Shown here piece after piece: positions 1 to 64,000 of a stretch of 64,000 nucleotides of DNA. The stretch spans positions 820,146 through 884,145 of the forward strand of contig CP082927.1 in NCBI GenBank assembly GCA_023038255.1, given 5' to 3'. Position numbers and translations under genes: made by a program. The notes below the pieces were generated by a model. It ran no database searches. It saw only the letters and a list, made by a program, of their open reading frames with translations, and was not told where the DNA came from. The number at the start of each line of letters is the position of its first letter. Positions within the stretch are counted from its first letter, which is position 1. Origin of the DNA: Candidatus Peribacteria bacterium. GTDB lineage: Bacteria; Patescibacteriota; Gracilibacteria; Peribacterales; Peribacteraceae.

Positions 1-960
1 CGCCAACTGATCGTCTGCTTTCGGCTCATCTGATGCCGGGTTTTCACTGAAAATATCAGACACTGCGTAGTACGCAGTCTGCCCGAACGGTGTCTGCAGG
101 AACTCGCGGAAACGCCTCGTCAGCATGGTGAAATTCACAAGCTTGAAGAAGGCCAGGATGGGATCAGCGGAGAGTCCTTGCACGCGGATCTCCTCAAACG
201 ATGCAGCGAGTGGAATATCACAAATCAGAAGTGCCATATGCTGGCAGAAAAAAGCCTGTTCCTTGTCTGCTTCCAGCTTCGCGCGCACAGCAGGACGGAT
301 CTCTGCAAGATTCTCGTACACCGCTTCGAGCGTCTGGTATTTCTGGAGCAGCTCTGCAGCCGTTTTCGGGCCGATGCCCTTCACGCCGGGCAGGTTATCC
401 GACGCATCGCCCACCAGTCCTTTGTATGCAGGAACCTGATCGGGTCGGATACCGTACTTGGCCTCTATTTCTTTGGGGCCCAGATATTCCGCATTCAGGT
501 AGCCGCTGTGGGGAATCGCAATGTGGACCTTGTCTGTGGCAAGCTGGAAGGCATCGCGGTCACCGGTCACAATCGTCACTTTCATTCCCTTTTCTTCTCC
601 GGCTTTTGCGTAGGTGCAGAGCAGATCATCCGCCTCATATCTTTTATTGCTGATGTGTTTGATGCCCATCGCATCCACCAGCTGCATGACGCGCGGAATC
701 TGGCTGTAGAAATCGTCCGGCGTTTCGGCACGACCATCTTTATAGGTCTCATTTTCCTCGTGACGGAAGGTCTCCTCACCGGCATCGAAACATACGAGGA
801 GATGGGTCGGCTCCTCTTTTTTAAGGATATGCAGCAGCATGGATGCCATCCCAAACACCGTATTCACCTGTTCCCCCTGCGGTGTGCTGAGAGTTCGCGG
901 AATAGCCCAGTACGCGCGGTACATGAGGTGGTGGCCATCAATAAGGACTAAATGTTCTAT
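1..960 (-). CDS. polA: DNA polymerase I, N-terminal 5'-3' exonuclease part (runs off window)
   Basis: The reading frame stays open from about 960 to the window edge (about 320 residues). It carries the metal-binding 5' nuclease motifs in order: LIDGHH near the N terminus, FDAGEETFRHE, EADDLL, TGDRDAFQL and the helix-hairpin-helix GDASDNLPGVKGIGPKTA. These fit the flap/5' exonuclease domain of PolA, which removes RNA primers and flaps. The polymerase domain, if fused, lies beyond base 1, so a stand-alone exonuclease cannot be excluded. No ATG, GTG or TTG exists between the in-frame TAG at 970-972 and the catalytic LIDG. The best start is ATA at 958-960, which sits exactly 6 bp after a TAGGAT -10-like box. 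Confidence 0.85.
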   Translation of the reverse strand, partial: MEHLVLIDGHHLMYRAYWAIPRTLSTPQGEQVNTVFGMASMLLHILKKEEPTHLLVCFDAGEETFRHEENETYKDGRAETPDDFYSQIPRVMQLVDAMGIKHISNKRYEADDLLCTYAKAGEEKGMKVTIVTGDRDAFQLATDKVHIAIPHSGYLNAEYLGPKEIEAKYGIRPDQVPAYKGLVGDASDNLPGVKGIGPKTAAELLQKYQTLEAVYENLAEIRPAVRAKLEADKEQAFFCQHMALLICDIPLAASFEEIRVQGLSADPILAFFKLVNFTMLTRRFREFLQTPFGQTAYYAVSDIFSENPASDEPKADDQLA

Positions 961-1063
961 AGGCCTATCCTACCCATAAAACCTGCAAAGAAACATATAG
1001 TAAGACGTACTATTTTATGTTTTTTACAAGACCAGCAGACTTTCCGGAAATCGTGTTTTTCGC

Positions 1064-1078
1064 TATAATGAGAGGAAA
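1064..1078 (+). promoter_or_regulatory. Promoter -10 and leader box shared with 15587-15601
   Basis: A perfect TATAAT preceded by GC is followed by GAGAGGAAA. Nearly the same 20-bp block, with one change, stands on the minus strand before the gene starting at 15585. Here it precedes the start at 1098 by about 28 bp. Confidence 0.6.
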
Positions 1079-1097
1079 CATTCACACCAAAACACCC

Positions 1098-1709
1098 ATG
1101 ACAAATCTGTCCCCTGCCACCGATACCGCTATTGCGAAGAAATACGCAATGGATTCGCTCGAGCTGAAAGCGCAGAACAAAGTGGCGCTGCAGGAAGAAC
1201 TGGGCTGGACCCCCGAGCCGAAGCGCGCGATGGTGTGTCTCCCGACTGGAATGAGTGAAAAGCTGGGCGGCAATTTATTGAAGGAATTGATCCCGGGACT
1301 GCTCGCTCTGCCGATTGAAATTGTGATTCTCGGAAAAGGCTCTGCAGAATTCGGCGCGTTCCTCACAGACATTGCAAAGGAACACAGTCACCGCATTGCG
1401 ATTGTCCCGAACGACGAAAAGCACATCCGCAAAATGTTTGCCGCTGCGGACATGGCTCTCTTCCTGAGCGACGCAACAGGAATGCCGGAGCTCGAGGCAG
1501 CCCTCTGCTACGGCACAATCCCCCTCTGCCCGATAACCAAGAGCATCAAGGCTTACGACCCGAACCAGGAAAGTGGTGAGGGATTTTTGTATGAAAAGCA
1601 GACGGTATGGCATGCCTATGGTGCGATTGTCCGTGCGCTCGAAACCTTCCGCTTCCCATACGACTGGAAGACGATTCAGAAGTCATGCATGGAACGGACT
1701 TCGAAGTGA
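1098..1709 (+). CDS. Solo GT-B C-terminal domain resembling glycogen/starch synthase
   Basis: This 203-residue protein matches only the nucleotide-sugar-binding half of GT5/GT-B synthases. It has ILGKGSAEF, a PND..HIRKMFAAADMALFLSD stretch, a glutamate-bearing GMPELEAALCYGTIPL loop, and the closing W..I...CMERTS. A full glycogen synthase is about 480 residues, so the acceptor-binding N-terminal domain is missing. It may be a partner subunit, a regulatory protein or a degenerate enzyme; activity alone is doubtful. An in-frame ATG at 1017 exists, but 1098 is preferred because it lies downstream of the TATAAT box and matches the domain boundary. A heptamer array follows its stop directly. Confidence 0.6.
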   Translation: MTNLSPATDTAIAKKYAMDSLELKAQNKVALQEELGWTPEPKRAMVCLPTGMSEKLGGNLLKELIPGLLALPIEIVILGKGSAEFGAFLTDIAKEHSHRIAIVPNDEKHIRKMFAAADMALFLSDATGMPELEAALCYGTIPLCPITKSIKAYDPNQESGEGFLYEKQTVWHAYGAIVRALETFRFPYDWKTIQKSCMERTSK

Positions 1710-1710
1710 C

Positions 1711-1742
1711 GGGTTATGGGTTATTGGTTATGGGTTATGGGG
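1711..1742 (+). repeat. Heptamer array, GGGTTAT units
   Basis: Four 7-bp units of GGGTTAT type, one with TGGTTAT, occupy the gap between the genes at 1098-1709 and 1764. It is one of about 19 such arrays in the window. Confidence 0.9.
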
Positions 1743-1763
1743 ATTTGTTGATATAGTTTTTTC

Positions 1764-2156
1764 ATGCGGTTTAGTGCATCTGTGATCACCGGTTCTGGTA
1801 GAGGAAAAGGGATGGGGACGCCGACTCTCAACCTTGATTTAGCTGATGTTCCGGGCGATCTGAAAGAAGGGATTTATGCATGCAAAGTGATCATTAATAA
1901 TGCGATCTACGATGCTGCCATGCATTACGGGCCGCGCCCTGTTCATAAAGATACGGCTTCCTGCGAAGTACATCTGCTTGATGAAACGATGAGCGATGCC
2001 CCAGCCATGATTGCAGTAGAGATTGCTGCCTATCTCCGTCCTGTACAGGATTTCCCTTCTGAAGCCGCTTTAATAGCCCAAATCAACGACGATATTGCCA
2101 AGGCTCGTGGTATTCTGGAGACGTATGTTGCACCGTCTGAAAAAACTGATTCCTGA
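1764..2156 (+). CDS. Riboflavin kinase (stand-alone RFK domain)
   Basis: The 130-residue protein has the riboflavin kinase fold signatures: GRGKGMGTPTLNLDL (flavin and ATP-binding loop), EGIYAC, MHYGPRP and CEVHLLD. It would phosphorylate riboflavin to FMN. In most bacteria this is the C-terminal half of bifunctional RibF; here the FAD-synthetase half is absent. The ATG follows a TATAGT box by exactly 6 bp, which suggests a leaderless message. Its 3' end overlaps the start of the MurE-like gene by about 32 bp, so the two are probably co-transcribed. Confidence 0.85.
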   Translation: MRFSASVITGSGRGKGMGTPTLNLDLADVPGDLKEGIYACKVIINNAIYDAAMHYGPRPVHKDTASCEVHLLDETMSDAPAMIAVEIAAYLRPVQDFPSEAALIAQINDDIAKARGILETYVAPSEKTDS

Positions 2157-3432
2157 GCAGCATCCCGTGCGGCTCCTCTGGCACAAATCCAAAGCTCTGA
2201 CTGCCGCCGTGCGCTACGGTTTTCCGGCGAAGAAACTGACGGTGATTGGCGTGACGGGAACCGATGGAAAGACCACCACAGTGGGTATGATCGCGCATAT
2301 TCTGAACGCCAACGAGATTCCGACAGGTGCGCTGTCGACAGCCTTCTTTCAGATCAAAACCGACATCACCTGGAATGCCACACAGAAGACATCACCCAAC
2401 CCTTTCATCATCCAGAAGTTCCTGCGTCAGCTGATTCGTGAGGGGTGTACACATGCAGTGCTGGAATATTCATCGCACGGATTGATTCAGGGACGAACGC
2501 ACTTTACCTATCCGTTAATTGGAGCGATTACGAATGTGAGCGAGGAGCATCTCGATTACCACGGAACCATGCAGGAATATATCCGGGCAAAGGGACTGCT
2601 CTTCAGAATGCTGCAAAAAAAAGGCGGTGCAAAAATTCTCAATGCAGATGACCGGACATATGGTGCATACAGCAACATCCCAACAGAATGGTCGATTAGT
2701 TACAGTGCTGTCCGCCCCTTCGATGCATCATCTGATCTGCATCATCTGGGTATCTGGACAGGTCCGGTGCAGGTACATCCGCGTGGAGCATCTGCAGAAC
2801 TGTTCACGACAACGGCAGACATCCTCGATCCCCTGACTCTCAGTATTCCCGGCGCTTTCAATATTCAGAATGCGCTCTGTGCACTCAGCTGCGCGCATGC
2901 GGCAGGAGTGGACGTGAACCAATGCACGCTTGCCCTGAAAAGTTTCACCGGAATCCCAGGCCGCATGGAACGGATTGATGCCGGCCAGGATTTTTCGGTC
3001 TTCATCGACTTTACGGTGACACCGCAGTCCTATGAAGCAACGCTTTCGACTCTCAAAGCAATGTTGCCTGCCGATAAGCGCTTACTTGTCCTAATGGGAA
3101 GCTGCGGCGACCGCATGAAAGAAAAGCGTCCGGTCATCGGAAAGATTGCAAGCAACTACGCTGATGTCTTGGTTGTCACCAATGAAGATCCGTACACGGA
3201 AGATCCGGAAAAAATTATCGATGACGTGTGGGCGGGAATTGATCAGTCCAAAACAAAAGCCCACCGCATGTCTGACCGTAAAGAGGCTATAGAATTCCTG
3301 CTGAAGGAAGCCAAAAAAGATGACATCGTGATTCTGTGCGGCAAGGGATCGGATACGACCATGTGGGTAAAAAATGGGCAAGTGCCATGGAATGAGAGAG
3401 AGATCGTAAAGACACTTTTGTCACACTCGTGA
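2125..3432 (+). CDS. murE: MurE-like Mur ligase (UDP-MurNAc-tripeptide synthetase family)
   Basis: A Mur ligase of about 435 residues with P-loop GVTGTDGKTTTVG, EYSSHGL, ITNVSEEHLDYHG, the lysine/nucleotide region and the C-terminal domain GSCGDRMKEKRPVIG and TNEDPYTEDP. The TNEDP motif and overall order point to MurE, which adds the third residue to UDP-MurNAc-L-Ala-D-Glu. The usual YAHTPD segment reads DFTVTPQS here, so the histidine is missing. No classical DNPR diaminopimelate signature is visible, so the amino acid added is unclear. The start at 2125 is favoured over ATG 2095; both overlap the riboflavin kinase gene. Confidence 0.8.
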   Translation: MLHRLKKLIPEQHPVRLLWHKSKALTAAVRYGFPAKKLTVIGVTGTDGKTTTVGMIAHILNANEIPTGALSTAFFQIKTDITWNATQKTSPNPFIIQKFLRQLIREGCTHAVLEYSSHGLIQGRTHFTYPLIGAITNVSEEHLDYHGTMQEYIRAKGLLFRMLQKKGGAKILNADDRTYGAYSNIPTEWSISYSAVRPFDASSDLHHLGIWTGPVQVHPRGASAELFTTTADILDPLTLSIPGAFNIQNALCALSCAHAAGVDVNQCTLALKSFTGIPGRMERIDAGQDFSVFIDFTVTPQSYEATLSTLKAMLPADKRLLVLMGSCGDRMKEKRPVIGKIASNYADVLVVTNEDPYTEDPEKIIDDVWAGIDQSKTKAHRMSDRKEAIEFLLKEAKKDDIVILCGKGSDTTMWVKNGQVPWNEREIVKTLLSHS

Positions 3433-3501
3433 ATTACGATTTAAGAATTATGAATTATGGAAATACAATGGAGCCATAATTCATAACTCATCATTCATAC
3501 A
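3431..3501. repeat. Inverted pair of heptamer arrays (AATTATG family)
   Basis: The left array at 3431-3458 (GAATTAT type) and the right array at 3474-3501 (TCATAAC type) are inverted. They form a 13-bp perfect stem around a loop of roughly 13 bases. The pair fills the gap between the MurE-like gene and rnhB and could fold as a hairpin in RNA. Confidence 0.85.
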
Positions 3502-3511
3502 TCCAGTACCA

Positions 3512-4225
3512 GTGATTGTCGGCATTGATGAAGCAGGCCGTGGCCCCCTCGCCGGTCCGGTGGTTGCAGGTGCGTGTCATATTCCCCTACCCCTCTATAA
3601 CCGCCGGCGATCCTATGGCGCGTGGTCACCGCATAAACGGGCAATCAGTGATGACATTATTATTGGCGACAGCAAAGCGTTAACCGCACATCACAGAGAA
3701 AAAGCCTACACATGGATAACCGAAAACTGTGCGTGGGGATTTGGGATTGTGTCTGCCGAAGCGATTGACCGGATCGGCATTCTGGAAGCAACGAACGAGG
3801 CGATGCGGATGGCTCTGGCGATGGTTGCCGAAAAGATTACACCGACCTATCTGCTCGTCGACGGCCGCGATGCCTTCTGGTTCGATTATCCGCACACGTC
3901 GATCATCAAAGGAGACGACAAAGAAGCCTGCATTGCAGCAGGGTCTATTATCGCAAAAGTGACGCGGGACCGGCTGATGATGGAAGCCTCACAGAAATTT
4001 CCGCAGTACGGCTTTGAGGGACACAAAGGCTACGGATCGAGTGATCATATTGCGGCTATTAAAATGCATGGACCATGTGCATTGCATCGGCGGAGTTACC
4101 TGAGAAATATTCTCAGCGATTCCCCTTTTTTACAAACAACATCAAGCCCAAAACCAGTATCGGAATCGTCAGCCACTGCCCTTCTGTCAGGATATACACC
4201 GGCACACCAGCCTGGTCGCGAATGA
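3512..4225 (+). CDS. rnhB: Ribonuclease HII
   Basis: RNase HII cuts the RNA strand of RNA-DNA hybrids and embedded ribonucleotides. The catalytic pattern is clear: IDEAGRGPLAGP at the N terminus, GDSKAL, LLVDGRD, IKGDD, AAGSIIAKVTRDR and the YGFEGHKGYG loop. The start is GTG, directly giving VIVGIDEAGRG; no upstream ATG fits. The family domain ends near residue 200, but the frame runs on about 35 residues and overlaps the 3' end of convergent lgt by 113 bp. That tail has no recognisable domain. Confidence 0.92.
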   Translation: MIVGIDEAGRGPLAGPVVAGACHIPLPLYNRRRSYGAWSPHKRAISDDIIIGDSKALTAHHREKAYTWITENCAWGFGIVSAEAIDRIGILEATNEAMRMALAMVAEKITPTYLLVDGRDAFWFDYPHTSIIKGDDKEACIAAGSIIAKVTRDRLMMEASQKFPQYGFEGHKGYGSSDHIAAIKMHGPCALHRRSYLRNILSDSPFLQTTSSPKPVSESSATALLSGYTPAHQPGRE

Positions 4226-4874
4226 ATTCAATCAGAATACGGACAATGCTGTAGAGAATGAGGAAAAGTGCGAGTGTCCGGCCGGGTTTTACTGAAGACC
4301 GCAGGGAAAGAAAAAGCGCTGCTGCCAGAAGCATCATGGCTGCAAAGTCATACAGCTGAATCGGATGACGGAGTCCGTCTGCGCCCGGAAAATTCATGCC
4401 CCAGGGAAGAGATGTGACAGTTCCGTAGAGCTCCTGATTGATGAAATTTCCAAGACGTCCGAGGCCGAGACCGATGGCAACCGGGATCACGATCACGTCT
4501 GCAATGCGCAGAATGTCATCCCAGGTTTTTTTGCGCAGGACAAAAAGCATCGCGATCGCCACGCCGATGAATCCCCCATGTGATGCCATTCCCCCGTTCC
4601 AGACTGCAAAGATCTGCAGAGGATTCTCAAGATAATACGATGGTGCGTAGAAAAAGACATAACCGAGTCTGCCGCCGACAATCACGCCGATCACCGCTGC
4701 GGAAATAAGGGATGACCAGTTGTCTGCAGACAGAGTGAGTTGCCGGTATTTCTGCAGATGCGGCACCAGAAACCATGCAAGAACAAACGCGGCAAAATAC
4801 AGAAGTCCATACCAGTGAATGCCAAATCCGAAAAGTTCCAGCGCAACGGTGCGGGACGGGAAAAAGGAAATCAT
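4113..4874 (-). CDS. lgt: Prolipoprotein diacylglyceryl transferase
   Basis: Lgt attaches diacylglycerol to the lipobox cysteine of prelipoproteins at the membrane. The polytopic protein of about 253 residues shows the Lgt signature GLGLGRLGNFINQELYG, the HWYG N-terminal motif, GGMASHGGFIG and a C-terminal RILIEFIRDQ. The ATG at 4874 overlaps the TGA of the preceding gene as ATGA, which supports translational coupling and rules out the longer frame from 4925. Its presence fits the several lipobox proteins here (20874, 34896, 38273, 51060). The 3' end overlaps rnhB. Confidence 0.95.
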   Translation of the reverse strand: MISFFPSRTVALELFGFGIHWYGLLYFAAFVLAWFLVPHLQKYRQLTLSADNWSSLISAAVIGVIVGGRLGYVFFYAPSYYLENPLQIFAVWNGGMASHGGFIGVAIAMLFVLRKKTWDDILRIADVIVIPVAIGLGLGRLGNFINQELYGTVTSLPWGMNFPGADGLRHPIQLYDFAAMMLLAAALFLSLRSSVKPGRTLALFLILYSIVRILIEFIRDQAGVPVYILTEGQWLTIPILVLGLMLFVKKGNR

Positions 4875-6328
4875 GGAAGGCAGGAAACGGTAAAGAAGCG
4901 CGGGTACTCGGTTGGGGTAAAACACGGATCACTCATAAATCCGGCGACGGACTCTCCATAGTAATCCTGGAAAAACTGCGAGACATAAATATAGACAGTG
5001 CCGGAATAGATCGAGAGCATCCGGACACGATCTTCGTGCGTCCCCATCAGGAAAGTCTCCCACTCACTGTACGTCCAGGCGTTGTCAAAAAGACCCGGAC
5101 CTGCAATACGGGCATACGGCAACCAGCCGCGGAGCTGCGTGACTGTTTTGTTATCCAGTCCAATAATCAGCGCATCCGCGGGAATATGGTCTGCAAATGT
5201 GTTAATGGCATCGAAATCAGCAGGATCTGTCATTGGTCCACGCAGAGGCATGACACTGATCATGATGGCAGCCTGCACCAGAAGAGCGCAGACGAGGACC
5301 CCGCGATACACAGGCCGTGAAAACCGCATCCAGAACGCACGGATAGCAATCGCGGCAAACGGCAGCAGGAAGAAATCGAGCTGCAGGAAAAAGCGGCGGT
5401 AGAAGAGCAGCCGTGCCACAACAAACAGCAAGCTCCAGAGTACCGACAGCTGCCACAATGTAAACCGTTCGCGCTTGATACTGAGCGCAAAACCGACGGC
5501 ACCGAGTGCAAGGAGAATGCCTTCTGTCTGCAGATAGAAGAGAGCTGGCGGGAAACTGCCGCCCGATATCTGTTCCCCCTTCAGAAGCGCCGGCAATTGG
5601 GACAGAATCGCATCTTTCCAGACAGGCAGATACCAGAGCACGCCGATAAGAACAATAACGCATCCCCCCAGAAAAAACGGCAGGAATGTGCGGAAAGCGG
5701 CGCGCAGGTTGGTGCGCGCATCACCGATAAAGCAAGTGAACAGCCACGACCCGAATGCGAGACCAAAGAGCAAACCTGTCTGATGGTGTGTAGCCACACA
5801 GAGAATGCCGGTCAGAATCGCCCACCACGATTTTTTCTCAATCAGCCGGTACGTGGCCACGCACCACAGAAGTGACGCGTAGGTTTTCCAGTACATCGCG
5901 GCAAAGCCGTCAAAGTATGCGATGGAAAGAAGGGCTGTAAGGAGCACCAAGACGCCCGTCATCTTTCCCTCCCTCTTCCCTATTACCAACGCAAACACTG
6001 CCGCCAGCACAACGGGAAACAAATTCCAGATCCACCCGAGCAGCCATGACACCGGCACACCGAGCTTCAGGAGGAGAGTGGAAAAGAAAAAGAGTCCGAG
6101 CGGATGTCCTTTAGCCCAACCATCCATCGGCGCAAGCCAGAACGGCGGAAATCCGTCTGCGTGGCGGATGAAGAGATAGCGATAGAAGCCGGGGTCGTAC
6201 CCGAGCGGTGCGCTGTAGTGGAAAAACGACCAGAAGAATTTACAGAGCAGGAGCAGCAGAAAAACAGCTGAGAGAATATGAACAGTGTGTTTCGCGACCC
6301 ATGCGCGCTGATAGGGACTAAGCAACAT
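4871..6328 (-). CDS. Polytopic membrane protein, GT-C glycosyltransferase-like
   Basis: This protein of 485 residues has about ten hydrophobic segments and a soluble C-terminal tail. The first extracytoplasmic loop contains GYDPGFYRY and a PMDGWAKGHPLG stretch, reminiscent of the acidic catalytic loop of GT-C enzymes that use polyprenyl-phosphate sugars. I cannot assign a family with certainty. It is translationally coupled to lgt downstream and preceded by two GT4 genes on the same strand, so a role in surface glycan assembly is likely by context. The start at 6328 gives a short cytoplasmic stretch before the first membrane segment. Confidence 0.6.
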   Translation of the reverse strand: MLLSPYQRAWVAKHTVHILSAVFLLLLLCKFFWSFFHYSAPLGYDPGFYRYLFIRHADGFPPFWLAPMDGWAKGHPLGLFFFSTLLLKLGVPVSWLLGWIWNLFPVVLAAVFALVIGKREGKMTGVLVLLTALLSIAYFDGFAAMYWKTYASLLWCVATYRLIEKKSWWAILTGILCVATHHQTGLLFGLAFGSWLFTCFIGDARTNLRAAFRTFLPFFLGGCVIVLIGVLWYLPVWKDAILSQLPALLKGEQISGGSFPPALFYLQTEGILLALGAVGFALSIKRERFTLWQLSVLWSLLFVVARLLFYRRFFLQLDFFLLPFAAIAIRAFWMRFSRPVYRGVLVCALLVQAAIMISVMPLRGPMTDPADFDAINTFADHIPADALIIGLDNKTVTQLRGWLPYARIAGPGLFDNAWTYSEWETFLMGTHEDRVRMLSIYSGTVYIYVSQFFQDYYGESVAGFMSDPCFTPTEYPRFFTVSCLP

Positions 6329-6346
6329 GGTCCTAAGAGTACGTGT

Positions 6347-7486
6347 TCAGAGTCCGTTCGTCACCCTTTCGTTGATGACGCGCTGCAAAGCATCCGTTGC
6401 GCGATGATGATCAAAATGCAGCTCTGCATAGCTCCTTGCTTCATCAATGGCTTTCTCCCGCCGCTGATCATCATTCAAAGCATCAAGCAGAGCCCGTGCA
6501 CACTCCTCAGCATTCCCACTCTCAAACAAAAACCCCCGTTCCCCATAACCCATAACCGATAACCCATAACCCACCAGGCACCGCAACCCCTCACTTTCCG
6601 CAGCCACAACAGCCGTTCCTGCCATCATCGCTTCCGCAGCAGCCAGGCCAAATCCTTCCAGATACGCAGGACACACGGCCACTTCTGCCTGTTTCACGAC
6701 ACTGAGGAGATCCGAAAAGAGCAACCCGGGAATGCGGACGACGTGATGCAGATGTCTGATGCGCTCATCCAGACGATCGGCCAAAATCCCCTGTCCGATA
6801 ATCATCAGCTGTGCATCGGGGCGCTTCTCAGTAACAAGCGGCCAGGCTTGCAGCAGAAGCCCCACTCCTTTCCGTTCTTCCAATCGTGCAACGCAGACAC
6901 ACAGCCCTTTTTTCCTGGAGATCGTCGATGCCTCTTTCCATGTATCACTGACCGGATGCGGCAACGACACTATGCGATCCGCGGGGAGACGATACGTTTC
7001 TTCAAGCACACGACGGGTGTCTGTATTGAAACTGAGAATGAGCGATGCGTTGCGATAGGTTTTTTTCTCCAACGGAATGAAGACTTTCTTCCAACCCTGT
7101 CCCGGCACCAGCCGCGCCTGCTGCTCGTAAATGTGATACACAGAACAGATGTACGGAATGTTTGGCTTCTTCCAGAGAAAAACCCCACCCGGCCCACCGG
7201 GCATCATCAGAAAATCAATACGATGCTTTCTGATCCATCGACCCAACACAAAAGGCAATAATAAAGAGAAAAGCGTATGTCCACCAAACCGTTTCGTGAA
7301 AGAAAGCAGCGACGTCCCAGCGCCCCGGTAACCGGTAACCGGTAACCCATAACCGGGCGTCCCCACCACCACCTCGAAGTCCGCAGACAAGGACTCCGCA
7401 ATCCACTCCATCGACCGCCCCATCCCCCCTTTTGCATGCGAAAAATCCCAGCTCACAATGCCGATGGTTTTTTTAGCGGAAGACAT
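6347..7486 (-). CDS. GT4-family glycosyltransferase carrying two heptamer insertions
   Basis: A GT-B enzyme of about 380 residues. GIVSWDFSHAKGGMGRSMEW is the N-terminal glycine-rich loop, and ARLEERKGVGLLLQAW, PAYLEGFGLAAAEAMMAGTAVVA (the E-x7-E catalytic loop) and FLFESGN lie in the C-domain. Two period-7 arrays are read through: 7325-7355 gives a TPGYGLPVTGYRG segment, and 6542-6572 gives VGYGLSVMGYGERG just after EGLRCL, where homologues have a short turn. Starts at 7504, 7495 and 7486 are all possible; 7486 gives the smallest overlap with the upstream GT4 gene. The sugar and acceptor are unknown. Confidence 0.8.
   Translation of the reverse strand: MSSAKKTIGIVSWDFSHAKGGMGRSMEWIAESLSADFEVVVGTPGYGLPVTGYRGAGTSLLSFTKRFGGHTLFSLLLPFVLGRWIRKHRIDFLMMPGGPGGVFLWKKPNIPYICSVYHIYEQQARLVPGQGWKKVFIPLEKKTYRNASLILSFNTDTRRVLEETYRLPADRIVSLPHPVSDTWKEASTISRKKGLCVCVARLEERKGVGLLLQAWPLVTEKRPDAQLMIIGQGILADRLDERIRHLHHVVRIPGLLFSDLLSVVKQAEVAVCPAYLEGFGLAAAEAMMAGTAVVAAESEGLRCLVGYGLSVMGYGERGFLFESGNAEECARALLDALNDDQRREKAIDEARSYAELHFDHHRATDALQRVINERVTNGL
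6542..6572 (+). repeat. Heptamer array CCCATAA inside a GT4 gene
   Basis: Four units (CCCATAA, CCCATAA, CCGATAA, CCCATAA) lie in frame within the glycosyltransferase at 6347-7486. Confidence 0.9.
7325..7355 (+). repeat. Heptamer array CCGGTAA inside the same GT4 gene
   Basis: Three CCGGTAA units and one CCCATAA, read through in the N-terminal domain of the same glycosyltransferase. Confidence 0.9.
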
Positions 7487-8495
7487 CAGTTGCATAACGT
7501 TCAATCAGATGAGACCAGTCATAGTGTGCTTTCGTCGCGGCTGCAACCTGAACAGGATCAAGCGGATACGTCAGTGCATCGGTAATGACCCGGATGCAAT
7601 CATCAACATCGCCCGCTTTAAAGAACTGTCCGGTCTCTCCTTCAATCACTGCCTCTGTGATTCCTTCCAGGCGCGATGCCACCTCAGGGAGTCCGCGGGC
7701 CGATGCTTCTATGCAGACAATGCCGAATCCCTCGGTATCTCCGCTCACCGGAATATTCGGCATGAGGAACAGATCTGCCGCGAGAATCTCCTTGTTCCGT
7801 CTATCGTCATCCACTGCACCAAGAAGCACCAGGTGATCGCCGAGGCAATTGCAGCGGATGAGACGCTCAAGAAAAGGACGATCGGGTCCATCACCGATAA
7901 TGCGGAGCTGGAGATGCGGCATACGCTTGAGGAGTGGAGGCAGTACCTGATCCACAAACCAGACGGCGCCTTTGCGCGGAATCAGACGGCCGATCATGAG
8001 AAGGGTAGGATTGAGGTTAGAATTAGAGGAACGAACCGGGAGATTGGATGTATTGATACCGCAAGGGATGACAACAATGCGATCATCACGCACTCCCCTT
8101 TTTCGCACCTCGATCGCCGTTGCTTCACTGATGCAGCAGACACAATGCATTGTGGGAAGTGATCGTCTGAGCAGCCACTGGTACCACCATCGGGCATAGA
8201 TCACATCGAGTCCTGCTACAGTCACAGATATCCTCGCACCGGTGATCGCACTGATGATGACGCCAAGCGGACAGAGCGATGCATCACCAAGGTGAATATG
8301 AACGGATTGCCCTGCCCGAAGCCCCCGAAAAATCGATCGGCATGCAAAAGCGATCAGCGCCAAAAACCCAGGTTTTGAAGGATGAATGACTGCTGCCTGC
8401 GATCCATACTTCTTTTCCATCTCCCTCCACAAATCCCGGCTCAAGCGCTGCAAGCCGCCTATTCCATGCCACGTTCGGGTGATAAATAAAACCAT
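7473..8495 (-). CDS. GT4-family glycosyltransferase
   Basis: A 340-residue GT-B enzyme with RTWHGIGGLQRLSRDLW (N-terminal glycine loop), VAGLDVIYA, CISEATAIEVRKRG, PCGINT, IGRLIPRKG, IIGDGPDR and the C-terminal NIPVSGDTEGFGIVCIEASARG catalytic loop. It probably transfers a sugar from a nucleotide donor to a lipid-linked or surface glycan. It overlaps the next GT4 gene by 14-32 bp, forming an operon of two GT4s, a GT-C-like protein and Lgt. Unlike its neighbour it carries no heptamer insertion. Confidence 0.85.
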   Translation of the reverse strand: MVLFITRTWHGIGGLQRLSRDLWREMEKKYGSQAAVIHPSKPGFLALIAFACRSIFRGLRAGQSVHIHLGDASLCPLGVIISAITGARISVTVAGLDVIYARWWYQWLLRRSLPTMHCVCCISEATAIEVRKRGVRDDRIVVIPCGINTSNLPVRSSNSNLNPTLLMIGRLIPRKGAVWFVDQVLPPLLKRMPHLQLRIIGDGPDRPFLERLIRCNCLGDHLVLLGAVDDDRRNKEILAADLFLMPNIPVSGDTEGFGIVCIEASARGLPEVASRLEGITEAVIEGETGQFFKAGDVDDCIRVITDALTYPLDPVQVAAATKAHYDWSHLIERYATDVFR

Positions 8496-8528
8496 GATAA
8501 TTGCAGAATAACAGGACTGTACAGGAAA

Positions 8529-8607
8529 GGTTATGAGTTATGAGTTACGGGTTAGAGGGAAACTGATACAATCCCGTAACCCATAACCGATTTCCCATAA
8601 CCCATCA
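8529..8607. repeat. Inverted pair of heptamer arrays in front of tsaD
   Basis: The left array 8529-8556 (GGTTATG, AGTTATG, AGTTACG, GGTTAGA) and the right array 8573-8607 (CCCGTAA, CCCATAA, CCGATTT, CCCATAA, CCCATCA) are inverted around 16 bp. The right array touches the first codon of the conserved TsaD frame. A TACAAT box (8567-8572) lies between the arms. Confidence 0.9.
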
Positions 8608-9632
8608 TCCGTATTCTTGCCATTGAATCCTCGTGCGATGAAACCTCGATTGCCGTCGTGGAAAACGGCTGCACCGTCGTGAGCAATATCATCGCCAGTT
8701 CGGCAGTTGCCTTCAAGGCATCGGGTGGCGTGATTCCGGAAGAGGCGGCGCGCAAGCAGGTGGAATCTATTCTCCCTGTTTTGCATCTGGCACTGGAACC
8801 ACTCGGAAATGACTGGAGCAACATTGATGCGATCGCCGTCACGAAAGGCCCGGGCCTGCTCGGATCACTACTCGTCGGAACAGTGACCGCCAGAGCACTC
8901 GCGAGCATGCACCAAAAACCGCTGATCGGAACGCACCACACACTCGGCCACTTAAGCTCCACCTGGCTTGATACTGATCCAACCGCACAGCCACAGTTCC
9001 CCATCCTGACGCTCTCCGCGTCCGGTGGTCACACCGAACTCTGGCTCCGCACATCGCACACGCACGGCACACTGATCGGCCGCACGATTGATGACGCCGC
9101 AGGCGAAGCTTTCGACAAAGGCGCCACGATGCTCGGCCTCCCCTACCCGGGCGGCCCGTCGATTGCGAAGGCAGCACTGGAAGGAAATGACCAGGCATTC
9201 GACTTCCCGGCTCCACTCAAAAAAGAGCGTACCTTCAATTTCAGCTTCTCCGGACTGAAAACATCGCTGCGCTACACCATCCGCGATCTTCAGGTCGATG
9301 CCGCATCACAGACCCCCGATCTCGCAGCGTCATTTCAGAAAGTCATCTGCGAACATCTCGTCAGTCGTATCACAATGGCACTCGAAGACTATCCGGACAT
9401 TCAAGAGGTGCATCTGGTCGGAGGCGTCTCCGCAAATACCGTCCTGCGCACCATGGTCACCGCGCACTGCCCGGATGTCACCGTCCGCTTCCCGGGCAAA
9501 CTCAGTTACTGCACAGACAACGCCGCGATGATTGCCTCGGCTGCGTATTTCCTGACACAGGAACACGAGACTGCGACAGAGATGTTTATAACAGAGGCAT
9601 CGTTGCCGTTGAGTGCGGCGATACGAGATTGA
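8607..9632 (+). CDS. tsaD: tRNA N6-threonylcarbamoyladenosine transferase TsaD
   Basis: TsaD transfers threonylcarbamoyl to A37 of ANN-decoding tRNAs. The conserved frame begins RILAIESSCDET (Kae1/TsaD opening), then TKGPGLLGSLLVG, THHTLGHL (metal-binding histidines), LSASGGHTEL, DDAAGEAFDKGA, NFSFSGLKTS and VGGVSANTVLR with YCTDNAAM. The N-terminal part is encoded upstream of the first ATG at 8658, but TAA at 8598-8600 closes the frame and no ATG, GTG or TTG lies between. Translation would have to start at ATC 8607 or ATT 8613, or at ATG 8658 with loss of the ESSCDET motif. An inserted heptamer array seems to have replaced the original start. Confidence 0.9.
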   Translation: MRILAIESSCDETSIAVVENGCTVVSNIIASSAVAFKASGGVIPEEAARKQVESILPVLHLALEPLGNDWSNIDAIAVTKGPGLLGSLLVGTVTARALASMHQKPLIGTHHTLGHLSSTWLDTDPTAQPQFPILTLSASGGHTELWLRTSHTHGTLIGRTIDDAAGEAFDKGATMLGLPYPGGPSIAKAALEGNDQAFDFPAPLKKERTFNFSFSGLKTSLRYTIRDLQVDAASQTPDLAASFQKVICEHLVSRITMALEDYPDIQEVHLVGGVSANTVLRTMVTAHCPDVTVRFPGKLSYCTDNAAMIASAAYFLTQEHETATEMFITEASLPLSAAIRD

Positions 9633-9646
9633 GCCCTCTCCCCGCC

Positions 9647-9676
9647 CCTCTCCCGTTCCGGGCGAGGGAGTTTTGT
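9647..9676 (+). terminator. Probable rho-independent terminator after tsaD
   Basis: A C-rich arm (CCCTCTCCC) pairs with GGCGAGGG through a short loop, followed by AGTTTTGTTT. It stands 15 bp after the tsaD stop. Confidence 0.6.
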
Positions 9677-9694
9677 TTGTTCCAATAAAAAAAG

Positions 9695-9884
9695 AGTTCC
9701 ACCAGGAACATTTTCCCAAAGGGAAAATGAAGGTTCGTCGTTCACGGGGTGGAGTCCGGCCACCCGGGGGTGAAGGGGCAAGCGGAGGAGCGGCTGGCCC
9801 GGACCGCACTTTTTGATTCTTTTTGCTGCACGAGCAAAAAGAATGCCCCCGCGGCAGCGGCCCCCGGAGGGAAACTAGATACAA
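9695..9884 (+). repeat. 190-bp structured dispersed repeat, copy A
   Basis: Nearly identical to 53628-53817: over the first 177 bp I count two substitutions. It holds several strong hairpins, including CATTTTCCC/GGGAAAATG (9 bp), GGGGTGG/CCACCC, and ATTCTTTTTGCT/AGCAAAAAGAAT (12 bp around GCACG). Short frames inside are uninterrupted only by chance. Both copies have the same orientation and follow a + strand gene. No transposase or terminal duplication is visible. Confidence 0.9.
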
Positions 9885-9914
9885 GCAACAACAAAAGCTA
9901 GACTACATTCCATC

Positions 9915-10475
9915 ATGGACATCACCCTCACTTGGGACCTCATTGTCATCGTCTTCTTCGCAACCATCGTCGCGTACAGTTTTATTGTCGGAAAAGACGA
10001 ATCTGTGAAAATCATCATCGCATCCTATATTGCAATCGTGGCAGTGCAGGCCATCGGCAATATTCTGGAAATGCTCTCGGGGCAATCGCCATTCATGATG
10101 AGCATGCTCGGATTCACCATCGACCGGAACATCATCTCCACCATCAAACTTGTCCTCTTCGTTGCGATGATTATTTTCCTCGCTATCCGCGGCGGCTTTG
10201 AAATGCAGTATGCAAAAGAGATTGAGGGTATTTGGGAAACAGTCCTGACCGGCGCATTCGGCTTTGCAACATCGGGCTTACTCTTAACAGCACTGCTCAC
10301 CTACGTCGCCGCCAAACCGATTCTGGATAACACCCTGGAATCCGCCCCATTGCTTGCAGGTATTCTTTCGCAAAGCACACTGATGCAGATTATGGTCGAC
10401 TACCAAAACGTGTGGTTCTGCCTGCCGGCTGTTCTTCTTCTGACGGTCGGATTTTTGAGTAATCGTGACGCGTAA
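9915..10475 (+). CDS. Four-helix integral membrane protein, unknown function
   Basis: The 186-residue protein has about four membrane segments (residues near 8-25, 34-55, 72-92 and 120-140, with a last segment near the C terminus) and short acidic loops. The arrangement recalls CvpA-like proteins, but I see no diagnostic motif, so function is not assigned. It lies between copy A of the 190-bp repeat and a pilin-like gene on the same strand. The ATG is the first in the frame after the repeat. Confidence 0.55.
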   Translation: MDITLTWDLIVIVFFATIVAYSFIVGKDESVKIIIASYIAIVAVQAIGNILEMLSGQSPFMMSMLGFTIDRNIISTIKLVLFVAMIIFLAIRGGFEMQYAKEIEGIWETVLTGAFGFATSGLLLTALLTYVAAKPILDNTLESAPLLAGILSQSTLMQIMVDYQNVWFCLPAVLLLTVGFLSNRDA

Positions 10476-10617
10476 AATAAAAAAGATTCTTCTGTGTGAC
10501 AAATACATAAGGAACGACATTATTGACTTTACTGTCAATCCAATGTGTCCTGCTGTCCGATCAAATCGCTTGCACGCAGCACATCATTAGACAAGACTGG
10601 AGCTAATTTCTCCCTCC

Positions 10618-11028
10618 ATGTTTTTTATGAAAACTTCCCTTCAGTCCCTCACCAACAAGGTGGCCGCTGCGTCCATCACAAGCTTGGTGTTCGTCTCCTC
10701 TGCATTCGCCCAAACAGGTGGCGATGGCTTTGCAGGTCCAGATCCTAACCTGCCAGGCTTGCCTGATGCTGGCACAGACGCTGACGGTGTCCGCACCATC
10801 ATTACTGATATCCTGACAGCAGTCCTGAACTTCCTCGCTCTCATCGCCGTTGTGGTGGTTGTGATCGCAGGTATCCGCCTCATCGTCTCCCAGGGTGAAG
10901 ACGAGGCAAAGGACAAGGCCAAGAAGACTATTTTCTACGCTCTCGGCGGTCTCGTGATTGTGCTCTTCGCACGCGTTATCGTCAGCCTTGTGACGGTCTA
11001 CCTCGCAGGCCAGGTCGAAGGAAACTAA
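10618..11028 (+). CDS. T4SS-pilin-like membrane protein (VirB2/TrbC type)
   Basis: This 136-residue protein has a signal peptide ending in SAFA, a proline/glycine-rich spacer, and two membrane segments separated by the short charged loop SQGEDEAKDKAKK. That is the layout of VirB2/TrbC-like T4SS pilins common in CPR genomes. It would be processed and assembled in the cytoplasmic membrane. Similar proteins occur at 45685, 46074, 46693 and 63315, and a VirB4-like ATPase at 39157. An alternative start at 10627 gives a cleaner signal peptide. A strong terminator follows, so it is probably monocistronic. Confidence 0.75.
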   Translation: MFFMKTSLQSLTNKVAAASITSLVFVSSAFAQTGGDGFAGPDPNLPGLPDAGTDADGVRTIITDILTAVLNFLALIAVVVVVIAGIRLIVSQGEDEAKDKAKKTIFYALGGLVIVLFARVIVSLVTVYLAGQVEGN

Positions 11029-11049
11029 AGCGACTTCTTATCGATTCTA

Positions 11050-11079
11050 AAAACGGACCCTTCGGGGTCCGTTTTTTTG
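11050..11079 (+). terminator. Rho-independent terminator
   Basis: AAACGGACCC and GGGTCCGTTT pair around TTCG and run into a T tract. It ends the pilin-like gene at 10618-11028. Confidence 0.95.
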
Positions 11080-11116
11080 TTTGATCAAAGATGAGCTGGC
11101 AAAGTCGAAGGGTCTA

Positions 11117-11674
11117 TCACCGATCCTCCACGCGTGACAACGGCGCCCCGGTCAGCGGCTCCAGCGACTGGAGAACGGTTTCTGCAGGTGTGACTTTCTG
11201 CATCAAAACAGGATCACGCACGACGATCGCATCCTCGCGGATTTCCAGAATATTGAGTGCCGCAATCGGCGCTCTCCACCGGAACCATTTGCGGGGGTAG
11301 AACCATTCCACATGAAATGTCCGTGTTTCAAACTGCACATCCCGGCAGATACCAAGATCTTTTCCGGACTCTGTGAGCATTCTCTGTCCGAGCACGGGGC
11401 GTTTTTCGGAAAGCAATGACTGCAGACGTACAATATCTTCAACAGGCGACAAGGATTCCGCATGCCGAACTCGTACTCTGGAGCCAAAATGCATGATATC
11501 CAGCGCAGGCAGAAAAAGGACCTGCGTATGCAGAAAAGACGGAATCACCACAAAAAAGCCCTCAATGGTGGCTGTATCGGGATGAATGAGGATATCGCCA
11601 ATAGTGCCTATATCCTCTTCCAGCTGATCATCTGTGACAGGCATGCCGGCGCAAGTGGTAAAACGGACGTGCAT
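11117..11674 (-). CDS. PRC-barrel domain protein
   Basis: The 185-residue protein has two PRC-barrel-like halves. The first includes GTIGDILIHPDTATIEGFFV, the second LTESGKDLGICRDVQFE with a following HVEWFYPRKW stretch. PRC barrels occur in RimM and in photosynthetic reaction-centre proteins and usually mediate protein or RNA contacts; the specific partner here is unknown. It is transcribed divergently from prs, and the two -10 boxes overlap in the 21 bp between the start codons. Confidence 0.75.
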   Translation of the reverse strand: MHVRFTTCAGMPVTDDQLEEDIGTIGDILIHPDTATIEGFFVVIPSFLHTQVLFLPALDIMHFGSRVRVRHAESLSPVEDIVRLQSLLSEKRPVLGQRMLTESGKDLGICRDVQFETRTFHVEWFYPRKWFRWRAPIAALNILEIREDAIVVRDPVLMQKVTPAETVLQSLEPLTGAPLSRVEDR

Positions 11675-11695
11675 TTGCTATAATGGTACTACACA
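11672..11695. promoter_or_regulatory. Overlapping divergent promoter of prs and the PRC-barrel gene
   Basis: GCTATAAT at 11677-11684 lies 11 bp before the prs ATG. Read on the other strand, the same bases give CATTAT a few bases before the ATG at 11674. Both transcripts would be almost leaderless. Confidence 0.65.
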
Positions 11696-12622
11696 ATGAA
11701 TATCTTTGCGGGCTCCACCCATCCGGCCCTTGCCTCCAGCCTCGCGCAGGAGCTCTCTGTTCCACTCGGGAAGATTCTCCTGAAACATTTCGCATCGGGC
11801 GAGTGTTATGTGAAGTATGAACAATCTGTGCGCGGACAGGAAGTGTATTTGCTGCAGGCACCGGGTGTTGATCCGCATGAGGCGCTCTTCGAGCTCTTCC
11901 TCATGTGCCAGGCCGCCAAACTGAGCTTTGCATCCCATGTGCATGTTATCCTCCCGTACTTCCCCTACTCACGCCAGGACAGAGTCTCCGAACCGCGCGA
12001 GCCGATTTCTGCAAAGATGATGGCCGTCCTGCTCGAGAAAGCGGGTGCAGACCATATCATCACCCTCAACCTGCACAGCGACCAGATCCAGGGATTCTTC
12101 TCCGTGCCGGTCGATGTCCTCGACGCGCGCCCGATTTTTGCAAAGTACTTCAAGAGCAAGCTTGAGAACCCGGTGGTCGTTTCCCCGGATGTGGGAGGCG
12201 CAAAGCAGGCGAAGAAATTCGCAGACCAGATGGGAGCAGATCTCGCCATCATGCAGAAGAACAGAACCGGACACCACGAAGCACAGATCCTGGAAGTGGT
12301 CGGGAACGTGCAGGGTCGCACCTGCATTCTGTTTGATGACATGATCGATACCGCAGGAACGCTCTGCACCGCAAAAGCTGCCCTCGTGGAAAAGGGTGCA
12401 AACCCGGATGTCTATGTGGCCGCTACGCACGCACTCTTCTCCGGACCTGCAATTGAACGGCTGAAAGAAGCCAAATTCAAAGAAGTGGTTGTGTCGGACA
12501 GCATTCCCCCGCGACATCAGTTTGAAGGCCTGACAGTCCTCCCGATCGCTCCCCTCCTTGCAGAAGTCATCCAGCATATTGAGAGCAAGCAGAGTGTGAC
12601 AGATATTTATAAAAGCAAATAA
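11696..12622 (+). CDS. prs: Ribose-phosphate pyrophosphokinase
   Basis: Prs makes PRPP from ribose 5-phosphate and ATP for nucleotide and amino acid synthesis. The 308-residue protein carries the N-terminal FASGECYVKYEQSVRG, the catalytic loop PYFPYSRQDRVSEPREPISAK, HSDQIQGFF, VVVSPDVGGAKQAKKFAD and the PRPP-binding ILFDDMIDTAGT. Length and motif order match class I Prs. The regulatory flexible loop is normal. A short space separates it from the divergent PRC-barrel gene. Confidence 0.95.
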   Translation: MNIFAGSTHPALASSLAQELSVPLGKILLKHFASGECYVKYEQSVRGQEVYLLQAPGVDPHEALFELFLMCQAAKLSFASHVHVILPYFPYSRQDRVSEPREPISAKMMAVLLEKAGADHIITLNLHSDQIQGFFSVPVDVLDARPIFAKYFKSKLENPVVVSPDVGGAKQAKKFADQMGADLAIMQKNRTGHHEAQILEVVGNVQGRTCILFDDMIDTAGTLCTAKAALVEKGANPDVYVAATHALFSGPAIERLKEAKFKEVVVSDSIPPRHQFEGLTVLPIAPLLAEVIQHIESKQSVTDIYKSK

Positions 12623-12696
12623 AGAAGTCACTAAAAGCAATTCCAAGGATGGAAGCGCTATGATACGCTGAACATGTTTCTTCCCCATTTTTTCTT

Positions 12697-13293
12697 ATGA
12701 AAAAATCTCTTTCCCTGTTGGCTGCTGCCTCTGCAACAGTCGCACTCATGCCGCTCGCATTTGCTGAAAGCAGCATGTCCTCATCCGCATCAAGTGTTGC
12801 GATGTCTTCCTCTTCATCCCCTTCATCCGTCATGATGACAGGACCATGCGCCGATAAAACAGGCGTCGATAAGGTGCACTGCTTCAATGCAGAAAGCCGC
12901 AAGAAGAATACAGACACACGCATGGATTCCGCCCGCAACAGCAAAAAAGCTGCCATCAAAGACGCATGCAGTCAGAAAGAAGGCCTGGAAAAGGCAGCCT
13001 GTCTGATGAGAATCAAGAAGGCCACCATGAAAAAGGCTGAAAAAATGATGGAGAAAATGGAAAAGAAAATGAAGCCGGCTACCCGTCCGATGTCTCAGGG
13101 CGCCCAGTCTCTTTGCCCAGGCAAGCGCGGTACGGCTCTGGCTCTCTGCGTCCACAGCTTCCGGAAGACCTCTTCCCCGCTCCGCAACAAGTCTTCAAGC
13201 AGCGCTTCATCCATGATGTCAAGCAGCAGCATCAGTTCATCCTCTTCATCTTCCATGAGCTCTGTCAGTACCAGCTCTGTATCATCAAACTAA
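12697..13293 (+). CDS. Secreted serine-rich, cysteine-containing protein
   Basis: A signal peptide (about residues 1-23, ending AFA) leads a protein of 198 residues with serine-rich segments at both ends. A basic central core has paired cysteines (CADKTGVDKVHC, CSQKEGLEKAAC and CPGKRGTALALC). The three Cys-x9/10-Cys units look like a repeated small fold, each ending with a basic helix. I do not recognise the family; it may be a surface or periplasmic protein. The low-complexity Ser tail could be a wall-spanning linker. A terminator follows. Confidence 0.6.
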   Translation: MKKSLSLLAAASATVALMPLAFAESSMSSSASSVAMSSSSSPSSVMMTGPCADKTGVDKVHCFNAESRKKNTDTRMDSARNSKKAAIKDACSQKEGLEKAACLMRIKKATMKKAEKMMEKMEKKMKPATRPMSQGAQSLCPGKRGTALALCVHSFRKTSSPLRNKSSSSASSMMSSSSISSSSSSSMSSVSTSSVSSN

Positions 13294-13305
13294 GCGTTTT
13301 GACCA

Positions 13306-13342
13306 CAAAAAGGCATCCAGACACACGTTTGGATGCCTTTTT
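13306..13342 (+). terminator. Rho-independent terminator
   Basis: AAAAAGGCATCCA pairs with TGGATGCCTTTTT around a short loop, 12 bp past the stop of the serine-rich gene. Confidence 0.9.
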
Positions 13343-13420
13343 CGTAGAAGAGGCTATAAAAGCCCATGGCACGATATCTTGACCCCGGAGCCATTTCTCC
13401 GTACCCTCCCTGTACTTTCC

Positions 13421-13497
13421 GGGCGGTTAGCTCAGCTGGTTAGAGCGCGACACTGATAATGTCGAGGTCCGCAGTTCAAGTCTGCGATCGCCCACCA
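13421..13497 (+). tRNA. tRNA-Ile (GAT), CCA encoded
   Basis: The acceptor stem GGGCGGT/ATCGCCC has one G-U pair. The anticodon loop CTGATAA sits on stem CGACA/TGTCG, and the T loop is TTCAAGT. Anticodon GAT. CCA is encoded at 13495-13497. Confidence 0.95.
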
Positions 13498-13508
13498 TCA
13501 AAAAACAC

Positions 13509-13524
13509 GGTTAGCTCAGCTGGC
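13509..13524 (+). pseudogene. tRNA-Ile 5' fragment
   Basis: Sixteen bases (CGGTTAGCTCAGCTGG) exactly repeat the acceptor/D-arm part of the tRNA-Ile just upstream. The rest of the tRNA is not present, so this is a remnant or duplication scar. Confidence 0.6.
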
Positions 13525-13551
13525 CTTGTTTCGTTTGAAATCAAAAGCACA

Positions 13552-13998
13552 TCACTTTCCTTCAGGCAACTGGTCATCCAGCGCTTTTGAAACTCCTGTC
13601 ACTTGTGCAGTCGTTCCGTCGATAGACGTAAAGTAGTGCACAGGCGCTTCTCTGGTTAAGCGGTACTGCGATGAAGTAGTACTAGCATCCCTGGCAATAC
13701 TCCTCTCCACTTGCTGATCAAGCTGGCGCTGTCTCTGTGGAGAATGAAAGAAATTATTATTTCTAATTGCCTCGCGTATAGCAAACTGTGTTCTCAAAAT
13801 CTCCTCATCCTCATGGTCGAGTGCATCCAGACGGCTTAATGTGACCGACAATACATCTCTCTGTTGGTCATACGAATATCCATCGAAGACATTGGTTTGG
13901 ATGATAGCTGCTTTGTACGTAAGCCCTCGCTACACAATTGCATCATAAAGCATATCTGCATCCCGCTGGAGAATTTCTTCGTGTGTCAGATTTTCCAT
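13552..13998 (-). pseudogene. Hypothetical gene interrupted by an in-frame TAG
   Basis: From ATG 13998 the frame reads 22 codons (MENLTHEEILQRDADMLYDA then IV), a TAG at 13930-13932, then 126 more codons to the stop at 13552. The part after the TAG continues in the same frame with normal composition (GLTYKAAI.., later DHEDEEILRTQFAIREAI). A good promoter (TTGACT, 16 bp, TATAAT) lies just before the ATG, so the full frame was probably once one gene of 148 residues. Reinitiation at TTG 13851 or stop readthrough is possible. No family recognised. Confidence 0.6.
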
Positions 13999-14007
13999 AG
14001 TGCGATT

Positions 14008-14035
14008 ATTATACGATCACAGCATAAAAAGTCAA
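14008..14035 (-). promoter_or_regulatory. Sigma70-type promoter
   Basis: TTGACT (14035-14030), a 16-bp spacer and TATAAT (14013-14008) on the minus strand. The ATG at 13998 begins 9 bp later, so the transcript would be essentially leaderless. Confidence 0.8.
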
Positions 14036-14052
14036 TTCTTCTTTACATACTC

Positions 14053-15585
14053 TTATTTCCCCTGCAACCACTCCGTAAACTGCTGCAGCGATATCGCATA
14101 CGGCAGAATCTGTCCCTGATGATGAATTGCGCTCACAAGGCCCGTCTGCGGGTCAAAGGAGAAATGCAGCGTCGTATCACCGTTTGCTGTGCCAAAGACA
14201 ATCTCGGAGACCTCTACAACACTTCCTACAGGCTTCAGGATTGTCTGAGCGGTCGACATGAATCCTGCGTTTGCGAGGATAAAGGCCGTCTGTTCAATCA
14301 AAATATCCGGTGAAACATCCACATGCTTTGCCGATGATGCTGACGATGCAGCAGGTGACACGACAACCGCGACGGGGTCCGGAATCGGTGATGCGAGACG
14401 GCGCTCTGTCCGCAGTGTACGGATGCCCTGGAGAACTTTACGAGCATCTGGCGTGAGCTTCTGTTCGAGAGGATCAGCAACAGCAAGAATCGCAGTACTA
14501 TAGGTCTCTACGCGCTGCGGGTACTGCAATGTATCAAACTGTTCGATCTGGGATTCTATAAACGGCAGCGCAGCTGAAAAGTCTGCAATACCTTCTTTTG
14601 TGGCGGTCAGACTCTTCCACTGGTCCTGCCACTGCGTGATGGCAAGTTCCGTGATGGCAGCAGGCAGCACATCGGCGGCTGGCGTAAAGAGCAGGAACAA
14701 ACGTTCTGTCTGTCCTCTGAGCTCTGCGGACTGCGGCACCACGCGTGCACTATCGCGGAGGAGCGGATGAAATGCTGCCAATAAGCGATACTTGCTGTCT
14801 GCCACAAAGAACGGCAACAGGAGATGGTCTTTGTGCACACGAGTGGCGAGCGTCAGCAGTTCCGGGAGTGCGCTGCGGCCTTCCGGAGATGTTAGAATAT
14901 CGTCTATATCAGATGCCAGCAGCAGTGTATCGAACGAAGGCACATCGGACTGCAGTGCAGTGCGGAGCGCTTCGATTCTCTGGAGACGTTCCATCTGCGC
15001 TGCGCGTTCCTGCGCCTGTTCAAAGCGCAACGACTGACCGATAGTGTGCGGCAGAATCGTTTCATCTGATGATGTGCCACTCTCTGCAGGCACAAATGTC
15101 GCAAGCTGTGAGAGCGAACGAAGCATCGTCTGTGTGTAATCCGCAGGGAGCGGAAGCACTTCACGGGAGAGATACCACAGATCCAGACTGCCGGAGAGCG
15201 GCGCGAGCGTCTCCCCTTTCCATTGGGTAAACGCAGGAACAATCGTCTGCTCTTTCCCATGCGTCACAAGAACCGGCGTCGTAAGTGCGGCAACGGTGAT
15301 CGACACTGCACCGACCGTTACCTGATATCCACCATTCCATCCTTCGAGTGTGTATTCCCCTGCTTCAAAACGAGAAAGATACGGTGAATAGACAAGAGTG
15401 GATGCGTTGTCCTGACGTGAGACCTGTGCACCATCTACCACCACCTGTTCATCCGTGATGAGTGATGCAGCTGGAACAGAGGCGATAAATACATCGCGCA
15501 GACTGAGCGTGAACATCAACAGAAAAAGAGGTGCTGCCACGAGCCATCTGTGTTTCGCGTTTTGGGTGTGTTTTTGTATGTTCAT
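14053..15585 (-). CDS. Membrane-anchored extracytoplasmic protein, unknown
   Basis: A 510-residue protein with one N-terminal membrane segment (about residues 16-36), then a beta-rich region and a long helical part with many Leu/Gln/Arg. It has a Pro/Ala/Ser-rich linker (SPAASSASSAK) and a closing beta-type domain (residues 440-510). No catalytic motif or known family is recognised. The start at 15585 follows TATAATGAGAGGAAA, the same box as before the gene at 1098. ATGs further upstream overlap this box and are less likely. It is divergent from ruvC. Confidence 0.55.
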   Translation of the reverse strand: MNIQKHTQNAKHRWLVAAPLFLLMFTLSLRDVFIASVPAASLITDEQVVVDGAQVSRQDNASTLVYSPYLSRFEAGEYTLEGWNGGYQVTVGAVSITVAALTTPVLVTHGKEQTIVPAFTQWKGETLAPLSGSLDLWYLSREVLPLPADYTQTMLRSLSQLATFVPAESGTSSDETILPHTIGQSLRFEQAQERAAQMERLQRIEALRTALQSDVPSFDTLLLASDIDDILTSPEGRSALPELLTLATRVHKDHLLLPFFVADSKYRLLAAFHPLLRDSARVVPQSAELRGQTERLFLLFTPAADVLPAAITELAITQWQDQWKSLTATKEGIADFSAALPFIESQIEQFDTLQYPQRVETYSTAILAVADPLEQKLTPDARKVLQGIRTLRTERRLASPIPDPVAVVVSPAASSASSAKHVDVSPDILIEQTAFILANAGFMSTAQTILKPVGSVVEVSEIVFGTANGDTTLHFSFDPQTGLVSAIHHQGQILPYAISLQQFTEWLQGK

Positions 15586-15586
15586 A

Positions 15587-15601
15587 TTTCCTCTCATTAT
15601 A
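15587..15601 (-). promoter_or_regulatory. Promoter -10 and leader box (second copy)
   Basis: TATAAT followed by GAGAGGAAA, matching 1064-1078 on the plus strand. Its AGAGGA could serve as a ribosome binding site for the ATG at 15585. Confidence 0.6.
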
Positions 15602-15691
15602 GCAAAAAATGTCACTTTCTTATAGTCTCAAGACCCTAAAAATACACATCTGACAAGGGATGGCTCAGCAGCTTTCCCCTATCATCCGTGC

Positions 15692-16177
15692 ATGCGTATT
15701 GTCGGAATCGATCCTGGATTGGCGATTGTCGGACTGGGTGTCGTGGAAGCGACCGGTGCGGATATTGCCGTGGTTGAATGGCTGACAATTGATACAAAAG
15801 CAGGATTGCCACTCTCCGAGCGCATTGCCGAAATACACAAAGACCTCGCAGCGTTTTTGGAAGAGACGAAACCGGAGCTGGTCGTGATTGAAAAGCTCTT
15901 CTTCGAAACAAACGTCCGCACGGCAATCGACGTTGCGCAGGCGCGCGGTGTTATCCTGATGACCGCTGCAGAGTACGGCTGCGATATTCTGGAAATTACC
16001 CCGCTTCAACTGAAGAGCGGCATTACCGGCGACGGCTCTGCAGACAAGCAACAGGTACAGTCGATGCTGGTGCAGATGCTGCACCTGAACGAAATCCCAA
16101 AACCTGATGATGCAGCGGATGCGCTGGCGCTTGCGGTGTATGGAGCACTGCATCACCGGACAGCGGTATTACTCTGA
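15692..16177 (+). CDS. ruvC: Crossover junction endonuclease RuvC
   Basis: RuvC resolves Holliday junctions by symmetric cleavage. The RNase H-like acidic residues are in place: GIDPGLA at the N terminus, VIEKLFF and the C-terminal PDDAADALALA. The protein has 161 residues, normal for the family. The ATG is exactly 6 bp downstream of TATCAT, implying a leaderless transcript. Its last 9 bp overlap the 3' end of convergent recF. RuvB is encoded far away at 56823; RuvA is not in the window. Confidence 0.95.
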   Translation: MRIVGIDPGLAIVGLGVVEATGADIAVVEWLTIDTKAGLPLSERIAEIHKDLAAFLEETKPELVVIEKLFFETNVRTAIDVAQARGVILMTAAEYGCDILEITPLQLKSGITGDGSADKQQVQSMLVQMLHLNEIPKPDDAADALALAVYGALHHRTAVLL

Positions 16178-17281
16178 GACCACCCCCGCCGTCACATCAA
16201 ACACCGTCGCCCCCTCCGCATTCGGCGGCACACGGGTAGAGGTCATCAGGACCTGATAGCCCCTGAATGCATCGAGCAATGTCCCCTGATGCCTGTCATC
16301 CAGTTCGGAGAAGGCATCATCCAGAAGGATGACCGGCTTTTCGCCACGCTGTAATTCCAGGTATGACACTTCCAGGAGGAGCAATGCCAGCACGGCAACG
16401 CGCTCCTGACCGCGGGACGCAAAGCTCGGAATGGCGCGACCATCACGGTACACCTGCCAGTCTTCGCGGTGCGGGCCGGTACCGGTGGACTGGAGAATAA
16501 TGTCGCGCTGCCTGGTTGATTCCAGAATGCTGATCATTTCCGCTTTCAGTGTCTCAAGATCGCGCGCAGAGGTTTTTCGTTCGTAGCGGATATCCGCGGA
16601 ATTCCATGCTTCCCCCAGTGCGCGGATTTGTTCGAGCAATGTCAGATTCAATGTCTCGATCAGTTCCAGACGCATGAGGGTAATACTGGCTGCTTTTGCG
16701 GCGAGTTCCAGGTCCCAGATGGCAAGCACCTCAGAGGTGTCATTCCCGTTCGCAATGCGCTTTAGGAGAGCGTTCCGCTGCTGCAGGATTTTCTGGTAGG
16801 CGGAGAGATCTGAAAAATACTGCGACGAAACCTGACAGAGCAACTGATCCAGGAAGCGCCTTCGTTCGCCAGGCGTGCCACTGAAAAGCAGCAAGTCTTC
16901 CGGCATGAATGCAACGGTCGGCAGCGTTCCGACATACATCGAAAGCGGCGAGCGGACATCATTTAAGAAAAAGGCTTTGCGCTTGCGCGGTGTGAGCTCA
17001 CTCACGATTTCCATCGTCGTCTCCTCTCCTGCGTCGCTCCGAAGAACGCCTGAAATCCGGTAATGCCCCTTCTCCCACTGGACCATGTCTTGTTCATCTT
17101 TGCCCCGGCAGGATTTGGTGATGGACAAAAGCGATACCGCTTCCAGAATGTTCGTCTTTCCGGCACCGTTCTGTCCCACAAACAGCTGAATATCGGCGTC
17201 CGTCAGACTGATGACCTGGGACGTGTAGTTGCGGAACTGCTCGAGAATAAGACGGGTGATACGCACCGATTGATCATACAC
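16169..17281 (-). CDS. recF: DNA replication and repair protein RecF
   Basis: RecF is an SMC-like ATPase that helps load RecA at gaps. The 370-residue protein has Walker A GQNGAGKTNILEA, the QFRNY N-terminal motif, an ABC signature-like FASRGQERVAVLALLL and Walker B ILLDDAFSELDDRH with the D-loop. The N terminus could begin at 17281 or at the in-frame GTG giving VRITRLILEQF. The gene overlaps the Nudix gene upstream by 8 bp, so they form an operon. It is not beside dnaA/dnaN as in many bacteria. Confidence 0.93.
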   Translation of the reverse strand: MYDQSVRITRLILEQFRNYTSQVISLTDADIQLFVGQNGAGKTNILEAVSLLSITKSCRGKDEQDMVQWEKGHYRISGVLRSDAGEETTMEIVSELTPRKRKAFFLNDVRSPLSMYVGTLPTVAFMPEDLLLFSGTPGERRRFLDQLLCQVSSQYFSDLSAYQKILQQRNALLKRIANGNDTSEVLAIWDLELAAKAASITLMRLELIETLNLTLLEQIRALGEAWNSADIRYERKTSARDLETLKAEMISILESTRQRDIILQSTGTGPHREDWQVYRDGRAIPSFASRGQERVAVLALLLLEVSYLELQRGEKPVILLDDAFSELDDRHQGTLLDAFRGYQVLMTSTRVPPNAEGATVFDVTAGVVSE

Positions 17282-17729
17282 GAGCCAGTGCCTCTGCGAT
17301 GAGAGAAGTCACGAGTTCCAAGTACGCTTTGCGCTTGAGAAACTCTCCGACTGTATCGGTGGGAATCCACTTGAAATCATCCACTTCAACATTATCGACG
17401 GTGACTGTGGCATCCGGCGAACAGGTTCCGAAGACAAACTCGATCCGCTGTCCGCAGATATTGTCCGGCCGGAAGCGCCGGTAGGACGCGGGGAAATCGT
17501 ATTTATACACAAGATCGCTCTTTCCAAGGACTGTGACATCGGTAATCCCTGCTTCTTCCCTGAGTTCGCGCACCGCACATTGCTCCGCTGTTTCGCCTTT
17601 TTCCGCGCCACCCTGTGGCAACTGCCAGGCATCGCGCTTGCGCGGCTTATGCAAAAGCAGAAGTTCGTAGCCGTTTTGAGCGGGACGAAGCAGCAATAAA
17701 GATGCCGCCGCCCGGTACATATCATTCAT
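17274..17729 (-). CDS. Nudix hydrolase (RppH-like)
   Basis: The Nudix box G-x5-E-x7-REUxEExGU is complete, from GGAEKGE through RELREEAGI. It is preceded by DAWQLPQGG, typical of RNA pyrophosphohydrolase/Ap4A hydrolase subfamilies. The 151-residue protein could remove pyrophosphate from 5'-triphosphate RNA or act on dinucleoside polyphosphates; the substrate cannot be fixed from sequence. TATAGT lies 7 bp before the ATG, so the transcript is likely leaderless. It is the first gene of an operon with recF. Confidence 0.85.
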   Translation of the reverse strand: MNDMYRAAASLLLLRPAQNGYELLLLHKPRKRDAWQLPQGGAEKGETAEQCAVRELREEAGITDVTVLGKSDLVYKYDFPASYRRFRPDNICGQRIEFVFGTCSPDATVTVDNVEVDDFKWIPTDTVGEFLKRKAYLELVTSLIAEALARV

Positions 17730-17781
17730 GAAACGGACTATAGCGAAAACATCGGCCTGATGTAACGACCGGGTGGGAAGA

Positions 17782-17976
17782 TTAGCTTGAGTGCTTCTCT
17801 TCTTTGAGTTTTACAGCAACACGGCGACGCAAAGGCGGGCAGTACTTTTTCATATCTGCAACATGCTCTTTCCAGGACTTTCCAGCTTTATCCTGCTTAT
17901 GAAAGCGCATCGTCCCCAAACGGATTCCCGTTTCGGTACAGAAGACGCCGAAGACAACTCTTTTACCTCTTGGCAT
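17782..17976 (-). CDS. rpmG: Ribosomal protein bL33 (divergent)
   Basis: The 64-residue basic protein begins MPRGKRVVFGVFCTETG and ends with MKKYCPPLRRRVAVKLKEEK. This corresponds to the bL33 C-terminal KKYCP.CR.HT..KE.K. Only one cysteine of each potential zinc pair is kept, so it would be a zinc-free type. The longer frame from 18000 adds a poorly conserved N terminus; the ATG at 17976 lies 9 bp after a TATACT box. Moderate certainty because of small size. Confidence 0.65.
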   Translation of the reverse strand: MPRGKRVVFGVFCTETGIRLGTMRFHKQDKAGKSWKEHVADMKKYCPPLRRRVAVKLKEEKHSS

Positions 17977-18020
17977 AGCTGACGCAGTATACGGATACAA
18001 AAGCTCGACGCAAGCGAATT

Positions 18021-18938
18021 TTAGGCCTTCTGAAGGTATTGGAACGCACTATTGGCCGCAGTCGCCCCTTCGCCGGCAGCTGTGGTGAACTGGGCAAAAT
18101 GGTTGCTGCCGTCTGTAATGTCACCCGCACCGAAAATACCCGGAACCGTCGTATTCATCCCTTTATCAACCTTCAGGTACCCTTTCTCATCCACCTCACA
18201 CCCGAGACTTTTGGCCAAAGCCGTTGCAGGATCGGCACCGATTTCAATAAAGACACCGTCTACCGTAAGCGTATCGCTTCCTTCAAATGGCTTATCAAGC
18301 TTGATACCGCTTACTTTCTGATCCCCGAGAATCTCTACAACATTGCTCTCCAGCACAAACACCACGTTCTCTTTGCTCTTCACGCGCTCCACCCAATACG
18401 GCTCTGCACGGAAGTCTGCTTTGCGATGCACCAGATACACCTTTGCCGCTACCTGTGCCGCAATGGCTGCGCCTTCCACTGCACTGTCGCCTCCACCGAT
18501 CACTGCAACCGTTTTGTTGCGGTAGAAGAATGCATCACAGGTTGCACAGTACGTCACACCCTTACCGGACAAGCGGTCTTCTCCTTCGACGTGCAGATGG
18601 CGCTTGTTGGAGCCCATCGCAAAAATCAGCGTTTTGCCCTGCACCGTCGTGCCGTCATTCAGCTGCATGCTGAAGAGCGTTCCTTTCTCAATCGATTCCA
18701 CACGCGCATTGTGAATAGTCACCTCCTCAAAGCTCGCGGCATGCTTGTGAAACTTCTCCATCAGATCCGGACCGGTGATTTCAATATCACCCGGCCAGTT
18801 ACCGACTTCTGCAGCGGTAATGCCAAGACCACCTGCCACTTCCCCCACCAAAAAGGTTGTGAGTTTGTAACGTGCTGCATAAATGGCGGCTGTATAGCCG
18901 GCGCAGCCCTGTCCGATAATCAAAACGTCATAGATCAT
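18021..18938 (-). CDS. trxB: Thioredoxin reductase
   Basis: TrxB uses NADPH and FAD to reduce thioredoxin. The 305-residue protein shows IIGQGCAGYTAAIYAAR (FAD loop, with Q and C in place of the usual residues), the redox-active CATCDAFF, IGGGDSAVEGA (NADPH loop) and GIFGAGDITDG. The frame could be read from 18989, but that stretch is encoded by a heptamer array and lacks homology, so ATG 18938 is chosen. It lies downstream of gdhA on the same strand. Confidence 0.93.
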   Translation of the reverse strand: MIYDVLIIGQGCAGYTAAIYAARYKLTTFLVGEVAGGLGITAAEVGNWPGDIEITGPDLMEKFHKHAASFEEVTIHNARVESIEKGTLFSMQLNDGTTVQGKTLIFAMGSNKRHLHVEGEDRLSGKGVTYCATCDAFFYRNKTVAVIGGGDSAVEGAAIAAQVAAKVYLVHRKADFRAEPYWVERVKSKENVVFVLESNVVEILGDQKVSGIKLDKPFEGSDTLTVDGVFIEIGADPATALAKSLGCEVDEKGYLKVDKGMNTTVPGIFGAGDITDGSNHFAQFTTAAGEGATAANSAFQYLQKA

Positions 18939-18959
18939 AGGGGCACATCCTAGAAAGAA

Positions 18960-18980
18960 AACCTGCAACCTGCAACCTGT
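18960..18980 (+). repeat. Heptamer array AACCTGC between gdhA and trxB
   Basis: Three units (AACCTGC, AACCTGC, AACCTGT) lie between the two genes and touch the gdhA stop codon. Confidence 0.85.
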
Positions 18981-20257
18981 CACATCCACCCGCGCACTTT
19001 CATGGTCTCTACAATGCGTCCGAGTCCCACAAGAAATGCGGCCATGCGATAGCTTGGTGCACCTTTCAGTTTCTGTTCATGCACCGCACGAAACGCATTG
19101 AGCATGATGCGGTTCAGTTCGTCATCCACCTGCGTATCTGTCCACTGCTCCCCGCTTTTGCCCTGTGACCATTCGAAATAACTGACTGTGACGCCACCGG
19201 CATTCGCAAGCACATCAGGCACAACAATAATCCCCTTCTTTCCAAGAACAGCATCGGCCTCCGGCGTTGTGGGACCATTGGCAACTTCGATGATATACCG
19301 CGCCTGAATGCGATCGGCGTTCTCTTCGTTCAGAACATTGTCGAGTGCCGCTGGAATGAGAATATCGCAGGGCAATTCGAGTAGCGCTTCATTTGTCACA
19401 GTACGAACACCTTTTGCCTCATATGCAGTGACTGATCCTTTCTCCTCTTTCGTGAGATCGATCTCCGAAGGATCAAGGCCATCCTCACTGTAGATGCCGC
19501 CCTTGGAATCCGACACGCCGACAATCGCATAACCGGCCTTGTGCAGAAAATGCGCCATATGTCCGCCCGCATTTCCGAATCCCTGGATGATGACACGCTG
19601 ACCGTCGCTGTCCTGATTTTCTGCTTTCAGTAATTCTTCCAGTACGAAGAATGCGCCGCGGGCCGTTGCTTTGTCGCGGCCACGGGAACCGCCGAACGAG
19701 AGCGGCTTTCCGGTAATCATCGACGGTGCGTACAAACCGTTATTGATCTTTTCAAACTCATCACGCATCCACGCCATAATCTCCGGTGTTGTATTCACAT
19801 CCGGCGCCGGACAATCGATATCCGGACCGAGGTGCTCCCCAAACGCACGCACATACGCCCGCGCCACTGCCTGCAGTTCTTTTTTGCTGTACTCCTTTGG
19901 ATTAAACTGCACGCCACCCTTCGCGCCGCCAAACGGAATATCGACGACTGCGGTTTTAACAGCCATCAGTGCGGCAAGTGCCTTCACTTCTTCCTCATTC
20001 GCCTCCGGATGAAACCGGATGCCGCCTTTGTAGGGACCACGCGCATTGTTGTACTGCACACGGAATGCAGGAAGCTCAACGGTTGATCCGTCATCGCGCG
20101 TCACACTGATTTTTTTCTTGTGAATGTGCTGCGGCGTCTGGAAGAGCTTCTGCTCAGCATCCGTCAGCTGCAAAGCATCCATCGCGGATGTAAGCAGCAC
20201 GGTGAAGCGTTCGTAGGGGGTGGATGCTGGCATAACAAAGAAAAGAAGGGAAATCAT
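18980..20257 (-). CDS. gdhA: Glutamate dehydrogenase (Glu/Leu/Phe/Val family)
   Basis: The enzyme interconverts glutamate and 2-oxoglutarate plus ammonia. Residues PFGGAKGGVQFNPKEYS hold the catalytic lysine region, followed by DCPAPDVNT, GGSRGRDKATARG, the Rossmann loop IQGFGNAGGHMAHFL and DVLANAGGVTVSYFEW. The length of 425 matches hexameric enzymes. ATG 20257 lies 5 bp after TATAGT; ATG 20233 (MPASTPYERF) is an alternative. Coenzyme preference cannot be told. It would link amino acid use to carbon flow in a cell with little central metabolism visible here. Confidence 0.93.
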   Translation of the reverse strand: MISLLFFVMPASTPYERFTVLLTSAMDALQLTDAEQKLFQTPQHIHKKKISVTRDDGSTVELPAFRVQYNNARGPYKGGIRFHPEANEEEVKALAALMAVKTAVVDIPFGGAKGGVQFNPKEYSKKELQAVARAYVRAFGEHLGPDIDCPAPDVNTTPEIMAWMRDEFEKINNGLYAPSMITGKPLSFGGSRGRDKATARGAFFVLEELLKAENQDSDGQRVIIQGFGNAGGHMAHFLHKAGYAIVGVSDSKGGIYSEDGLDPSEIDLTKEEKGSVTAYEAKGVRTVTNEALLELPCDILIPAALDNVLNEENADRIQARYIIEVANGPTTPEADAVLGKKGIIVVPDVLANAGGVTVSYFEWSQGKSGEQWTDTQVDDELNRIMLNAFRAVHEQKLKGAPSYRMAAFLVGLGRIVETMKVRGWM

Positions 20258-20318
20258 CTGTCACTATACCCCTTCTGCACAGAAAAGAAGCGTTTTCCCC
20301 AAGAAATTGAGGAGAGAA

Positions 20319-20828
20319 TTATTCGGTTTTTTTGAGTACCTTTACCCACAAACCATGTGTCGGTTCACCAATCACGCCGCTATCGGTGACCACATCTGTC
20401 GGCAGTTCGACCTGCAGACTATGCATAGACCCCGGCTCAGCGGTACCGGAAAAATCAGCGTAGATTTCGATGGATCTGCTGTAGCAGAGTCCGGGCGCAT
20501 TCTTCGGATCAAACCAGAGCGTCACGGTGTAGTTTTCTGCGTTGATTGCTCTCTTGGTCGTAAGCTTTTTGCCCAGCACTTTTGCGTACACTCTGCGGAT
20601 ATTCGCAGGCGATGTCCCCTCATACAAAAGCGTCATGTTGCGAATGAGCGTGAAATCATGACACCCCTCACGGAGCGGATACGACAGCATCAATACTCCA
20701 CGCGCACCGGGCCTCACTCTCTTATCCGGCACAGGCGCATCTGCCGCACTCACACTTCCGGTTCCGATCAAGACACTCAGAAAAAATGATGTGAGACAGA
20801 GTGCAAAACGCATGCTGGAAGATGGCAT
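20319..20828 (-). CDS. Secreted protein of unknown function
   Basis: The 169-residue protein starts MPSSSMRFALCLTSFFLSVL and has a signal peptide ending near VSAADA. The mature part is beta-rich with two cysteines (REGCHDF and APGLCYS) that could form a disulfide. No family recognised. TAGAAT stands 7 bp before the ATG. It is divergent from the lipoprotein at 20874. Confidence 0.6.
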   Translation of the reverse strand: MPSSSMRFALCLTSFFLSVLIGTGSVSAADAPVPDKRVRPGARGVLMLSYPLREGCHDFTLIRNMTLLYEGTSPANIRRVYAKVLGKKLTTKRAINAENYTVTLWFDPKNAPGLCYSRSIEIYADFSGTAEPGSMHSLQVELPTDVVTDSGVIGEPTHGLWVKVLKKTE

Positions 20829-20873
20829 GACAATTATTCTACTCCTGAGATATCACTGATGTACACTTCGCTC

Positions 20874-21623
20874 ATGCGCCTCTCACTCCTTCTCATCTTC
20901 CCGATTGTCATCCTCTCTGCCTGCACCACGCAATCGCCTGATACTGGTGATGCATCACAGTCACACGCATCCTCGTCGATGCGCGCAGCCTCATCATCCA
21001 GCACTGCAGACGAACAACCGACAGAGCCGCCACCTTTGGACCAAACCAGTCACAGCGGGTCCTACACAAATGCTGCATACGGCTTCTCTCTCATGTACCC
21101 GACACATTTTGAACCTCTCCAGAAACCATATTGGCGCGTCTATCGGTACCACAACAGCCGCGTGGAGAATAATATTCTCAAAAATGATGAAGCAGACGCC
21201 CTGTTTGCACTGAGCGCTCGTGACCGGGAACTTCCGGGCGATCTGAAAACCACTGTCGCCGTGTATCCGCTGAAAGGATATAGCTACGTGAATATTTATG
21301 ATGATGAATATCTGTATAACGCAGACACAGGAACGTGGTCGAGAGTCATGGCACAGAACTCATTTGAACCAAAAAGTCGCAGCTATAATGGCATAACAAT
21401 GTACGAATTTACCTTCGGTGATGCGGGGTATTTCGAACGCACATTCGCAATACTGCAGCCGGAAAAAAACATCGTCGTTGAAATCAGTATCGGCGGCTGT
21501 CTGGGGTGCATCCCCGGCTCTGACGGTTTCGAAGGTCTCCCCCAGGAACAATACGATTCCATGCAAAAACATGCGGATACCGATACGGAGACCATTCTCC
21601 GGAGTTTCCGGTGGATGGATTGA
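20874..21623 (+). CDS. Lipoprotein, unknown function
   Basis: The signal peptide MRLSLLLIFPIVILSAC ends in a lipobox (ILSAC), followed by a Ser/Thr-rich linker. The soluble domain from about residue 60 starts with YGFSLMYPTHFEP, a motif common in lipoproteins that resemble PsbP/Mog1-like folds. Two nearby cysteines lie in GGCLGCIPGSDG. The ATG at 20874 is exactly 6 bp after TACACT, so the upstream ATG at 20859 is rejected. It would be anchored by Lgt at the outer face of the membrane. Confidence 0.7.
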   Translation: MRLSLLLIFPIVILSACTTQSPDTGDASQSHASSSMRAASSSSTADEQPTEPPPLDQTSHSGSYTNAAYGFSLMYPTHFEPLQKPYWRVYRYHNSRVENNILKNDEADALFALSARDRELPGDLKTTVAVYPLKGYSYVNIYDDEYLYNADTGTWSRVMAQNSFEPKSRSYNGITMYEFTFGDAGYFERTFAILQPEKNIVVEISIGGCLGCIPGSDGFEGLPQEQYDSMQKHADTDTETILRSFRWMD

Positions 21624-21662
21624 TGCAGGATGGGAATATCAGTAGTGTATGATCCTTCCCAT

Positions 21663-21748
21663 GCCATGGTGGCGGAACGGTATACGCGCACGACTCAAAA
21701 TCGTGTTCCCTTACGGGATTGAGGGTTCAAGTCCCTCCCATGGCACCA
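21663..21748 (+). tRNA. tRNA-Leu (CAA), CCA encoded
   Basis: Class II tRNA with a long variable arm. Acceptor GCCATGG/CCATGGC; anticodon stem CACGA/TCGTG around CTCAAAA; encoded CCA at 21746-21748. Confidence 0.95.
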
Positions 21749-21755
21749 CAGAATA

Positions 21756-22265
21756 TTACGCCTTAAAAACGGACGACCGCGTCCCGACAATCAATCCAAG
21801 AAGTGCGCCAAGTGGCATCAAAAGAATCATCACCAGAAGAAGAAAGAACAGTGAATCGGAAATGCCTTTTTCGAGAATGGCGTAAGAGGGGTTATGGGGG
21901 TCCACATACGCTTTCTTTTGCGAGCCTGTGGGATACTTTGTTCGCAAGAAAATCCATGCTTCATCCTCCGATAGTGCGGAATAGTAGCCGGGAGAAACAT
22001 TCAGACGACTTGAAACGTATTGCTTGGTATCCAACATGTATCGGAATTGAACATGCCCCTCGTAATCAAACATATTTCCGCGCTTGCGGTAATGTCTCAC
22101 AGCATGATCAGTGACAACGACATCAACTGCCGGCCACGAATAAGACCGGACCATTTTGCTGACGACGGGAAATGCAAAAAACGAGAGCGCTCCTGTCAGG
22201 AGGAACAGAGCTATGCAGGTCCACACATAGTGTGTACGAGATGGTCGGATGGAAGGATTTGCCAT
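21756..22265 (-). CDS. Membrane protein with DUF3592-like central domain
   Basis: The roughly 169-residue protein has one membrane segment near the N terminus (CIALFLLTGALSFFAF) and one near the C terminus (FFLLLVMILLMPLGALL). Between them an extracytoplasmic domain (WPAVDVVVTDHAVRHY, YEGHVQFRYMLDTKQYVSS) resembles DUF3592 proteins. Function is unknown. ATG 22265 (MANPSIRPSRTH) is preferred to 22313, which adds an unconserved stretch. It is divergent from murL. Confidence 0.6.
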   Translation of the reverse strand: MANPSIRPSRTHYVWTCIALFLLTGALSFFAFPVVSKMVRSYSWPAVDVVVTDHAVRHYRKRGNMFDYEGHVQFRYMLDTKQYVSSRLNVSPGYYSALSEDEAWIFLRTKYPTGSQKKAYVDPHNPSYAILEKGISDSLFFLLLVMILLMPLGALLGLIVGTRSSVFKA

Positions 22266-22333
22266 AAATACAGCTGTTTCGAGTATCTTCTGCTCATTAC
22301 GCACTGACTGCAACCATGTATACTACACACTCA

Positions 22334-23668
22334 ATGAACCAGTACAAAACCTTCATCTTCGACTCCTACGCCTTCGATAAGGCAAAGCGGACCATTTCAC
22401 TCGTCTATAAGCTGGATGATGCGGTCACCTTTACCGAAACCATCACTCTCCCCGCTGATCTGCACATACAGGATCATCCGGACCTGGATAGCGCACTGTT
22501 TGCGCTGCATCTGATGGGCGGCATCAGTTACTACAAAACCTGCCTCCCAAAAGCGATAGACATCCGGAGTGGAAGCTTAAGCGAGAAGCAGACAAGTTTC
22601 TGGAACGATGTGTACGAAAACGGCCTCGGAGAATTTTTCTACAGGAACGACATCGATTTCCGCGGACTGATTCATTTTCCATCAACAGGCAACAAGCCAA
22701 CCATCAACAAATCTGAATCAAAAAAAGATGGTAACAAGCGTGTATTAATCCCTATCGGCGGCGGCAAAGATTCCCTGGTCACAACCGAACTCCTGAAAAA
22801 AGGCGGCTCCGACTGCACGCTACTGCGGATCGGTCAGCATCAACTGATCGACACGATGGCAAACGAGGCGCAGCTTCCGCTTCTGAATGTAAAACGCGCA
22901 CTGGCGCCGGAGCTGTTCACGCTCAATGCAGACGGAGCGCTGAACGGGCATGTGCCAATTACCGGCTACATTCACTTCCTCTCTGTCATCATCGGGCTTT
23001 TGGGCGGGTACGGATATGTGGCCTTCAGCAACGAGGAAAGTGCGGAAGAAGGAAATGTCGAATTCCACGGGAAACAGATCAACCACCAGTGGAGCAAGAG
23101 CCTCGCGTTTGAGCAGATGTTCCAGGCATACGTTGCGGATTGTGTAACGAAGGATGTGACCTGCTTCAGCATGCTGCGCACACTCTCTGAACTGAAAATC
23201 GCCGAGCTTTTCTGTGAACACCGGCAGTACCTCCCGCTCGCCACCAGCTGCAACCGCAACTGGCAGATCCTCAGCAAAGACCCGAACCGTCCGCGCTGGT
23301 GCGGAGACTGTCCGAAGTGCGCCTTTGCGTTTGCGCTCTTTGCCGCATTCCTCCCGAAGAACGATCTCGAGGGAGTGTTTAACGGCAATCTTTTTGAGGA
23401 TGAATCCCTCCTCCCACTCTACCGTGAGCTGCTTGGCGTGACCGGTCACAAGCCGTTTGAATGTGTAGGAACACCGGAAGAAACAGCGGCGGCATTCGTG
23501 ATGGCGCATAATCGCGGAGAGTTGGAAGACACGGCAGCCATGAAGATGTTCCTGGATGACGTGATGCCGGAAATCATCGAGCCGGACGAAATCATCGGCG
23601 AAGCGATGCTTCAGCGTCCGAAGCATGCGATTCCTGACCAGTTCCTCCCGCTTCTGAAAAACCTATGA
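22334..23668 (+). CDS. murL: UDP-MurNAc-L-Ala-L-Glu epimerase MurL
   Basis: The protein of about 444 residues carries the PP-loop-like LIPIGGGKDSLVTTELL, the AFSNEESAEEGN region, INHQWSKSLAFEQMF, and the cysteine-bearing WCGDCPKCAFAFALFAAFLP. These are features of MurL, which in Xanthomonas epimerises the terminal L-Glu of UDP-MurNAc-L-Ala-L-Glu. The neighbour murD overlaps its stop by 4 bp (ATGA), matching the murL-murD2 pairing. ATG 22334 is preferred (MNQYKTFIFDSY); TATACT lies 9 bp before it. Confidence 0.85.
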   Translation: MNQYKTFIFDSYAFDKAKRTISLVYKLDDAVTFTETITLPADLHIQDHPDLDSALFALHLMGGISYYKTCLPKAIDIRSGSLSEKQTSFWNDVYENGLGEFFYRNDIDFRGLIHFPSTGNKPTINKSESKKDGNKRVLIPIGGGKDSLVTTELLKKGGSDCTLLRIGQHQLIDTMANEAQLPLLNVKRALAPELFTLNADGALNGHVPITGYIHFLSVIIGLLGGYGYVAFSNEESAEEGNVEFHGKQINHQWSKSLAFEQMFQAYVADCVTKDVTCFSMLRTLSELKIAELFCEHRQYLPLATSCNRNWQILSKDPNRPRWCGDCPKCAFAFALFAAFLPKNDLEGVFNGNLFEDESLLPLYRELLGVTGHKPFECVGTPEETAAAFVMAHNRGELEDTAAMKMFLDDVMPEIIEPDEIIGEAMLQRPKHAIPDQFLPLLKNL

Positions 23669-24975
23669 AGATCCAGGATCTCGCCGGCAAGAAAATCTGC
23701 ATCCTCGGCTTCGGGAAAGAAGGACAGGCCATGCTTGCAGCCATCCAGACACATGTGAAGAAATGCAAAATCACCGTCGCGGATGAAAACCCCGATGTAC
23801 TGAAGGAGCTCGCAGAGACAACGCCGTACTACCTGCAAAGCGGCGAAGAATGGCTGAAAGATCTAGAAAAGTTTGATGTCATCATCAAATCCCCAGGCAT
23901 CCCCCCTTCCAGTCTCCCCATAACCCATAACTCATTACCCATAACCTCATCGACCCAGATCTTCTTCGACACCATCGAAGGCTCTGGCGCAACGGTGATC
24001 GGTGTGACCGGCAGCAAAGGAAAAAGCACGACATCCAGCCTTCTCTACGCACTCCTTAAAACCGGCAAGAAGGAAGTGCATCTGATCGGAAACATCGGCG
24101 AACCTGCCATCAGCCATATTGATGACGCGAAGAACAGGACACTGTTTGTCATGGAAATGAGCAGCTACCAATTGATGGACCTCAAGACCTCACCACAGAT
24201 TGCCGTCATCACGAGCTTCTTCCCGGAACACCTGAATTATCATGGATCGATTGAGGCTTATATGGATGCCAAAAAACACATCACGCGTTTTCAGACAGAG
24301 AGTGACCTCGTATTTTTCTGTGCAACATCCGATGGAGCGACCGAGATCGCGAACGAAAGCCGTGGAACCAAAATCCCCTTTTCCATGAAAGATGCTCCCG
24401 TCAGCATCCCGGACACGCAGCTGATTGGAGATCATAATCTCAGTAACATTGCCGGAGCATTCATGGTTGCAACCAAGCTTGGCATTGAGGAAAAAGCGGC
24501 GATCGAGGTGATCAAAACTTTTAAAGGTCTCCCGCACCGTCTCCAGTCACTCGGCATTCACCATGGACAGGAATGGATTGATGACGCGATTTCCACCACA
24601 CCGGAATCAACCATCGCCGCGCTCGACGCGCTCGACAGCAGAGTGGAAATTCTCATTCTCGGCGGACAGGACAGAGGGAACGATTTCGGCGCACTCGGGG
24701 AGCGCATCAAAGCGTCATCCGTCAGCACAGTGATTCTTTTCCCCGGCAGCGGCCCGCGCATCAGACAGGCGATCATAGATGCGGGTGCAGCCGTGGAATT
24801 CTTCGATGCTGCGTCCATGGAAGACGCTGTGACCATCGCCAAGAAAGTGACAGGCGGCAGAACACCGCTCGGACACCCGATTGTCCTGCTTTCGACCGCA
24901 TCGCCAAGCTACGGCATGTTCAAAAACTTCGAGGAGAAAGGCAACATCTTTGCCCACTACGTGCAGATGGCATAA
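23665..24975 (+). CDS. murD: MurD-type ligase (probably MurD2, L-Glu adding)
   Basis: Mur ligase of 436 residues with N-terminal Rossmann ILGFGKEGQAM, P-loop GVTGSKGKSTTSSLLY, EMSSYQL, SFFPEHLNYHGS, GLPHRLQ and the DDAISTTPES segment, all typical of MurD. Translationally coupled to murL, it most likely adds L-Glu, the substrate order of the MurD2/MurL route, rather than D-Glu; this is inference from context. Residues around 82-97 (PPSSLPITHNSLPITSST) are encoded by a heptamer array at 23917-23944, an insertion between the first domain and the P-loop. Confidence 0.88.
   Translation: MKIQDLAGKKICILGFGKEGQAMLAAIQTHVKKCKITVADENPDVLKELAETTPYYLQSGEEWLKDLEKFDVIIKSPGIPPSSLPITHNSLPITSSTQIFFDTIEGSGATVIGVTGSKGKSTTSSLLYALLKTGKKEVHLIGNIGEPAISHIDDAKNRTLFVMEMSSYQLMDLKTSPQIAVITSFFPEHLNYHGSIEAYMDAKKHITRFQTESDLVFFCATSDGATEIANESRGTKIPFSMKDAPVSIPDTQLIGDHNLSNIAGAFMVATKLGIEEKAAIEVIKTFKGLPHRLQSLGIHHGQEWIDDAISTTPESTIAALDALDSRVEILILGGQDRGNDFGALGERIKASSVSTVILFPGSGPRIRQAIIDAGAAVEFFDAASMEDAVTIAKKVTGGRTPLGHPIVLLSTASPSYGMFKNFEEKGNIFAHYVQMA
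23917..23944 (+). repeat. Heptamer array CCCATAA inside murD
   Basis: Four units (CCCATAA, CCCATAA, CTCATTA, CCCATAA) are read in frame as part of SSLPITHNSLPIT in the MurD ligase. Confidence 0.9.
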
Positions 24976-25002
24976 AGAACGATTTTATGCTAAAATAAAC
25001 AG

Positions 25003-25566
25003 ATGTCGCGCATTCAATATCCAAAACTCCTCCTGCTCGTCTGCTCGTTTGTTCTCGCATTTTTGCTGTTTGAGATGGGGATTTTCGATGCCCTCCCCGT
25101 CCTCCTTCGGGGCCAGGGGTATCTGACAATGTTCTTCGGCGGACTGCTCTTCAGTTTCGGATTCACCACCCCGTTTGCCATCGCGATTTTTATTGAGATG
25201 GCAGATACCGTCGATCCGTTTTTGGGAGCAATTGTTGCAGGAATCGGCGCCATGCTCTCCGATCTGATCATCTTCCAGTTCATCCGCTTCTCATTTCTGG
25301 ATGAACTGCACAGACTCGGTCATACACGTTTCATCAGCTGGCTCTGGACCCACGCGCACAAAGAAAGTATCCCCGAGCAGATCCGACACTACATCAAATG
25401 GTCGATCGCCGGCATCATCATCGCGTCACCGCTCCCGGATGAATTGGGTGTCACACTGTTAAGCAGCAGCGCCGACGTCAAAGGAAAACCCTTCGCCGCA
25501 TTCTGCTTCCTTCTCGACGCCATTGGCGTAATGATAGTCCTCCTGACGACACAATCACTGAGCTGA
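25003..25566 (+). CDS. Polytopic membrane protein, unknown
   Basis: The 187-residue protein has about four to five membrane segments and a hydrophilic loop rich in His/Arg (HRLGHTRFISWLWTHAHKE). The motif ASPLPDELGVTLLSSS near the end resembles re-entrant loops of small exporters, but I assign no family. The ATG is exactly 6 bp after TAAAAT, so the transcript is leaderless. Its 3' end overlaps grpE by 12 bp in convergent orientation. Confidence 0.6.
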   Translation: MSRIQYPKLLLLVCSFVLAFLLFEMGIFDALPVLLRGQGYLTMFFGGLLFSFGFTTPFAIAIFIEMADTVDPFLGAIVAGIGAMLSDLIIFQFIRFSFLDELHRLGHTRFISWLWTHAHKESIPEQIRHYIKWSIAGIIIASPLPDELGVTLLSSSADVKGKPFAAFCFLLDAIGVMIVLLTTQSLS

Positions 25567-26085
25567 TCCATCCCCGACCTTTACTTTTGCAGGACGCAAT
25601 ACTTTGCCGTTCAATTCATAGCCTTCTTCGAGCACCTCAATAACGGTATCCGCAGCGCCCGGACCAACCATGAGTGGATCGTGCTTGTTGGCATCCACCG
25701 GCTGATGGAGCGACTGCATACGCTTGAGACCGACATCGGCCATCTGCTTCATGAGATCCGCTTCGATGGCACTCACACCCTTCACCCATTCGTGATCTTT
25801 GAGGTCCTCCGGAATGTGCTGGAACGCACGCTGGAAGTTATCGAGTGTCGGGAGAATTCTGCGGACCAATGATTCCGATGCAAACTTCCGGAGATCATCC
25901 GCCTCGCGCTCGACGCGCGCTTTTGCATTCTGCAGATCTGCCTGCGCGCGACCGGCAAGATCGCGATAACGATTGAGCTCCGCTTTCAGAGACGCGATTT
26001 CAGCCATCAGGTCAGCAGTCGTCGGAAGAACGATATCGTCATCCTGAGGGGTAGCGCCGGCCTGGGAATCATCAGTATGAGTCAT
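25555..26085 (-). CDS. grpE: Co-chaperone GrpE
   Basis: GrpE is the nucleotide exchange factor for DnaK. The 176-residue protein has an acidic start, a long helical coiled-coil (about residues 25-85) and the C-terminal beta domain with VDANKHDPLMVGPG and the closing LRPAKVKVG. The LPTLDNFQRAFQ segment matches the family core. The ATG overlaps the stop of the upstream gene as ATGA. No dnaK or dnaJ lies beside it. Confidence 0.93.
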   Translation of the reverse strand: MTHTDDSQAGATPQDDDIVLPTTADLMAEIASLKAELNRYRDLAGRAQADLQNAKARVEREADDLRKFASESLVRRILPTLDNFQRAFQHIPEDLKDHEWVKGVSAIEADLMKQMADVGLKRMQSLHQPVDANKHDPLMVGPGAADTVIEVLEEGYELNGKVLRPAKVKVGDGSAQ

Positions 26086-26885
26086 TGGACGATGCAGGGA
26101 ACAGTAGGATCAGCAATGCAGTTTTCGGTGGGAGGCGTGCCGCGTCCGGGGCAGGTTTTACTGTACATACAGGCATCATTGGTTAGTAGTGCCCATTCTT
26201 TTTTCATCGTATTTGTATGCGGCGTTACTCCTTCTTCACCGACTTCAAAATAGGGACCGTAGGAGAGCAGAATTTTATCACCATCTTTAAAATCATAATT
26301 CCAGAGAGCGATAATATCCGGCTTCCCTTGGAACGGAGGTTCATCAGGGCCTCCGCATGAGGAATTTCCATCAATCGTTGCCTTGCATCCAACCACAGCA
26401 TTATTCACCAATGCCAACCATCCTTTTTGCGACTCTGTTTCATCGCAATAGGTATCACCATCAGGAGTAGTCACACAGGAAACCGACAGGTCATCATCGG
26501 TATATTTTTCATCAAGCGTAAAACCAATCGATTCCAAAAAATCTCCGAATGTCAGACCTGGCTTATGCCGGTGAATGACATGCCCGTTCATATCATGCAG
26601 ATGCAGATACTCACGTCCGGCCACCACTGCACCCGATCCCCCCTCTTCTTCTCCTTCATGGGCAGATACAGCAGGAATCAAGCGAAAGGATGATGGTACT
26701 GACGCAACCGGCACATGAGACATGAACTCCTCTTTCGCAAAATCAAACTGCTCTCCATTGATCCACACTGCAAAGTCCGCATGCGTGTGATTCGGATCCG
26801 GGTTCTGCGCTGTACGGTTGTATCCGTACATACCTGCGCCGGCAAAAGCGATTATTGCGATGAGTGGAATAAGAGCTCGTTTCAT
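26082..26885 (-). CDS. Secreted/anchored histidine-rich protein
   Basis: An N-terminal membrane anchor or signal (residues 4-22) is followed by NHTHADFAVWINGEQFDF, an acidic patch, and YLHLHDMNGHVIHRHKPG, giving seven or more histidines in two clusters. These could bind metal. Later come three to four cysteine pairs (VSCVTT/DTYCDE, GCKATIDGNSSC, ACMYSKTC, NCIADPTVPC). HxHADF plus HLHD..G.VIH domains recur in CPR and archaeal secreted proteins, but their function is not known to me. TATACT is 6 bp before the ATG; it is translationally coupled to grpE. Confidence 0.6.
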   Translation of the reverse strand: MKRALIPLIAIIAFAGAGMYGYNRTAQNPDPNHTHADFAVWINGEQFDFAKEEFMSHVPVASVPSSFRLIPAVSAHEGEEEGGSGAVVAGREYLHLHDMNGHVIHRHKPGLTFGDFLESIGFTLDEKYTDDDLSVSCVTTPDGDTYCDETESQKGWLALVNNAVVGCKATIDGNSSCGGPDEPPFQGKPDIIALWNYDFKDGDKILLSYGPYFEVGEEGVTPHTNTMKKEWALLTNDACMYSKTCPGRGTPPTENCIADPTVPCIVQ

Positions 26886-27014
26886 GGGCGGAGTATAGCA
26901 TGAGCTCCGGAGAATGAAGAGACTTTACAAGATACAAAGAGACCGGTTTTTGGCTTCAGAAACAACGGGAAATGCATGACCTCCGCGGAGGCCTCCGCTA
27001 GTGTGAGAGCCACT

Positions 27015-27365
27015 ATGCAGCGACCCAACAGCGCAAAGTGGCTTCTGATCATCTCACTGGTGTTTGTGTTCGGCTATTTCGGCATCGATAAATTCATCAA
27101 TCCCCTCACCTGGCTCGGATGGCTTCCTGCATGGATGGACGGCCTTGGCGGACTGCCGAAAGACAGCTGGCTGAAACTGGTGGCTATCCTCGAAATCCTC
27201 TTTGCAATCCTGCTGCTCATTCCGGTCAAAACAGTCCAGAAAATCGGCGTGATTCTCATCACCCTCCACATGCTCGGCATCCTCACCCAGGTCGGCTGGA
27301 ATGACATCGCCGTGCGCGATATCGGGATTATGATGTCAGGAATCGCCCTTTTGGCCCTGCTCTAA
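27015..27365 (+). CDS. DoxX-like four-helix membrane protein
   Basis: The protein of 116 residues has four membrane segments, with FVFGYFGIDKFINPLTWLGWLP early in the sequence as in DoxX/DUF417-like small membrane proteins, and a second pair near LVAILEILFAILLLIP. Such proteins have been linked to thiol or quinone redox roles, but nothing here fixes the function. ATG 27015 (MQRPNSAKW) is preferred over 26976, whose extra residues are weakly hydrophilic. Confidence 0.65.
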   Translation: MQRPNSAKWLLIISLVFVFGYFGIDKFINPLTWLGWLPAWMDGLGGLPKDSWLKLVAILEILFAILLLIPVKTVQKIGVILITLHMLGILTQVGWNDIAVRDIGIMMSGIALLALL

Positions 27366-27442
27366 GGAGCGCTTGCCCGAATCATCGTTTTTCCGTACCA
27401 TTTGCGGGCTCTTTTAAGCAACGTGTATCGCACCTCACCCAT

Positions 27443-27518
27443 GTCACGGTAGCTCAGTCGGTAGAGCACAGGACTCATAAGCCTGGGGTCGCCAGTTCAA
27501 TCCTGGCCCGTGACACCA
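27443..27518 (+). tRNA. tRNA-Met (CAT), CCA encoded
   Basis: Acceptor GTCACGG/CCGTGAC; anticodon loop CTCATAA on stem CAGGA/GCCTG with an A-G closing mismatch; CCA encoded. The G1-C72 pair argues against initiator tRNA; elongator Met or the lysidine-modified Ile2 type both fit. Confidence 0.9.
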
Positions 27519-27526
27519 TCAAAAAC

Positions 27527-27632
27527 GCTCAGTCGCATTGCTAGAGGCAATCAGAAAACAACACCTGCCGCGCAGTGGCACAGGACTCATAAGCCTGGGG
27601 TCGCCAGTTTAATCCTGGCCCGTGACACCATC
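27527..27632 (+). pseudogene. tRNA-Met pseudogene or att-like 3' duplication
   Basis: Bases 27578-27632 repeat the tRNA 3' half 27466-27520 over 55 bp with a single change (TTCAA to TTTAA). Upstream, 27527-27551 has GCTCAGTCGC..GCTAGAGGCA, a decayed D-arm look-alike. It could be an attachment-site remnant or a tandem duplication. Folding into a full cloverleaf is not possible. Confidence 0.75.
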
Positions 27633-27667
27633 GAAAAAAGCTCGACTTTAAATAGGGCAACCGCCCT

Positions 27668-27709
27668 ACCGTTTTTCATCATTTTTTTACCGTTTTTCAT
27701 CATTTTTTT
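27668..27709 (+). repeat. Two perfect 21-bp tandem units
   Basis: ACCGTTTTTCATCATTTTTTT is repeated twice without mismatch, preceded by a small hairpin AGGGC/GCCCT. The 21-bp period is three times seven. The T-rich end could stop transcription. Confidence 0.8.
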
Positions 27710-27799
27710 CAAGAGTCTTAGAGAGTTGTTTGGAATAATGTCCTGCGCAGAATTTGTGCTGTCTGTTATTTTACAACACTCACTCGTAAGGAGATTGCC

Positions 27800-28045
27800 A
27801 TGCAGGAAATGGTCGGGTTCTGGATTGGTTTTGTCGGGTGGATACTGCTTGCCTGCAACGTCTTCATGGGAGACAAGCTGATCCAATGGGTTGAAAAGCG
27901 TCTGTACGTACCGTGGTACATAACTATCTGCACACCGGTCGCAGGGATTATGATGGCGCTGATCGGATGGGGAGTGTGGGCTATCGGAAGCCACGGCCAT
28001 TACCCCGGATACCCGCTCAATGCAATCTACGAGCGGTTACAGTAA
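27800..28045 (+). CDS. Small two-helix membrane protein with strong Shine-Dalgarno
   Basis: The 81-residue protein has two membrane segments (about residues 5-25 and 42-65) linked by KLIQWVEKRLYVPWY. AAGGAG lies 7 bp before the ATG. This is unusual here, since most genes in the window lack a Shine-Dalgarno site and look leaderless. No family recognised. The position, downstream of a duplicated tRNA half, fits an acquired segment. A terminator follows. Confidence 0.55.
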   Translation: MQEMVGFWIGFVGWILLACNVFMGDKLIQWVEKRLYVPWYITICTPVAGIMMALIGWGVWAIGSHGHYPGYPLNAIYERLQ

Positions 28046-28069
28046 GGAGGGAGAAACAAACAGACAACG

Positions 28070-28098
28070 ACGAGAGGCATCTGTGCTTCTCGTTTTTT
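28070..28098 (+). terminator. Rho-independent terminator
   Basis: ACGAGAGGCA and TGCTTCTCGT pair with a small bulge and are followed by a T run. Confidence 0.8.
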
Positions 28099-28166
28099 AT
28101 GTACCACAACTGGAATCCGCCTATACTACGCATGCGCTCACAGTGTTCCGCGCTTTCTCCATAACT

Positions 28167-28586
28167 ATGCACACTGCGAATAGTCGTACATCAGCAAACA
28201 CCATCCTGATACTTCTTGCTCTGGGAACAGCACTCGCATTCTCTCTGGGCTTCATCCGCAGCCTGTCCTGCTATTATAACTCACACGACATTGGCACGAA
28301 TGCAGCAGCAAACGGCGTCTACTTAGTAGGGTTTCTATGGCCCGTTATCTTTCTCGTGCTCAGCAGCTTCACCATAATGGGAGTCCTACTCTGCAAAAAA
28401 TATTGCCCACCCGTTCGGAATTCACTTTTGCTACAAATAGGAACGATGCTGATTATTGAACTCTGCGCTCTATTTTTCCTCACTCATTACGCAGTAAAAA
28501 ACCTACAGGATTATCCGAATTCGACAGGGAGAACAAACTCCGTATCGGAATTTCTACAGACTGCAGTGCACTGCGAAACATTCTAA
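28167..28586 (+). CDS. Small membrane protein, unknown
   Basis: The 139-residue frame from ATG 28167 has three membrane segments (residues near 12-30, 50-72 and 88-108) and two cysteine pairs. No homologous family is recognised. The longer frame from 28020 overlaps the previous gene and its terminator, so it is rejected. It lies between the decayed tRNA segment and psiE-like gene, in what may be a small accessory island. Confidence 0.5.
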   Translation: MHTANSRTSANTILILLALGTALAFSLGFIRSLSCYYNSHDIGTNAAANGVYLVGFLWPVIFLVLSSFTIMGVLLCKKYCPPVRNSLLLQIGTMLIIELCALFFLTHYAVKNLQDYPNSTGRTNSVSEFLQTAVHCETF

Positions 28587-28604
28587 ATAGTTATACTTCA
28601 GCAT

Positions 28605-29009
28605 TTAGACATGATCATCCCCTTTTTCGTGGAGGAACTGTGACTCCGTAAAGAAGTGACGCGCAGCCATGAGTGCCACAAAAGCAAGAACACCGAGCGT
28701 GACATCAAGCGATGCAAGATCGGGCTTCAACATTTTACGTGCAATAACGAACGCGAGCAGTTCGAGCACGGCGGAAATACTGTGACTCACAAGCATACGC
28801 ACCAGCTCCAGACCGATGATAACCGCAAGCACACGGTAGATCAGTTCGAAAAATGTTTCTGTCTGGCTCCAGTCCAGCTCCATCAGAACAGATGCACTGT
28901 GGAATGCGTAAAACAAGACACCAATCACCACAACGCCGGCAACGATTTTCTCGAGAAACGTAATACAGGTTCTCCAAATCCGATCAATCCGCTTGTGCAG
29001 AGTGTGCAT
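28605..29009 (-). CDS. PsiE-like membrane protein
   Basis: The protein of 134 residues begins MHTLHKRIDRIWRTCITFLEK and has four membrane segments with LELVRMLVSHSISAVLELLAFVIARKML. This matches the phosphate-starvation-inducible PsiE layout, in which a conserved Glu/His-containing loop precedes the last helices. Function of PsiE itself is poorly known. The ATG at 29009 is preferred to 29072. It is divergent from the hydrolase at 29043 with 33 bp between starts. Confidence 0.6.
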   Translation of the reverse strand: MHTLHKRIDRIWRTCITFLEKIVAGVVVIGVLFYAFHSASVLMELDWSQTETFFELIYRVLAVIIGLELVRMLVSHSISAVLELLAFVIARKMLKPDLASLDVTLGVLAFVALMAARHFFTESQFLHEKGDDHV

Positions 29010-29042
29010 GCAGAAAGCATAGCAGAACGCTACAATAGACGC

Positions 29043-29780
29043 ATGGAAAAAAAGACTCTTCTCTGTCTCCACGGCTGGGGCGGCTCCAAAGACTCATTTA
29101 CCGAACTCCGTGATGCCCTGAAGGGAACAGACATCGAAATTCTCACACCGGATCTCCCGGGCTTTGGCGATGAGCCGGAACCCGTACGCCCGTGGACAAC
29201 AGATGATTACGCAGACTGGGTAGTAAACTGGCTTGCAAAGGAACAAGAAGCGAGAAGCAACAGGCAAGAAGAGATTTTTTTAATTGGACACTCACACGGC
29301 GGTCGTATTGCGATCAAGCTGGCAGCGGGTCACATGCTGCCGATCGGCCATCTGTTTCTGTGTGCATCTGCAGGAATCCGGCACCCACGGCACTTCAAGC
29401 GCATGATCGGACTGACACTCGCAAAGACCGGAAAATTCTTTCTCTCGATTCCTGGCATGCGGCATCTGCAACCGGTCGGGAAAGCATTTCTGTACAGACT
29501 CGTCCGTGTCCACGACTACGAAAAGGCATCACCCGTCATGCGCGACACGCTCATCAATGTCACCGAAGAGGATCTGCGCCCCCTCCTCCAGACTATCGAT
29601 GTTCCGACGGATATCTTTTGGGGCACCGAAGACCAGATGACGCCGATTGCCGATGGATACCTGATAGCAAAAAAAATTCCGGGCAGTGCACTGCATACGT
29701 ATCCGGGCGTAAGGCATCGGGTGCATCGGGATCGGGCGGAGGAGATTGCGAGACTGGTGAAGAAGGCCGTGTCATCCTGA
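29043..29780 (+). CDS. Alpha/beta hydrolase
   Basis: A 245-residue alpha/beta hydrolase with LLCLHGWGGSKDSF (oxyanion region), the nucleophile elbow IGHSHGGRIA, the acid in WGTEDQMTP and the catalytic His in GVRHRVH. The fold suggests an esterase, lipase or C-C hydrolase; the substrate is unknown. TACAAT lies exactly 6 bp before the ATG, so it is leaderless. A bidirectional terminator follows. Confidence 0.85.
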   Translation: MEKKTLLCLHGWGGSKDSFTELRDALKGTDIEILTPDLPGFGDEPEPVRPWTTDDYADWVVNWLAKEQEARSNRQEEIFLIGHSHGGRIAIKLAAGHMLPIGHLFLCASAGIRHPRHFKRMIGLTLAKTGKFFLSIPGMRHLQPVGKAFLYRLVRVHDYEKASPVMRDTLINVTEEDLRPLLQTIDVPTDIFWGTEDQMTPIADGYLIAKKIPGSALHTYPGVRHRVHRDRAEEIARLVKKAVSS

Positions 29781-29847
29781 GGCCGCTCGAAGGATGTTTC
29801 TTGAGATATCATGGTTCGAGTGTCCTCACCATGACACGATGCACATA

Positions 29848-29876
29848 ATAAAACGAGGGCCGGAGCCCCCGTTTTC
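29848..29876. terminator. Bidirectional rho-independent terminator
   Basis: AAAACGAGGGC and GCCCCCGTTTT pair around CGGA. A/T runs on both sides let it serve the hydrolase gene and the small minus-strand ORF. Confidence 0.85.
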
Positions 29877-29899
29877 CTGAACAATCGATTGATCAGTGA

Positions 29900-29995
29900 T
29901 TACATGCGTGGCAACAGCAGGAACATGTACACGAAGTACATGGAAGCCAGGACGAAGCCTGCGACGGCATGCGTGAAGTTGTGACTCTTCGGCAT
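29900..29995 (-). CDS. 31-residue single-helix membrane peptide (smORF)
   Basis: From ATG 29995 the frame reads MPKSHNFTHAVAGFVLASMY then a further 11 residues to TAA at 29900. It has one hydrophobic segment from about residue 10 to the end and a basic N terminus. A TATAAT-like region lies about 40 bp upstream and a terminator 25 bp downstream, so it sits in its own transcription unit. No homologue is recognised; it is proposed only from frame, composition and signals. Confidence 0.5.
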   Translation of the reverse strand: MPKSHNFTHAVAGFVLASMYFVYMFLLLPRM

Positions 29996-30104
29996 TTCCA
30001 TAAGGAAGGATTTGGTATGGATGTAAAACTATATTATAATAACACATTTTTCTATATTTTGCAAATTAGACATACGCTACAATGTCTTCTCACAGACCGG
30101 TTGT

Positions 30105-31694
30105 ATGCTCCTCCTTTTCGGAATTCTGACCATTATCGGGTGTCTATCGCCTCTTCTGACATTCCTGGCTCTTTTCCAGCAGAAGGAATGGCGCCTGGAC
30201 CGTTTGGGAGAGCACCTGCGCCGGGAAGGCGTTATCCGACAGCTCTGGGGGTGGGTGCGACCGGGCATGGCTGTTCTGTTTGTCCTGACTGACATCTTTT
30301 TTGTCTTCATGGTCCGCAATGCGACAAATAGTAACGAGGCCGCTCAGTTGGCACTCCTGCTTCTCGTTGCACATGGAGGCTGGCTTCTGTTCTTTGCAGG
30401 AATGACCGCAGTACAGCTCCTCCTCCACAAGCAGCGCTCCCCCGTCTGGACCAGCAAAGCAAAACTGATGGCCGTCATTGCAGGGATGCTCGACATTGCT
30501 GCCACCAGCATCTGGCTGTTTTCCATCTATTCTCCGGCCGTCATTCTGCTGGCGCAGCCACTCATTGTCCTCATCGCCTGGGCTGCCCTGCTGCCGCTCG
30601 ACAGGTATCTGAAGGCGCAATGGTTCGCACGCGCACGCGCTGTCCGCGACACCTGGAAAGATTCCATTGTGATCGGTATTGCAGGAAGCGTCGGAAAGAC
30701 AACCACTAAAGAGCTCATCAAACATTTACTAAGTGATCTACATCCGATTACTACACCTGCACACGTGAACACAGAAATGGGCGTCGCTCAATGGATGGTC
30801 ACTGAAAGCCGAAAGATGAAAGCCGAACGCTCACCTGTCATTGTAGAGATGGGCGCCTATAAAAAAGGAGAAATCGCTCTGATGTGTACATTCGTAAAAC
30901 CGACGATTGGTGTGATGACCGCACTCGGCTCAGATCATCTGGCCCTCTTCGGATCGGAAGACGCAATCACAGAGGCAAACGCCGAACTGCTTCATGCTCT
31001 CCCGAAAAGCGGGCACGCATTTCTCTACGCCGATAACAACGCCGTGCGATCTCTGGTTTCGACTCTCGATTGTCACGTGACGCTTGCCGGGCTTCATAAA
31101 GATGCAGATATCCGCGTGGAAAAAGTCACAGAGACCGATAAGGGCCTGACTGCCCATCTGGAAGATACGACCTGTACCGTTGCCCTGCATGGCATGCACA
31201 ACGTCGGCAATATTCTTCTTGCGGTTGGTATCGCCAAAAAACTCGGCATCAGCGATGAGCGGATCAGAGAGCTTTTGGAATCCTTCCAGCCTCTCGCCCA
31301 CACCTTCAATGTCCGTACCGAACACGGCGTCCGCATTGTCGATGACACCTATAACAGCAGTCTCCTCAGTATCCGCGCCGCACTCGATTGGGCGAAATCC
31401 CAGAATGAACGCCCGCGTATTCTGCTGATGAGCGGATTACTGGAAACTGGAAACCAGGAAGAGGCATTTTTAAAGGAGCTCGGAGCCGCCGCCAAAGGCA
31501 GTATCGAACGCGTGATTTTCACAGCGGATACCGGCCGCACCGCCTTTGAAGAAACCTACGGCAAACCGGTCGAGATCCTCTCCAGTCACAGCACTCCCGC
31601 TCCAGCCGGCAGCCTCCTCCTCTGCCTCGGCCGCATGCCCCTCTCTGCAATCCAAAAACTTCTCTCCAAGTCCCCCATAACCCATAACCCATAA
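30105..31694 (+). CDS. murF: Membrane domain fused to MurF-like Mur ligase
   Basis: About 180 N-terminal residues form four or five membrane segments, then a Mur ligase follows: P-loop GIAGSVGKTTTKELI, VNTEMGVAQW, VEMGAYKKGEI, TALGSDHLALFGS, and DDTYNSSLLSIRAAL near the C-terminal domain. This motif set is MurF type, the enzyme adding D-Ala-D-Ala to UDP-MurNAc-tripeptide. Classical MurF is soluble and about 450 residues, so the membrane extension is unusual. The last codons (SPITHNP) and the stop come from a heptamer array. First gene of an operon with 31701, 32933 and 33340. Confidence 0.75.
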   Translation: MLLLFGILTIIGCLSPLLTFLALFQQKEWRLDRLGEHLRREGVIRQLWGWVRPGMAVLFVLTDIFFVFMVRNATNSNEAAQLALLLLVAHGGWLLFFAGMTAVQLLLHKQRSPVWTSKAKLMAVIAGMLDIAATSIWLFSIYSPAVILLAQPLIVLIAWAALLPLDRYLKAQWFARARAVRDTWKDSIVIGIAGSVGKTTTKELIKHLLSDLHPITTPAHVNTEMGVAQWMVTESRKMKAERSPVIVEMGAYKKGEIALMCTFVKPTIGVMTALGSDHLALFGSEDAITEANAELLHALPKSGHAFLYADNNAVRSLVSTLDCHVTLAGLHKDADIRVEKVTETDKGLTAHLEDTTCTVALHGMHNVGNILLAVGIAKKLGISDERIRELLESFQPLAHTFNVRTEHGVRIVDDTYNSSLLSIRAALDWAKSQNERPRILLMSGLLETGNQEEAFLKELGAAAKGSIERVIFTADTGRTAFEETYGKPVEILSSHSTPAPAGSLLLCLGRMPLSAIQKLLSKSPITHNP

Positions 31695-31696
31695 CC
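31674..31696 (+). repeat. Heptamer array CCCATAA at the end of the MurF-like gene
   Basis: Three CCCATAA units supply the last codons and the TAA stop of the MurF-like gene, six bases before the GTG of the next gene. Confidence 0.9.
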
Positions 31697-31700
31697 AAAA

Positions 31701-32936
31701 GTGCAGCCCATCCACCACACCTTCGCCCCGCTTGCAGACAGCGCCCAACGTCGTCTCGCTTTGTCGCGAACGCTGATGCCGTGGCAGTATCGTGATCCCG
31801 GTGATGTGCAGGCACTCGAACAGGCACTCGGCAAACGCTTCAACGGCGACGCTATCACCTTCAACTCCGGCCGCGAGTCATTGCTCGCTCTGCTAAAAGC
31901 CATGAAGCTCCAACCCGATGAAGAAGTGATTGTGCAGGGCTACACGTGTGTGGTCGTTCCGAACGCCATCCACGCAGCAGGCATGAAAACGGTCTACGTA
32001 GACATTGAGAAAGACACACTGAACCTTGATCCCGACGCTGTCGAAGCAGCTATCACCCCGAAAACGCGCGTCGTCATGTGCCAGCACACGTTTGGTATTC
32101 CCGCCGATGCAAAGCGCCTCCGTGAAATCTGCGACCGGCATTCGCTGTTTTTGATTGAAGACTGTGCCCACATTCTTCCGGATGCAAAGGGGCCAACAGA
32201 AATCGGACATCTTGGCGATGCGATGCTGCTGAGCTTTGGCCGTGATAAAGCAATCTCAGGCGTGAGTGGCGGCGGACTGATAGTCAGGGATACGCATATC
32301 GCCAATCAATTGCGTGCGATGCAGCAGGATGCACGACCGATTGGTCTCTTCCAGATTTTTGCCTACCTCCAGTACCCCCTGCTCTACAGTCTCGCAAAGC
32401 CTGTGTACGACCGCGGCCTTGGGAAAGCGATCCTGGTGCTGGCATCGAAACTCAAACTGCTTATTCCCATTCTCACACGGTTAGAAAAGAAAGGAGAGAT
32501 GGGACAGACCCTGCACCGTATGCCCGGAGCCTGCGCTGCACTTGCGCTGCAGCAGCTGAACACACTGGAGGCGATTAACGATCATCGGCGTATGCTCACA
32601 GATTTCTACCTGACACACGGATTTGAAGCGGGCTGGCCGACTGTGGACGCTCTGTCCGGCAGTTTTCCGCTGCAGAAATTCCCGCTCTTTACCGTGGGCG
32701 CAGAAAAGATCCGGCGTGCACTGAAGAAACACAACATTCACCTGTATGATGGCTGGACGGGATGTGTCGTCTGCCCGGATACCGTCAGCAATGCAGACGC
32801 AGGATATGAGGATGGACAGGACCCGCAGGCCGAGTCTGCGTGCCAGCAGATTCTCTCCCTCCCGACGCATCCGACCATGACACTCGCTCAAGCCAAAACA
32901 CTCGTTTCCCATCTCGATCCCCTTCTCCGTTCATGA
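31701..32936 (+). CDS. DegT/DnrJ/EryC1-type PLP aminotransferase
   Basis: The 411-residue protein has the fold-type I pattern of sugar aminotransferases: NSGRESLLALL, EVIVQGYTCVVVPNAI, VYVDIEKDTLNLD, CQHTFGIPAD, LIEDCAHILPD and the PLP lysine in SFGRDKAISGVSGGG. Such enzymes aminate keto-sugars or related compounds; substrate unknown. The start is GTG 31701, straight after the heptamer array; ATG at MPWQYRDPGD is a fallback. Its stop overlaps the next gene (ATGA). The operon context suggests wall or surface glycan modification. Confidence 0.8.
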   Translation: MQPIHHTFAPLADSAQRRLALSRTLMPWQYRDPGDVQALEQALGKRFNGDAITFNSGRESLLALLKAMKLQPDEEVIVQGYTCVVVPNAIHAAGMKTVYVDIEKDTLNLDPDAVEAAITPKTRVVMCQHTFGIPADAKRLREICDRHSLFLIEDCAHILPDAKGPTEIGHLGDAMLLSFGRDKAISGVSGGGLIVRDTHIANQLRAMQQDARPIGLFQIFAYLQYPLLYSLAKPVYDRGLGKAILVLASKLKLLIPILTRLEKKGEMGQTLHRMPGACAALALQQLNTLEAINDHRRMLTDFYLTHGFEAGWPTVDALSGSFPLQKFPLFTVGAEKIRRALKKHNIHLYDGWTGCVVCPDTVSNADAGYEDGQDPQAESACQQILSLPTHPTMTLAQAKTLVSHLDPLLRS

Positions 32937-33343
32937 ACACCCCCGAAAACCGCCACGACCCGCTCAGCAAACGTCTTGGCATCAAGCCAGGGCACACCGT
33001 TGTCCTGCACAATGTTCCCACCACGGTTTTTGGAACGCTGGGATCGGAGGCGCGGCAGGCACTTTTGCAGCAGACACCGGGCAAAGGCGCGGACATGCTG
33101 ATTACCTTTCAGACAGATGCAAAAGAGCTCGATGAGACATTCGACTCCCTTAAAGGACAGATCGCCACGCACGGCGCCCTCTGGATCGCGTGGCCGAAAA
33201 TCATCATGGGCATCAAGACAGATCTGAAGTCGGCGGTTGTGCGCAACATCGCAAAGAAGCACGGACTCTCGGAAGTGAATAACACCGAGATCGAATACTC
33301 CTATGCAGCATTGAAATTCGTTTATAAAGTACAGGACAGATGA
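32933..33343 (+). CDS. DUF3052 family protein
   Basis: The 136-residue protein shows the DUF3052 pattern: LGIKPGHTVVLHNVP, ADMLITFQTDAKEL, GALWIAWPKIIMGIKTDL and a terminal ALKFVYKVQDR. No biochemical function is established. The ATG overlaps the aminotransferase stop and its own stop overlaps the FemX-like start, both by 4 bp, so translation of the three genes is coupled. Confidence 0.75.
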   Translation: MNTPENRHDPLSKRLGIKPGHTVVLHNVPTTVFGTLGSEARQALLQQTPGKGADMLITFQTDAKELDETFDSLKGQIATHGALWIAWPKIIMGIKTDLKSAVVRNIAKKHGLSEVNNTEIEYSYAALKFVYKVQDR

Positions 33344-34443
33344 TCACCCAGATTGCAGACAACCGGCAGGAGTGGGATGACTTTCTGAAAAGCCAGCGCT
33401 TCTCGCCGTTCCTCCAGAGCTGGACTATGGGAGAGGTCTACCGCGATATCGGACAAGAACCGGTCAGACTGGAAGTGCGCGATGATGGAAAGATTGTCGG
33501 TATCTGTCAGGCGATTTTGGTACCCGCACGCAGAGGACGGCATTTGATGGTGCAGTATGGACCAGTGGTCGGTTATGGGTTATCGGTTATGGGTCATGGG
33601 GTTTTTGAAATGTTGGTTGATGGATTGAAAGAAGAAGCCCGGAAGCATCGCTGTAGTTTTGTACGCATGAGCCCCTTTGCCTCCGATACTCATCAAGAGC
33701 AACTCAAAGGAATCTCATCACCTCTGCATCTTTTAGCGGAGCACATCTGGTATCTCCCCCTCACAACCGACGATCAGTGGCCCCCCGTAACCCATCACTC
33801 ATTACCCATAACCAAAAGATCAGAAGAAGAGATCCTCATGGCAATGCGAAAGACGACTAGAAACCTCATTCGGAGAGCCGAGAAAGACGGCGTCACCGTT
33901 GAGCTGTCGACTGATCCGGTTCGCGATGTGGAAGAGTTCATCAAGCTCCATGATGAAACCCGCAAGCGCCATCACTTCACGCCCTACACCAACAGCTTTT
34001 TCCGCGCGCAGGTGAAGCGATTCGCGGAAGCCGGAAACGTTCTCGTTTATATCGCAAAACACGAAGGACAGATTCTCGCGACCTCCATCCACATGCAGTT
34101 TGGCGGTGAGACCAGCTATCATCATGGCGCCAGTGTGATGACCAAAGTCCCCGCAAGCTACCTGCTCCAGTGGCGCGCGATTCAGGATGCCATCAAGCGC
34201 GGCGACAGCGTCTATAACTTCTGGGGCATTGCACCCATGAGCGAGAAAAAGTCTGAAGACGGACAGGAATCCAAGGCAGAAATCCTGAATCCGAAACATC
34301 CTTTTGCAGGAGTGACACTCTTCAAGACCGGCTTTGGCGGAAAGCTGCTCAACCTCGAACACTGCTTCGATCTCCCGCTCTCATCGAAATACTATCTGAC
34401 GAGAACATTTGAATACATCCGCAAGTGGAAGCGCGGGTTTTAA
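33340..34443 (+). CDS. FemX/FemAB-like peptidyltransferase with two heptamer insertions
   Basis: The protein of 367 residues has the two GNAT-like halves of FemABX enzymes, with SPFLQSWTMGEVYRDIG near the N terminus, RKTTRNLIRRAEKDGV, LHDETRKRHHF and GASVMTKVPASYLLQWRAI in the second half. These enzymes add amino acids from aminoacyl-tRNA to lipid II side chains. Two stretches, VVGYGLSVMGHGVF and PPVTHHSLPITKRS, are encoded by heptamer arrays in inverted orientation and have no counterpart in the family. Coupled to the MurF-like operon. Confidence 0.8.
   Translation: MITQIADNRQEWDDFLKSQRFSPFLQSWTMGEVYRDIGQEPVRLEVRDDGKIVGICQAILVPARRGRHLMVQYGPVVGYGLSVMGHGVFEMLVDGLKEEARKHRCSFVRMSPFASDTHQEQLKGISSPLHLLAEHIWYLPLTTDDQWPPVTHHSLPITKRSEEEILMAMRKTTRNLIRRAEKDGVTVELSTDPVRDVEEFIKLHDETRKRHHFTPYTNSFFRAQVKRFAEAGNVLVYIAKHEGQILATSIHMQFGGETSYHHGASVMTKVPASYLLQWRAIQDAIKRGDSVYNFWGIAPMSEKKSEDGQESKAEILNPKHPFAGVTLFKTGFGGKLLNLEHCFDLPLSSKYYLTRTFEYIRKWKRGF
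33571..33598 (+). repeat. Heptamer array GGTTATG inside the FemX-like gene
   Basis: Units GGTTATG, GGTTATC, GGTTATG, GGTCATG are read in frame. It forms an inverted pair with 33784-33811. Confidence 0.9.
33784..33811 (+). repeat. Heptamer array CCCGTAA inside the FemX-like gene
   Basis: Units CCCGTAA, CCCATCA, CTCATTA, CCCATAA are read in frame. It is oriented opposite to 33571-33598, 185 bp away. Confidence 0.9.
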
Positions 34444-34488
34444 GATGAAAACATTCCAAATCCCCAGCCGTGACCTTATACTTTTCCC

Positions 34489-34827
34489 ATGCCTAAAAAA
34501 ATCACCCCGGATACCGAACCTGTTGTCATCGACCACAACAGTAACACCCCGCCCATGACGCACGATCTCAGTGTGGAACAGAAGCTGGATATTATCGTCA
34601 CCTACCTCCATCGTATGGACCGCCGCGATCACTGGCGGACCATCGGCGGATTTTTCCGCGGAGTACTGACACTGGTTCCCATCTTTATTTTTGTCGCAAG
34701 CGCCTGGTACTTCTACGCGCACGGGACCGAGTTCATGCAGCAGCTCACGGATATGTCTGTCAAAAGTATGACGAGTCAGGAAAGCCTGATGGACCGATTG
34801 AACGGGTACATGCAGCCGAAGAAATAA
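34489..34827 (+). CDS. Small single-pass membrane protein
   Basis: The 112-residue protein has a charged N-terminal half with DLSVEQKLDIIVTYLHRMD, one membrane segment near residues 62-82 and a polar tail. It resembles small CPR proteins of unknown role; no family assigned. TATACT is exactly 6 bp before the ATG (leaderless). A long hairpin follows. Confidence 0.6.
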   Translation: MPKKITPDTEPVVIDHNSNTPPMTHDLSVEQKLDIIVTYLHRMDRRDHWRTIGGFFRGVLTLVPIFIFVASAWYFYAHGTEFMQQLTDMSVKSMTSQESLMDRLNGYMQPKK

Positions 34828-34842
34828 AAAAAAGCATATGGG

Positions 34843-34874
34843 ACAGAGAAGCGTCGCGTTTGGCGCTTCTCTGT
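34843..34874. terminator. Long hairpin between convergent genes
   Basis: ACAGAGAAGCG and CGCTTCTCTGT pair perfectly over 11 bp. The T run lies on the minus-strand side after CCCATATGC, so it would best terminate the deacetylase-like gene. Confidence 0.7.
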
Positions 34875-34895
34875 ATTGTATGGCTGTGAAAGTGT

Positions 34896-36329
34896 TTATT
34901 TCGTCGTTGCCAGTGTCACCACCTCCTCCGCTGTCATGTTCGGGAAGATATCAATGCCCGGGATATTCAGGAGCTGATCGCGGGTGAAGACCTTGTCAGA
35001 TCCCGTGCCAAGGCCCATCAGATACCCGGCCTGACTCGCGAGTTCCATCACGCGATCGTTGCTGCCGCCCTGCGGATAGGCAACAGCCACCACATCTTTG
35101 TTGGTGAGATCTTCAATAATCTTGCGGCTCTGCTTGAGCTCGAGTTCCACCTGTGCGTTTGTAAGCGCGCGGAGATCGTCACCGGTGTGCGTGTTCGGCT
35201 GCACATCAAAGCCGTTGGCCATGAGGTTCAAGAGTGTTTTCTGCGTGATGCCACTGAGTCCGATGTAACGGGTCTGAATGAAGAACGTTGCGTCGATGTT
35301 CGCAGCAATGAGTGCATCGGACAGAGCGCGGACGTTGTCCGGGGTGATGCCTGTGACAGCAACAATCACGTTCTTGTCATCCAGGCGGATATCGCGGCGC
35401 TGCTGTTCCACGAGCTGATCGTGGAATTTTGCAAACGTCGTGAAGGTCTTTCCAGCAGCCTTCAGTGCTGCAACATGGTCTGTGAGTGACTTCAGGATTT
35501 CCGTCTCCTGGCCCTTCGTGAGCTGATAGTGGAGAACAGGCAGCGTGTACTGGTTCTGGCGGACAATGAAGTTCGGGGTGAAGGGTGACAGATACGACAT
35601 CGCGACATAGCCCACTTTCCCGTCGTAGGTCACATTGGCCCATGCGCCATTAATGCTGTTTGGCTTCACAATGGTCTGACCCGGAATCTCGCCAAGCTTC
35701 TCGCTCGACTGATTCGCCTCCTTGCGCATGTTCACAAATCCGTAGCTCACAAAGTACTGACCCTCAAACGCCTTCTTCTCCTCTGCCAGCTTTTCATCGC
35801 TCGTCATTTTTGCAATGTAGCGAATGGACACAAATCCCGTCTGACCTGCAGCCGTCTTCACCTCCGCCCACCCCGCATTTGGAAAGGAGAGGACCTCCAC
35901 AGAGTCGCCGTACACCAGACGTGCAACGTTTGCTGCAGTCGTGGATGTTTTGTCACGGACATTCAGGAATTCATTTGTCACGCGATACACGTTCTTGCCG
36001 ACCGTTCCCTGTCCGGCACGGATGGAGTTATACGTAGAGACCATGGAAAGATCCAGCACAGCCGTGTCGGTTGCCCCTGATCCTGAATCGACCCCTTCCA
36101 GATACGGCGATGCGCCGGTTCCGGTCAAGGCTCCGCTTGCCGCCTGCTGCGCCAGATCGTGCGCTTCATCAATATTTTCCTGGGTAAAAACAAAATCCTG
36201 ATCTTCCCCTACATCCTCAGGACCGTTGCATCCGGCAAAGAGAATGCCGAAGGATGCGACGAGCAGAAACGCGATGAACGGAGCGGGAGTCCGGGAACGG
36301 GAACGGGAAGAGGAATACGAGCGGGCCAT
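34896..36329 (-). CDS. Lipoprotein with two SH3b domains and a degenerate polysaccharide deacetylase domain
   Basis: A Ser/Arg-rich start, membrane segment and lipobox (ILFAGC) are followed by two SH3b domains (near residues 115-175 and 190-245). The C-terminal domain has the deacetylase layout: NVRALSDALIAANIDATFFIQT, THTGDD and VAYPQGGSND. The NodB catalytic TFDDG is replaced by VTGITPDN, and the H-x3-H metal motif is reduced to one His. It may bind peptidoglycan without deacetylating it. Anchored outside by Lgt. Confidence 0.75.
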   Translation of the reverse strand: MARSYSSSRSRSRTPAPFIAFLLVASFGILFAGCNGPEDVGEDQDFVFTQENIDEAHDLAQQAASGALTGTGASPYLEGVDSGSGATDTAVLDLSMVSTYNSIRAGQGTVGKNVYRVTNEFLNVRDKTSTTAANVARLVYGDSVEVLSFPNAGWAEVKTAAGQTGFVSIRYIAKMTSDEKLAEEKKAFEGQYFVSYGFVNMRKEANQSSEKLGEIPGQTIVKPNSINGAWANVTYDGKVGYVAMSYLSPFTPNFIVRQNQYTLPVLHYQLTKGQETEILKSLTDHVAALKAAGKTFTTFAKFHDQLVEQQRRDIRLDDKNVIVAVTGITPDNVRALSDALIAANIDATFFIQTRYIGLSGITQKTLLNLMANGFDVQPNTHTGDDLRALTNAQVELELKQSRKIIEDLTNKDVVAVAYPQGGSNDRVMELASQAGYLMGLGTGSDKVFTRDQLLNIPGIDIFPNMTAEEVVTLATTK

Positions 36330-36354
36330 AAGAGTGGAAGGAATAAGGGGGAAA

Positions 36355-38058
36355 TTACATGCGGTCTGGGACGCGCAATGTGAGAAGTTCGGCGCCGGTT
36401 TTCAGGACAGTCGCCGTTAGGGATGTAAGTGACAAACGAAGATCGCGCTGAGGTGTCTCAGCCTGAAGAATGTTTTCCGTGTTATAGAAGGAATTGAAAT
36501 CCTGACACAGCTGGTACAGGAAATTCGCAAGTTTGTGTGGCAAATGTTCGCTCCGCGCTTCAACCAGAACCTGCGGGAACTGGAGCAATGTTCCAATCAG
36601 AATTCTCTCCGGCATAGACAGCTCTTTCACCCCAATTTCCAATTTCCAATTTCCAATTTCCTTCTCGGCCTTACGGAGAACAGACTTCGCACGCGCATGC
36701 GTGTACTGCAGATACGGCGCGCTGTTTCCTTCAAAGCTCAGCATCTTGTCCCAGTCGAACACCATATCCATTTTGCGGTTCTGACTGAGGATGCCGTAGA
36801 CGAGTGCCCCGACGCCCATCATGTTCGCCAGCTCTTCTGCATTATCAGTCTGGATGGTTTCGCCACGCTCTTCTGTAATAGCCCTTGCGCGGGCAACCGC
36901 CTCTTCAATCACATGTTCCAGTTTGAGCACTGTTCCCTTGCGTGTACTCATGGAAGAATCAGAAAAACGCATGCGTCCGAAGAGCACATTTTCAAAGGTC
37001 GGAATATCCCATTCAAGCTGCTGACACGTTGCAACCAGCTGCTGAAAATGCATCTTCTGGGCAATGTCTGTCAGGATGTAGATGGCCTGCGGATGATATG
37101 TCTCCATGCGGTATTTCATCTGTGCAATATCGCGCGTGGAATAGAGTGTCGCTCCATCACTTTTCTGGACAAGATACGGCGGCAGTTTTGACTCTTCGGG
37201 AAACTGCACAATCCACGACCCACCTTCCCCTTCCACGAATACCTTCTTTTTTTTGCCGGCCTCCAAAAGAGGTTCCATTTTGTCTTCGTAAAAACTCTCA
37301 CCCTTATCAATATCAAACGAAACATGGAGCTTGGTGTAGAGATCCGCCAGAGACTCTTTGGTGACGCTTACGACATCCATCCAGAATGCACGAAGCGCAG
37401 CATCCCCACTCTCCAGTTTTCGGAAGGCCTCACGCCCCTGATCCTCCAGTGTTTCATCGTTCTCCACTTCTTTATGAAAGCGTACATACAAATCCAGAAG
37501 TTCATCGAGCGTACAGTCTTTCACCGGTTTCCCCCCTCCCCATTTTTCATACGCCACAGCGAGTTTCCCGAACTGCGTTCCCCAATCTCCAATATAGTTC
37601 CACGCAAGAACAGGATACCCTGTGTGTCTGTAGAGGTTCACGAGCGCCTGTCCGATTGTTGTTCCGATGATGTGATGGATGCCAAGGGGTTTGGCAATAT
37701 TCGGCTGTGAGTATTCGATGATCACCGGTGCTTCATCGCGTGTCTTTTGGGGAGTGCAGGCGTGCAGAGTTTCTTCCAGTTCTTTCATGAGTGCTGCGGG
37801 TGTCAGCCAGATGTTGACGTACCCCGCTCCCGCAACCTCCGCTTTTTCAACAGACGGGCTGTTCGTGAGGGCCTCCACAATCTGCATCGCCACGTCCTGA
37901 GGTTTCAGGTTTTTTGCACGTGCAATTCTGAGTGCAACAATCGTCGTAATGTCGCCGTGTGTGGCCTCCTTCGGGGTCTGCCACTCCACCGGAATATCAC
38001 TGATTCCAAACAGTGATTGCACTGCCTGATTGGCTTCGGTGGCAAGGAAGGAAAACAT
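36355..38058 (-). CDS. argS: Arginyl-tRNA synthetase
   Basis: ArgRS of 567 residues, with the N-terminal domain, PNIAKPLGIHHIIGTTIG (the HIGH-motif region, read here as GIHH), WNYIGDWGTQFGKL, MSTRKGTVLKLEHVIEEA (KMSKS variant) and the DALR anticodon-binding domain. Residues EKEIGNWKLEIGVKE are encoded by a CCAATTT heptamer array at the start of the DALR domain. ATG 38058 is chosen; GTG 38070 is also possible. The MSTRKG loop groups it with mitochondrial/archaeal-like ArgRS. Confidence 0.92.
   Translation of the reverse strand: MFSFLATEANQAVQSLFGISDIPVEWQTPKEATHGDITTIVALRIARAKNLKPQDVAMQIVEALTNSPSVEKAEVAGAGYVNIWLTPAALMKELEETLHACTPQKTRDEAPVIIEYSQPNIAKPLGIHHIIGTTIGQALVNLYRHTGYPVLAWNYIGDWGTQFGKLAVAYEKWGGGKPVKDCTLDELLDLYVRFHKEVENDETLEDQGREAFRKLESGDAALRAFWMDVVSVTKESLADLYTKLHVSFDIDKGESFYEDKMEPLLEAGKKKKVFVEGEGGSWIVQFPEESKLPPYLVQKSDGATLYSTRDIAQMKYRMETYHPQAIYILTDIAQKMHFQQLVATCQQLEWDIPTFENVLFGRMRFSDSSMSTRKGTVLKLEHVIEEAVARARAITEERGETIQTDNAEELANMMGVGALVYGILSQNRKMDMVFDWDKMLSFEGNSAPYLQYTHARAKSVLRKAEKEIGNWKLEIGVKELSMPERILIGTLLQFPQVLVEARSEHLPHKLANFLYQLCQDFNSFYNTENILQAETPQRDLRLSLTSLTATVLKTGAELLTLRVPDRM
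36632..36661 (+). repeat. Heptamer array CCAATTT inside argS
   Basis: Four exact CCAATTT units plus CC, read in frame as KEIGNWKLEIG. Confidence 0.9.
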
Positions 38059-38272
38059 GGGTCTGAACACAAACGCTATTCAATAAAACGGCTGAACTAT
38101 ATCAGGGAAAAGCGGGGTTTCTATATGAAAACATTATTTGATCTTGCTCACACTTTCTACTCATGGTTTGAACACAATTTACTGCTCTGCGAAAGACTCT
38201 CCAGGTCGCGGAAAAAAAGGCCTCCACACAGAGCATTAGCAGTCCCTTCCGGGGTCCGGTAGAATGACTGCC

Positions 38273-39094
38273 GTGCACACATCCACCCGACATATTTCTC
38301 TACTCCTTGCGGCCCTGCTTTTGACCCAGTGCAAAGCAGCAGACAAGCCCCAGATTCCTGATGCTGTTTTCGGTGCGCAGATCGGTGTCATACAGACTGC
38401 AGAACTCCTGTCCGGAGTCCGGTTGCGCGCTGCGCCGGGAGCACTGCTTGGACTCTATATTGCCGGGTTCATGGTGAACGAATCAGGAGTGTTTGTGCAG
38501 GGGGCAATGTACGGCGTCGACACCGGACTCGACTCCCTTCTCGACAGCGAGGAAAGTCCCGGCGAATCCTTTGAACTTCTCCAGCAACTGGGTGTCGTGC
38601 TGCAGGTAAATATTCCGGACATGCTGAACCGCAGCACAGACAGACAGCAGACTCTCGATGCGTATATCGATACGCTCACACAGGTCTACGACCGGAGCAA
38701 GACACACCTCACCGCTCTCAAGCAACAACAGACCGCACTCCTGAATACAAGACGTGAAAAGCGTTCCCGTGTGGTCGCCATTCAGCATGACCTCAACCTG
38801 GCCCTGCAGAAAAAAGACTACACCACCGCCAGCGTGAAGCAGTCGGAAATCGTAGAAGCCAAATCCGAGCAGGCAACGGCGGATGCAGAAGTGAACCAGA
38901 GTCAAAGTACCATCACGCTGTATACGAATCTGAACAAGGTTGCAGACAGGCGCCTTGCGGCTATCAGCGTCAATCGCGAGGCTTTAATTGCGGGAATCAC
39001 CGTTGTGGATGTGCCAGGAATCCAGGAACTCGGGGTGTTGGATACCAAAACCGGTACCAGATCGGGCAATAACTCCAATATATTCGGGAATTAG
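38273..39094 (+). CDS. Lipoprotein with coiled coil, upstream of the VirB4-like gene
   Basis: From GTG 38273 a signal peptide (HISLLLAALLLTQC) ends in a lipobox. The mature protein of about 250 residues has a hydrophobic patch (GALLGLYIAGFMV) and a helical region from about residue 125 to 235 with strong heptad character. TAGAAT is 7 bp before the GTG; an ATG at 38264 overlaps that box. The next gene is the VirB4-like ATPase, so a periplasmic role in a T4SS-like apparatus is plausible but unproven. Confidence 0.6.
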   Translation: MHTSTRHISLLLAALLLTQCKAADKPQIPDAVFGAQIGVIQTAELLSGVRLRAAPGALLGLYIAGFMVNESGVFVQGAMYGVDTGLDSLLDSEESPGESFELLQQLGVVLQVNIPDMLNRSTDRQQTLDAYIDTLTQVYDRSKTHLTALKQQQTALLNTRREKRSRVVAIQHDLNLALQKKDYTTASVKQSEIVEAKSEQATADAEVNQSQSTITLYTNLNKVADRRLAAISVNREALIAGITVVDVPGIQELGVLDTKTGTRSGNNSNIFGN

Positions 39095-39156
39095 GCGAAA
39101 CCGGCCTGTTGCGGGAAATTGGTCTTTCTGCTATACTAACTAGATACGTTTTCCGC

Positions 39157-41133
39157 ATGCCTGACACAAATACTCCAATCGGCCCAGACACAACTCCCCT
39201 GCCTCCAGCAGGAAATGGGGTTCTTCCGCCTGTCAGCCTCAAGCAGGAACCGCCGATGATGCAGGCTATTGATGACCTGCTCGGTCTCCACAAACAGACA
39301 ATTGATGTGCTCGACAAGAAAAAGGATGACGAGACCTGGACCGCCGACGAGCGCGAAGCCATCAAGCGGTATGAAGAAGGTCTGCAGAAAATGCTGGATC
39401 TGATTGCCCCTGCCGGTATGCAGGTCCGCAATAAAGATATTGTCATGAACGACCTGTACGCACGGACGTTCTATACCTACAACTGGCCAAACTATATTTA
39501 TCCGAACTGGCTCGCGCAGACCATCAACATGACCGCAACCATGGATATCGCCCAGTACATTTACCCGACCTCGAACAAGGCGATCATGAAAATGCTCCGC
39601 AAGAAAGTTGCGGAACTCCGCTCCAGCATCCGTATGCTGGAACAGCGCGGTATTGTCCGCGACCCGACACTCGAGGCAGCGCTGCAGGACGCCGAAGAAC
39701 TGCGTGACCTCCTTGCACGCGGCCAGGAAAAACTCTTCCAGTTCGGTATGTACATCACGCTGTATGCGGAGGATGAAGAGCATCTCAAAAAGCTCCAGAC
39801 TGACCTTGAATCTATGCTCGGAGGAAAGCTCGTGCTCACAAAGCCGGCCCTCTTCCAGATGGAACACGCGTGGACCAGCACGTTGCCGCTCTGTCTCGAT
39901 GAAATCGAGATCAACCGCAACATGAACACCTCGCCACTCGCAGCCAGTTTCCCGTTCAGCTCGAGTGACCTGACGGACGACCACGGTATTCTCTACGGTA
40001 TCAACCGCCACAACGACTCGCTAATTATCTTTGACCGCTTCGATCTCCCGAACGCCAACTCCAATATCTTCGCAACCTCCGGAGCCGGTAAGTCCTTCAC
40101 CGCGAAGCTGGAACTCCTGCGCTACCTGATGCTCGGAACCGAGGTGCTCGTCATCGACCCGGAAAATGAATACACCAACCTCTGCGAAGCAGTCGACGGT
40201 TCGTTCATTCCCCTCTCCATCCAGAGTCCGTTCCGCATCAATCCTTTCGATCTGCCGAAGGCAATCCGCGGTGACGAAGCTGCGCCTGGTGAAGTGCTCC
40301 GCTCTGCGGTCATCAATATCCACGGCCTCCTGAAGCTGATGCTCGGCCCCATTACCCCGACCGAAGACGGTGTGCTGGATAAAGCAATTCTTGATACCTA
40401 CGCCCTGAACGGCATTACGCTCACCACAGATGATCTGACTGCCAATGACCCGCCAACCCTCGGTCAGCTGGTCGATGTGCTGATGACAACCGATGGCGGT
40501 GAGAACATGGGAAAGGTGCTCCAGAAATACACAACAGGAAGCTTCGCCGGCCTGTTTGATCAGAAGACAAACGTCGAGCTCAATAAGCAGATGGTCGTCT
40601 TCCAGATCCGCGACCTCGAAGAACAGCTCCGCCCGATCGCCATCTACGTGGTCCTGAACTTCCTCTGGAACCGCATCCGCACTGAACTCAAGAAGCGCCT
40701 GCTCGTGATTGATGAAGCCTGGAACCTCATGCAGCACGAAGACTCCGCACGCTTCCTCTACGGCATCGTAAAGCGCGCCCGTAAGTACTACCTGGGCGTC
40801 ACGACCATCACACAGGACGTCGATGACTTCGTGGAGTCTCCGTTCGGAAAACCGATCATCACAAACTCCTCACTACAGCTGCTGATGAAGCAGTCCCCGA
40901 CCACAGTCGATAGCCTCCAGAAACTCTTCTACCTGACAGATGGTGAGAAGTACGTCCTCCTGAACTCAGACGTCGGACAGGGCATTCTCTTTGCCGGGTA
41001 CAAGCATGTGGCTACAGAAATTGTCGCAAGCACGGAGGAATCCAAACTGATCACAACGAAGCCAAGCGAGGTGGCAGCTCAGCAGAGAGCAACCGCCCAG
41101 AAGAAAATGAGCGATGCAGAGAAAAAGGAATAA
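39157..41133 (+). CDS. VirB4/TraC-family T4SS ATPase
   Basis: The protein of 658 residues has Walker A FATSGAGKSFTAK near residue 305, ENEYTNLCEAVDG after it, Walker B LLVIDEAWNLM near residue 505, and the ITQDVDDF sensor region. An N-terminal domain of about 280 residues fits VirB4 family ATPases that drive pilus and secretion assembly. No VirB3 fusion or other T4SS core genes are adjacent, but pilin-like genes occur at 10618, 45685-47145 and 63315. ATG 39157 is chosen; TATACT lies 19 bp before it. Confidence 0.85.
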   Translation: MPDTNTPIGPDTTPLPPAGNGVLPPVSLKQEPPMMQAIDDLLGLHKQTIDVLDKKKDDETWTADEREAIKRYEEGLQKMLDLIAPAGMQVRNKDIVMNDLYARTFYTYNWPNYIYPNWLAQTINMTATMDIAQYIYPTSNKAIMKMLRKKVAELRSSIRMLEQRGIVRDPTLEAALQDAEELRDLLARGQEKLFQFGMYITLYAEDEEHLKKLQTDLESMLGGKLVLTKPALFQMEHAWTSTLPLCLDEIEINRNMNTSPLAASFPFSSSDLTDDHGILYGINRHNDSLIIFDRFDLPNANSNIFATSGAGKSFTAKLELLRYLMLGTEVLVIDPENEYTNLCEAVDGSFIPLSIQSPFRINPFDLPKAIRGDEAAPGEVLRSAVINIHGLLKLMLGPITPTEDGVLDKAILDTYALNGITLTTDDLTANDPPTLGQLVDVLMTTDGGENMGKVLQKYTTGSFAGLFDQKTNVELNKQMVVFQIRDLEEQLRPIAIYVVLNFLWNRIRTELKKRLLVIDEAWNLMQHEDSARFLYGIVKRARKYYLGVTTITQDVDDFVESPFGKPIITNSSLQLLMKQSPTTVDSLQKLFYLTDGEKYVLLNSDVGQGILFAGYKHVATEIVASTEESKLITTKPSEVAAQQRATAQKKMSDAEKKE

Positions 41134-41135
41134 CG

Positions 41136-42122
41136 TTACTGCGCAGCCTCAGCTTCCTCCTCAATCACTTTCCAGCGCACTTCCGGTTTCAGCTTTCCGC
41201 TCACCGCAAAGCCGGCTGCTTTCTTGTGCCCGCCGCCACTCAGATTCCCGGCCATGGCCGCCACATCGACATCGTCCCGGAGTGTCCGCAGGCTCCCTTT
41301 TACTTTGCCGTCACGCTCAGACAGCACCATGGAGAAGCGCATGCCCGGCACCGCATTCACATAGTCGATCGCGCCTGCGAGCTCTGAGTAATCCGCTCCC
41401 GTTGCACGGAAATCTCCTTCGGTTACGGCACTGATGGCTCCCCCCTCTTCCGATACACTGATTTTTTCGAGCACACGCCCCCAGAGTTTGAGTGTGCTGA
41501 GTTTTGCCGTCCGGAACACCGCCGTCACAATCATCTGCTGGCGCGCCCCTGCACGGAGCAGGCGGCCGACTGTCCTGTACACGCCCGGCGTGGTGTTGCT
41601 ATGGAGCAGTCCGCCGGTATCGGTATAGACACCGGTCAAAAGCGCAGTCGCCACATCAGGGTTCATGTTCCACAGGAGGAGATCTGCGAGCATGACGACA
41701 ATTTCACAGGTGGATGCCGCCTCAGGCACGAGGAGGTTGACTGTGCCAAAGCGCGGATTGCCCGGGTGATGATCAATCATCACCGTTGGAATAGTACCGT
41801 CAAAAAGCTGCGGATGTGTCACATGCATCTCCGTCATTTTTGCCTCTGCGCAATCCACAATCACTGCGGCATCGCCTGCTTCGAATGTCGGTGGAGGTGC
41901 AATACGTTTGGCCGTGTTCAGAAACTGAAAAGTTTCCGGCACCGGATCCACACAATGAAGCGTGACCTGTATGTTAGGAAATTGCTGCTCCAAAAGAAGT
42001 GCGATACCCACCACCGATCCGATCGCATCGCCGTCCGGCCCACGATGACAGATGCACGCAATCCGTTTTGCTTTGGAGAGAAGGTCTGCTGCCGCGCGCG
42101 CGTCTGCGTGAGTGAGAGACAT
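41136..42122 (-). CDS. nrnA: DHH/DHHA1 phosphoesterase (NrnA-like)
   Basis: The 328-residue protein shows the DHH pattern: CHRGPDGDAIGS, VIVDCAEA, MIDHHPGN, TGVYTDTGGL, and the DHHA1 part GSLRTLRDDVDVAAMAG with GGGHKKAAGF. NrnA degrades nanoRNA oligonucleotides and can dephosphorylate pAp. Length fits. The ATG at 42122 is preferred to 42161. It is convergent with the VirB4-like gene, two bases apart. Confidence 0.9.
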   Translation of the reverse strand: MSLTHADARAAADLLSKAKRIACICHRGPDGDAIGSVVGIALLLEQQFPNIQVTLHCVDPVPETFQFLNTAKRIAPPPTFEAGDAAVIVDCAEAKMTEMHVTHPQLFDGTIPTVMIDHHPGNPRFGTVNLLVPEAASTCEIVVMLADLLLWNMNPDVATALLTGVYTDTGGLLHSNTTPGVYRTVGRLLRAGARQQMIVTAVFRTAKLSTLKLWGRVLEKISVSEEGGAISAVTEGDFRATGADYSELAGAIDYVNAVPGMRFSMVLSERDGKVKGSLRTLRDDVDVAAMAGNLSGGGHKKAAGFAVSGKLKPEVRWKVIEEEAEAAQ

Positions 42123-42259
42123 AAAGGGTCTCACAGTACGACGAATATGACAGACGAACAAACATATGCTGTTGCGGAATATTCTTCTGTTTGTTGTGAT
42201 TCACAGATGCAAGAAAAAGATGACACGCACGAAACACATCATGCTGTACACTGTGTGCG

Positions 42260-43138
42260 ATGTCTCACTCTGTCATTTTTTGCGGCACACCGGACTTCGC
42301 AGTTCCCTCTCTGCAGGCACTGCTGAACGATGCTGCGTTTGATGTCACGCTCGTCATCACCCAACCCGATCGTCCGGTCGGCAGAAAACAGATCCTGACT
42401 CCTCCGCCCGTGAAAGAGCTGGCGCTTGAAAAAGGCATTCCGGTGTTCCAGCCGGAGAACATCAACCTCGAATTACAAACCTATCTCGATACAGCAAAGA
42501 TCGCGCGTCCGGATTTTCTGATTGTCGTTGCCTACGGAAAAATCCTGAAACAACCAATCCTCGATCTCCCGAAAGTAGCCCCCATCAATGTCCACGGTTC
42601 CATCCTCCCGCGCTGGAGAGGGGCCTCCCCTGTCGAACATGCCATTTTGAACGGAGACACGGAGACGGGAGTGACGATTCAGATTATGAGCGCAGGCCTC
42701 GACGAAGGTCCGGTTCTTTCGATTGGTACAACGCAGATCGATCCGCGTGAAACAAGCACCAGTCTCCGGGAAAAACTCTGCGTCATCGGTGCGAAACTGC
42801 TTGTCGATACTTTGAAGAAACCTCTCGATCCACAACCCCAACCCGATACCGGCATCACGATCTGCGGCAAGCTCTCGCGCGAAGACGCCCGAGTGAATCC
42901 GGAAACAATGACCGCCGACGAATTGGACCGCTGCGTCCGCGCACTGAATCCATGGCCCAGTGTTCTTGCGACGGTCGATGGACATGAGATTAAAATCCTC
43001 GACGCCGCACTTGAACCGACCGCAGAAAGCATGCCTCTGGCCTGCGCCCATCAGACAACGCTGCATCTGCTTACAATCCAGGAAGCAGGCGGAAAACCGG
43101 TCAAAGCAGCAGATTGGAAGCGGGGTCTACGGAATTGA
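42260..43138 (+). CDS. fmt: Methionyl-tRNA formyltransferase
   Basis: Fmt formylates initiator Met-tRNA. The protein has FCGTPDFAVPSL, the N10-formyl-THF-binding INVHGSILPRWRGASPVEHAI, GVTIQIMSAGLDEGPVL and a C-terminal domain with VRALNPWPS. Length of 292 residues is at the lower end for the family. TACACT lies 7 bp before the ATG. Presence of Fmt and MetG shows bacterial-type initiation. Confidence 0.93.
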   Translation: MSHSVIFCGTPDFAVPSLQALLNDAAFDVTLVITQPDRPVGRKQILTPPPVKELALEKGIPVFQPENINLELQTYLDTAKIARPDFLIVVAYGKILKQPILDLPKVAPINVHGSILPRWRGASPVEHAILNGDTETGVTIQIMSAGLDEGPVLSIGTTQIDPRETSTSLREKLCVIGAKLLVDTLKKPLDPQPQPDTGITICGKLSREDARVNPETMTADELDRCVRALNPWPSVLATVDGHEIKILDAALEPTAESMPLACAHQTTLHLLTIQEAGGKPVKAADWKRGLRN

Positions 43139-43196
43139 CACACAGACAATAAAGATTAGTATTCCATGCTCTCTTGCCCGTAAAGGCATGAGTTTG

Positions 43197-43269
<73 letters not shown>

Positions 43270-43293
43270 ACTTCTGTCCGCAAGGATAGAAAT

Positions 43294-43366
43294 GCACCTA
43301 TAGCTCAATTGGGAGAGCGGCTGACTCTTAATCAGCAGGTTCCCGGTTCGAGACCGGGTAGGTGCA
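43294..43366 (+). tRNA. tRNA-Lys (CTT), no encoded CCA
   Basis: Acceptor GCACCTA/TAGGTGC, anticodon loop CTCTTAA on GCTGA/TCAGC, discriminator A. The CCA tail is not encoded. It follows tRNA-Ala by 24 bp. Confidence 0.93.
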
Positions 43367-43370
43367 CTCA

Positions 43371-43404
43371 CCCGTTGATCTTCATCGATCAACGGGCTTT
43401 TTTT
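43371..43404 (+). terminator. Terminator of the tRNA-Ala/Lys unit
   Basis: CCCGTTGATC and GATCAACGGG pair around TTCATC, then a T run. Confidence 0.93.
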
Positions 43405-43468
43405 GTCATGGTGAGCGGAGCCGAACCAGACAAAAAAACCGAGGCCAAAACCCCGGTCTTCTTATTTC

Positions 43469-43496
43469 TGATCTCAGATCACCGATCTCCGATCTC
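43469..43496 (+). repeat. Heptamer array CGATCTC
   Basis: Units TGATCTC, AGATCAC, CGATCTC, CGATCTC. The array touches the 3' end of the Pur-alpha-like gene. Confidence 0.85.
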
Positions 43497-43497
43497 T

Positions 43498-43824
43498 CTA
43501 TTGTCCAGCCAACTTCGTCTTCATTTCCTGGAATGCAGCAATGAACTGGTCGAGGTCCTCGGAGTCGAACATGATGGTCGTCTTCTGACCGCCGCGGGAC
43601 TTCTCGGAGACCTTGAAGAACTTGCCGTTTCCGGACTGCTTCAGGTCGATATAGAACGTGCGCTGGCGGGCGTGGATTGTGACAGAGTGAATATCATCCG
43701 CAAACGAACGGTTACCGCCGCCAAAGCCACCACCGTGGTGAGGAGCTGCTGCGGGCATCGGCGCTGCCATGGACTGATCGTCCTGGGGCATGCCACCTGT
43801 CAGTTCTGACATAGGATCAAACAT
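43498..43824 (-). CDS. Pur-alpha-like (DUF3276) nucleic-acid-binding protein
   Basis: The protein of 108 residues has a Met/Pro/Gly/His-rich N terminus and the Pur-like core HARQRTFYIDLKQSGNGKFF, KVSEKSRGG and TIMFDSEDLDQFIAAFQEM. Bacterial Pur-alpha proteins bind single-stranded DNA or RNA. The domain is a single repeat, so it may dimerise. Start 43824 (MFDPMSEL) or 43812 (MSELTGG) are both possible; the longer frame to 43941 lacks homology. Confidence 0.8.
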   Translation of the reverse strand: MFDPMSELTGGMPQDDQSMAAPMPAAAPHHGGGFGGGNRSFADDIHSVTIHARQRTFYIDLKQSGNGKFFKVSEKSRGGQKTTIMFDSEDLDQFIAAFQEMKTKLAGQ

Positions 43825-43937
43825 ACAAAAGGTGAGAAAAAAATAATCCGCCCTCCATCTCTTCTTTCGGCAATGTTCTTGCGTCAGTTGGTGTGAGAGC
43901 AGGAACAGACTATCAAAAAACGCTGCAATTGGGAAGA

Positions 43938-44077
43938 ACACAAAACAAGGTCTTATCGTGGAAATGTAATTTGATGGTGCTCAAATTACTGATAAGACCT
44001 GTTGGAGCAGGCGGACGAAAAGAGAAAGAGTGAGATCCCCGTTGCCCTGATGTCTGCTCCTCACCTGGAATCAGGCT
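43938..44077 (-). ncRNA. Candidate structured small RNA
   Basis: The 300-bp gap between the Pur-like gene and metG holds no frame but has a perfect -35/-10 pair (44084-44111) and strong structure. GGAGCAG/CTGCTCC pair at 44054-44060 and 44004-44010. A nested hairpin joins AGGTCTTATC with GATAAGACCT (43948-43957, 43991-44000) and GTAATTTGA with TCAAATTAC inside. The minus-strand product would end in this hairpin plus TGTTTTG. It matches no RNA family I can name. Confidence 0.55.
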
Positions 44078-44083
44078 GCAAAT

Positions 44084-44111
44084 ATCGTAGACTCAAAGAG
44101 AATATTGTCAA
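44084..44111 (-). promoter_or_regulatory. Sigma70-type promoter of the candidate ncRNA
   Basis: TTGACA (44111-44106), a 16-bp spacer and TACGAT (44089-44084) on the minus strand just after the metG stop. Confidence 0.75.
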
Positions 44112-44123
44112 TTAAACTGTACA

Positions 44124-45662
44124 CTATTCTGCAGCCGGCTGTTCAAGCGGCGCAAACAGGATCGACGGTTCCCCTACGGAGGTCCAATCGGTGATTACAC
44201 CCCAGGTCTTCATCTCTTCTGTGAGTGTAAAATTCTTCTCGCGCATTGCGTCTGCATACGGCACACCGAGCTGCTTACTCATGCGGTAGGCGGTGTCTGG
44301 CATAAACGGCAGCAGCATGAGTGCCGTCAGGCGCAGTAATTCAGCAAAGGTGGAGAGCACCGTCACACGCTCCGCTCCTTCCAGTTTCCACGGCTGTGCG
44401 GTGTTAAAGTCAGCGTTCATTGTATCGATTCCCAGCGTCAGACTCTGGATGGCAGCGTGCACATCGTACCGATCCATCGCGTCTTCAAACGTGCTCCAGA
44501 CCATCGCAGTTCTCTGGGCATCTTCGCTGCTCATAGGAATCGTGAGGGCGGCATTCTCTTTGTTGAGCATCACGAGCACACGGTTGAGCATGTTGCCGAG
44601 CTGATTGCGGAGCTTGCTGTCGTACACTTCGTCAATGCGCTTCCAACTGAAATCGCCGTCGTTTCCGACCGGCACTTCGTGGCTCAAATAGAAGCGGAGA
44701 GGATCCGGGTTTCCGTTGAAATGTGCGAGCACTTCTTCCGGCTTCACGACGTTTCCCAGAGACTTACTCATTTTTTGTCCTTCACTGGTGAGGAATCCGT
44801 GGATGAGAAGTTGATCCGGGGTTTTGATGTCTGCAGCCTTCAGCATCGCGGGCCAGATGAGCGCATGAAACCGCGCAATGTCTTTGCCGATGACATGTGT
44901 GACAGTCGCATCATTCCACCATTGCCCCTCAGCGTGATCCGTCAGAAGTCCGATGCCGGAAATATAGTTTGTGAGCGCATCACACCAGACATACATCACC
45001 TGATTGTCATCACCGGGAACAGGAATACCCCACGTCAGGCTCGATTTTGGGCGGGAGAACGACACATCTTCCAGGCCCTGCTCAATGAGCGTCATCGTTT
45101 CATTTTTGCGGCTGTCGGGAATAATTTTATACGTGGAGCCCAAGAGATCTTTCAGCCACTGCGTTTCCTCAGACAGTTTGAAAAACCAGTTCTCCTCCTG
45201 CACCTCCTCCGGCGCACGTTTGTGAATGTCACACACGCCATCAATGAGATCACGCTTGGTGAGGAACCGTTCACAGCCCGAACAATAGAGTCCGGTGTAG
45301 GTGCGCTTCTCGAGCATTCCTTTTTCTGTCAGGCGATTCCACAGAGCGACGACTGTCGGCCAGTGTCTGATCTGATCGGTCGTGCGGACAAAGACATCTG
45401 CAGAAATACCAAGGCGGGCGTAAATATCCTGAAAGAACGGCACATTACGGTCCACGAGCTCACGCGGCGTGAGGTCTTCCTTTTCGGCTGTCTGCTGGAT
45501 CTTGATGCCATGCTCATCGGTTCCGATCTGAAACCGGACCTCATCCCCCTTCAGGCGAAACCAGCGTGCGAGGACGTCGGCGAGTACTTTTTCCAAAACG
45601 TGTCCCATGTGTGGAACGGCGTTCGGATAGTCGATGGCAGTCGTGATGTACCGGCGGGTCAT
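44124..45662 (-). CDS. metG: Methionyl-tRNA synthetase
   Basis: MetRS of 512 residues: AIDYPNAVPHMGHVLEKVLAD (HIGH region), a zinc-type CSGCERFLTKRDLIDGVCDIH, GKDIARFHALIWPAML, GQKMSKSLGNVVKP and an alpha-helical anticodon domain. No C-terminal tRNA-binding domain is fused. TAGAAT lies exactly 6 bp before the ATG, so it is probably leaderless. It precedes the candidate ncRNA and Pur-like gene on the same strand. Confidence 0.95.
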   Translation of the reverse strand: MTRRYITTAIDYPNAVPHMGHVLEKVLADVLARWFRLKGDEVRFQIGTDEHGIKIQQTAEKEDLTPRELVDRNVPFFQDIYARLGISADVFVRTTDQIRHWPTVVALWNRLTEKGMLEKRTYTGLYCSGCERFLTKRDLIDGVCDIHKRAPEEVQEENWFFKLSEETQWLKDLLGSTYKIIPDSRKNETMTLIEQGLEDVSFSRPKSSLTWGIPVPGDDNQVMYVWCDALTNYISGIGLLTDHAEGQWWNDATVTHVIGKDIARFHALIWPAMLKAADIKTPDQLLIHGFLTSEGQKMSKSLGNVVKPEEVLAHFNGNPDPLRFYLSHEVPVGNDGDFSWKRIDEVYDSKLRNQLGNMLNRVLVMLNKENAALTIPMSSEDAQRTAMVWSTFEDAMDRYDVHAAIQSLTLGIDTMNADFNTAQPWKLEGAERVTVLSTFAELLRLTALMLLPFMPDTAYRMSKQLGVPYADAMREKNFTLTEEMKTWGVITDWTSVGEPSILFAPLEQPAAE

Positions 45663-45684
45663 GCCCCGATTCTAGCGAAAAACC

Positions 45685-46074
45685 TTACGACAGGATAATT
45701 CCCAGATAATAGACCGCAAATGACATAATGGCGCTGGTCATCAGGCTCAGAATCACGCCGGCCGCAGCGTACATCATGATCTTTTTGGCCTCGCCGACCT
45801 TGTCCTCACTGCCGTTACTGATGACTATCTGAATACCGGCATATATGACCATACACACGGCAATCACCGATGTGAGCGGGAAAATAAACGCAATGATTGC
45901 GCTCACGAGCGCCTCTATCAGGTTATCGCCACTGGAACTGGCAACACAGGGAATTGCTGCACAAATCTGGTTCCACATCGCCCGGACACCGGCGTTTCCC
46001 GCACCTGCTTCCTCCAGCGTCCTGGCAGATGCAGACGGAATGATGTTGCCGATAATGGTGGCAAGAAGAGACAT
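45685..46074 (-). CDS. T4SS-pilin-like protein
   Basis: The 129-residue protein has a short polar N terminus, two membrane segments (near residues 60-85 and 100-125) and the loop SNGSEDKVGEAKKIMMYA between them. This matches VirB2/TrbC-like pilins. The N-terminal ATIIGNIIPSASARTL stretch may be a signal peptide, with two later cysteines. It is the last of three overlapping pilin-like genes (47145 to 45685). Confidence 0.75.
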   Translation of the reverse strand: MSLLATIIGNIIPSASARTLEEAGAGNAGVRAMWNQICAAIPCVASSSGDNLIEALVSAIIAFIFPLTSVIAVCMVIYAGIQIVISNGSEDKVGEAKKIMMYAAAGVILSLMTSAIMSFAVYYLGIILS

Positions 46075-46691
46075 CAGTTGAGACCGAAGAAGGCAATAAC
46101 AGCATTCACAAGCGCAGCAGACAGGTTTACAAGCACCGCACCCACGAGCGCCCAGGTAAGCATTTTCTTTCCTGTTTCGTACTCGTCAGATTTTCCCTGT
46201 GCGTAGAGCATACGAAGTCCCGCAACAACCAAGATCATGAGGAACAGCGCATTGAGAACGGTACGCATGATCGCCACTGCATTGGCAAGAACCACAAACG
46301 GCAGTTCAGTGCCACCACCAATCTGTCCGTAGTTTTCGGTACCGACAGTGGAGATGATAAACTCCGACAGAATCGACACACAAAAACCGATCAGCGCATA
46401 CGCCATCCCCCATTTGTACTGACTCAGCTTCCCTTCATCACCAAGGCTGATAACCATCTGCACACCTGCCCAAATAATAAAGAGAACCGCGAGACCAGCA
46501 GCCAGACGAAGCATGGTAATAGCAATACCGCTGTCACCGGTTAAAGCACTCATGATGATATTCGCCGCTCCCCCTCCACAGCCAAACTGTTCACTGGAGC
46601 ATGGTGCAGACGGAAGAGTCACCGCATACGCAGGCACCGCCACAAGCAATGACGTGAGCGCCGCGCCGATGACAGAAAAAATGCGTGACAT
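46074..46691 (-). CDS. Tandem T4SS-pilin-like protein
   Basis: About 205 residues with a signal peptide (ending VPAYAV) and four membrane segments. They form two pilin-like units: loop 1 ISLGDEGKLSQYKWGM and loop 2 YAQGKSDEYETGKKML. This looks like a duplication or fusion of two VirB2-like pilins. ATG 46691 is preferred to 46745. It overlaps the next gene by one base and is within a base or two of the upstream one. Confidence 0.75.
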   Translation of the reverse strand: MSRIFSVIGAALTSLLVAVPAYAVTLPSAPCSSEQFGCGGGAANIIMSALTGDSGIAITMLRLAAGLAVLFIIWAGVQMVISLGDEGKLSQYKWGMAYALIGFCVSILSEFIISTVGTENYGQIGGGTELPFVVLANAVAIMRTVLNALFLMILVVAGLRMLYAQGKSDEYETGKKMLTWALVGAVLVNLSAALVNAVIAFFGLN

Positions 46692-46692
46692 G

Positions 46693-47145
46693 TTAGGTGT
46701 AGAAAATGGGATTGAGCGAACGCAGGATGAATCCCGCAAGACCAACCATCAGCATGCCGGCAAGAGCCCACATGATTTTTGATTTTCCGTTTTCACGCAT
46801 ACCGCTGTCGCTTCCGGATAACATAATCTCCACACCACCGATCAGCGCCTGCAACACACCCACACCGGCCGCCACACCCAGCACCCACGGCCAGGACATG
46901 TTGAAGTACGTAAAGAAAATATCGATTCCCGGACTGGCATCCAGCCAGCGGGTCGCATCATCCAGTGGCTGCAACAGAAAGAGTCTGCGGCTGCGAATGA
47001 GAAGCGGTGCATCACTGCTGCTCGCATCTTCCGTCTGTTCTTCCGTAGGAGGATCCTGCGCATACGCCGTCTCCTGATACACCGCAAAAACGACGGTAGA
47101 GAGCAGTGAAAGGGCCAAAGTAAGACGAAGGAGTTTGTTTTGCAT
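46693..47145 (-). CDS. T4SS-pilin-like protein, first of three
   Basis: The 150-residue protein has a signal peptide (ending TAYAQ), an acidic linker (PPTEEQTEDASSS), and two membrane segments around EIMLSGSDSGMRENGKSKIMWA, the pilin-type loop. TATAAT is 10 bp before the ATG. It heads an operon of three related genes; the cognate VirB4-like ATPase is at 39157. Confidence 0.75.
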   Translation of the reverse strand: MQNKLLRLTLALSLLSTVVFAVYQETAYAQDPPTEEQTEDASSSDAPLLIRSRRLFLLQPLDDATRWLDASPGIDIFFTYFNMSWPWVLGVAAGVGVLQALIGGVEIMLSGSDSGMRENGKSKIMWALAGMLMVGLAGFILRSLNPIFYT

Positions 47146-47226
47146 ATATCGAATTATTATAGCAGAAAACGGACGCTAAAGCGAGGTTGCAAATGGGCTT
47201 AAAACTGCGTAGGATGGCCCTACTTT

Positions 47227-47303
47227 GCGGATATAGCTCAATTGGCTAGAGCGACGCCTTGCCATGGCGTAGGTTGCGAGTTCGAGTCTCGTTATCCGCT
47301 CCA
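47227..47303 (+). tRNA. tRNA-Gly (GCC), CCA encoded
   Basis: Acceptor GCGGATA/TATCCGC, anticodon loop TTGCCAT on ACGCC/GGCGT, glycine-type U73, CCA encoded. Confidence 0.95.
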
Positions 47304-47365
47304 CTCTCAAAAAGATCCTTAACACACAAATCCTCAACCCTAACCTTATTCTCGACCTTATTTTC

Positions 47366-47439
47366 GCGGGATTAGTACAGTGGTAGTACGTGAGCTTCCC
47401 AAGCTTAAGATGCGGGTTCGATTCCCGTATCCCGCTCCA
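47366..47439 (+). tRNA. tRNA-Gly (CCC), CCA encoded
   Basis: Acceptor GCGGGAT/ATCCCGC, loop TTCCCAA on TGAGC/GCTTA, U73, CCA encoded. Confidence 0.93.
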
Positions 47440-47479
47440 GCCAAAAGTGGTTCACCATGTGCGAAGGCAGTGAGTCGAA

Positions 47480-47554
47480 TGGTGCCCCCGACAGGAATTG
47501 AACCTGTATTTCCAGCTTCGGAGGCCAGCGGTCTATCCGTTAACCTACGGGGGC
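47480..47554 (-). tRNA. tRNA-Arg (CCG), CCA encoded
   Basis: On the minus strand GCCCCCG pairs with CGGGGGC; the anticodon loop CTCCGAA gives CCG; A73 and CCA are encoded. It lies just before the 3' end of tatD. Confidence 0.9.
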
Positions 47555-47560
47555 AAGCGC

Positions 47561-48328
47561 TTATCCCTTGAGTAAGCCGAAAAACTCTACCGTATTTTGC
47601 GTGGTTACGCGATCCGCTTCTTCCACACTGATGCCTTTTATCTCGGCAACGCACTTCAAGACCTCCGCCACGTACGCAGGTTCATTCCTTTTGCCACGGT
47701 GCGGAACGGGCGCCAGGTACGGCGCATCGGTTTCAATCATGATCTGTTTGAGCGGACAGTTTTTGATGGTCTCGCGGATATCGTGCGAGGCCGGATAGGT
47801 TGCAATGCCTGTAAACGACAGAAAATGTCCAAGCTCCACCGCCCAGGAAATATCGTCCCATTTTTCCGTACAACAATGAATTACCAGCTGCAAAGGCTCC
47901 ACTTCTTCCACAATGGTCCGGATATCGGCAACGGCCTCACGACAGTGCACGACAGCAGGTAACCCGAGTTCACGGGCGATGGTCAGCTGCTCCAGAAACA
48001 CTCCGCGCTGCATGTCCCGCGGCGAAAAATCGTAGTGATAATCGAGCCCGATCTCCCCCACCGCCTTCATCTTTTTTGATGATGCAATCAGCTCTTTGAT
48101 GCGCTCCCCATCTCCCTTTTTCCAGTCCTTCGCATGATGCGGATGCACCCCTGCTGTACAAAAAATGTGCTCGTGTTTCTCGGCAATCTGTAAACATTTC
48201 TCAGCCTCAGAGATGCTATCTGCAATCGTAATCATCCGGGTAATCCCCGCCACCTTCGCCCGTTTCAAGACAGCATCGAGATCGTCCGTAAATTGGGCGT
48301 CCGCTAAATGACAGTGTGAATCAATCAT
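47561..48328 (-). CDS. tatD: TatD-family DNase
   Basis: The 255-residue TIM-barrel metallohydrolase has MIDSHCHLADAQF, GVHPHHA, GEIGLDYHY, HCREAVADI, VIHCCTEKW and the metal-binding ETDAPYL. TatD proteins are 3'-5' exonucleases. The start at 48328 fits TATCCT exactly 6 bp upstream; the frame from 48343 adds non-conserved residues. Divergent from the small gene at 48352. Confidence 0.93.
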   Translation of the reverse strand: MIDSHCHLADAQFTDDLDAVLKRAKVAGITRMITIADSISEAEKCLQIAEKHEHIFCTAGVHPHHAKDWKKGDGERIKELIASSKKMKAVGEIGLDYHYDFSPRDMQRGVFLEQLTIARELGLPAVVHCREAVADIRTIVEEVEPLQLVIHCCTEKWDDISWAVELGHFLSFTGIATYPASHDIRETIKNCPLKQIMIETDAPYLAPVPHRGKRNEPAYVAEVLKCVAEIKGISVEEADRVTTQNTVEFFGLLKG

Positions 48329-48334
48329 GAAAAG

Positions 48335-48344
48335 AGGATACAAT
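48335..48344. promoter_or_regulatory. Overlapping divergent -10 boxes
   Basis: Minus-strand TATCCT (48340-48335) serves tatD with 6 bp to its ATG. Plus-strand TACAAT (48339-48344) serves the gene at 48352 with 7 bp. Only two bases are shared, so both transcripts could be leaderless. Confidence 0.7.
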
Positions 48345-48351
48345 GATGCCT

Positions 48352-48594
48352 ATGGAAAACCAGTCAGAAGCACCGTGGATTGAAAAAGACAGTGTTGGCG
48401 AAGATGTCATATATCGTCACAGAGGAGGAATGACAGAAGTAGACGCACGATATGTCATCACTTGTGCATCAGAAACAGGAATGGATTTTAATGAAAGCCT
48501 GCCAGAGCGAAGCCCAGGTGATATACAGGCAAGGCTCTTTATAGCTATCACACAAGCAAAAGCAGGTGCAGGCAAAATTCTCAGCACACAATAA
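48352..48594 (+). CDS. Small hypothetical protein
   Basis: The 80-residue acidic protein begins MENQSEAPWIEKDSVGEDVI and is soluble, with a helical C-terminal part (GDIQARLFIAITQAKAG). Other in-frame ATGs at 48343 and 48346 overlap the -10 box. No family recognised. Confidence 0.55.
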   Translation: MENQSEAPWIEKDSVGEDVIYRHRGGMTEVDARYVITCASETGMDFNESLPERSPGDIQARLFIAITQAKAGAGKILSTQ

Positions 48595-48597
48595 GAT

Positions 48598-48673
48598 TGG
48601 TGGGTCGAGTGGGATTTGAACCCACGGCCAATGCCTTAAAAGGGCACTGCTCTACCAGCTGAGCTATCGACCC
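48598..48673 (-). tRNA. tRNA-Lys (TTT), CCA encoded
   Basis: Acceptor GGGTCGA/TCGACCC, anticodon loop CTTTTAA on GTGCC/GGCAT, T loop TTCAAAT, A73, CCA encoded. It borders the Mrr-nSTAND3 gene, which begins 128 bp away. Confidence 0.95.
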
Positions 48674-48800
48674 GGAGCCGGTCTACTATAGACATACTAT
48701 TCTGCAACTTCAATGCTCTTCTATGGCATATTTATGCCTGTTTTTGGTATATATTCAGATGCAGGTATCATTACTGAATAGCTCCCTGCTGCTAGTAGCT

Positions 48801-50999
48801 ATGAGTACATATGACTTTCTTCGGCTTTCTCCAGTGGACTTCGAGGAATTAGTACACGATTTGCTGGAAAAGAAGTTAGGGTTACACCTTGAAGCGTTTT
48901 CTGATGGCAAGGATGGCGGCATTGATTTGCGGCATATTGCAAAAACATCATTCAAAAAAACAACTATCATCCAATGTAAACGAACCCAGAAATGGAGTGA
49001 TCTCAGAAGCTCGCTTCTGAAAGAAGTGAAGAAAGTAACAGCACTGAAGCCGGATCGGTACATTGTTATCACATCAGCAACTCTTACCCCCTCAAACAAA
49101 AAGGAAATAGAGAAAATGTTCGAGCCGTACATTACCAATCCCGCCGATATCATTGGAGAAAAAGAAGTAAACCAGCTGCTTCGCGTCCACAAGGACATCC
49201 TTGAGGGGCATTGCAAATTGTGGCTACCAGATGCAACCGTTCTGCAAAAAATTCTCCACAGCAGTACAAAAAATCTTTCAGAATTCACAGAAGAAAAAAT
49301 TGCAAAAGATCTCGAGCTCTATGTGAAAAATGAAAGCTACCAAGAAGCAATGGTTCTACTGAAACAGCACAAATACTGTGTTATTTCGGGCAAACCCGGT
49401 ATTGGTAAAACGACATTGGCACGGATGATCACATATCATTACCTTTCTAAAGGATATGAACTCGTCCACATTTCTGGCGACATAACCGAAGGGCTCACGA
49501 TGTTCAGCGAAGGTAAAAAGCAGGTATTTTATTATGACGATTTTCTGGGTAAAAATTTTTTACACCAGTACCTGACCAAAAACGAAGATGAACGCATTCT
49601 GACGTTTATTGAAAAGATCAAAAAATCCAAGAATAAGCGGCTGATCCTTACAACCCGTGAATATATCTTGAATCAGGCAAAAGACCAATATGAAACACTG
49701 GATCAGCAGAAAGTGGATTTCTCGAAGTGCATTATCGATCTTGAAAGTTACACTAAAATTGAACGTGCACGCATCTTTTACAATCACCTGTTTTTTTCGC
49801 CACTTCCAAAAAAGCTGAAGGAAGATTTATGCAAAAATAAAGGTTATATGCAAATTATCGGGCACAAAAACTATGATCCGCGCATTATTCTGCACTTAAC
49901 CGCACGGACTGACGTCCATAGCGCTGCTGCATTCATAAAAGAAGCAATACAACAACTCAATGATCCGTCTATTATCTGGAGTCATGCATTCGAAAAACAA
50001 ATCACAGAAAGCTCCAAGTCACTGCTTTTTACACTCTATGGATTTCGCAATGGAGAGAAGGCATCGCGTATCGAAAGGGCATGGGAGGCATACGAAACAC
50101 ACACCACTTCCGTGCAACATCGCACGCGCGGATCAAACGATTTTCCCCATGCAATAAAAGAATTGGAGCGTTCGCTCATTACCGTCAATAAAATAGATGA
50201 TGATATTTTTCTCAATTTTTACGACCCTTCTGTTGCCGATTTTCTCCTTGCGCGAATCAAAGAAAAACCGATGTTGATTGCAGATATGATTGAACATGCG
50301 ATCTTTTGGGAGCAAGTGGTAGCTTACGCCAATATCAACTTACACACAGTTGACATTGAATTAGTGAAAGCACGTTTGCATCTTCCGAGTTCTATGAGAA
50401 AAACTCACAGCCAGAAGCTTGATTGGTTTACCGCATTTGCAAATAACAAAGAGGTAGTGCATTTCCTTACAAAAGAGATCGAGGAATTGATTGAAAATAA
50501 GGATATTGATAGCGCTCTCTTTACGCTCCTCGCCAATACACCGCACCTCAATATCGACTATCAACAGACATTCGACCTCTTTGCCGAAACGGTGCAGGAC
50601 ATAGACTCCCTTCGCTCCTTCATGGACGCCATAAATCGCATGACATTGCAGGAACTGATCAAGAGAGAAAATATAGATGTCACTCCACTGGAAGAACGAG
50701 CAAGTGACATTGCGAGCGATCTCTCGCAAATGGGAGACGGCTGTCTACAATTCGACAATGACGACTACTTCATTGGCGACGAAGGAGAGGTGATGGAATA
50801 CATCGACGATATTGCGGAAATTAATACGTACTTCCGACTCAATTTTGATAGCGACATTGATCGTTTACAAGAAGCCGTTGAACGTACTCGTCCGGATTTT
50901 GAGTACGATGATGACTACGAAGGCGGGAGATGGTCATCTGGAGGAGGTGTTGCTTCAGAAGATAAGGAAATAGAACGTATGTTTGATGCAGGATTTTAG
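48801..50999 (+). CDS. Mrr-like nuclease fused to nSTAND3 NTPase (probable antiviral protein)
   Basis: A protein of 732 residues in three parts. Residues 1-130 are a restriction-endonuclease-like domain (DFEELVHDLLEKKLG, DGGIDL, TIIQCKR). Residues about 180-420 are a STAND NTPase with Walker A ISGKPGIGKTTLARM, Walker B FYYDDFLG and LILTTREYILNQAK, the nSTAND3 pattern. The C-terminal 300 residues are helical with an acidic tail and could sense a ligand. Local AT content is higher than in the neighbours, and a tRNA-Lys lies upstream, both signs of transfer. Related fusions act in phage defence; here that is inference. Confidence 0.8.
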   Translation: MSTYDFLRLSPVDFEELVHDLLEKKLGLHLEAFSDGKDGGIDLRHIAKTSFKKTTIIQCKRTQKWSDLRSSLLKEVKKVTALKPDRYIVITSATLTPSNKKEIEKMFEPYITNPADIIGEKEVNQLLRVHKDILEGHCKLWLPDATVLQKILHSSTKNLSEFTEEKIAKDLELYVKNESYQEAMVLLKQHKYCVISGKPGIGKTTLARMITYHYLSKGYELVHISGDITEGLTMFSEGKKQVFYYDDFLGKNFLHQYLTKNEDERILTFIEKIKKSKNKRLILTTREYILNQAKDQYETLDQQKVDFSKCIIDLESYTKIERARIFYNHLFFSPLPKKLKEDLCKNKGYMQIIGHKNYDPRIILHLTARTDVHSAAAFIKEAIQQLNDPSIIWSHAFEKQITESSKSLLFTLYGFRNGEKASRIERAWEAYETHTTSVQHRTRGSNDFPHAIKELERSLITVNKIDDDIFLNFYDPSVADFLLARIKEKPMLIADMIEHAIFWEQVVAYANINLHTVDIELVKARLHLPSSMRKTHSQKLDWFTAFANNKEVVHFLTKEIEELIENKDIDSALFTLLANTPHLNIDYQQTFDLFAETVQDIDSLRSFMDAINRMTLQELIKRENIDVTPLEERASDIASDLSQMGDGCLQFDNDDYFIGDEGEVMEYIDDIAEINTYFRLNFDSDIDRLQEAVERTRPDFEYDDDYEGGRWSSGGGVASEDKEIERMFDAGF

Positions 51000-51059
51000 C
51001 AGCCAAAAAACTCCAAAAAAACTACCCGCTCCCAACAATGCTGGTATCATATCCCTCAT

Positions 51060-51926
51060 ATGAAAAAAATCCTTCTCCTCTCATCGGCCCTCATCCTCGC
51101 ATCGTGCACAGGAAATGTGACAGGTAGTGTCACCGGCAACCAGACAGCATCAGATGACCACAGCATGCACAGTGAAATGAGCAGCGAAGACAACAGTCTC
51201 GACAGACTCAACAGTTCCCCGCGCCATCAGGAATGGGTGGAAGTGAAAAACGGCGACAAGACAATCCACACCTTTGTTGTGTATCCGGAAACGACAGATA
51301 AGCGTCCGGTTGTTGTTCTCATTCACGAGAACAAAGGACTGAACGACTGGGCGCGCAGCATGGCGGATCAGGTGGCGGAGGCTGGCTACATTGCAGTCGC
51401 CCCCGATCTCCTTTCGGAGTTTGATGCCGCACATGAACAGACAAGCGACTTCGCAACTCCAGACGATGCTACCAAGGCGATCGGTCAGCTGGATGCAGCA
51501 AGCGTACAGTCTGATCTGAAAGCAGTCGCAGACTGGGCTGAGGCAATCCCCGCCTCCAACGGCAAGCTCGCATCGGCAGGATTCTGCTGGGGCGGAAGTA
51601 AGTCGTTTGAATTTGCGGCACAGAGAAGCGATCTCGACCTTGCGATGGTCTTTTACGGAACCGGCCCGACGGATGCCAGCGCCTACAAAACGATTGCCGC
51701 TCCGGTTGAAGGATTCTACGGTGGTGCGGACGAACGTGTGAACGCATCAATCGAAGGATCAAAAACAGCGATGCAGGCCGCAGGAAAATCGTACGACCCT
51801 GTCATCTACAAAGGTGCCGGCCACGCCTTCATGAGACTTGGAGAAGATCCCACGGGCACACCGGAAAATAAGGCAGCGAGAGATGCCGCCTTTGAGCGTA
51901 TGAAGACGCTGCTCTCCGGCTTATGA
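51060..51926 (+). CDS. Lipoprotein dienelactone-hydrolase-like enzyme
   Basis: A lipobox signal (SSALILASC) precedes an alpha/beta hydrolase of the dienelactone hydrolase type. The nucleophile is cysteine in SAGFCWGGSKS, followed by GGADERV and the catalytic His in AGHAFMR; LIHENKGLNDW forms the oxyanion region. Length 288. Such enzymes hydrolyse lactones or esters; the substrate is unknown. It would act outside the membrane. TATCAT lies 9 bp before the ATG. Confidence 0.8.
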   Translation: MKKILLLSSALILASCTGNVTGSVTGNQTASDDHSMHSEMSSEDNSLDRLNSSPRHQEWVEVKNGDKTIHTFVVYPETTDKRPVVVLIHENKGLNDWARSMADQVAEAGYIAVAPDLLSEFDAAHEQTSDFATPDDATKAIGQLDAASVQSDLKAVADWAEAIPASNGKLASAGFCWGGSKSFEFAAQRSDLDLAMVFYGTGPTDASAYKTIAAPVEGFYGGADERVNASIEGSKTAMQAAGKSYDPVIYKGAGHAFMRLGEDPTGTPENKAARDAAFERMKTLLSGL

Positions 51927-52226
51927 GAATGACTGCTGACTAAGCCAAACCCAGAAAATCGCCAATACAAGAATCGGAATGAGGCTGACTCCCAGTCCCA
52001 TTCCGATTTTTTGATGACGGATGAGACGCAAACTCCCGATCAATGAACCAACCACAGAGAGGAGACTGACGCCAATAACGGTTCCCACAACTGCAAAGGA
52101 CCAACCGAGCGCATCGGGAGAATCGAATGCCATGAAGGACAGTCCGTTAATGGTGAAGTACACCGGCAGCGTGATGACAATGAGGATGACGGCAATGATG
52201 GAGGCGATGAGGCGGGAGTGTTTCAT
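51921..52226 (-). CDS. Small three-helix membrane protein
   Basis: The 101-residue protein has three hydrophobic segments (residues about 6-28, 42-66 and 78-96). No family recognised. TACACT lies exactly 6 bp before the ATG. Its 3' end overlaps the hydrolase gene by 6 bp. Confidence 0.55.
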   Translation of the reverse strand: MKHSRLIASIIAVILIVITLPVYFTINGLSFMAFDSPDALGWSFAVVGTVIGVSLLSVVGSLIGSLRLIRHQKIGMGLGVSLIPILVLAIFWVWLSQQSFS

Positions 52227-52281
52227 GTCATCAGTGTAAATACAGAAAGGGCAAATGCCAAAATTTTGCTACACTTACACT

Positions 52282-52893
52282 ATGACCCTCCACAAACTCC
52301 TCCCCGTCGGACTCTTCACCGCCCTCTACATGCTGATCGCAACGCCGTTTGCGCTCGCACATCAGAACACCGAATTCCTCTTCTACATCGGGATCGTGAT
52401 TTTGTTTGCGGTGATTATTGTTTTCATCGATCGCAAAGTCCACTTCTCGCAAGGGCTACTCTGGGCACTGAGCCTCTGGGGGCTGATGCACATGCTTGGC
52501 GGCTTACTCGAAATTCCAGAATCCTGGCCGCACGCCGGCGAACATGCAGTGCTCTACAGCTGGTGGATTATTCCCGGCTACATCAAATACGATAACCCGA
52601 CACACGCGTACGGTTTTGCGGTCGCAACCTGGGTCTGTTGGGAGGCACTCAAAGGCGGATACCCAAACATCAAACCCACCCTCGGCATCCTCGCACTCTG
52701 TGCCTTTGCAGGGATGGGACTCGGTGCCCTGAATGAAGTGATTGAATTCGCCGCCACCCTGATGATTCCGGGAACGAATGTGGGTGGTTACATCAATACA
52801 GGATGGGACCTGGTCGCGAATCTGATTGGGAGCCTTATGACCGTCCTTCTGATTGCCCTCTTCACGAAAGACTCTGCAAATGCGCATGATTGA
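52282..52893 (+). CDS. DUF2238-like polytopic membrane protein
   Basis: The 203-residue protein has about six membrane segments. PESWPHAGEHAVLYSWW, NPTHAYGFAVATW and ALNEVIEFAATLMIPGTNVGGYINTGWDLVAN match the DUF2238/YjdF-like pattern with conserved His and Glu in helices. Function is unknown. The ATG is exactly 6 bp after TACACT; the ATG at 52255 is rejected. Confidence 0.7.
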   Translation: MTLHKLLPVGLFTALYMLIATPFALAHQNTEFLFYIGIVILFAVIIVFIDRKVHFSQGLLWALSLWGLMHMLGGLLEIPESWPHAGEHAVLYSWWIIPGYIKYDNPTHAYGFAVATWVCWEALKGGYPNIKPTLGILALCAFAGMGLGALNEVIEFAATLMIPGTNVGGYINTGWDLVANLIGSLMTVLLIALFTKDSANAHD

Positions 52894-52917
52894 CTTAACT
52901 TGAATGTTAATTATAGT
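52890..52917 (+). promoter_or_regulatory. Sigma70-type promoter with long leader
   Basis: TTGACT, a 16-bp spacer and TATAGT. About 50 bp of leader precede the ATG at 52974, unlike most genes here. The -35 overlaps the stop of the DUF2238-like gene. Confidence 0.75.
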
Positions 52918-52973
52918 AATCATAGCGAAAGGCGATCATTCATACCTCCTACAGGAAATGGAGCGGTAGATTT

Positions 52974-53240
52974 ATGGTTACAGCCCCCACGATTACAGCA
53001 GAAGGCCTCGACTTTGTTCGCGCCATCCAAACAACCGGACGTCTGCTTGATAAGCCAAATCCTGTGACGATCAATACACTGCTGGATCTACTCCATGAAG
53101 GAGAAACTCTGGCGGTGCTGATCTCGAAGGGCAAGGACCCATCCAAGGGTATCCACCTCACTCAGAAAAGCGGACTCGAATTCATGGAAGGCCAGGATGC
53201 AAATGGATTTGCATTTTACGCAATGCCGCCACAAGACTAG
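52974..53240 (+). CDS. Small hypothetical protein
   Basis: The 88-residue soluble protein (MVTAPTITAEGLDFVRAIQT...) has an N-terminal helix and a C-terminal beta-like part with GLEFMEGQDANGFAF. No family recognised. AGGAAATGGAG lies 11-20 bp upstream and could serve as a weak ribosome binding site, so this may be one of the few leadered genes. Confidence 0.55.
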   Translation: MVTAPTITAEGLDFVRAIQTTGRLLDKPNPVTINTLLDLLHEGETLAVLISKGKDPSKGIHLTQKSGLEFMEGQDANGFAFYAMPPQD

Positions 53241-53264
53241 CCCACAGGAATCGCTTTTCGCGCC

Positions 53265-53282
53265 GGTAAGCAATTGCTTACC
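53265..53282. repeat. 18-bp perfect palindrome
   Basis: GGTAAGCAATTGCTTACC is a perfect inverted repeat without a spacer, just before a terminator. Possible operator or part of a compound terminator. Confidence 0.6.
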
Positions 53283-53285
53283 AGA

Positions 53286-53314
53286 AAGACTCAACTCGTC
53301 GTTGAGTCTTTTTT
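53286..53314 (+). terminator. Rho-independent terminator
   Basis: AAGACTCAAC and GTTGAGTCTT pair around TCGTC, then a T run. It lies between the genes at 52974 and 53345. Confidence 0.93.
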
Positions 53315-53344
53315 AAACAAAACAAAGAACGCTACACTCTCAGC

Positions 53345-53596
53345 GTGCCACACTACTTCTACCTCGCCCGCTGCGCAGATGACTCGCTGTATGCAGGAAC
53401 CGCGATCGATATTCAAGAGCGTGAAGCAAAACATAACGACGGCACAGGAGCCAAATACACACGCAGCCGCGGACCAGTGAAGATTGTGTACAGTGAGGAA
53501 TTTGAAACACTGTCTGAAGCACGAAAGCGTGAAGCTGAAGTAAAGAAATGGCCAAAGTTAAAAAAGGAATCGCTCTTAGAAAAGATTAAGGGATGA
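53345..53596 (+). CDS. GIY-YIG nuclease domain protein (UPF0213)
   Basis: The 83-residue protein has the GIY-YIG-like elements HYFYLARCADDSLYAGTAID (Y..L.C.D.SLYAG), the basic KYTRSRGPVKIVYSEEFET and the helical KREAEVKKWPKLKKE end, as in UPF0213. It is a candidate structure-specific endonuclease. The start is GTG, exactly 6 bp after TACACT. The 190-bp repeat copy B follows its stop. Confidence 0.85.
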   Translation: MPHYFYLARCADDSLYAGTAIDIQEREAKHNDGTGAKYTRSRGPVKIVYSEEFETLSEARKREAEVKKWPKLKKESLLEKIKG

Positions 53597-53627
53597 GCGT
53601 GAGATTAAAGATGAAATAAAACAAAAA

Positions 53628-53817
53628 GTTCCACCAGAAACATTTTCCCAAAGGGAAAATGAAGGTTCGTCGTTCACGGGGTGGAGTCCGGCCACCCGGG
53701 GGTGAAGGGGCAAGCGGAGGGGCGGCTGGCCCGGACCGCACTTTTTGATTCTTTTTGCTGCACGAGCAAAAAGAATGCCCCCGCGGCAGCGGCCCCCGGA
53801 GGGAAATCCAGATACAA
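53628..53817 (+). repeat. 190-bp structured dispersed repeat, copy B
   Basis: Same orientation and nearly the same sequence as copy A at 9695-9884. The outer parts differ slightly and the GTTCC/GGAAC arm is broken here (GAAAC). All inner hairpins are kept, including the 12-bp stem around GCACG. Confidence 0.9.
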
Positions 53818-53879
53818 AGAACAGTGTCATACTTTCCTCATTCAAACGTCATATACCCAGAACCCCTTCCCCCATTTGT

Positions 53880-53960
53880 ATGCGTAAACTTCTCCTGGCT
53901 ATCGTCATCGCCGTCGTCTTCGGAGGCGGCTGGGGCATCCTGTATTACATCCTCGGCTAA
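53880..53960 (+). CDS. 26-residue membrane peptide (smORF)
   Basis: ATG 53880 opens MRKLLLAIVIAVVFGGGWGI then 6 more residues to TAA. It is one hydrophobic helix with a basic start and a GGGW motif. It stands alone between repeat copy B and the SDR gene. No homologue is recognised. Confidence 0.45.
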   Translation: MRKLLLAIVIAVVFGGGWGILYYILG

Positions 53961-53999
53961 TCGCTGTCACAGAGCGGTTCTGCTCTCTATAGTGCATCT

Positions 54000-54782
54000 A
54001 TGACAAAGCAAACCGCTCTGATTACCGGCGCATCTGCAGGACTTGGGCTTGAGTTCGCACGCCAGCTTTCCAATCATTCCTGGAATCTGATCCTCGTTGC
54101 GCGCAGCAAAGACTTGCTGGAAGCACTCGCACAGGAACTCCGCATGAGCCATGGCATCACCGTCCAGATCATCACTCTCGATCTCTCGGGGGCTGATGCG
54201 ACCGACACGCTGATGCAGGCAATCAAAGACACGCCTGTCGATCTCCTGATTAACAACGCAGGCTTCGGCGACTTCGGATTATTCCAGGACGCCGATCCCA
54301 CCCGCACACGCCAGATGATCAATCTGAATGTCGGCACACTCACAGATCTCACGCGCGCCATCCTCCCACAAATGATCACCCGTAAACACGGTCGCATCCT
54401 GAACGTCGCCTCGACTGCCGCCTTCCAGCCCGGCCCGCTGATGGCGGTCTACTACGCAACCAAAGCCTATGTCCTCAGCTTTTCCGAAGCACTGAGCAAC
54501 GAGCTGCAGGGGGCAGGCGTCACCATCACCTGCCTGTGTCCGGGCCCCACCAAAACCAGCTTCGAAAAAAACGCACACCTGGGTTCGTCCAAACTTTTTA
54601 AACGTGAACTCATGACTGCAGAAGACGTTGTACGGATTGCACTTGATGCCTGCATGCGAGGAAAAACACTGATCATCCCCGGCTGGAAAAACAGAATGGG
54701 CGCATTCGTGACACGCTTTATCCCGATCAGTACCGCTGCAAAAGTGGCACGGTTTGTTCAGTCACCATCCATTTCAAAATGA
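54000..54782 (+). CDS. Short-chain dehydrogenase/reductase
   Basis: Classical SDR of 260 residues: NAD(P)-binding ITGASAGLGLEFARQL, NNAGFG, the catalytic Ser in VASTAAF and YYATK. GLGLEF with a following arginine (VARSKD) suggests NADP. It is probably a reductase of an unknown carbonyl substrate; FabG and DltE-type relatives are similar. TATAGT is exactly 6 bp before the ATG. The 3' end overlaps the convergent gene at 54758 by 25 bp. Confidence 0.88.
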   Translation: MTKQTALITGASAGLGLEFARQLSNHSWNLILVARSKDLLEALAQELRMSHGITVQIITLDLSGADATDTLMQAIKDTPVDLLINNAGFGDFGLFQDADPTRTRQMINLNVGTLTDLTRAILPQMITRKHGRILNVASTAAFQPGPLMAVYYATKAYVLSFSEALSNELQGAGVTITCLCPGPTKTSFEKNAHLGSSKLFKRELMTAEDVVRIALDACMRGKTLIIPGWKNRMGAFVTRFIPISTAAKVARFVQSPSISK

Positions 54783-55249
54783 CTGAAATCAATCAGCTGA
54801 GCGACATTGTCTGAAGGAAATTCCATACAATTCGTCAGCCAACCCGCATCGGACAGATCGAAACCCAGATCGCTTACTGCATCAAAAAATTCCGACTGAT
54901 GCCCTCCGATAATCCCGAAAACCACCTTCACCTCCTCTCCGTCAGTAGACACCAGCACAGTGGCGATCTTCTCTGCATAACGCTGAGAAAATGCCACAAT
55001 CCGGTCAACAATCTCTGTCTGGAATTGTTCAGGTGTCTTCTTGGATGACCGGAGCATTCGCTCCATACGTCCAGCAACATCGTCACCATCCTGCTCAGGG
55101 GGATTCACGAAGATGCACTTCTTTGAAACCGGATGCAGCCCCGTGTCTTCATGAAAAATACTGTCCATACGGGAATCATTCCCCTGCTTGAAACAGAGAT
55201 CAATACAGAACAGCGCTTCGGTTCCACACAGACACTCGCTACACTGCAT
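54758..55249 (-). CDS. Hypothetical protein with N-terminal cysteine cluster
   Basis: The protein of 163 residues opens MQCSECLCGTEALFCIDLCF, with five cysteines in the first 20 residues that could bind metal, then a helical and beta core (KTPEQFQTEIVDRIVAFSQ, VVFGIIGGHQSEFFDAVSD). No family recognised. ATG 55249 is divergent from the glycosyltransferase at 55252, with only two bases between starts. The longer frame to 55393 is a shadow. Confidence 0.55.
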   Translation of the reverse strand: MQCSECLCGTEALFCIDLCFKQGNDSRMDSIFHEDTGLHPVSKKCIFVNPPEQDGDDVAGRMERMLRSSKKTPEQFQTEIVDRIVAFSQRYAEKIATVLVSTDGEEVKVVFGIIGGHQSEFFDAVSDLGFDLSDAGWLTNCMEFPSDNVAQLIDFSHFEMDGD

Positions 55250-55251
55250 GC

Positions 55252-56361
55252 ATGAAAGTAGCCCTCGTCCATGAGCTTCTGACCATGCGTGGCGGCGCCG
55301 AGCGCGTCCTGCGGATTCTTGCGCGCACGTTTCCGGACGCCCCGATCTACACGCTGCTCTACGACGAGAAAAAGCTTGGGGAATGGTTTCCAAAAGAAAG
55401 AGTGCGGCCCGGCATCAAAAATCCTGCCAGCTTCAATCATCATCGGTACCTGAAGCAATTCCCGAAAGTAGCGGAAGCCTGGGACTTTTCGGAGTTTGAT
55501 CTGGTCATCAGCAGTTCGTCTGCCTTCGTGCACGGCATCATCACCAACGGCAAACCCAAACATCTGTGCTACGTGCACTCCCCTGCCCGCTATCTGTGGG
55601 ACCGGACACATGATGTGGTGGATCGTGCGTCGCAAGGACCGCTTGGATTCCTGAAGAAGATCTATCTGGAATCCACATTTCACACACTCCGCAGATGGGA
55701 CGCAGAAGTCGCCCCACGTCCGGACATGCTCATTGCCGCATCCAAAGAAGTGCAGCGCCGCATCCAGCTCTACTGGGACCGGAACAGCGACATCATCTAC
55801 CCGCCGATAAGTGACGATTGGTTCGTCAAAGCCCCCAATAACCAATCACCAATAACCAATCACCAATTCCTCATCGTTTCCTCCCTCGTCGACTACAAAC
55901 GCATCGACATCGCAATCCACGCCTGTAACAACCTGAAACTACCCCTGAAGATTGTCGGCGAAGGCCCATCGAAGGCTGCACTGCAGTCCATCGCCGGACC
56001 GACAATCAATTTTCTTGGATACAAAGATCATGATGAGCTGAAGCAACTCTACAGAGATGCAACCGCAACCATCGTCCCCGGCAAAGAAGACTTCGGTCTT
56101 GTTGCACTGGAATCCATGGCGTCCGGAACACCGGTCGTGGGACATGGTGAAGGAGGCATTACAGAAACAGTGTTGGATGGGGTAACCGGAGCGTTTTTTG
56201 ACGCAGAAACACCCGAATCTTTGATGGAAATCCTGCATGAGTTCGATCCAAAAAAATACTCAGTCCAAAAGTGCAGAGAGCAGGCGGAAAAGTTCAGAGA
56301 ATCTGAGTTTGTACAAAAGTTGCATTCATCCATAAAAACCCTGATGAGCAACGGTCACTGA
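55252..56361 (+). CDS. GT4-family glycosyltransferase with heptamer insertion
   Basis: GT-B enzyme of 369 residues: VHELLTMRGGAERVL (N-terminal loop), HSPARYLWD, AASKEVQRRI, VSSLVDYKRIDIAI, VGEGPSK, PGKEDFGLVALESMASGTPVVG. Between the two domains, residues around 195-207 (APNNQSPITNHQF) come from a CCAATAA/CCAATCA heptamer array. TACACT is exactly 6 bp before the ATG. Donor and acceptor unknown; mannosyltransferase-type relatives share HSPARYLWD. Confidence 0.85.
   Translation: MKVALVHELLTMRGGAERVLRILARTFPDAPIYTLLYDEKKLGEWFPKERVRPGIKNPASFNHHRYLKQFPKVAEAWDFSEFDLVISSSSAFVHGIITNGKPKHLCYVHSPARYLWDRTHDVVDRASQGPLGFLKKIYLESTFHTLRRWDAEVAPRPDMLIAASKEVQRRIQLYWDRNSDIIYPPISDDWFVKAPNNQSPITNHQFLIVSSLVDYKRIDIAIHACNNLKLPLKIVGEGPSKAALQSIAGPTINFLGYKDHDELKQLYRDATATIVPGKEDFGLVALESMASGTPVVGHGEGGITETVLDGVTGAFFDAETPESLMEILHEFDPKKYSVQKCREQAEKFRESEFVQKLHSSIKTLMSNGH
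55835..55869 (+). repeat. Heptamer array CCAATAA inside a GT4 gene
   Basis: Five units (CCAATAA, CCAATCA, CCAATAA, CCAATCA, CCAATTC), read in frame between the two domains of the glycosyltransferase. Confidence 0.92.
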
Positions 56362-56480
56362 GTACAAAATTTGCGCTAGACAACTATCCACAAAAGAATC
56401 GGAGGTGTCTTGCCCGGCATTCCGACAGAGGTATTCTTTCAATGGACAGAAGACGTTCACTTTTCCAGCACTTCCCTCTC

Positions 56481-56717
56481 ATGAAACTTCCGCTTCGACT
56501 CTTGGCTCTTTCAGCTCTGACAAGCGGTTTTCTCATGCTCCCAGCTCTCGCAAGCGCTCACCCTGTCACCGTCGCCCGCGCAGACGGTTCGGTCCAGGCA
56601 GTCTATTCCCTCCGCGGCCGGATGATGTTTATCAATAAAGTATCCCGCCGGAATATGAGGCACCAGAGATTTGTGGAGCGGACGCAGCAGGAATGGCTAC
56701 AGAAGGATTTTATTTAG
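56481..56717 (+). CDS. Small secreted protein
   Basis: The 78-residue protein starts MKLPLRLLALSALTSGFLML with a signal peptide ending ASAH, then a basic mature part (YSLRGRMMFINKVSRRNMRHQ). No family recognised. ATG 56442 adds a hydrophilic stretch and is less likely. A heptamer array follows its stop directly. Confidence 0.5.
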   Translation: MKLPLRLLALSALTSGFLMLPALASAHPVTVARADGSVQAVYSLRGRMMFINKVSRRNMRHQRFVERTQQEWLQKDFI

Positions 56718-56823
56718 GGATATCCGTCACCGGACATCAGGTATCGGCGCTTTTTAAAGAAGCTTTCTCCAAAGACAAAGCATTTTTCACATCCCGGTGA
56801 CCGGTGACCGATACCTGGTTACC
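56718..56823. repeat. Inverted pair of heptamer arrays
   Basis: Left 56718-56745 (GGATATC, CGTCACC, GGACATC, AGGTATC) and right 56794-56822 (CCGGTGA, CCGGTGA, CCGATAC, CTGGTTA) share the inverted arm CAGGTATCGG/CCGATACCTG. They enclose about 48 bp and border the 3' end of ruvB. Confidence 0.85.
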
Positions 56824-57866
56824 TATAAAAGTCCCATCTGCGCAGATTCCGGCGGTATTTTACCAAGTCGTTCATACGTCTTTTTTGTTGCCATACGGCC
56901 TTTCGGCGTGCGCTGCAGATAGCCCTGTTGCATCAGGTACGGTTCGTACACGTCTTCGAGTGTCTCCTCTTCTTCGGCGAGGATTGCTGCAAGAGTCGAG
57001 AGTCCAACCGGCCCACCGCCGAATGCAGTCACAATTGTGTCCAGGAGCGACCGATCTGTTGCGTCCAGTCCTTCGTCGTCGATATCGAGTGATGAGAGCG
57101 TCTTTTCCACGCAGGCAAGGTTAATCACCTCTTCATCACGCACCTGGGCAAAGTCGCGGACAGCACGGATTAGACGGTTGCCGATGCGCGGGGTTGCGCG
57201 GCTGGCGGAGGCAATGCGGTGTGCAGCGAGTCCTTCCATGGCAATCCCAAGAATAGAAGCAGACCGTTCGATGATGCTCTGCATTTCTGCGCGATCGTAG
57301 AATCCGAGTTTGAAGTTATGCAGGAAACGATCGCGAAGCGGCGCACTGACTGCACCGGCTTTCGTTGTCGCACCCACAAGCGTGAACGGCTTGATCGTCA
57401 GACGCACCGAACGCGCTGTCGGACCTTTGCCGATCATGATATCCAGCACGCAGTCTTCCATCGCTCCGTACAGCACTTCTTCTATAGCGGGACGCAGTCG
57501 GTGAATTTCGTCGATGAACAGCACATCTCCTTCTGCGAGGTTCGTCAGGAGTGACGCGAGATCACCCGGTTTCTCAATAGCCGGTCCACTGGTTACCCGC
57601 ACCTGCGCCTGCATTTCCTGAGCAATGATATGTGCGAGCGTTGTTTTGCCGAGTCCGGGAGGTCCATGCAGCAACGTATGCCCCAGAGGCTCTTTGCGCT
57701 TCCGAGCAGCTTCAATATGAATCAGGAGATGATCCTTAATCTTGCTCTGTCCCACGTAATCACTGAGGATTTTCGGCCGTAATGTCTGTTCTACTACATC
57801 AGACTCCGCAGGAACCGCTGTCGGTTGCAGAATGGGAACTTGCCGCGGCTGTCTGTTTATCGCCAC
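56823..57866 (-). CDS. ruvB: Holliday junction branch migration helicase RuvB
   Basis: RuvB of 347 residues: RPKILSDYVGQSKIKDHLLI, Walker A LLHGPPGLGKTTLAHII, Walker B LFIDEIHRL, sensor 1 LVGATTKAG, arginine finger region PLRDRF and a winged-helix C terminus. The GTG at 57866 lies 7 bp after TACACT and gives a start close to homologues (VAINRQPRQ); the ATG at 57896 overlaps that box. RuvC is at 15692. Confidence 0.95.
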   Translation of the reverse strand: MAINRQPRQVPILQPTAVPAESDVVEQTLRPKILSDYVGQSKIKDHLLIHIEAARKRKEPLGHTLLHGPPGLGKTTLAHIIAQEMQAQVRVTSGPAIEKPGDLASLLTNLAEGDVLFIDEIHRLRPAIEEVLYGAMEDCVLDIMIGKGPTARSVRLTIKPFTLVGATTKAGAVSAPLRDRFLHNFKLGFYDRAEMQSIIERSASILGIAMEGLAAHRIASASRATPRIGNRLIRAVRDFAQVRDEEVINLACVEKTLSSLDIDDEGLDATDRSLLDTIVTAFGGGPVGLSTLAAILAEEEETLEDVYEPYLMQQGYLQRTPKGRMATKKTYERLGKIPPESAQMGLL

Positions 57867-58010
57867 GGAAATGAGTGTAGCAGATGAAACAGACACCCCA
57901 AACCATGTATTGACACAATATTAATAATAGTATTTAATACCCTTCCTGTCCCATCTGTTCCCTCTACGGTGTCCTGCACGTATGATGGGCAATGTTCTCT
58001 CTCCTGTGTT

Positions 58011-58595
58011 ATGACGTCCCGCAGCAAAATCATTATCACAAGCCTCTTACTGGTATTCCTCGGCGGTCTCAGTGCTGCTGATTATTACCTGTCTGCAGGT
58101 CACGGAACCGTGACACGGTCTGGAAGCGGCTCAACGATCTCATCTGTTCCAGTTGGGGGCGTACGGAAGCAGAGCGGTCCCGATGTTGAAACGATTATTG
58201 CAGCAGAAGGATTCACAACCTCGTCTACAAGCGACCTCAGTTTCCTGGCGCAGATTGGCGGAAGCGATACAGAAATAGAAGCTCAGGCCATTCTGAAGGA
58301 TGGTGACCGCGCAGGATCTGTGACATGGATTGAGTCTCCGAAGGTCAAAACCTACTTCATTTCCCTCAAGGAAGCACTTTTGACGGCATTCTCAGCAGAC
58401 ATGCGTGATCTGAAGGATGAAACGCTGCAGAGCCCGACCGGCCCTGTCCGGAACTACCTGACATTTGTGGACCCATCCCTCAGCACAGAACGTCTCGTAT
58501 TCGTCCGTGTCCGTGAACGTTTGTACGAATTCCATATCGTTTTGGGCAAGGAAGAGATGATGAATACGCTGATTCAGGCGATCACCACGAAATAA
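58011..58595 (+). CDS. Anchored extracytoplasmic protein, unknown
   Basis: One N-terminal membrane segment (residues 6-25), a Ser/Gly-rich linker and a soluble domain of about 130 residues with VRNYLTFVDPSLSTERLVFVRVRERLYEFHI. This resembles PsbP-like or DUF surface domains but is not assigned. A weak promoter (TTGACA at 57910) lies upstream. It precedes rplK on the same strand. Confidence 0.55.
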   Translation: MTSRSKIIITSLLLVFLGGLSAADYYLSAGHGTVTRSGSGSTISSVPVGGVRKQSGPDVETIIAAEGFTTSSTSDLSFLAQIGGSDTEIEAQAILKDGDRAGSVTWIESPKVKTYFISLKEALLTAFSADMRDLKDETLQSPTGPVRNYLTFVDPSLSTERLVFVRVRERLYEFHIVLGKEEMMNTLIQAITTK

Positions 58596-58661
58596 GACCT
58601 CTATTTCCCACAAAGAATCCGCTTTACTTCGTGAAGAGGAATCATTACTATCTGCGAACTT

Positions 58662-59090
58662 ATGGCAAAGAAGATCAAGAAAGTCATCAAAGTGCAAGCA
58701 CGCGGCGGACAGGCAAACCCTGCTCCCCCACTCGGTCCGGCCCTCGGTCAGGCGGGTGTTGATATCCAGGGATTCTGCACGCAGTTCAACGCTGCGACGA
58801 AGGATCGTATGGGACAGCTCGTGCCAGTGCAGATTACAGTGTACGAGGACCGCACATTCTCTTTTGTCACAAAGCAAGCTCCGGCTGCCGAACTCATCAA
58901 GGAAATCACCAAAGTGAAGAACGGCTCCGGCGAACCGAACAAGAAGAAAGTCGGCAACATCACCCAGGCTCAGCTTCGCGAGATTGCAACCATCAAAATG
59001 CCGGATCTCAACACGAAAGACATTGAGTCCGCTATGCACTCCCTCGCAGGAACAGCTAGAAGCATGGGAATCACGGTTGAAGCTGCGTAA
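58662..59090 (+). CDS. rplK: Ribosomal protein uL11
   Basis: L11 of 142 residues with the N-terminal [22 protein letters not shown] pattern and the C-terminal RNA-binding domain ending in [14 protein letters not shown]. It forms the GTPase-associated centre with 23S rRNA. Normally rplA follows within a few bases; here a 487-bp heptamer-flanked cassette and another gene come between. Confidence 0.96.
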
Positions 59091-59093
59091 CGT

Positions 59094-59580
59094 TGGTTAT
59101 GGGTAATGAGTTATGGGTTATGGGGATTTTTGGAGATTGCGTTTTGTTGATTCAATGAGCCCAGATAACAGCCTTCTTTGTCTCTCAACTATTTGAAGAG
59201 CTTTTTGAATATGTTCTTGTGGTGCGAATTTAATGCGAATAGCTATATAAAGAAACGCCTCAACCTCCGTACACTCACCTCTTGCAATTGTGTATTTATT
59301 AGCTTTATCAGCGTAGGTAAAACGTCCAAAACCTTCTGCCAGATTTGCAAGAATACTCGTTGATGCTGAGCGCATTTGTGATGTCATCTCATAGAGCTCT
59401 GTACGCGGAAATTTTTCAGTCAGCCTGTAGATCTCTTCAATAAGATCCAGGCCATTTTTCCAGGCCTCTAAATCACGATACGATTGCATCTTTCTTTTTT
59501 ATAACAACAAAACTTTTTTACAAGTTTTTAGTGCATATCCGTACACCCTACCCATAACCCATAACCGATAACTCATAACC
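59094..59580. mobile_element. Four-helix-bundle cassette with inverted heptamer ends
   Basis: The left array 59094-59125 (TGGTTAT, GGGTAAT, GAGTTAT, GGGTTAT) and the right array 59551-59580 (CCCATAA, CCCATAA, CCGATAA, CTCATAA) are inverted and bracket one gene. The unit begins 4 bp after the rplK stop and separates it from rplA. The outer limits and any target duplication cannot be defined from one copy. Confidence 0.65.
59118..59489 (-). CDS. Four-helix-bundle protein (23S rRNA intervening-sequence / S23 type)
   Basis: The 123-residue protein begins YRDLEAWKNGLDLIEEIYRL and has ANLAEGFGRFTYADKANKYT and ARGECTEVEAFLYIAIR, the S23/IVP four-helix-bundle signature. Relatives are encoded in 23S rRNA intervening sequences and resemble Avd of diversity-generating retroelements. 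Their role is unclear and probably nucleic-acid binding. The stop codon comes from the left heptamer array. The gene points against the ribosomal operon. Confidence 0.85.
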   Translation of the reverse strand: MQSYRDLEAWKNGLDLIEEIYRLTEKFPRTELYEMTSQMRSASTSILANLAEGFGRFTYADKANKYTIARGECTEVEAFLYIAIRIKFAPQEHIQKALQIVERQRRLLSGLIESTKRNLQKSP

Positions 59581-59683
59581 AATCCATCATTAAAAGATCA
59601 TCTTTCTCGTGAGCCGCAATCGCAATAACGTGCATACGGCTGCTTTAAAACATACGATAGAATCCTCCTCCCAGATTTCGCTA

Positions 59684-60319
59684 ATGCCCCTGACCCCCAT
59701 CACCGTCTCCGCAATGTTTCAATCTGTCGGTATTGTCTCCGGTTTCTTCCTGCCGATTGCCGTTCTCTTTCTCTTTGCGGTCCTTGTCATTCCGGGCTTG
59801 TCCCGCGCTGGTACGAAGCCGGAAACACTGGCAATGGCTGCGTACGGCTATCTGGCGGAATCACTGGGCATCATTCTCATGACCGCAGGCGGACTCCCTG
59901 CAGTACACGCAGTCGTCTCACACCAGATTCTTACAAGTAACACCTACCTCGGGCTCCTGCTGCTTTTCATTATTGGCGGCATCACGTACCTCTGGCATGA
60001 CTCCATGCTCCAGAAAGTCGACAGCATCTCAAAGGCAATTCCTGCAGCTCTCTTCTTCTACTCCTGGAAGTTTATCGGTCTCCTTGTTGCTCTCTTTGCC
60101 AGCTTGTCTTTCATTCTTGAGCTCCTCGTGGGCGCTAGCGGACAGACCTACGGCTGGTGGAACGTGCATCTGGTGATGCTCCTCTACGGACTCCTGCTGT
60201 GCTGGTTTACCGTTAAACCGCACACGCCGGCTGCTGTCGCACGCCCCACCCCTGTCCTGAAGCCCAGGACCGTGATTGCCTCAAAAGCCAAGAAGCCTGC
60301 AGCAAAGAAGGCTAAATAG
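59684..60319 (+). CDS. Polytopic membrane protein with lysine/alanine-rich tail
   Basis: The protein of 211 residues has about five membrane segments. A cytoplasmic tail rich in Lys/Ala/Pro (ending KAKKPAAKKAK) could bind nucleic acid or the ribosome. ATG 59684 is chosen (MPLTPITVSAMF); the frame from 59609 lacks a hydrophobic start. It sits between the cassette and rplA. No family recognised. Confidence 0.5.
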   Translation: MPLTPITVSAMFQSVGIVSGFFLPIAVLFLFAVLVIPGLSRAGTKPETLAMAAYGYLAESLGIILMTAGGLPAVHAVVSHQILTSNTYLGLLLLFIIGGITYLWHDSMLQKVDSISKAIPAALFFYSWKFIGLLVALFASLSFILELLVGASGQTYGWWNVHLVMLLYGLLLCWFTVKPHTPAAVARPTPVLKPRTVIASKAKKPAAKKAK

Positions 60320-60418
60320 GCATTTCTTGCATCTGTAAGCCTTTCTTGGCATACTGTGCGCACGTATTTGTGGGAGTCCGCTTTTGGCGAGACGCTGAAC
60401 CACATCCCCCCTCTTTTT

Positions 60419-61126
60419 ATGTCCAAGCAGACAGTACAGCCGCGCGTGAAAGTCCGTGGCAAAAAGTACCGCGAAGTTGCGGCTCTTGTTGATGCAACGA
60501 AGTTGTATTCCATGGAGGAAGCAACGGAACTTATCACAAAGCTCAACACTACCAAGTTCGATGCGACTGCAGAAGCACACGTCCGCATCAACGCAGACAC
60601 AACACAGGCTGACCAGCTTGTCCGCACCACAGTGAACCTGCCGCACGGAACCGGTAAGACCGTCCGCGTCGCAGCATTCGTTCCGGATGATCTGATTGAT
60701 GAAGCAAAGAAGGCAGGTGCAGAAATTGCAGGAAACGATGATCTCATTGCCGCTATCGAGGCAGGAGAAATCAACTTCGATGTCGCCATCGCCGTGCCAG
60801 CTATGATGAAAAACCTCGGTAAGATCGCCAAGTCTCTCGGACAGAAAGGTCTCATGCCGAACCCGAAGGCAGGAACGGTCACAGAGAACGTCGGAAAGAC
60901 GATCGAAGCACTCAAGAAAGGACGTATTGAATGTAAGATGGATAAGTTCGGCATCATCCACGTACCGTTCGGAAAAGTCAGCTTTGGTGGCAAGAAACTT
61001 GCAGAGAACCTCAAGGCTCTCATCGCCGGTATCGAGGAAGCTCGTCCGTCAGGAATCAAGAACACCTACATCATGACTCTGAACATTGCTCCGACCATGG
61101 GTCCGGGCGTGAAAATTCAGCTGTAA
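60419..61126 (+). CDS. rplA: Ribosomal protein uL1
   Basis: L1 of 235 residues: RGKKYREVAALVD, TAEAHVRINADTTQADQLVR, LPHGTGKTVRVAAF, GLMPNPKAGTV and KFGIIHVPFGKVSF. It binds 23S rRNA at the L1 stalk and often represses its own operon. The start at 60419 removes the unconserved N-terminal extension from 60356. A terminator follows. Confidence 0.96.
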   Translation: MSKQTVQPRVKVRGKKYREVAALVDATKLYSMEEATELITKLNTTKFDATAEAHVRINADTTQADQLVRTTVNLPHGTGKTVRVAAFVPDDLIDEAKKAGAEIAGNDDLIAAIEAGEINFDVAIAVPAMMKNLGKIAKSLGQKGLMPNPKAGTVTENVGKTIEALKKGRIECKMDKFGIIHVPFGKVSFGGKKLAENLKALIAGIEEARPSGIKNTYIMTLNIAPTMGPGVKIQL

Positions 61127-61148
61127 TGCAGTCACTCATAGTAATCTG

Positions 61149-61174
61149 AAACGGGGCTTCGGCCCCGTTTTTTG
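61149..61174 (+). terminator. Rho-independent terminator
   Basis: AACGGGGC and GCCCCGTT pair around TTCG, followed by a T run, 22 bp past the rplA stop. Confidence 0.95.
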
Positions 61175-61228
61175 TAATTTGCAATGCCACGGAAAGAGGG
61201 TATCTTTTTCCGTATTCCCCTTCATTCT

Positions 61229-61543
61229 ATGCCTTCTGAAATCCCGTCCGATGAAAGCACTGAAGCAGCTGCCTTCTATGCCGCTCGTCCAGAGCTCACT
61301 GTTGAACACACATTGGTGCACATTGGAGAAGCATACGGAAAGGCAGTGGAAGCGCAGGTACGGGAAACAATCAGACTCAATAATAGTGTTCCTGCAAATA
61401 TTGATGAAGTCATGGCAATGGTTGAAGGTGCCTGCAATGTCGTCTTTGCTACCCATTTTGCAGGACAGGCAGCTGTAGAAAAGAATCCAATAGTCGGTGA
61501 ACCTATTGATAGCCATCACTCCAGAGAGCTTGCAGCTGCGTAA
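61229..61543 (+). CDS. Small hypothetical protein
   Basis: The 104-residue acidic protein (MPSEIPSDESTEAAAFYAAR...) is soluble and mostly helical, with THFAGQAAVEKNP and a terminal HHSRELAAA. No family recognised. ATG 61184 in the same frame is less likely. Confidence 0.5.
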   Translation: MPSEIPSDESTEAAAFYAARPELTVEHTLVHIGEAYGKAVEAQVRETIRLNNSVPANIDEVMAMVEGACNVVFATHFAGQAAVEKNPIVGEPIDSHHSRELAAA

Positions 61544-61624
61544 TATTGTCTTTTGCGCGTCGCAATATTTCATACAGAAAAGCAGGGATAGACAAGAATA
61601 TTTGTCATAGTATGATGACACACA

Positions 61625-61981
61625 ATGCTCAATGCAGACTCCCCTGACGTGGCAGAAATAGATCCAGAACTTGCGAGACTGATGGCTATTGCCCATGAGA
61701 AAATAGATGCGCCGGAAGATCCTCAGCGTACTATCCGAAAGTTGATTTCCGCATCCTGGTTTTCAAAAATCCCTATCAAGCGGCAAACAGAGATGCTTCA
61801 GGGAACGCTCGAAGATCTTTTTCCAAATAGCACCAGACCAGACCCCACGATTGTCTTCAGGGCACTACCAACCACTGAAGTGACAGCAAGATCTCAGTTT
61901 GATCTACAGAAAAAACTGCGAAACGCACTGGGGGGTGACACCGCTGTCCGGCCTTTTGACGAACAAACGAAAGCTGATTGA
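61625..61981 (+). CDS. Small hypothetical protein
   Basis: The 118-residue protein (MLNADSPDVAEIDPELARLM...) is acidic, with several helices and a LEDLFPNSTRPDPTIVF stretch. TATGAT stands 8 bp before the ATG. No family recognised. Confidence 0.5.
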   Translation: MLNADSPDVAEIDPELARLMAIAHEKIDAPEDPQRTIRKLISASWFSKIPIKRQTEMLQGTLEDLFPNSTRPDPTIVFRALPTTEVTARSQFDLQKKLRNALGGDTAVRPFDEQTKAD

Positions 61982-62040
61982 TGGATTACAGAGCAGAGTA
62001 ACATCGCTAAGCTTCCTTTGATTTCTTTTCCACTTCTACA

Positions 62041-62235
62041 ATGCCATTCAAATCAATCGATAAAATAGATGGTTCAGATACAGGCTTAACGCTTGAAGAG
62101 ATTTTAACATATACAGAAAGAGCACGCGGACGTCAGTTTGTAGAACCCATGAGAAATGCGATGCAAAGTATTTCCAATATTTCTGCTCTCACAGTAGCCG
62201 AAATGATCGACATACTAGACAGATTGGCAAGATAG
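62041..62235 (+). CDS. Small hypothetical protein
   Basis: The 64-residue protein (MPFKSIDKIDGSDTGLTLEE...) is soluble and helical, ending IDILDRLAR. It is the third of three unknown small genes in a row on the plus strand. No family recognised. Confidence 0.45.
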   Translation: MPFKSIDKIDGSDTGLTLEEILTYTERARGRQFVEPMRNAMQSISNISALTVAEMIDILDRLAR

Positions 62236-62256
62236 GAATGTGCAGGAAGAATGAAT

Positions 62257-63219
62257 TTACCGACCGAACAGAATCTCCTTCGCCCCTGCAAACGTCTCCA
62301 CACGCACCAGCTTCTGACGCATGTCGGATGCACCATCAAATCCCTTCACATAGCTAGCCAGGTGCCGGCGCATTTCCAGCATCCCCTTCTGTTCTCCTTT
62401 GATTTTGACGGCAAGTTCGCAGTGCTCAAGGATCATCGGGATTTTTTCTTCAAATGTGCGTGGTGCAGAAGAGTCTGCCGAGCCTTTTCCGAGGGTCAGT
62501 GCATCGACAATATCGCGCATCACCCACGGATTTCCGAATGTCCCCCGTCCGACCATCACACCGTCGAGATTGCCGATTTTTTCCAGTGCATCTGCAGCAG
62601 AATACACATCACCATTGCCGATAACCGGGACCTTCACCGCTTTTTTGAGTTCGTAGATTTTCTCCCAGCGCGCCTTTCCCGTGAACTTATCCTGGAAGGT
62701 GCGACCGTGGATCGCAAATGCCTGTGCGCCTGCCTCTTCAAGTTTTTGGCAGAACGGAATCAGTGTTTCATCGGTGTCCCACCCGAGTCGCGTCTTCACG
62801 CTGACCGGAATCGAGACTACTTTCACGGTTGCCGCAACAAGCTCAGCAGCAAGTTCCGGCTTGCGGATGAGCGCGGCACCATGACACGAGGACACGACCT
62901 TTGCTGCAGGACAGCCCATATTGATATCGATACCATCCGCACCAGCCTGTTCAATGATTTTTGCCGCTTCGAGGAAATGATTCGGATCATGCCCGAACAC
63001 CTGCACAATGAACGGCCGCTCAATAGCGGGATCGAAGTCCATCATTTTCATTGTTTTCTTGCCACCGAACGCGAGCGCATCCGTGCTTAAAAATTCTGTG
63101 TATACCACAGTCTCCGGTGCGATTTTTTTGATGAGCTGACGGTACGATGCATCGGTCACACCCGCCATGGGGGCGAGGGCAACAATGGGGCGCGCGGCAG
63201 TGGACCAGGAAAACGCCAT
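62257..63219 (-). CDS. dusB: tRNA-dihydrouridine synthase
   Basis: Dus reduces uridine in the tRNA D-loop using FMN and NADPH. The 320-residue protein shows APMAGVTDASYRQL, the catalytic Cys in NMGCPAAKVV, VKTRLGW, AIHGRTFQDKFTGKA, IGNGDVYS and GRGTFGNPWV. ATG 63219 is preferred to 63309. Subfamily (DusA, B or C) is not certain; DusB is most common outside proteobacteria. Confidence 0.92.
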   Translation of the reverse strand: MAFSWSTAARPIVALAPMAGVTDASYRQLIKKIAPETVVYTEFLSTDALAFGGKKTMKMMDFDPAIERPFIVQVFGHDPNHFLEAAKIIEQAGADGIDINMGCPAAKVVSSCHGAALIRKPELAAELVAATVKVVSIPVSVKTRLGWDTDETLIPFCQKLEEAGAQAFAIHGRTFQDKFTGKARWEKIYELKKAVKVPVIGNGDVYSAADALEKIGNLDGVMVGRGTFGNPWVMRDIVDALTLGKGSADSSAPRTFEEKIPMILEHCELAVKIKGEQKGMLEMRRHLASYVKGFDGASDMRQKLVRVETFAGAKEILFGR

Positions 63220-63314
63220 GAGTGAAAGAAACACAATGTCTTTAAAATGCGAGCCAAAACACGGCTTTGCTCTCCAAGAATAGCGGAAAACTGCGTATCG
63301 TAGAAGCACTTTCC

Positions 63315-63701
63315 ATGCGTAAAGAAGCCCGTTTACCGGCCCTCGCTACTGCCGCCCTGTTCCTGTGGATGGTGACTGCGACCGATGCAGCCTTTGCACA
63401 GTTTCAGGAGGGGGTTGTGGTCAATGGAATCGGCGGATGCAATTTTACGACCGGCTACCTCAGTAGCGCCTGTATTCCGCAGTTTATCGGACATCTCATT
63501 ACCTTCGTGTACAGCTTTGTCGGAACATTTTTCGTCGTGAACGTGATGTACGCCGGCTATCAACTGGCCATCGCATACATTGGCGAAGGAGATAAAGGAG
63601 CTGGAAAAGAACGATTAAAATGGTCTATCGGAGGCCTGGTTGTGGCAACATGTACTTTTCTGATTCTTGATCTCGTCCTCTACGTCGTCCTCGGAACCTA
63701 A
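63315..63701 (+). CDS. T4SS-pilin-like protein
   Basis: The 128-residue protein has a signal peptide (ending AAFAQ), a Cys/Gly-rich loop and two membrane segments around YIGEGDKGAGKERLKW, the VirB2-like loop. It resembles the proteins at 10618 and 45685-47145. ATG 63315 is chosen over 63267. Confidence 0.75.
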   Translation: MRKEARLPALATAALFLWMVTATDAAFAQFQEGVVVNGIGGCNFTTGYLSSACIPQFIGHLITFVYSFVGTFFVVNVMYAGYQLAIAYIGEGDKGAGKERLKWSIGGLVVATCTFLILDLVLYVVLGT

Positions 63702-63733
63702 ACCTTAACCTCAATCTCATCCCTCCCACCCGT

Positions 63734-64000
63734 ATGGCTTCCAAGAAAAAGGCAGCAGACAACTTCACCTCCTTCCGCATCCTCGGAAAGCGGGCACAGG
63801 ATTTATTCCTCAAAGCAAAGGAGCTGAAAAAACGTGACACGGCGGGCGCGGAGCTGATGGATGTCGACGAACAGACCGGTGAACCCGATCTGACAGTTCG
63901 TTTCTCCCTGCTGAACATTGTGCAGGTGACGCTCATTATTCTCGCCATTGGCGTCGGCGCATGGATGCTTGTCATCATGCGCGACAAACTGATTCTCATG
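63734..64000 (+). CDS. Partial membrane protein, unknown (runs off window)
   Basis: The ATG at 63734 opens a frame of 89 residues to the edge, with a basic N terminus (MASKKKAADNF), an acidic stretch and the first membrane segment (LLNIVQVTLIILAIGVGAWML). The start would suit an AI-2E-family transporter, but this is only a guess. It follows the pilin-like gene by 32 bp and is probably co-transcribed. Confidence 0.4.
   Translation, partial: MASKKKAADNFTSFRILGKRAQDLFLKAKELKKRDTAGAELMDVDEQTGEPDLTVRFSLLNIVQVTLIILAIGVGAWMLVIMRDKLILM

Follow-up and report, generated by a model that had tools for sequence, protein, structure and literature searches.

An S23 gene between inverted heptamer arrays downstream of rplK as part of a probable minimal mobile element

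Introduction

To our knowledge, no function is known for the widespread PF05635 proteins, no mechanism has been offered for the intervening sequences (IVSs) of 23S rRNA during the decades in which they were called selfish, and no origin is accepted for the heptanucleotide repeats of bacteria. The best comparison for the locus described here is the 23S IVS of Coxiella burnetii. There, terminal inverted repeats of 28 bp form a stem whose loop carries an S23p ORF, tandem GACAGAT heptamers of strain-variable number directly precede S23p at the 5' end, and the IVS, termed a selfish element, is excised by RNase III (PMC4990558). Heptanucleotide repeats were described as GGGAATC in Xanthomonas and GGGGA(C/T)T in Nostoc (PMC4692102) and as TAACTGA in Beggiatoaceae (PMC4679880). 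Among open-access papers none was found which links S23 genes to inverted heptamer arrays outside of rRNA; this is no proof of absence.

Here, an S23 cassette of approximately 490 bp was analyzed, which is located between rplK and a membrane-protein gene of a 1.24-Mb single-contig genome, in the following called the window genome. The term "window" is used for the whole 64-kb stretch of DNA that was analyzed. We consider the S23 cassette to be, with good probability, a minimal mobile element and use the term "S23 element" in this sense throughout the paper.

Results and Discussion

The S23 cassette of the window

The coordinates of the cassette, its neighbors and further arrays of the window are given in Table 1. 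The predicted protein scored 107.7 bits against PF05635 (cut-off 33.8) and 101.2 bits against TIGR02436 (cut-off 24). Its AF2 monomer model (pLDDT 95) was matched by Foldseek to 2gsc with a TM of 0.90, which is the S23 fold, and additionally to 2rld and to Avd. The gene is firmly a true member of the S23/23S_rRNA_IVP family. Invariant polar residues of S23 are E31, Q38, S45, N49, E52, and E75, which from their conservation are candidates for binding or catalysis.

The two terminal arrays, each of approximately 30 nt with a period of 7, form the top-scoring inverted array pair of the window (inverted match score 40). The left array begins 4 nt past the rplK stop codon (TAA, 59088-59090), and the stop codon of the S23 gene falls within this array. 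Folding of the cassette RNA yielded one long stem of the paired arrays (z -3.4), the loop of which contains the gene. An earlier note on this DNA had proposed an S23-type gene between inverted heptamer arrays that splits rplK from rplA. Profile matches and array pair confirmed the first part of this proposal. As to the second, the cassette indeed lies in the operon, but the membrane-protein gene also intervenes, so that rplK is split from that gene. The window copy is best read as one insertion of an S23 element between rplK and the next gene.

A small hairpin GCGTTCT...AGAACG, followed by a T-rich stretch and GGCTTATA, was observed between left array and S23 start at four other loci (L066, L090, L102, L218); it may represent an RNA element to which S23 binds.

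Table 1. Features of the S23 cassette, its neighbors and further arrays in the window.
Feature	Position	Strand	Remarks
Solo GGTTATG array	1711..1741		
Short gene-less inverted hairpin, other unit GAATTAT	3431..3499		core ~15 nt, score 25
Solo GGTTATG array	6534..6573	other strand	
Short gene-less inverted hairpin, candidate mini form	8530..8588		core ~15 nt, score 25
Solo GGTTATG array	23917..23946	other strand	
Solo GGTTATG array	31674..31696	other strand	
Inverted GGTTATG pair without S23 gene, candidate mini form	33571..33813		score 30
rplK (L11), upstream neighbor	58662..59090	+	142-aa ORF; PF03946 match
Left terminal array, GGTTATG x ~4.3, GGTTATGGGTAATGAGTTATGGGTTATGGG	59095..59124		G-rich strand inward
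S23 / 23S_rRNA_IVP four-helix-bundle gene, 123 aa	59118..59489	-	profiles, AF2 model, Foldseek
Leader, 60 nt, S23 start codon to right array	59490..59549		sequence
Right terminal array, CCCATAA x ~4.4, inverted copy of left array	59550..59580		
Membrane-protein gene, downstream neighbor	59684..60319	+	kept between rplK and rplA in family
rplA (L1)	60419..61126	+	ORF; tblastn

Matched inverted arrays flank S23 genes across bacterial phyla

Two sets of S23 genes were employed. For the CPR set, related genomes sampled at species level provided 75 S23 genes. The wide set comprised the best 80 S23 matches from a scan of GTDB representatives, belonging to approximately 25 phyla (Bacteroidota, Bacillota, Planctomycetota, Acidobacteriota, Pseudomonadota, Spirochaetota, Chloroflexota, many CPR phyla, and others); the query was a single protein, and these 80 best matches are biased towards its subfamily. 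Using flanks of 150 nt, matched inverted ends were found for 58 of the 75 CPR genes, using flanks of 250 nt for 63, compared to 2.4-3.0% for ends of different loci and 0.1-0.6% for random window pairs from the same loci. The corresponding values for the wide set were 56/80 (150 nt) and 59/80 (250 nt) versus 2.2-2.5% for mismatched ends and 0.3-1.2% for random windows. The arrangement which the earlier note had described for one locus thus recurs around the S23 genes of relatives.

A tandem array on at least one side was present at 67/75 CPR S23 genes versus 2.7% of random windows; for Y1_Tnp genes of related genomes, taken as a contrast set, an array on either side was detected in 3/20. Wherever CPR loci carried arrays on both sides, the period was identical (33/33). 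Array repeat number was approximately 4.4 regardless of the period, with array length growing accordingly (23, 31, 34, and 39 nt), and the G-rich strand pointed inward in 46/50 and 53/56 arrays. A single genome contained up to 21 S23 genes.

The array unit co-varies with the S23 protein

Units of 6, 7, 8 or 9 nt were observed, varying among cassettes and even inside one genome. In the 18 genomes for which at least 2 cassettes had been sampled, a cassette's own two ends matched each other in 39/48 cases, ends of different cassettes in 0/98. This result bears on the possibility that the arrays are independent host heptanucleotide repeats of the STRR type with S23 genes in between by chance. S23-free heptamer arrays are common in some genomes, and such repeats were described in Nostoc, Xanthomonas, and Beggiatoaceae (PMC4692102, PMC4679880), but the contrast between own and cross ends within one genome and the low rate in random windows (0.1-1.2%) leave this explanation hardly any credibility. 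Chance or general host repeats as the source of the arrays were refuted by the own/cross, random-window, and shuffle controls.

Array period and unit track the S23 protein tree. On the tree of 75 proteins, period 7 required 11 changes versus 24.6 after shuffling and period 9 required 5 versus 14.0 (0/500 shuffles each). At non-orthologous sites, shared array sequence rose from 0 at a protein similarity below 0.4 to 25% above 0.6 (Mantel p 0.001). At orthologous cassettes from different genera, the ends stayed complementary while the unit changed (median score 34.5 for own and 20 for cross-ortholog ends).

The conserved complementarity despite unit change, together with the stable stem of the window cassette and the cutting of the Coxiella IVS by RNase III (PMC4990558), would agree with arrays kept solely as a processing stem, i.e. 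an IVS-like excision hairpin, of an element that has lost its mobility in this lineage. Such a role would leave unexplained why the repeats stand in tandem, why their copy number is constant while the period varies, and why protein and unit co-vary at non-orthologous sites; we regard a function at the RNA level alone as unlikely compared to the mobile S23 element.

Period-9 arrays were mostly found in one S23 clade (L001, L081, L094, L096, and others); their sequence is rich in purines and, if translated, would give acidic repeats (EEPEET...). Arrays of periods 7 and 8 often contained TAG or TGA in shifting frames. The array period may be related to read-through of neighboring genes. The second S23 gene of the window genome (L001, G000:C1:521737-522054) is located directly after a YchF-like GTPase gene and carries period-9 arrays; the orthologous sites L094 and L101 showed other period-9 units.

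Empty, gene-less and filled states of the same sites

The gene order rplK-membrane gene-rplA was kept in the family, and both gaps were usually array-free and approximately 50-140 bp long. A gene-less inverted hairpin with a period of 6, 7, 8 or 9 occupied a gap in several genera (G002, G003, G012, G015, G023, G030, G031, and G033 are examples). Finally, in three genomes a gap of 594-749 bp harbored an S23-family gene between arrays, on the rplK side in the window genome and on the rplA side in G003 and G030, the G030 gene being a divergent PF05635 member (38.5 bits). Related genera thus differ at this locus, which is empty, carries a gene-less hairpin (mini state) or contains S23 (full state). 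For the window locus, the empty site suggested by the earlier note was found as presence/absence among genera, but a target duplication was not readable. Many CPR cassettes were orthologous across genera, i.e. many are old residents and not recent insertions.

More closely related junctions were available from cyanobacterial plasmids, where S23 cassettes are located within operon genes or between them (conjugation, ribonucleotide reductase, cas6-cas4). One cassette was present on Trichormus variabilis and Scytonema plasmids, with the Scytonema left array two units shorter; its site was empty on the approximately 98% identical plasmids of Nostoc linckia, Tolypothrix, and Nostoc carneum. The empty sequence aaaaagTAATTAACAAATAA corresponded to aaaaagTAAT-cassette-TAATTAACAAATAA in the filled state, a clean insertion of 428 bp including a duplication of TAAT (or GTAAT). 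In Brasilonema, a gene-less hairpin with the unit of this cassette was found at the identical insertion point, and Nostoc C052 plasmid pE contained a decayed copy. The same cassette family occupied two other sites, three in all (78-82% DNA identity), and the homology among its copies ended at the outer array ends. Full and empty versions were found on separate plasmids of one strain, Nostoc C052. The clean target duplication was seen at one plasmid site only, the other plasmid sites showing presence/absence with diverged junctions.

With these data, empty sites were obtained, together with a target duplication at one plasmid site, and the proposal of the earlier note that gene-less inverted pairs are empty or mini forms gained support from the hairpin with matching unit at a full-cassette point. 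Greatly expanded arrays were observed for the cassettes L274 and L277, which are located between cas6 and cas4 in type I-D CRISPR operons of Anabaena and Pseudanabaena plasmids.

Gene-less arrays in the window and in whole genomes

Fourteen period-7 arrays were detected in the window versus 0 in each of 10 Markov shuffles. Of the four gene-less pairs listed by the earlier note, 33571/33784 was solid (score 30), while 3431/3475, with its differing unit GAATTAT, and 8529/8573 were recovered as shorter hairpins; the fourth, at 56718, is not a period-7 array by the criterion used. The solo GGTTATG-type arrays at 1711, 6534, 7325, 23917, and 31674 had no good partner within 700 bp.

Some further repeats of the window were observed. 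A CCAATAA/CCAATCA array of 4.7 copies (55835-55867) lies in frame within a glycosyltransferase-like ORF (55252-56361), giving the peptide NNQSPITNHQF, and was apparently inserted in the coding sequence. Unpaired perfect or near-perfect period-7 arrays at 36632-36661, 18960-18979, and 43459-43496 (units CCAATTT, AACCTGC, and GATCTCC) are possibly traces of other S23-unit systems. A perfect 21-bp tandem repeat of two copies, TACCGTTTTTCATCATTTTTT, is located at 27667-27709.

Genome-wide, 104 matches to the GGTTAT array pattern and 6 to the reversed pattern were counted in the window genome, compared to 0-14 in relatives. The pattern GAGCTNT had no match in the window genome; genomes with a GAGCTNT S23 cassette contained 47, 22, 68, 41, 6, and 3 matches to it, and 19 of 21 other genomes contained none. 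Many dispersed matches were gene-less inverted pairs, and solo arrays as well as gene-less hairpins carried the unit of the S23 cassette of the same genome. Solo arrays also remained in genomes without S23 (G005, G008, G042), which counts against the S23-element model. At G000:C1:29648-30170 (L020), inverted GGTTATG arrays 467 bp apart bracket a cytidylyltransferase-like gene instead of S23; host-gene capture or two independent solo arrays are possible.

Numerous solo arrays with the unit of the resident cassette, and likewise the co-variation of protein and array, would also be expected for an autoregulator, with the arrays as operators of S23 and the solo arrays as its regulon. There is no need, however, for operators to occur in inverted form at both sides of the gene or to make a clean insertion with duplicated target; gene-less hairpins were found at full-cassette points, and the insertion sites belong to unrelated operons (ribosomal, CRISPR, ribonucleotide reductase, and conjugation). 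Regulation of this kind is very improbable as the explanation, and the mobile S23 element is kept as the preferred one.

A model for the S23 element and the enzymes involved

In the S23 element, two inverted tandem arrays (approximately 4.4 copies of a 6-9-nt unit) form a long stem, whose loop contains a single S23 gene. A ring of S23, related in fold to the Avd ring, may recognize its own array as RNA hairpin or as single-stranded DNA, perhaps with one repeat per subunit. S23 might then direct its own cassette to be inserted and do the same in trans for gene-less copies, with the strand chemistry provided by repair or replication enzymes of the host or by a still unrecognized S23 activity. 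The stem folds in either transcript, and RNase III could excise the element from the operon mRNA, as from the Coxiella 23S rRNA, which would render insertions between operon genes tolerable. The idea of the earlier note that the cassette is moved or maintained by the S23 family together with heptamer ends is supported by flanks, empty sites, and the duplication at one plasmid site; catalysis by S23 is outside this outcome.

The cassette itself encodes S23 only and no recognized transposase, nuclease or polymerase. In the window genome (99.2% complete, one contig), no match was obtained for PF00078 (RVT_1), PF01797 (Y1_Tnp), PF01609 (DDE_Tnp_1), PF00665 (rve), or PF00872 (Transposase_mut). A resident motor of the RT or Y1 type was rejected for this genome on these grounds, and the common DDE families are absent as well. 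Moreover, 21 of 97 S23-bearing genomes had neither RT nor Y1. A resident RT or Y1 is therefore not needed.

S23 could nevertheless be a chaperone or a selfish passenger, with the cassettes copied by a trans-acting host enzyme (RT, Y1 transposase or another one). The Avd fold of S23, which serves an RT, speaks for such a passive role, and so does the correlation of S23 copy number with Y1_Tnp of the IS200/REP type (rho 0.55, 144 related genomes) and, weakly, with RT (rho 0.24). The correlation with Y1 makes trans-mobilization possible, but may reflect only the load of mobile elements. Against it stand the missing matches to all five profiles in the window genome, where a past helper is conceivable, and the 21 genomes mentioned above. 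We treat the passive role as a tentative and somewhat improbable account.

S23 cassettes appear to be a widespread kind of minimal mobile element across bacterial phyla. In its broadest form, the model would assign to S23 the recognition, and possibly also the catalysis, in a new class of minimal mobile elements that end in inverted tandem arrays. This class would occur across bacteria in many protein-unit pairs without cross-matching, would seed at least some of the dispersed heptanucleotide repeats, and would include the S23-type 23S IVSs as members that landed in rRNA. We see an even chance that this holds. The single rule that an S23 gene comes with an inverted array of its own ties PF05635, 23S IVSs, and heptanucleotide repeats together and makes them testable, and the co-varying protein-unit pairs represent a ready-made specificity code. 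If S23 is the only dedicated mobility protein, it would be a four-helix-bundle ring, which is unusual for that role.

Comparison with known systems

S23 elements resemble MITEs and insertion sequences in their terminal inverted repeats, gene-less short forms, and, at one site, a short target duplication. They differ in that their ends are tandem arrays with a copy-specific unit and their sole protein is no known transposase. Dispersed hairpins in combination with one small protein gene are shared with the REP/RAYT (Y1) system; RAYT, however, is a Y1 nuclease, and Y1 loci carried GC-rich hairpins, with the tandem arrays restricted to the 3/20 cases given above. The repeats of Xanthomonas, Nostoc, and Beggiatoaceae are short intergenic heptamer arrays like those of S23, in Xanthomonas even with convergent pairs, but no link to S23 was made in these papers (PMC4692102, PMC4679880). 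Avd of the diversity-generating retroelements (4dwl, 8ub7) has a fold in common with the S23 model (TM 0.75-0.78). Identity to the window S23 is approximately 11%, and Avd works with an RT and a template repeat, while the window genome is devoid of an RT.

The 23S IVS of Coxiella, as far as the available part of its description reaches, shares with the window element the S23 ORF in the loop of a terminal inverted-repeat stem. It is located in rRNA helix 45, the window element outside of rRNA, and tandem arrays at two ends, a link between unit and protein, gene-less derivatives, and copies outside of rRNA do not appear in that part of the account (PMC4990558). Of the features that define an IVS, the window cassette has the S23 ORF enclosed by a terminal inverted-repeat stem, whereas a location in 23S rRNA helix 9, 25 or 45 was replaced by the gap between rplK and the membrane-protein gene. 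For this reason, the window element was kept apart from the 23S IVSs and filed as a free-standing representative of that kind. Conversely, the Coxiella-type 23S rRNA IVS is best read as the rRNA-resident form of the S23 element.
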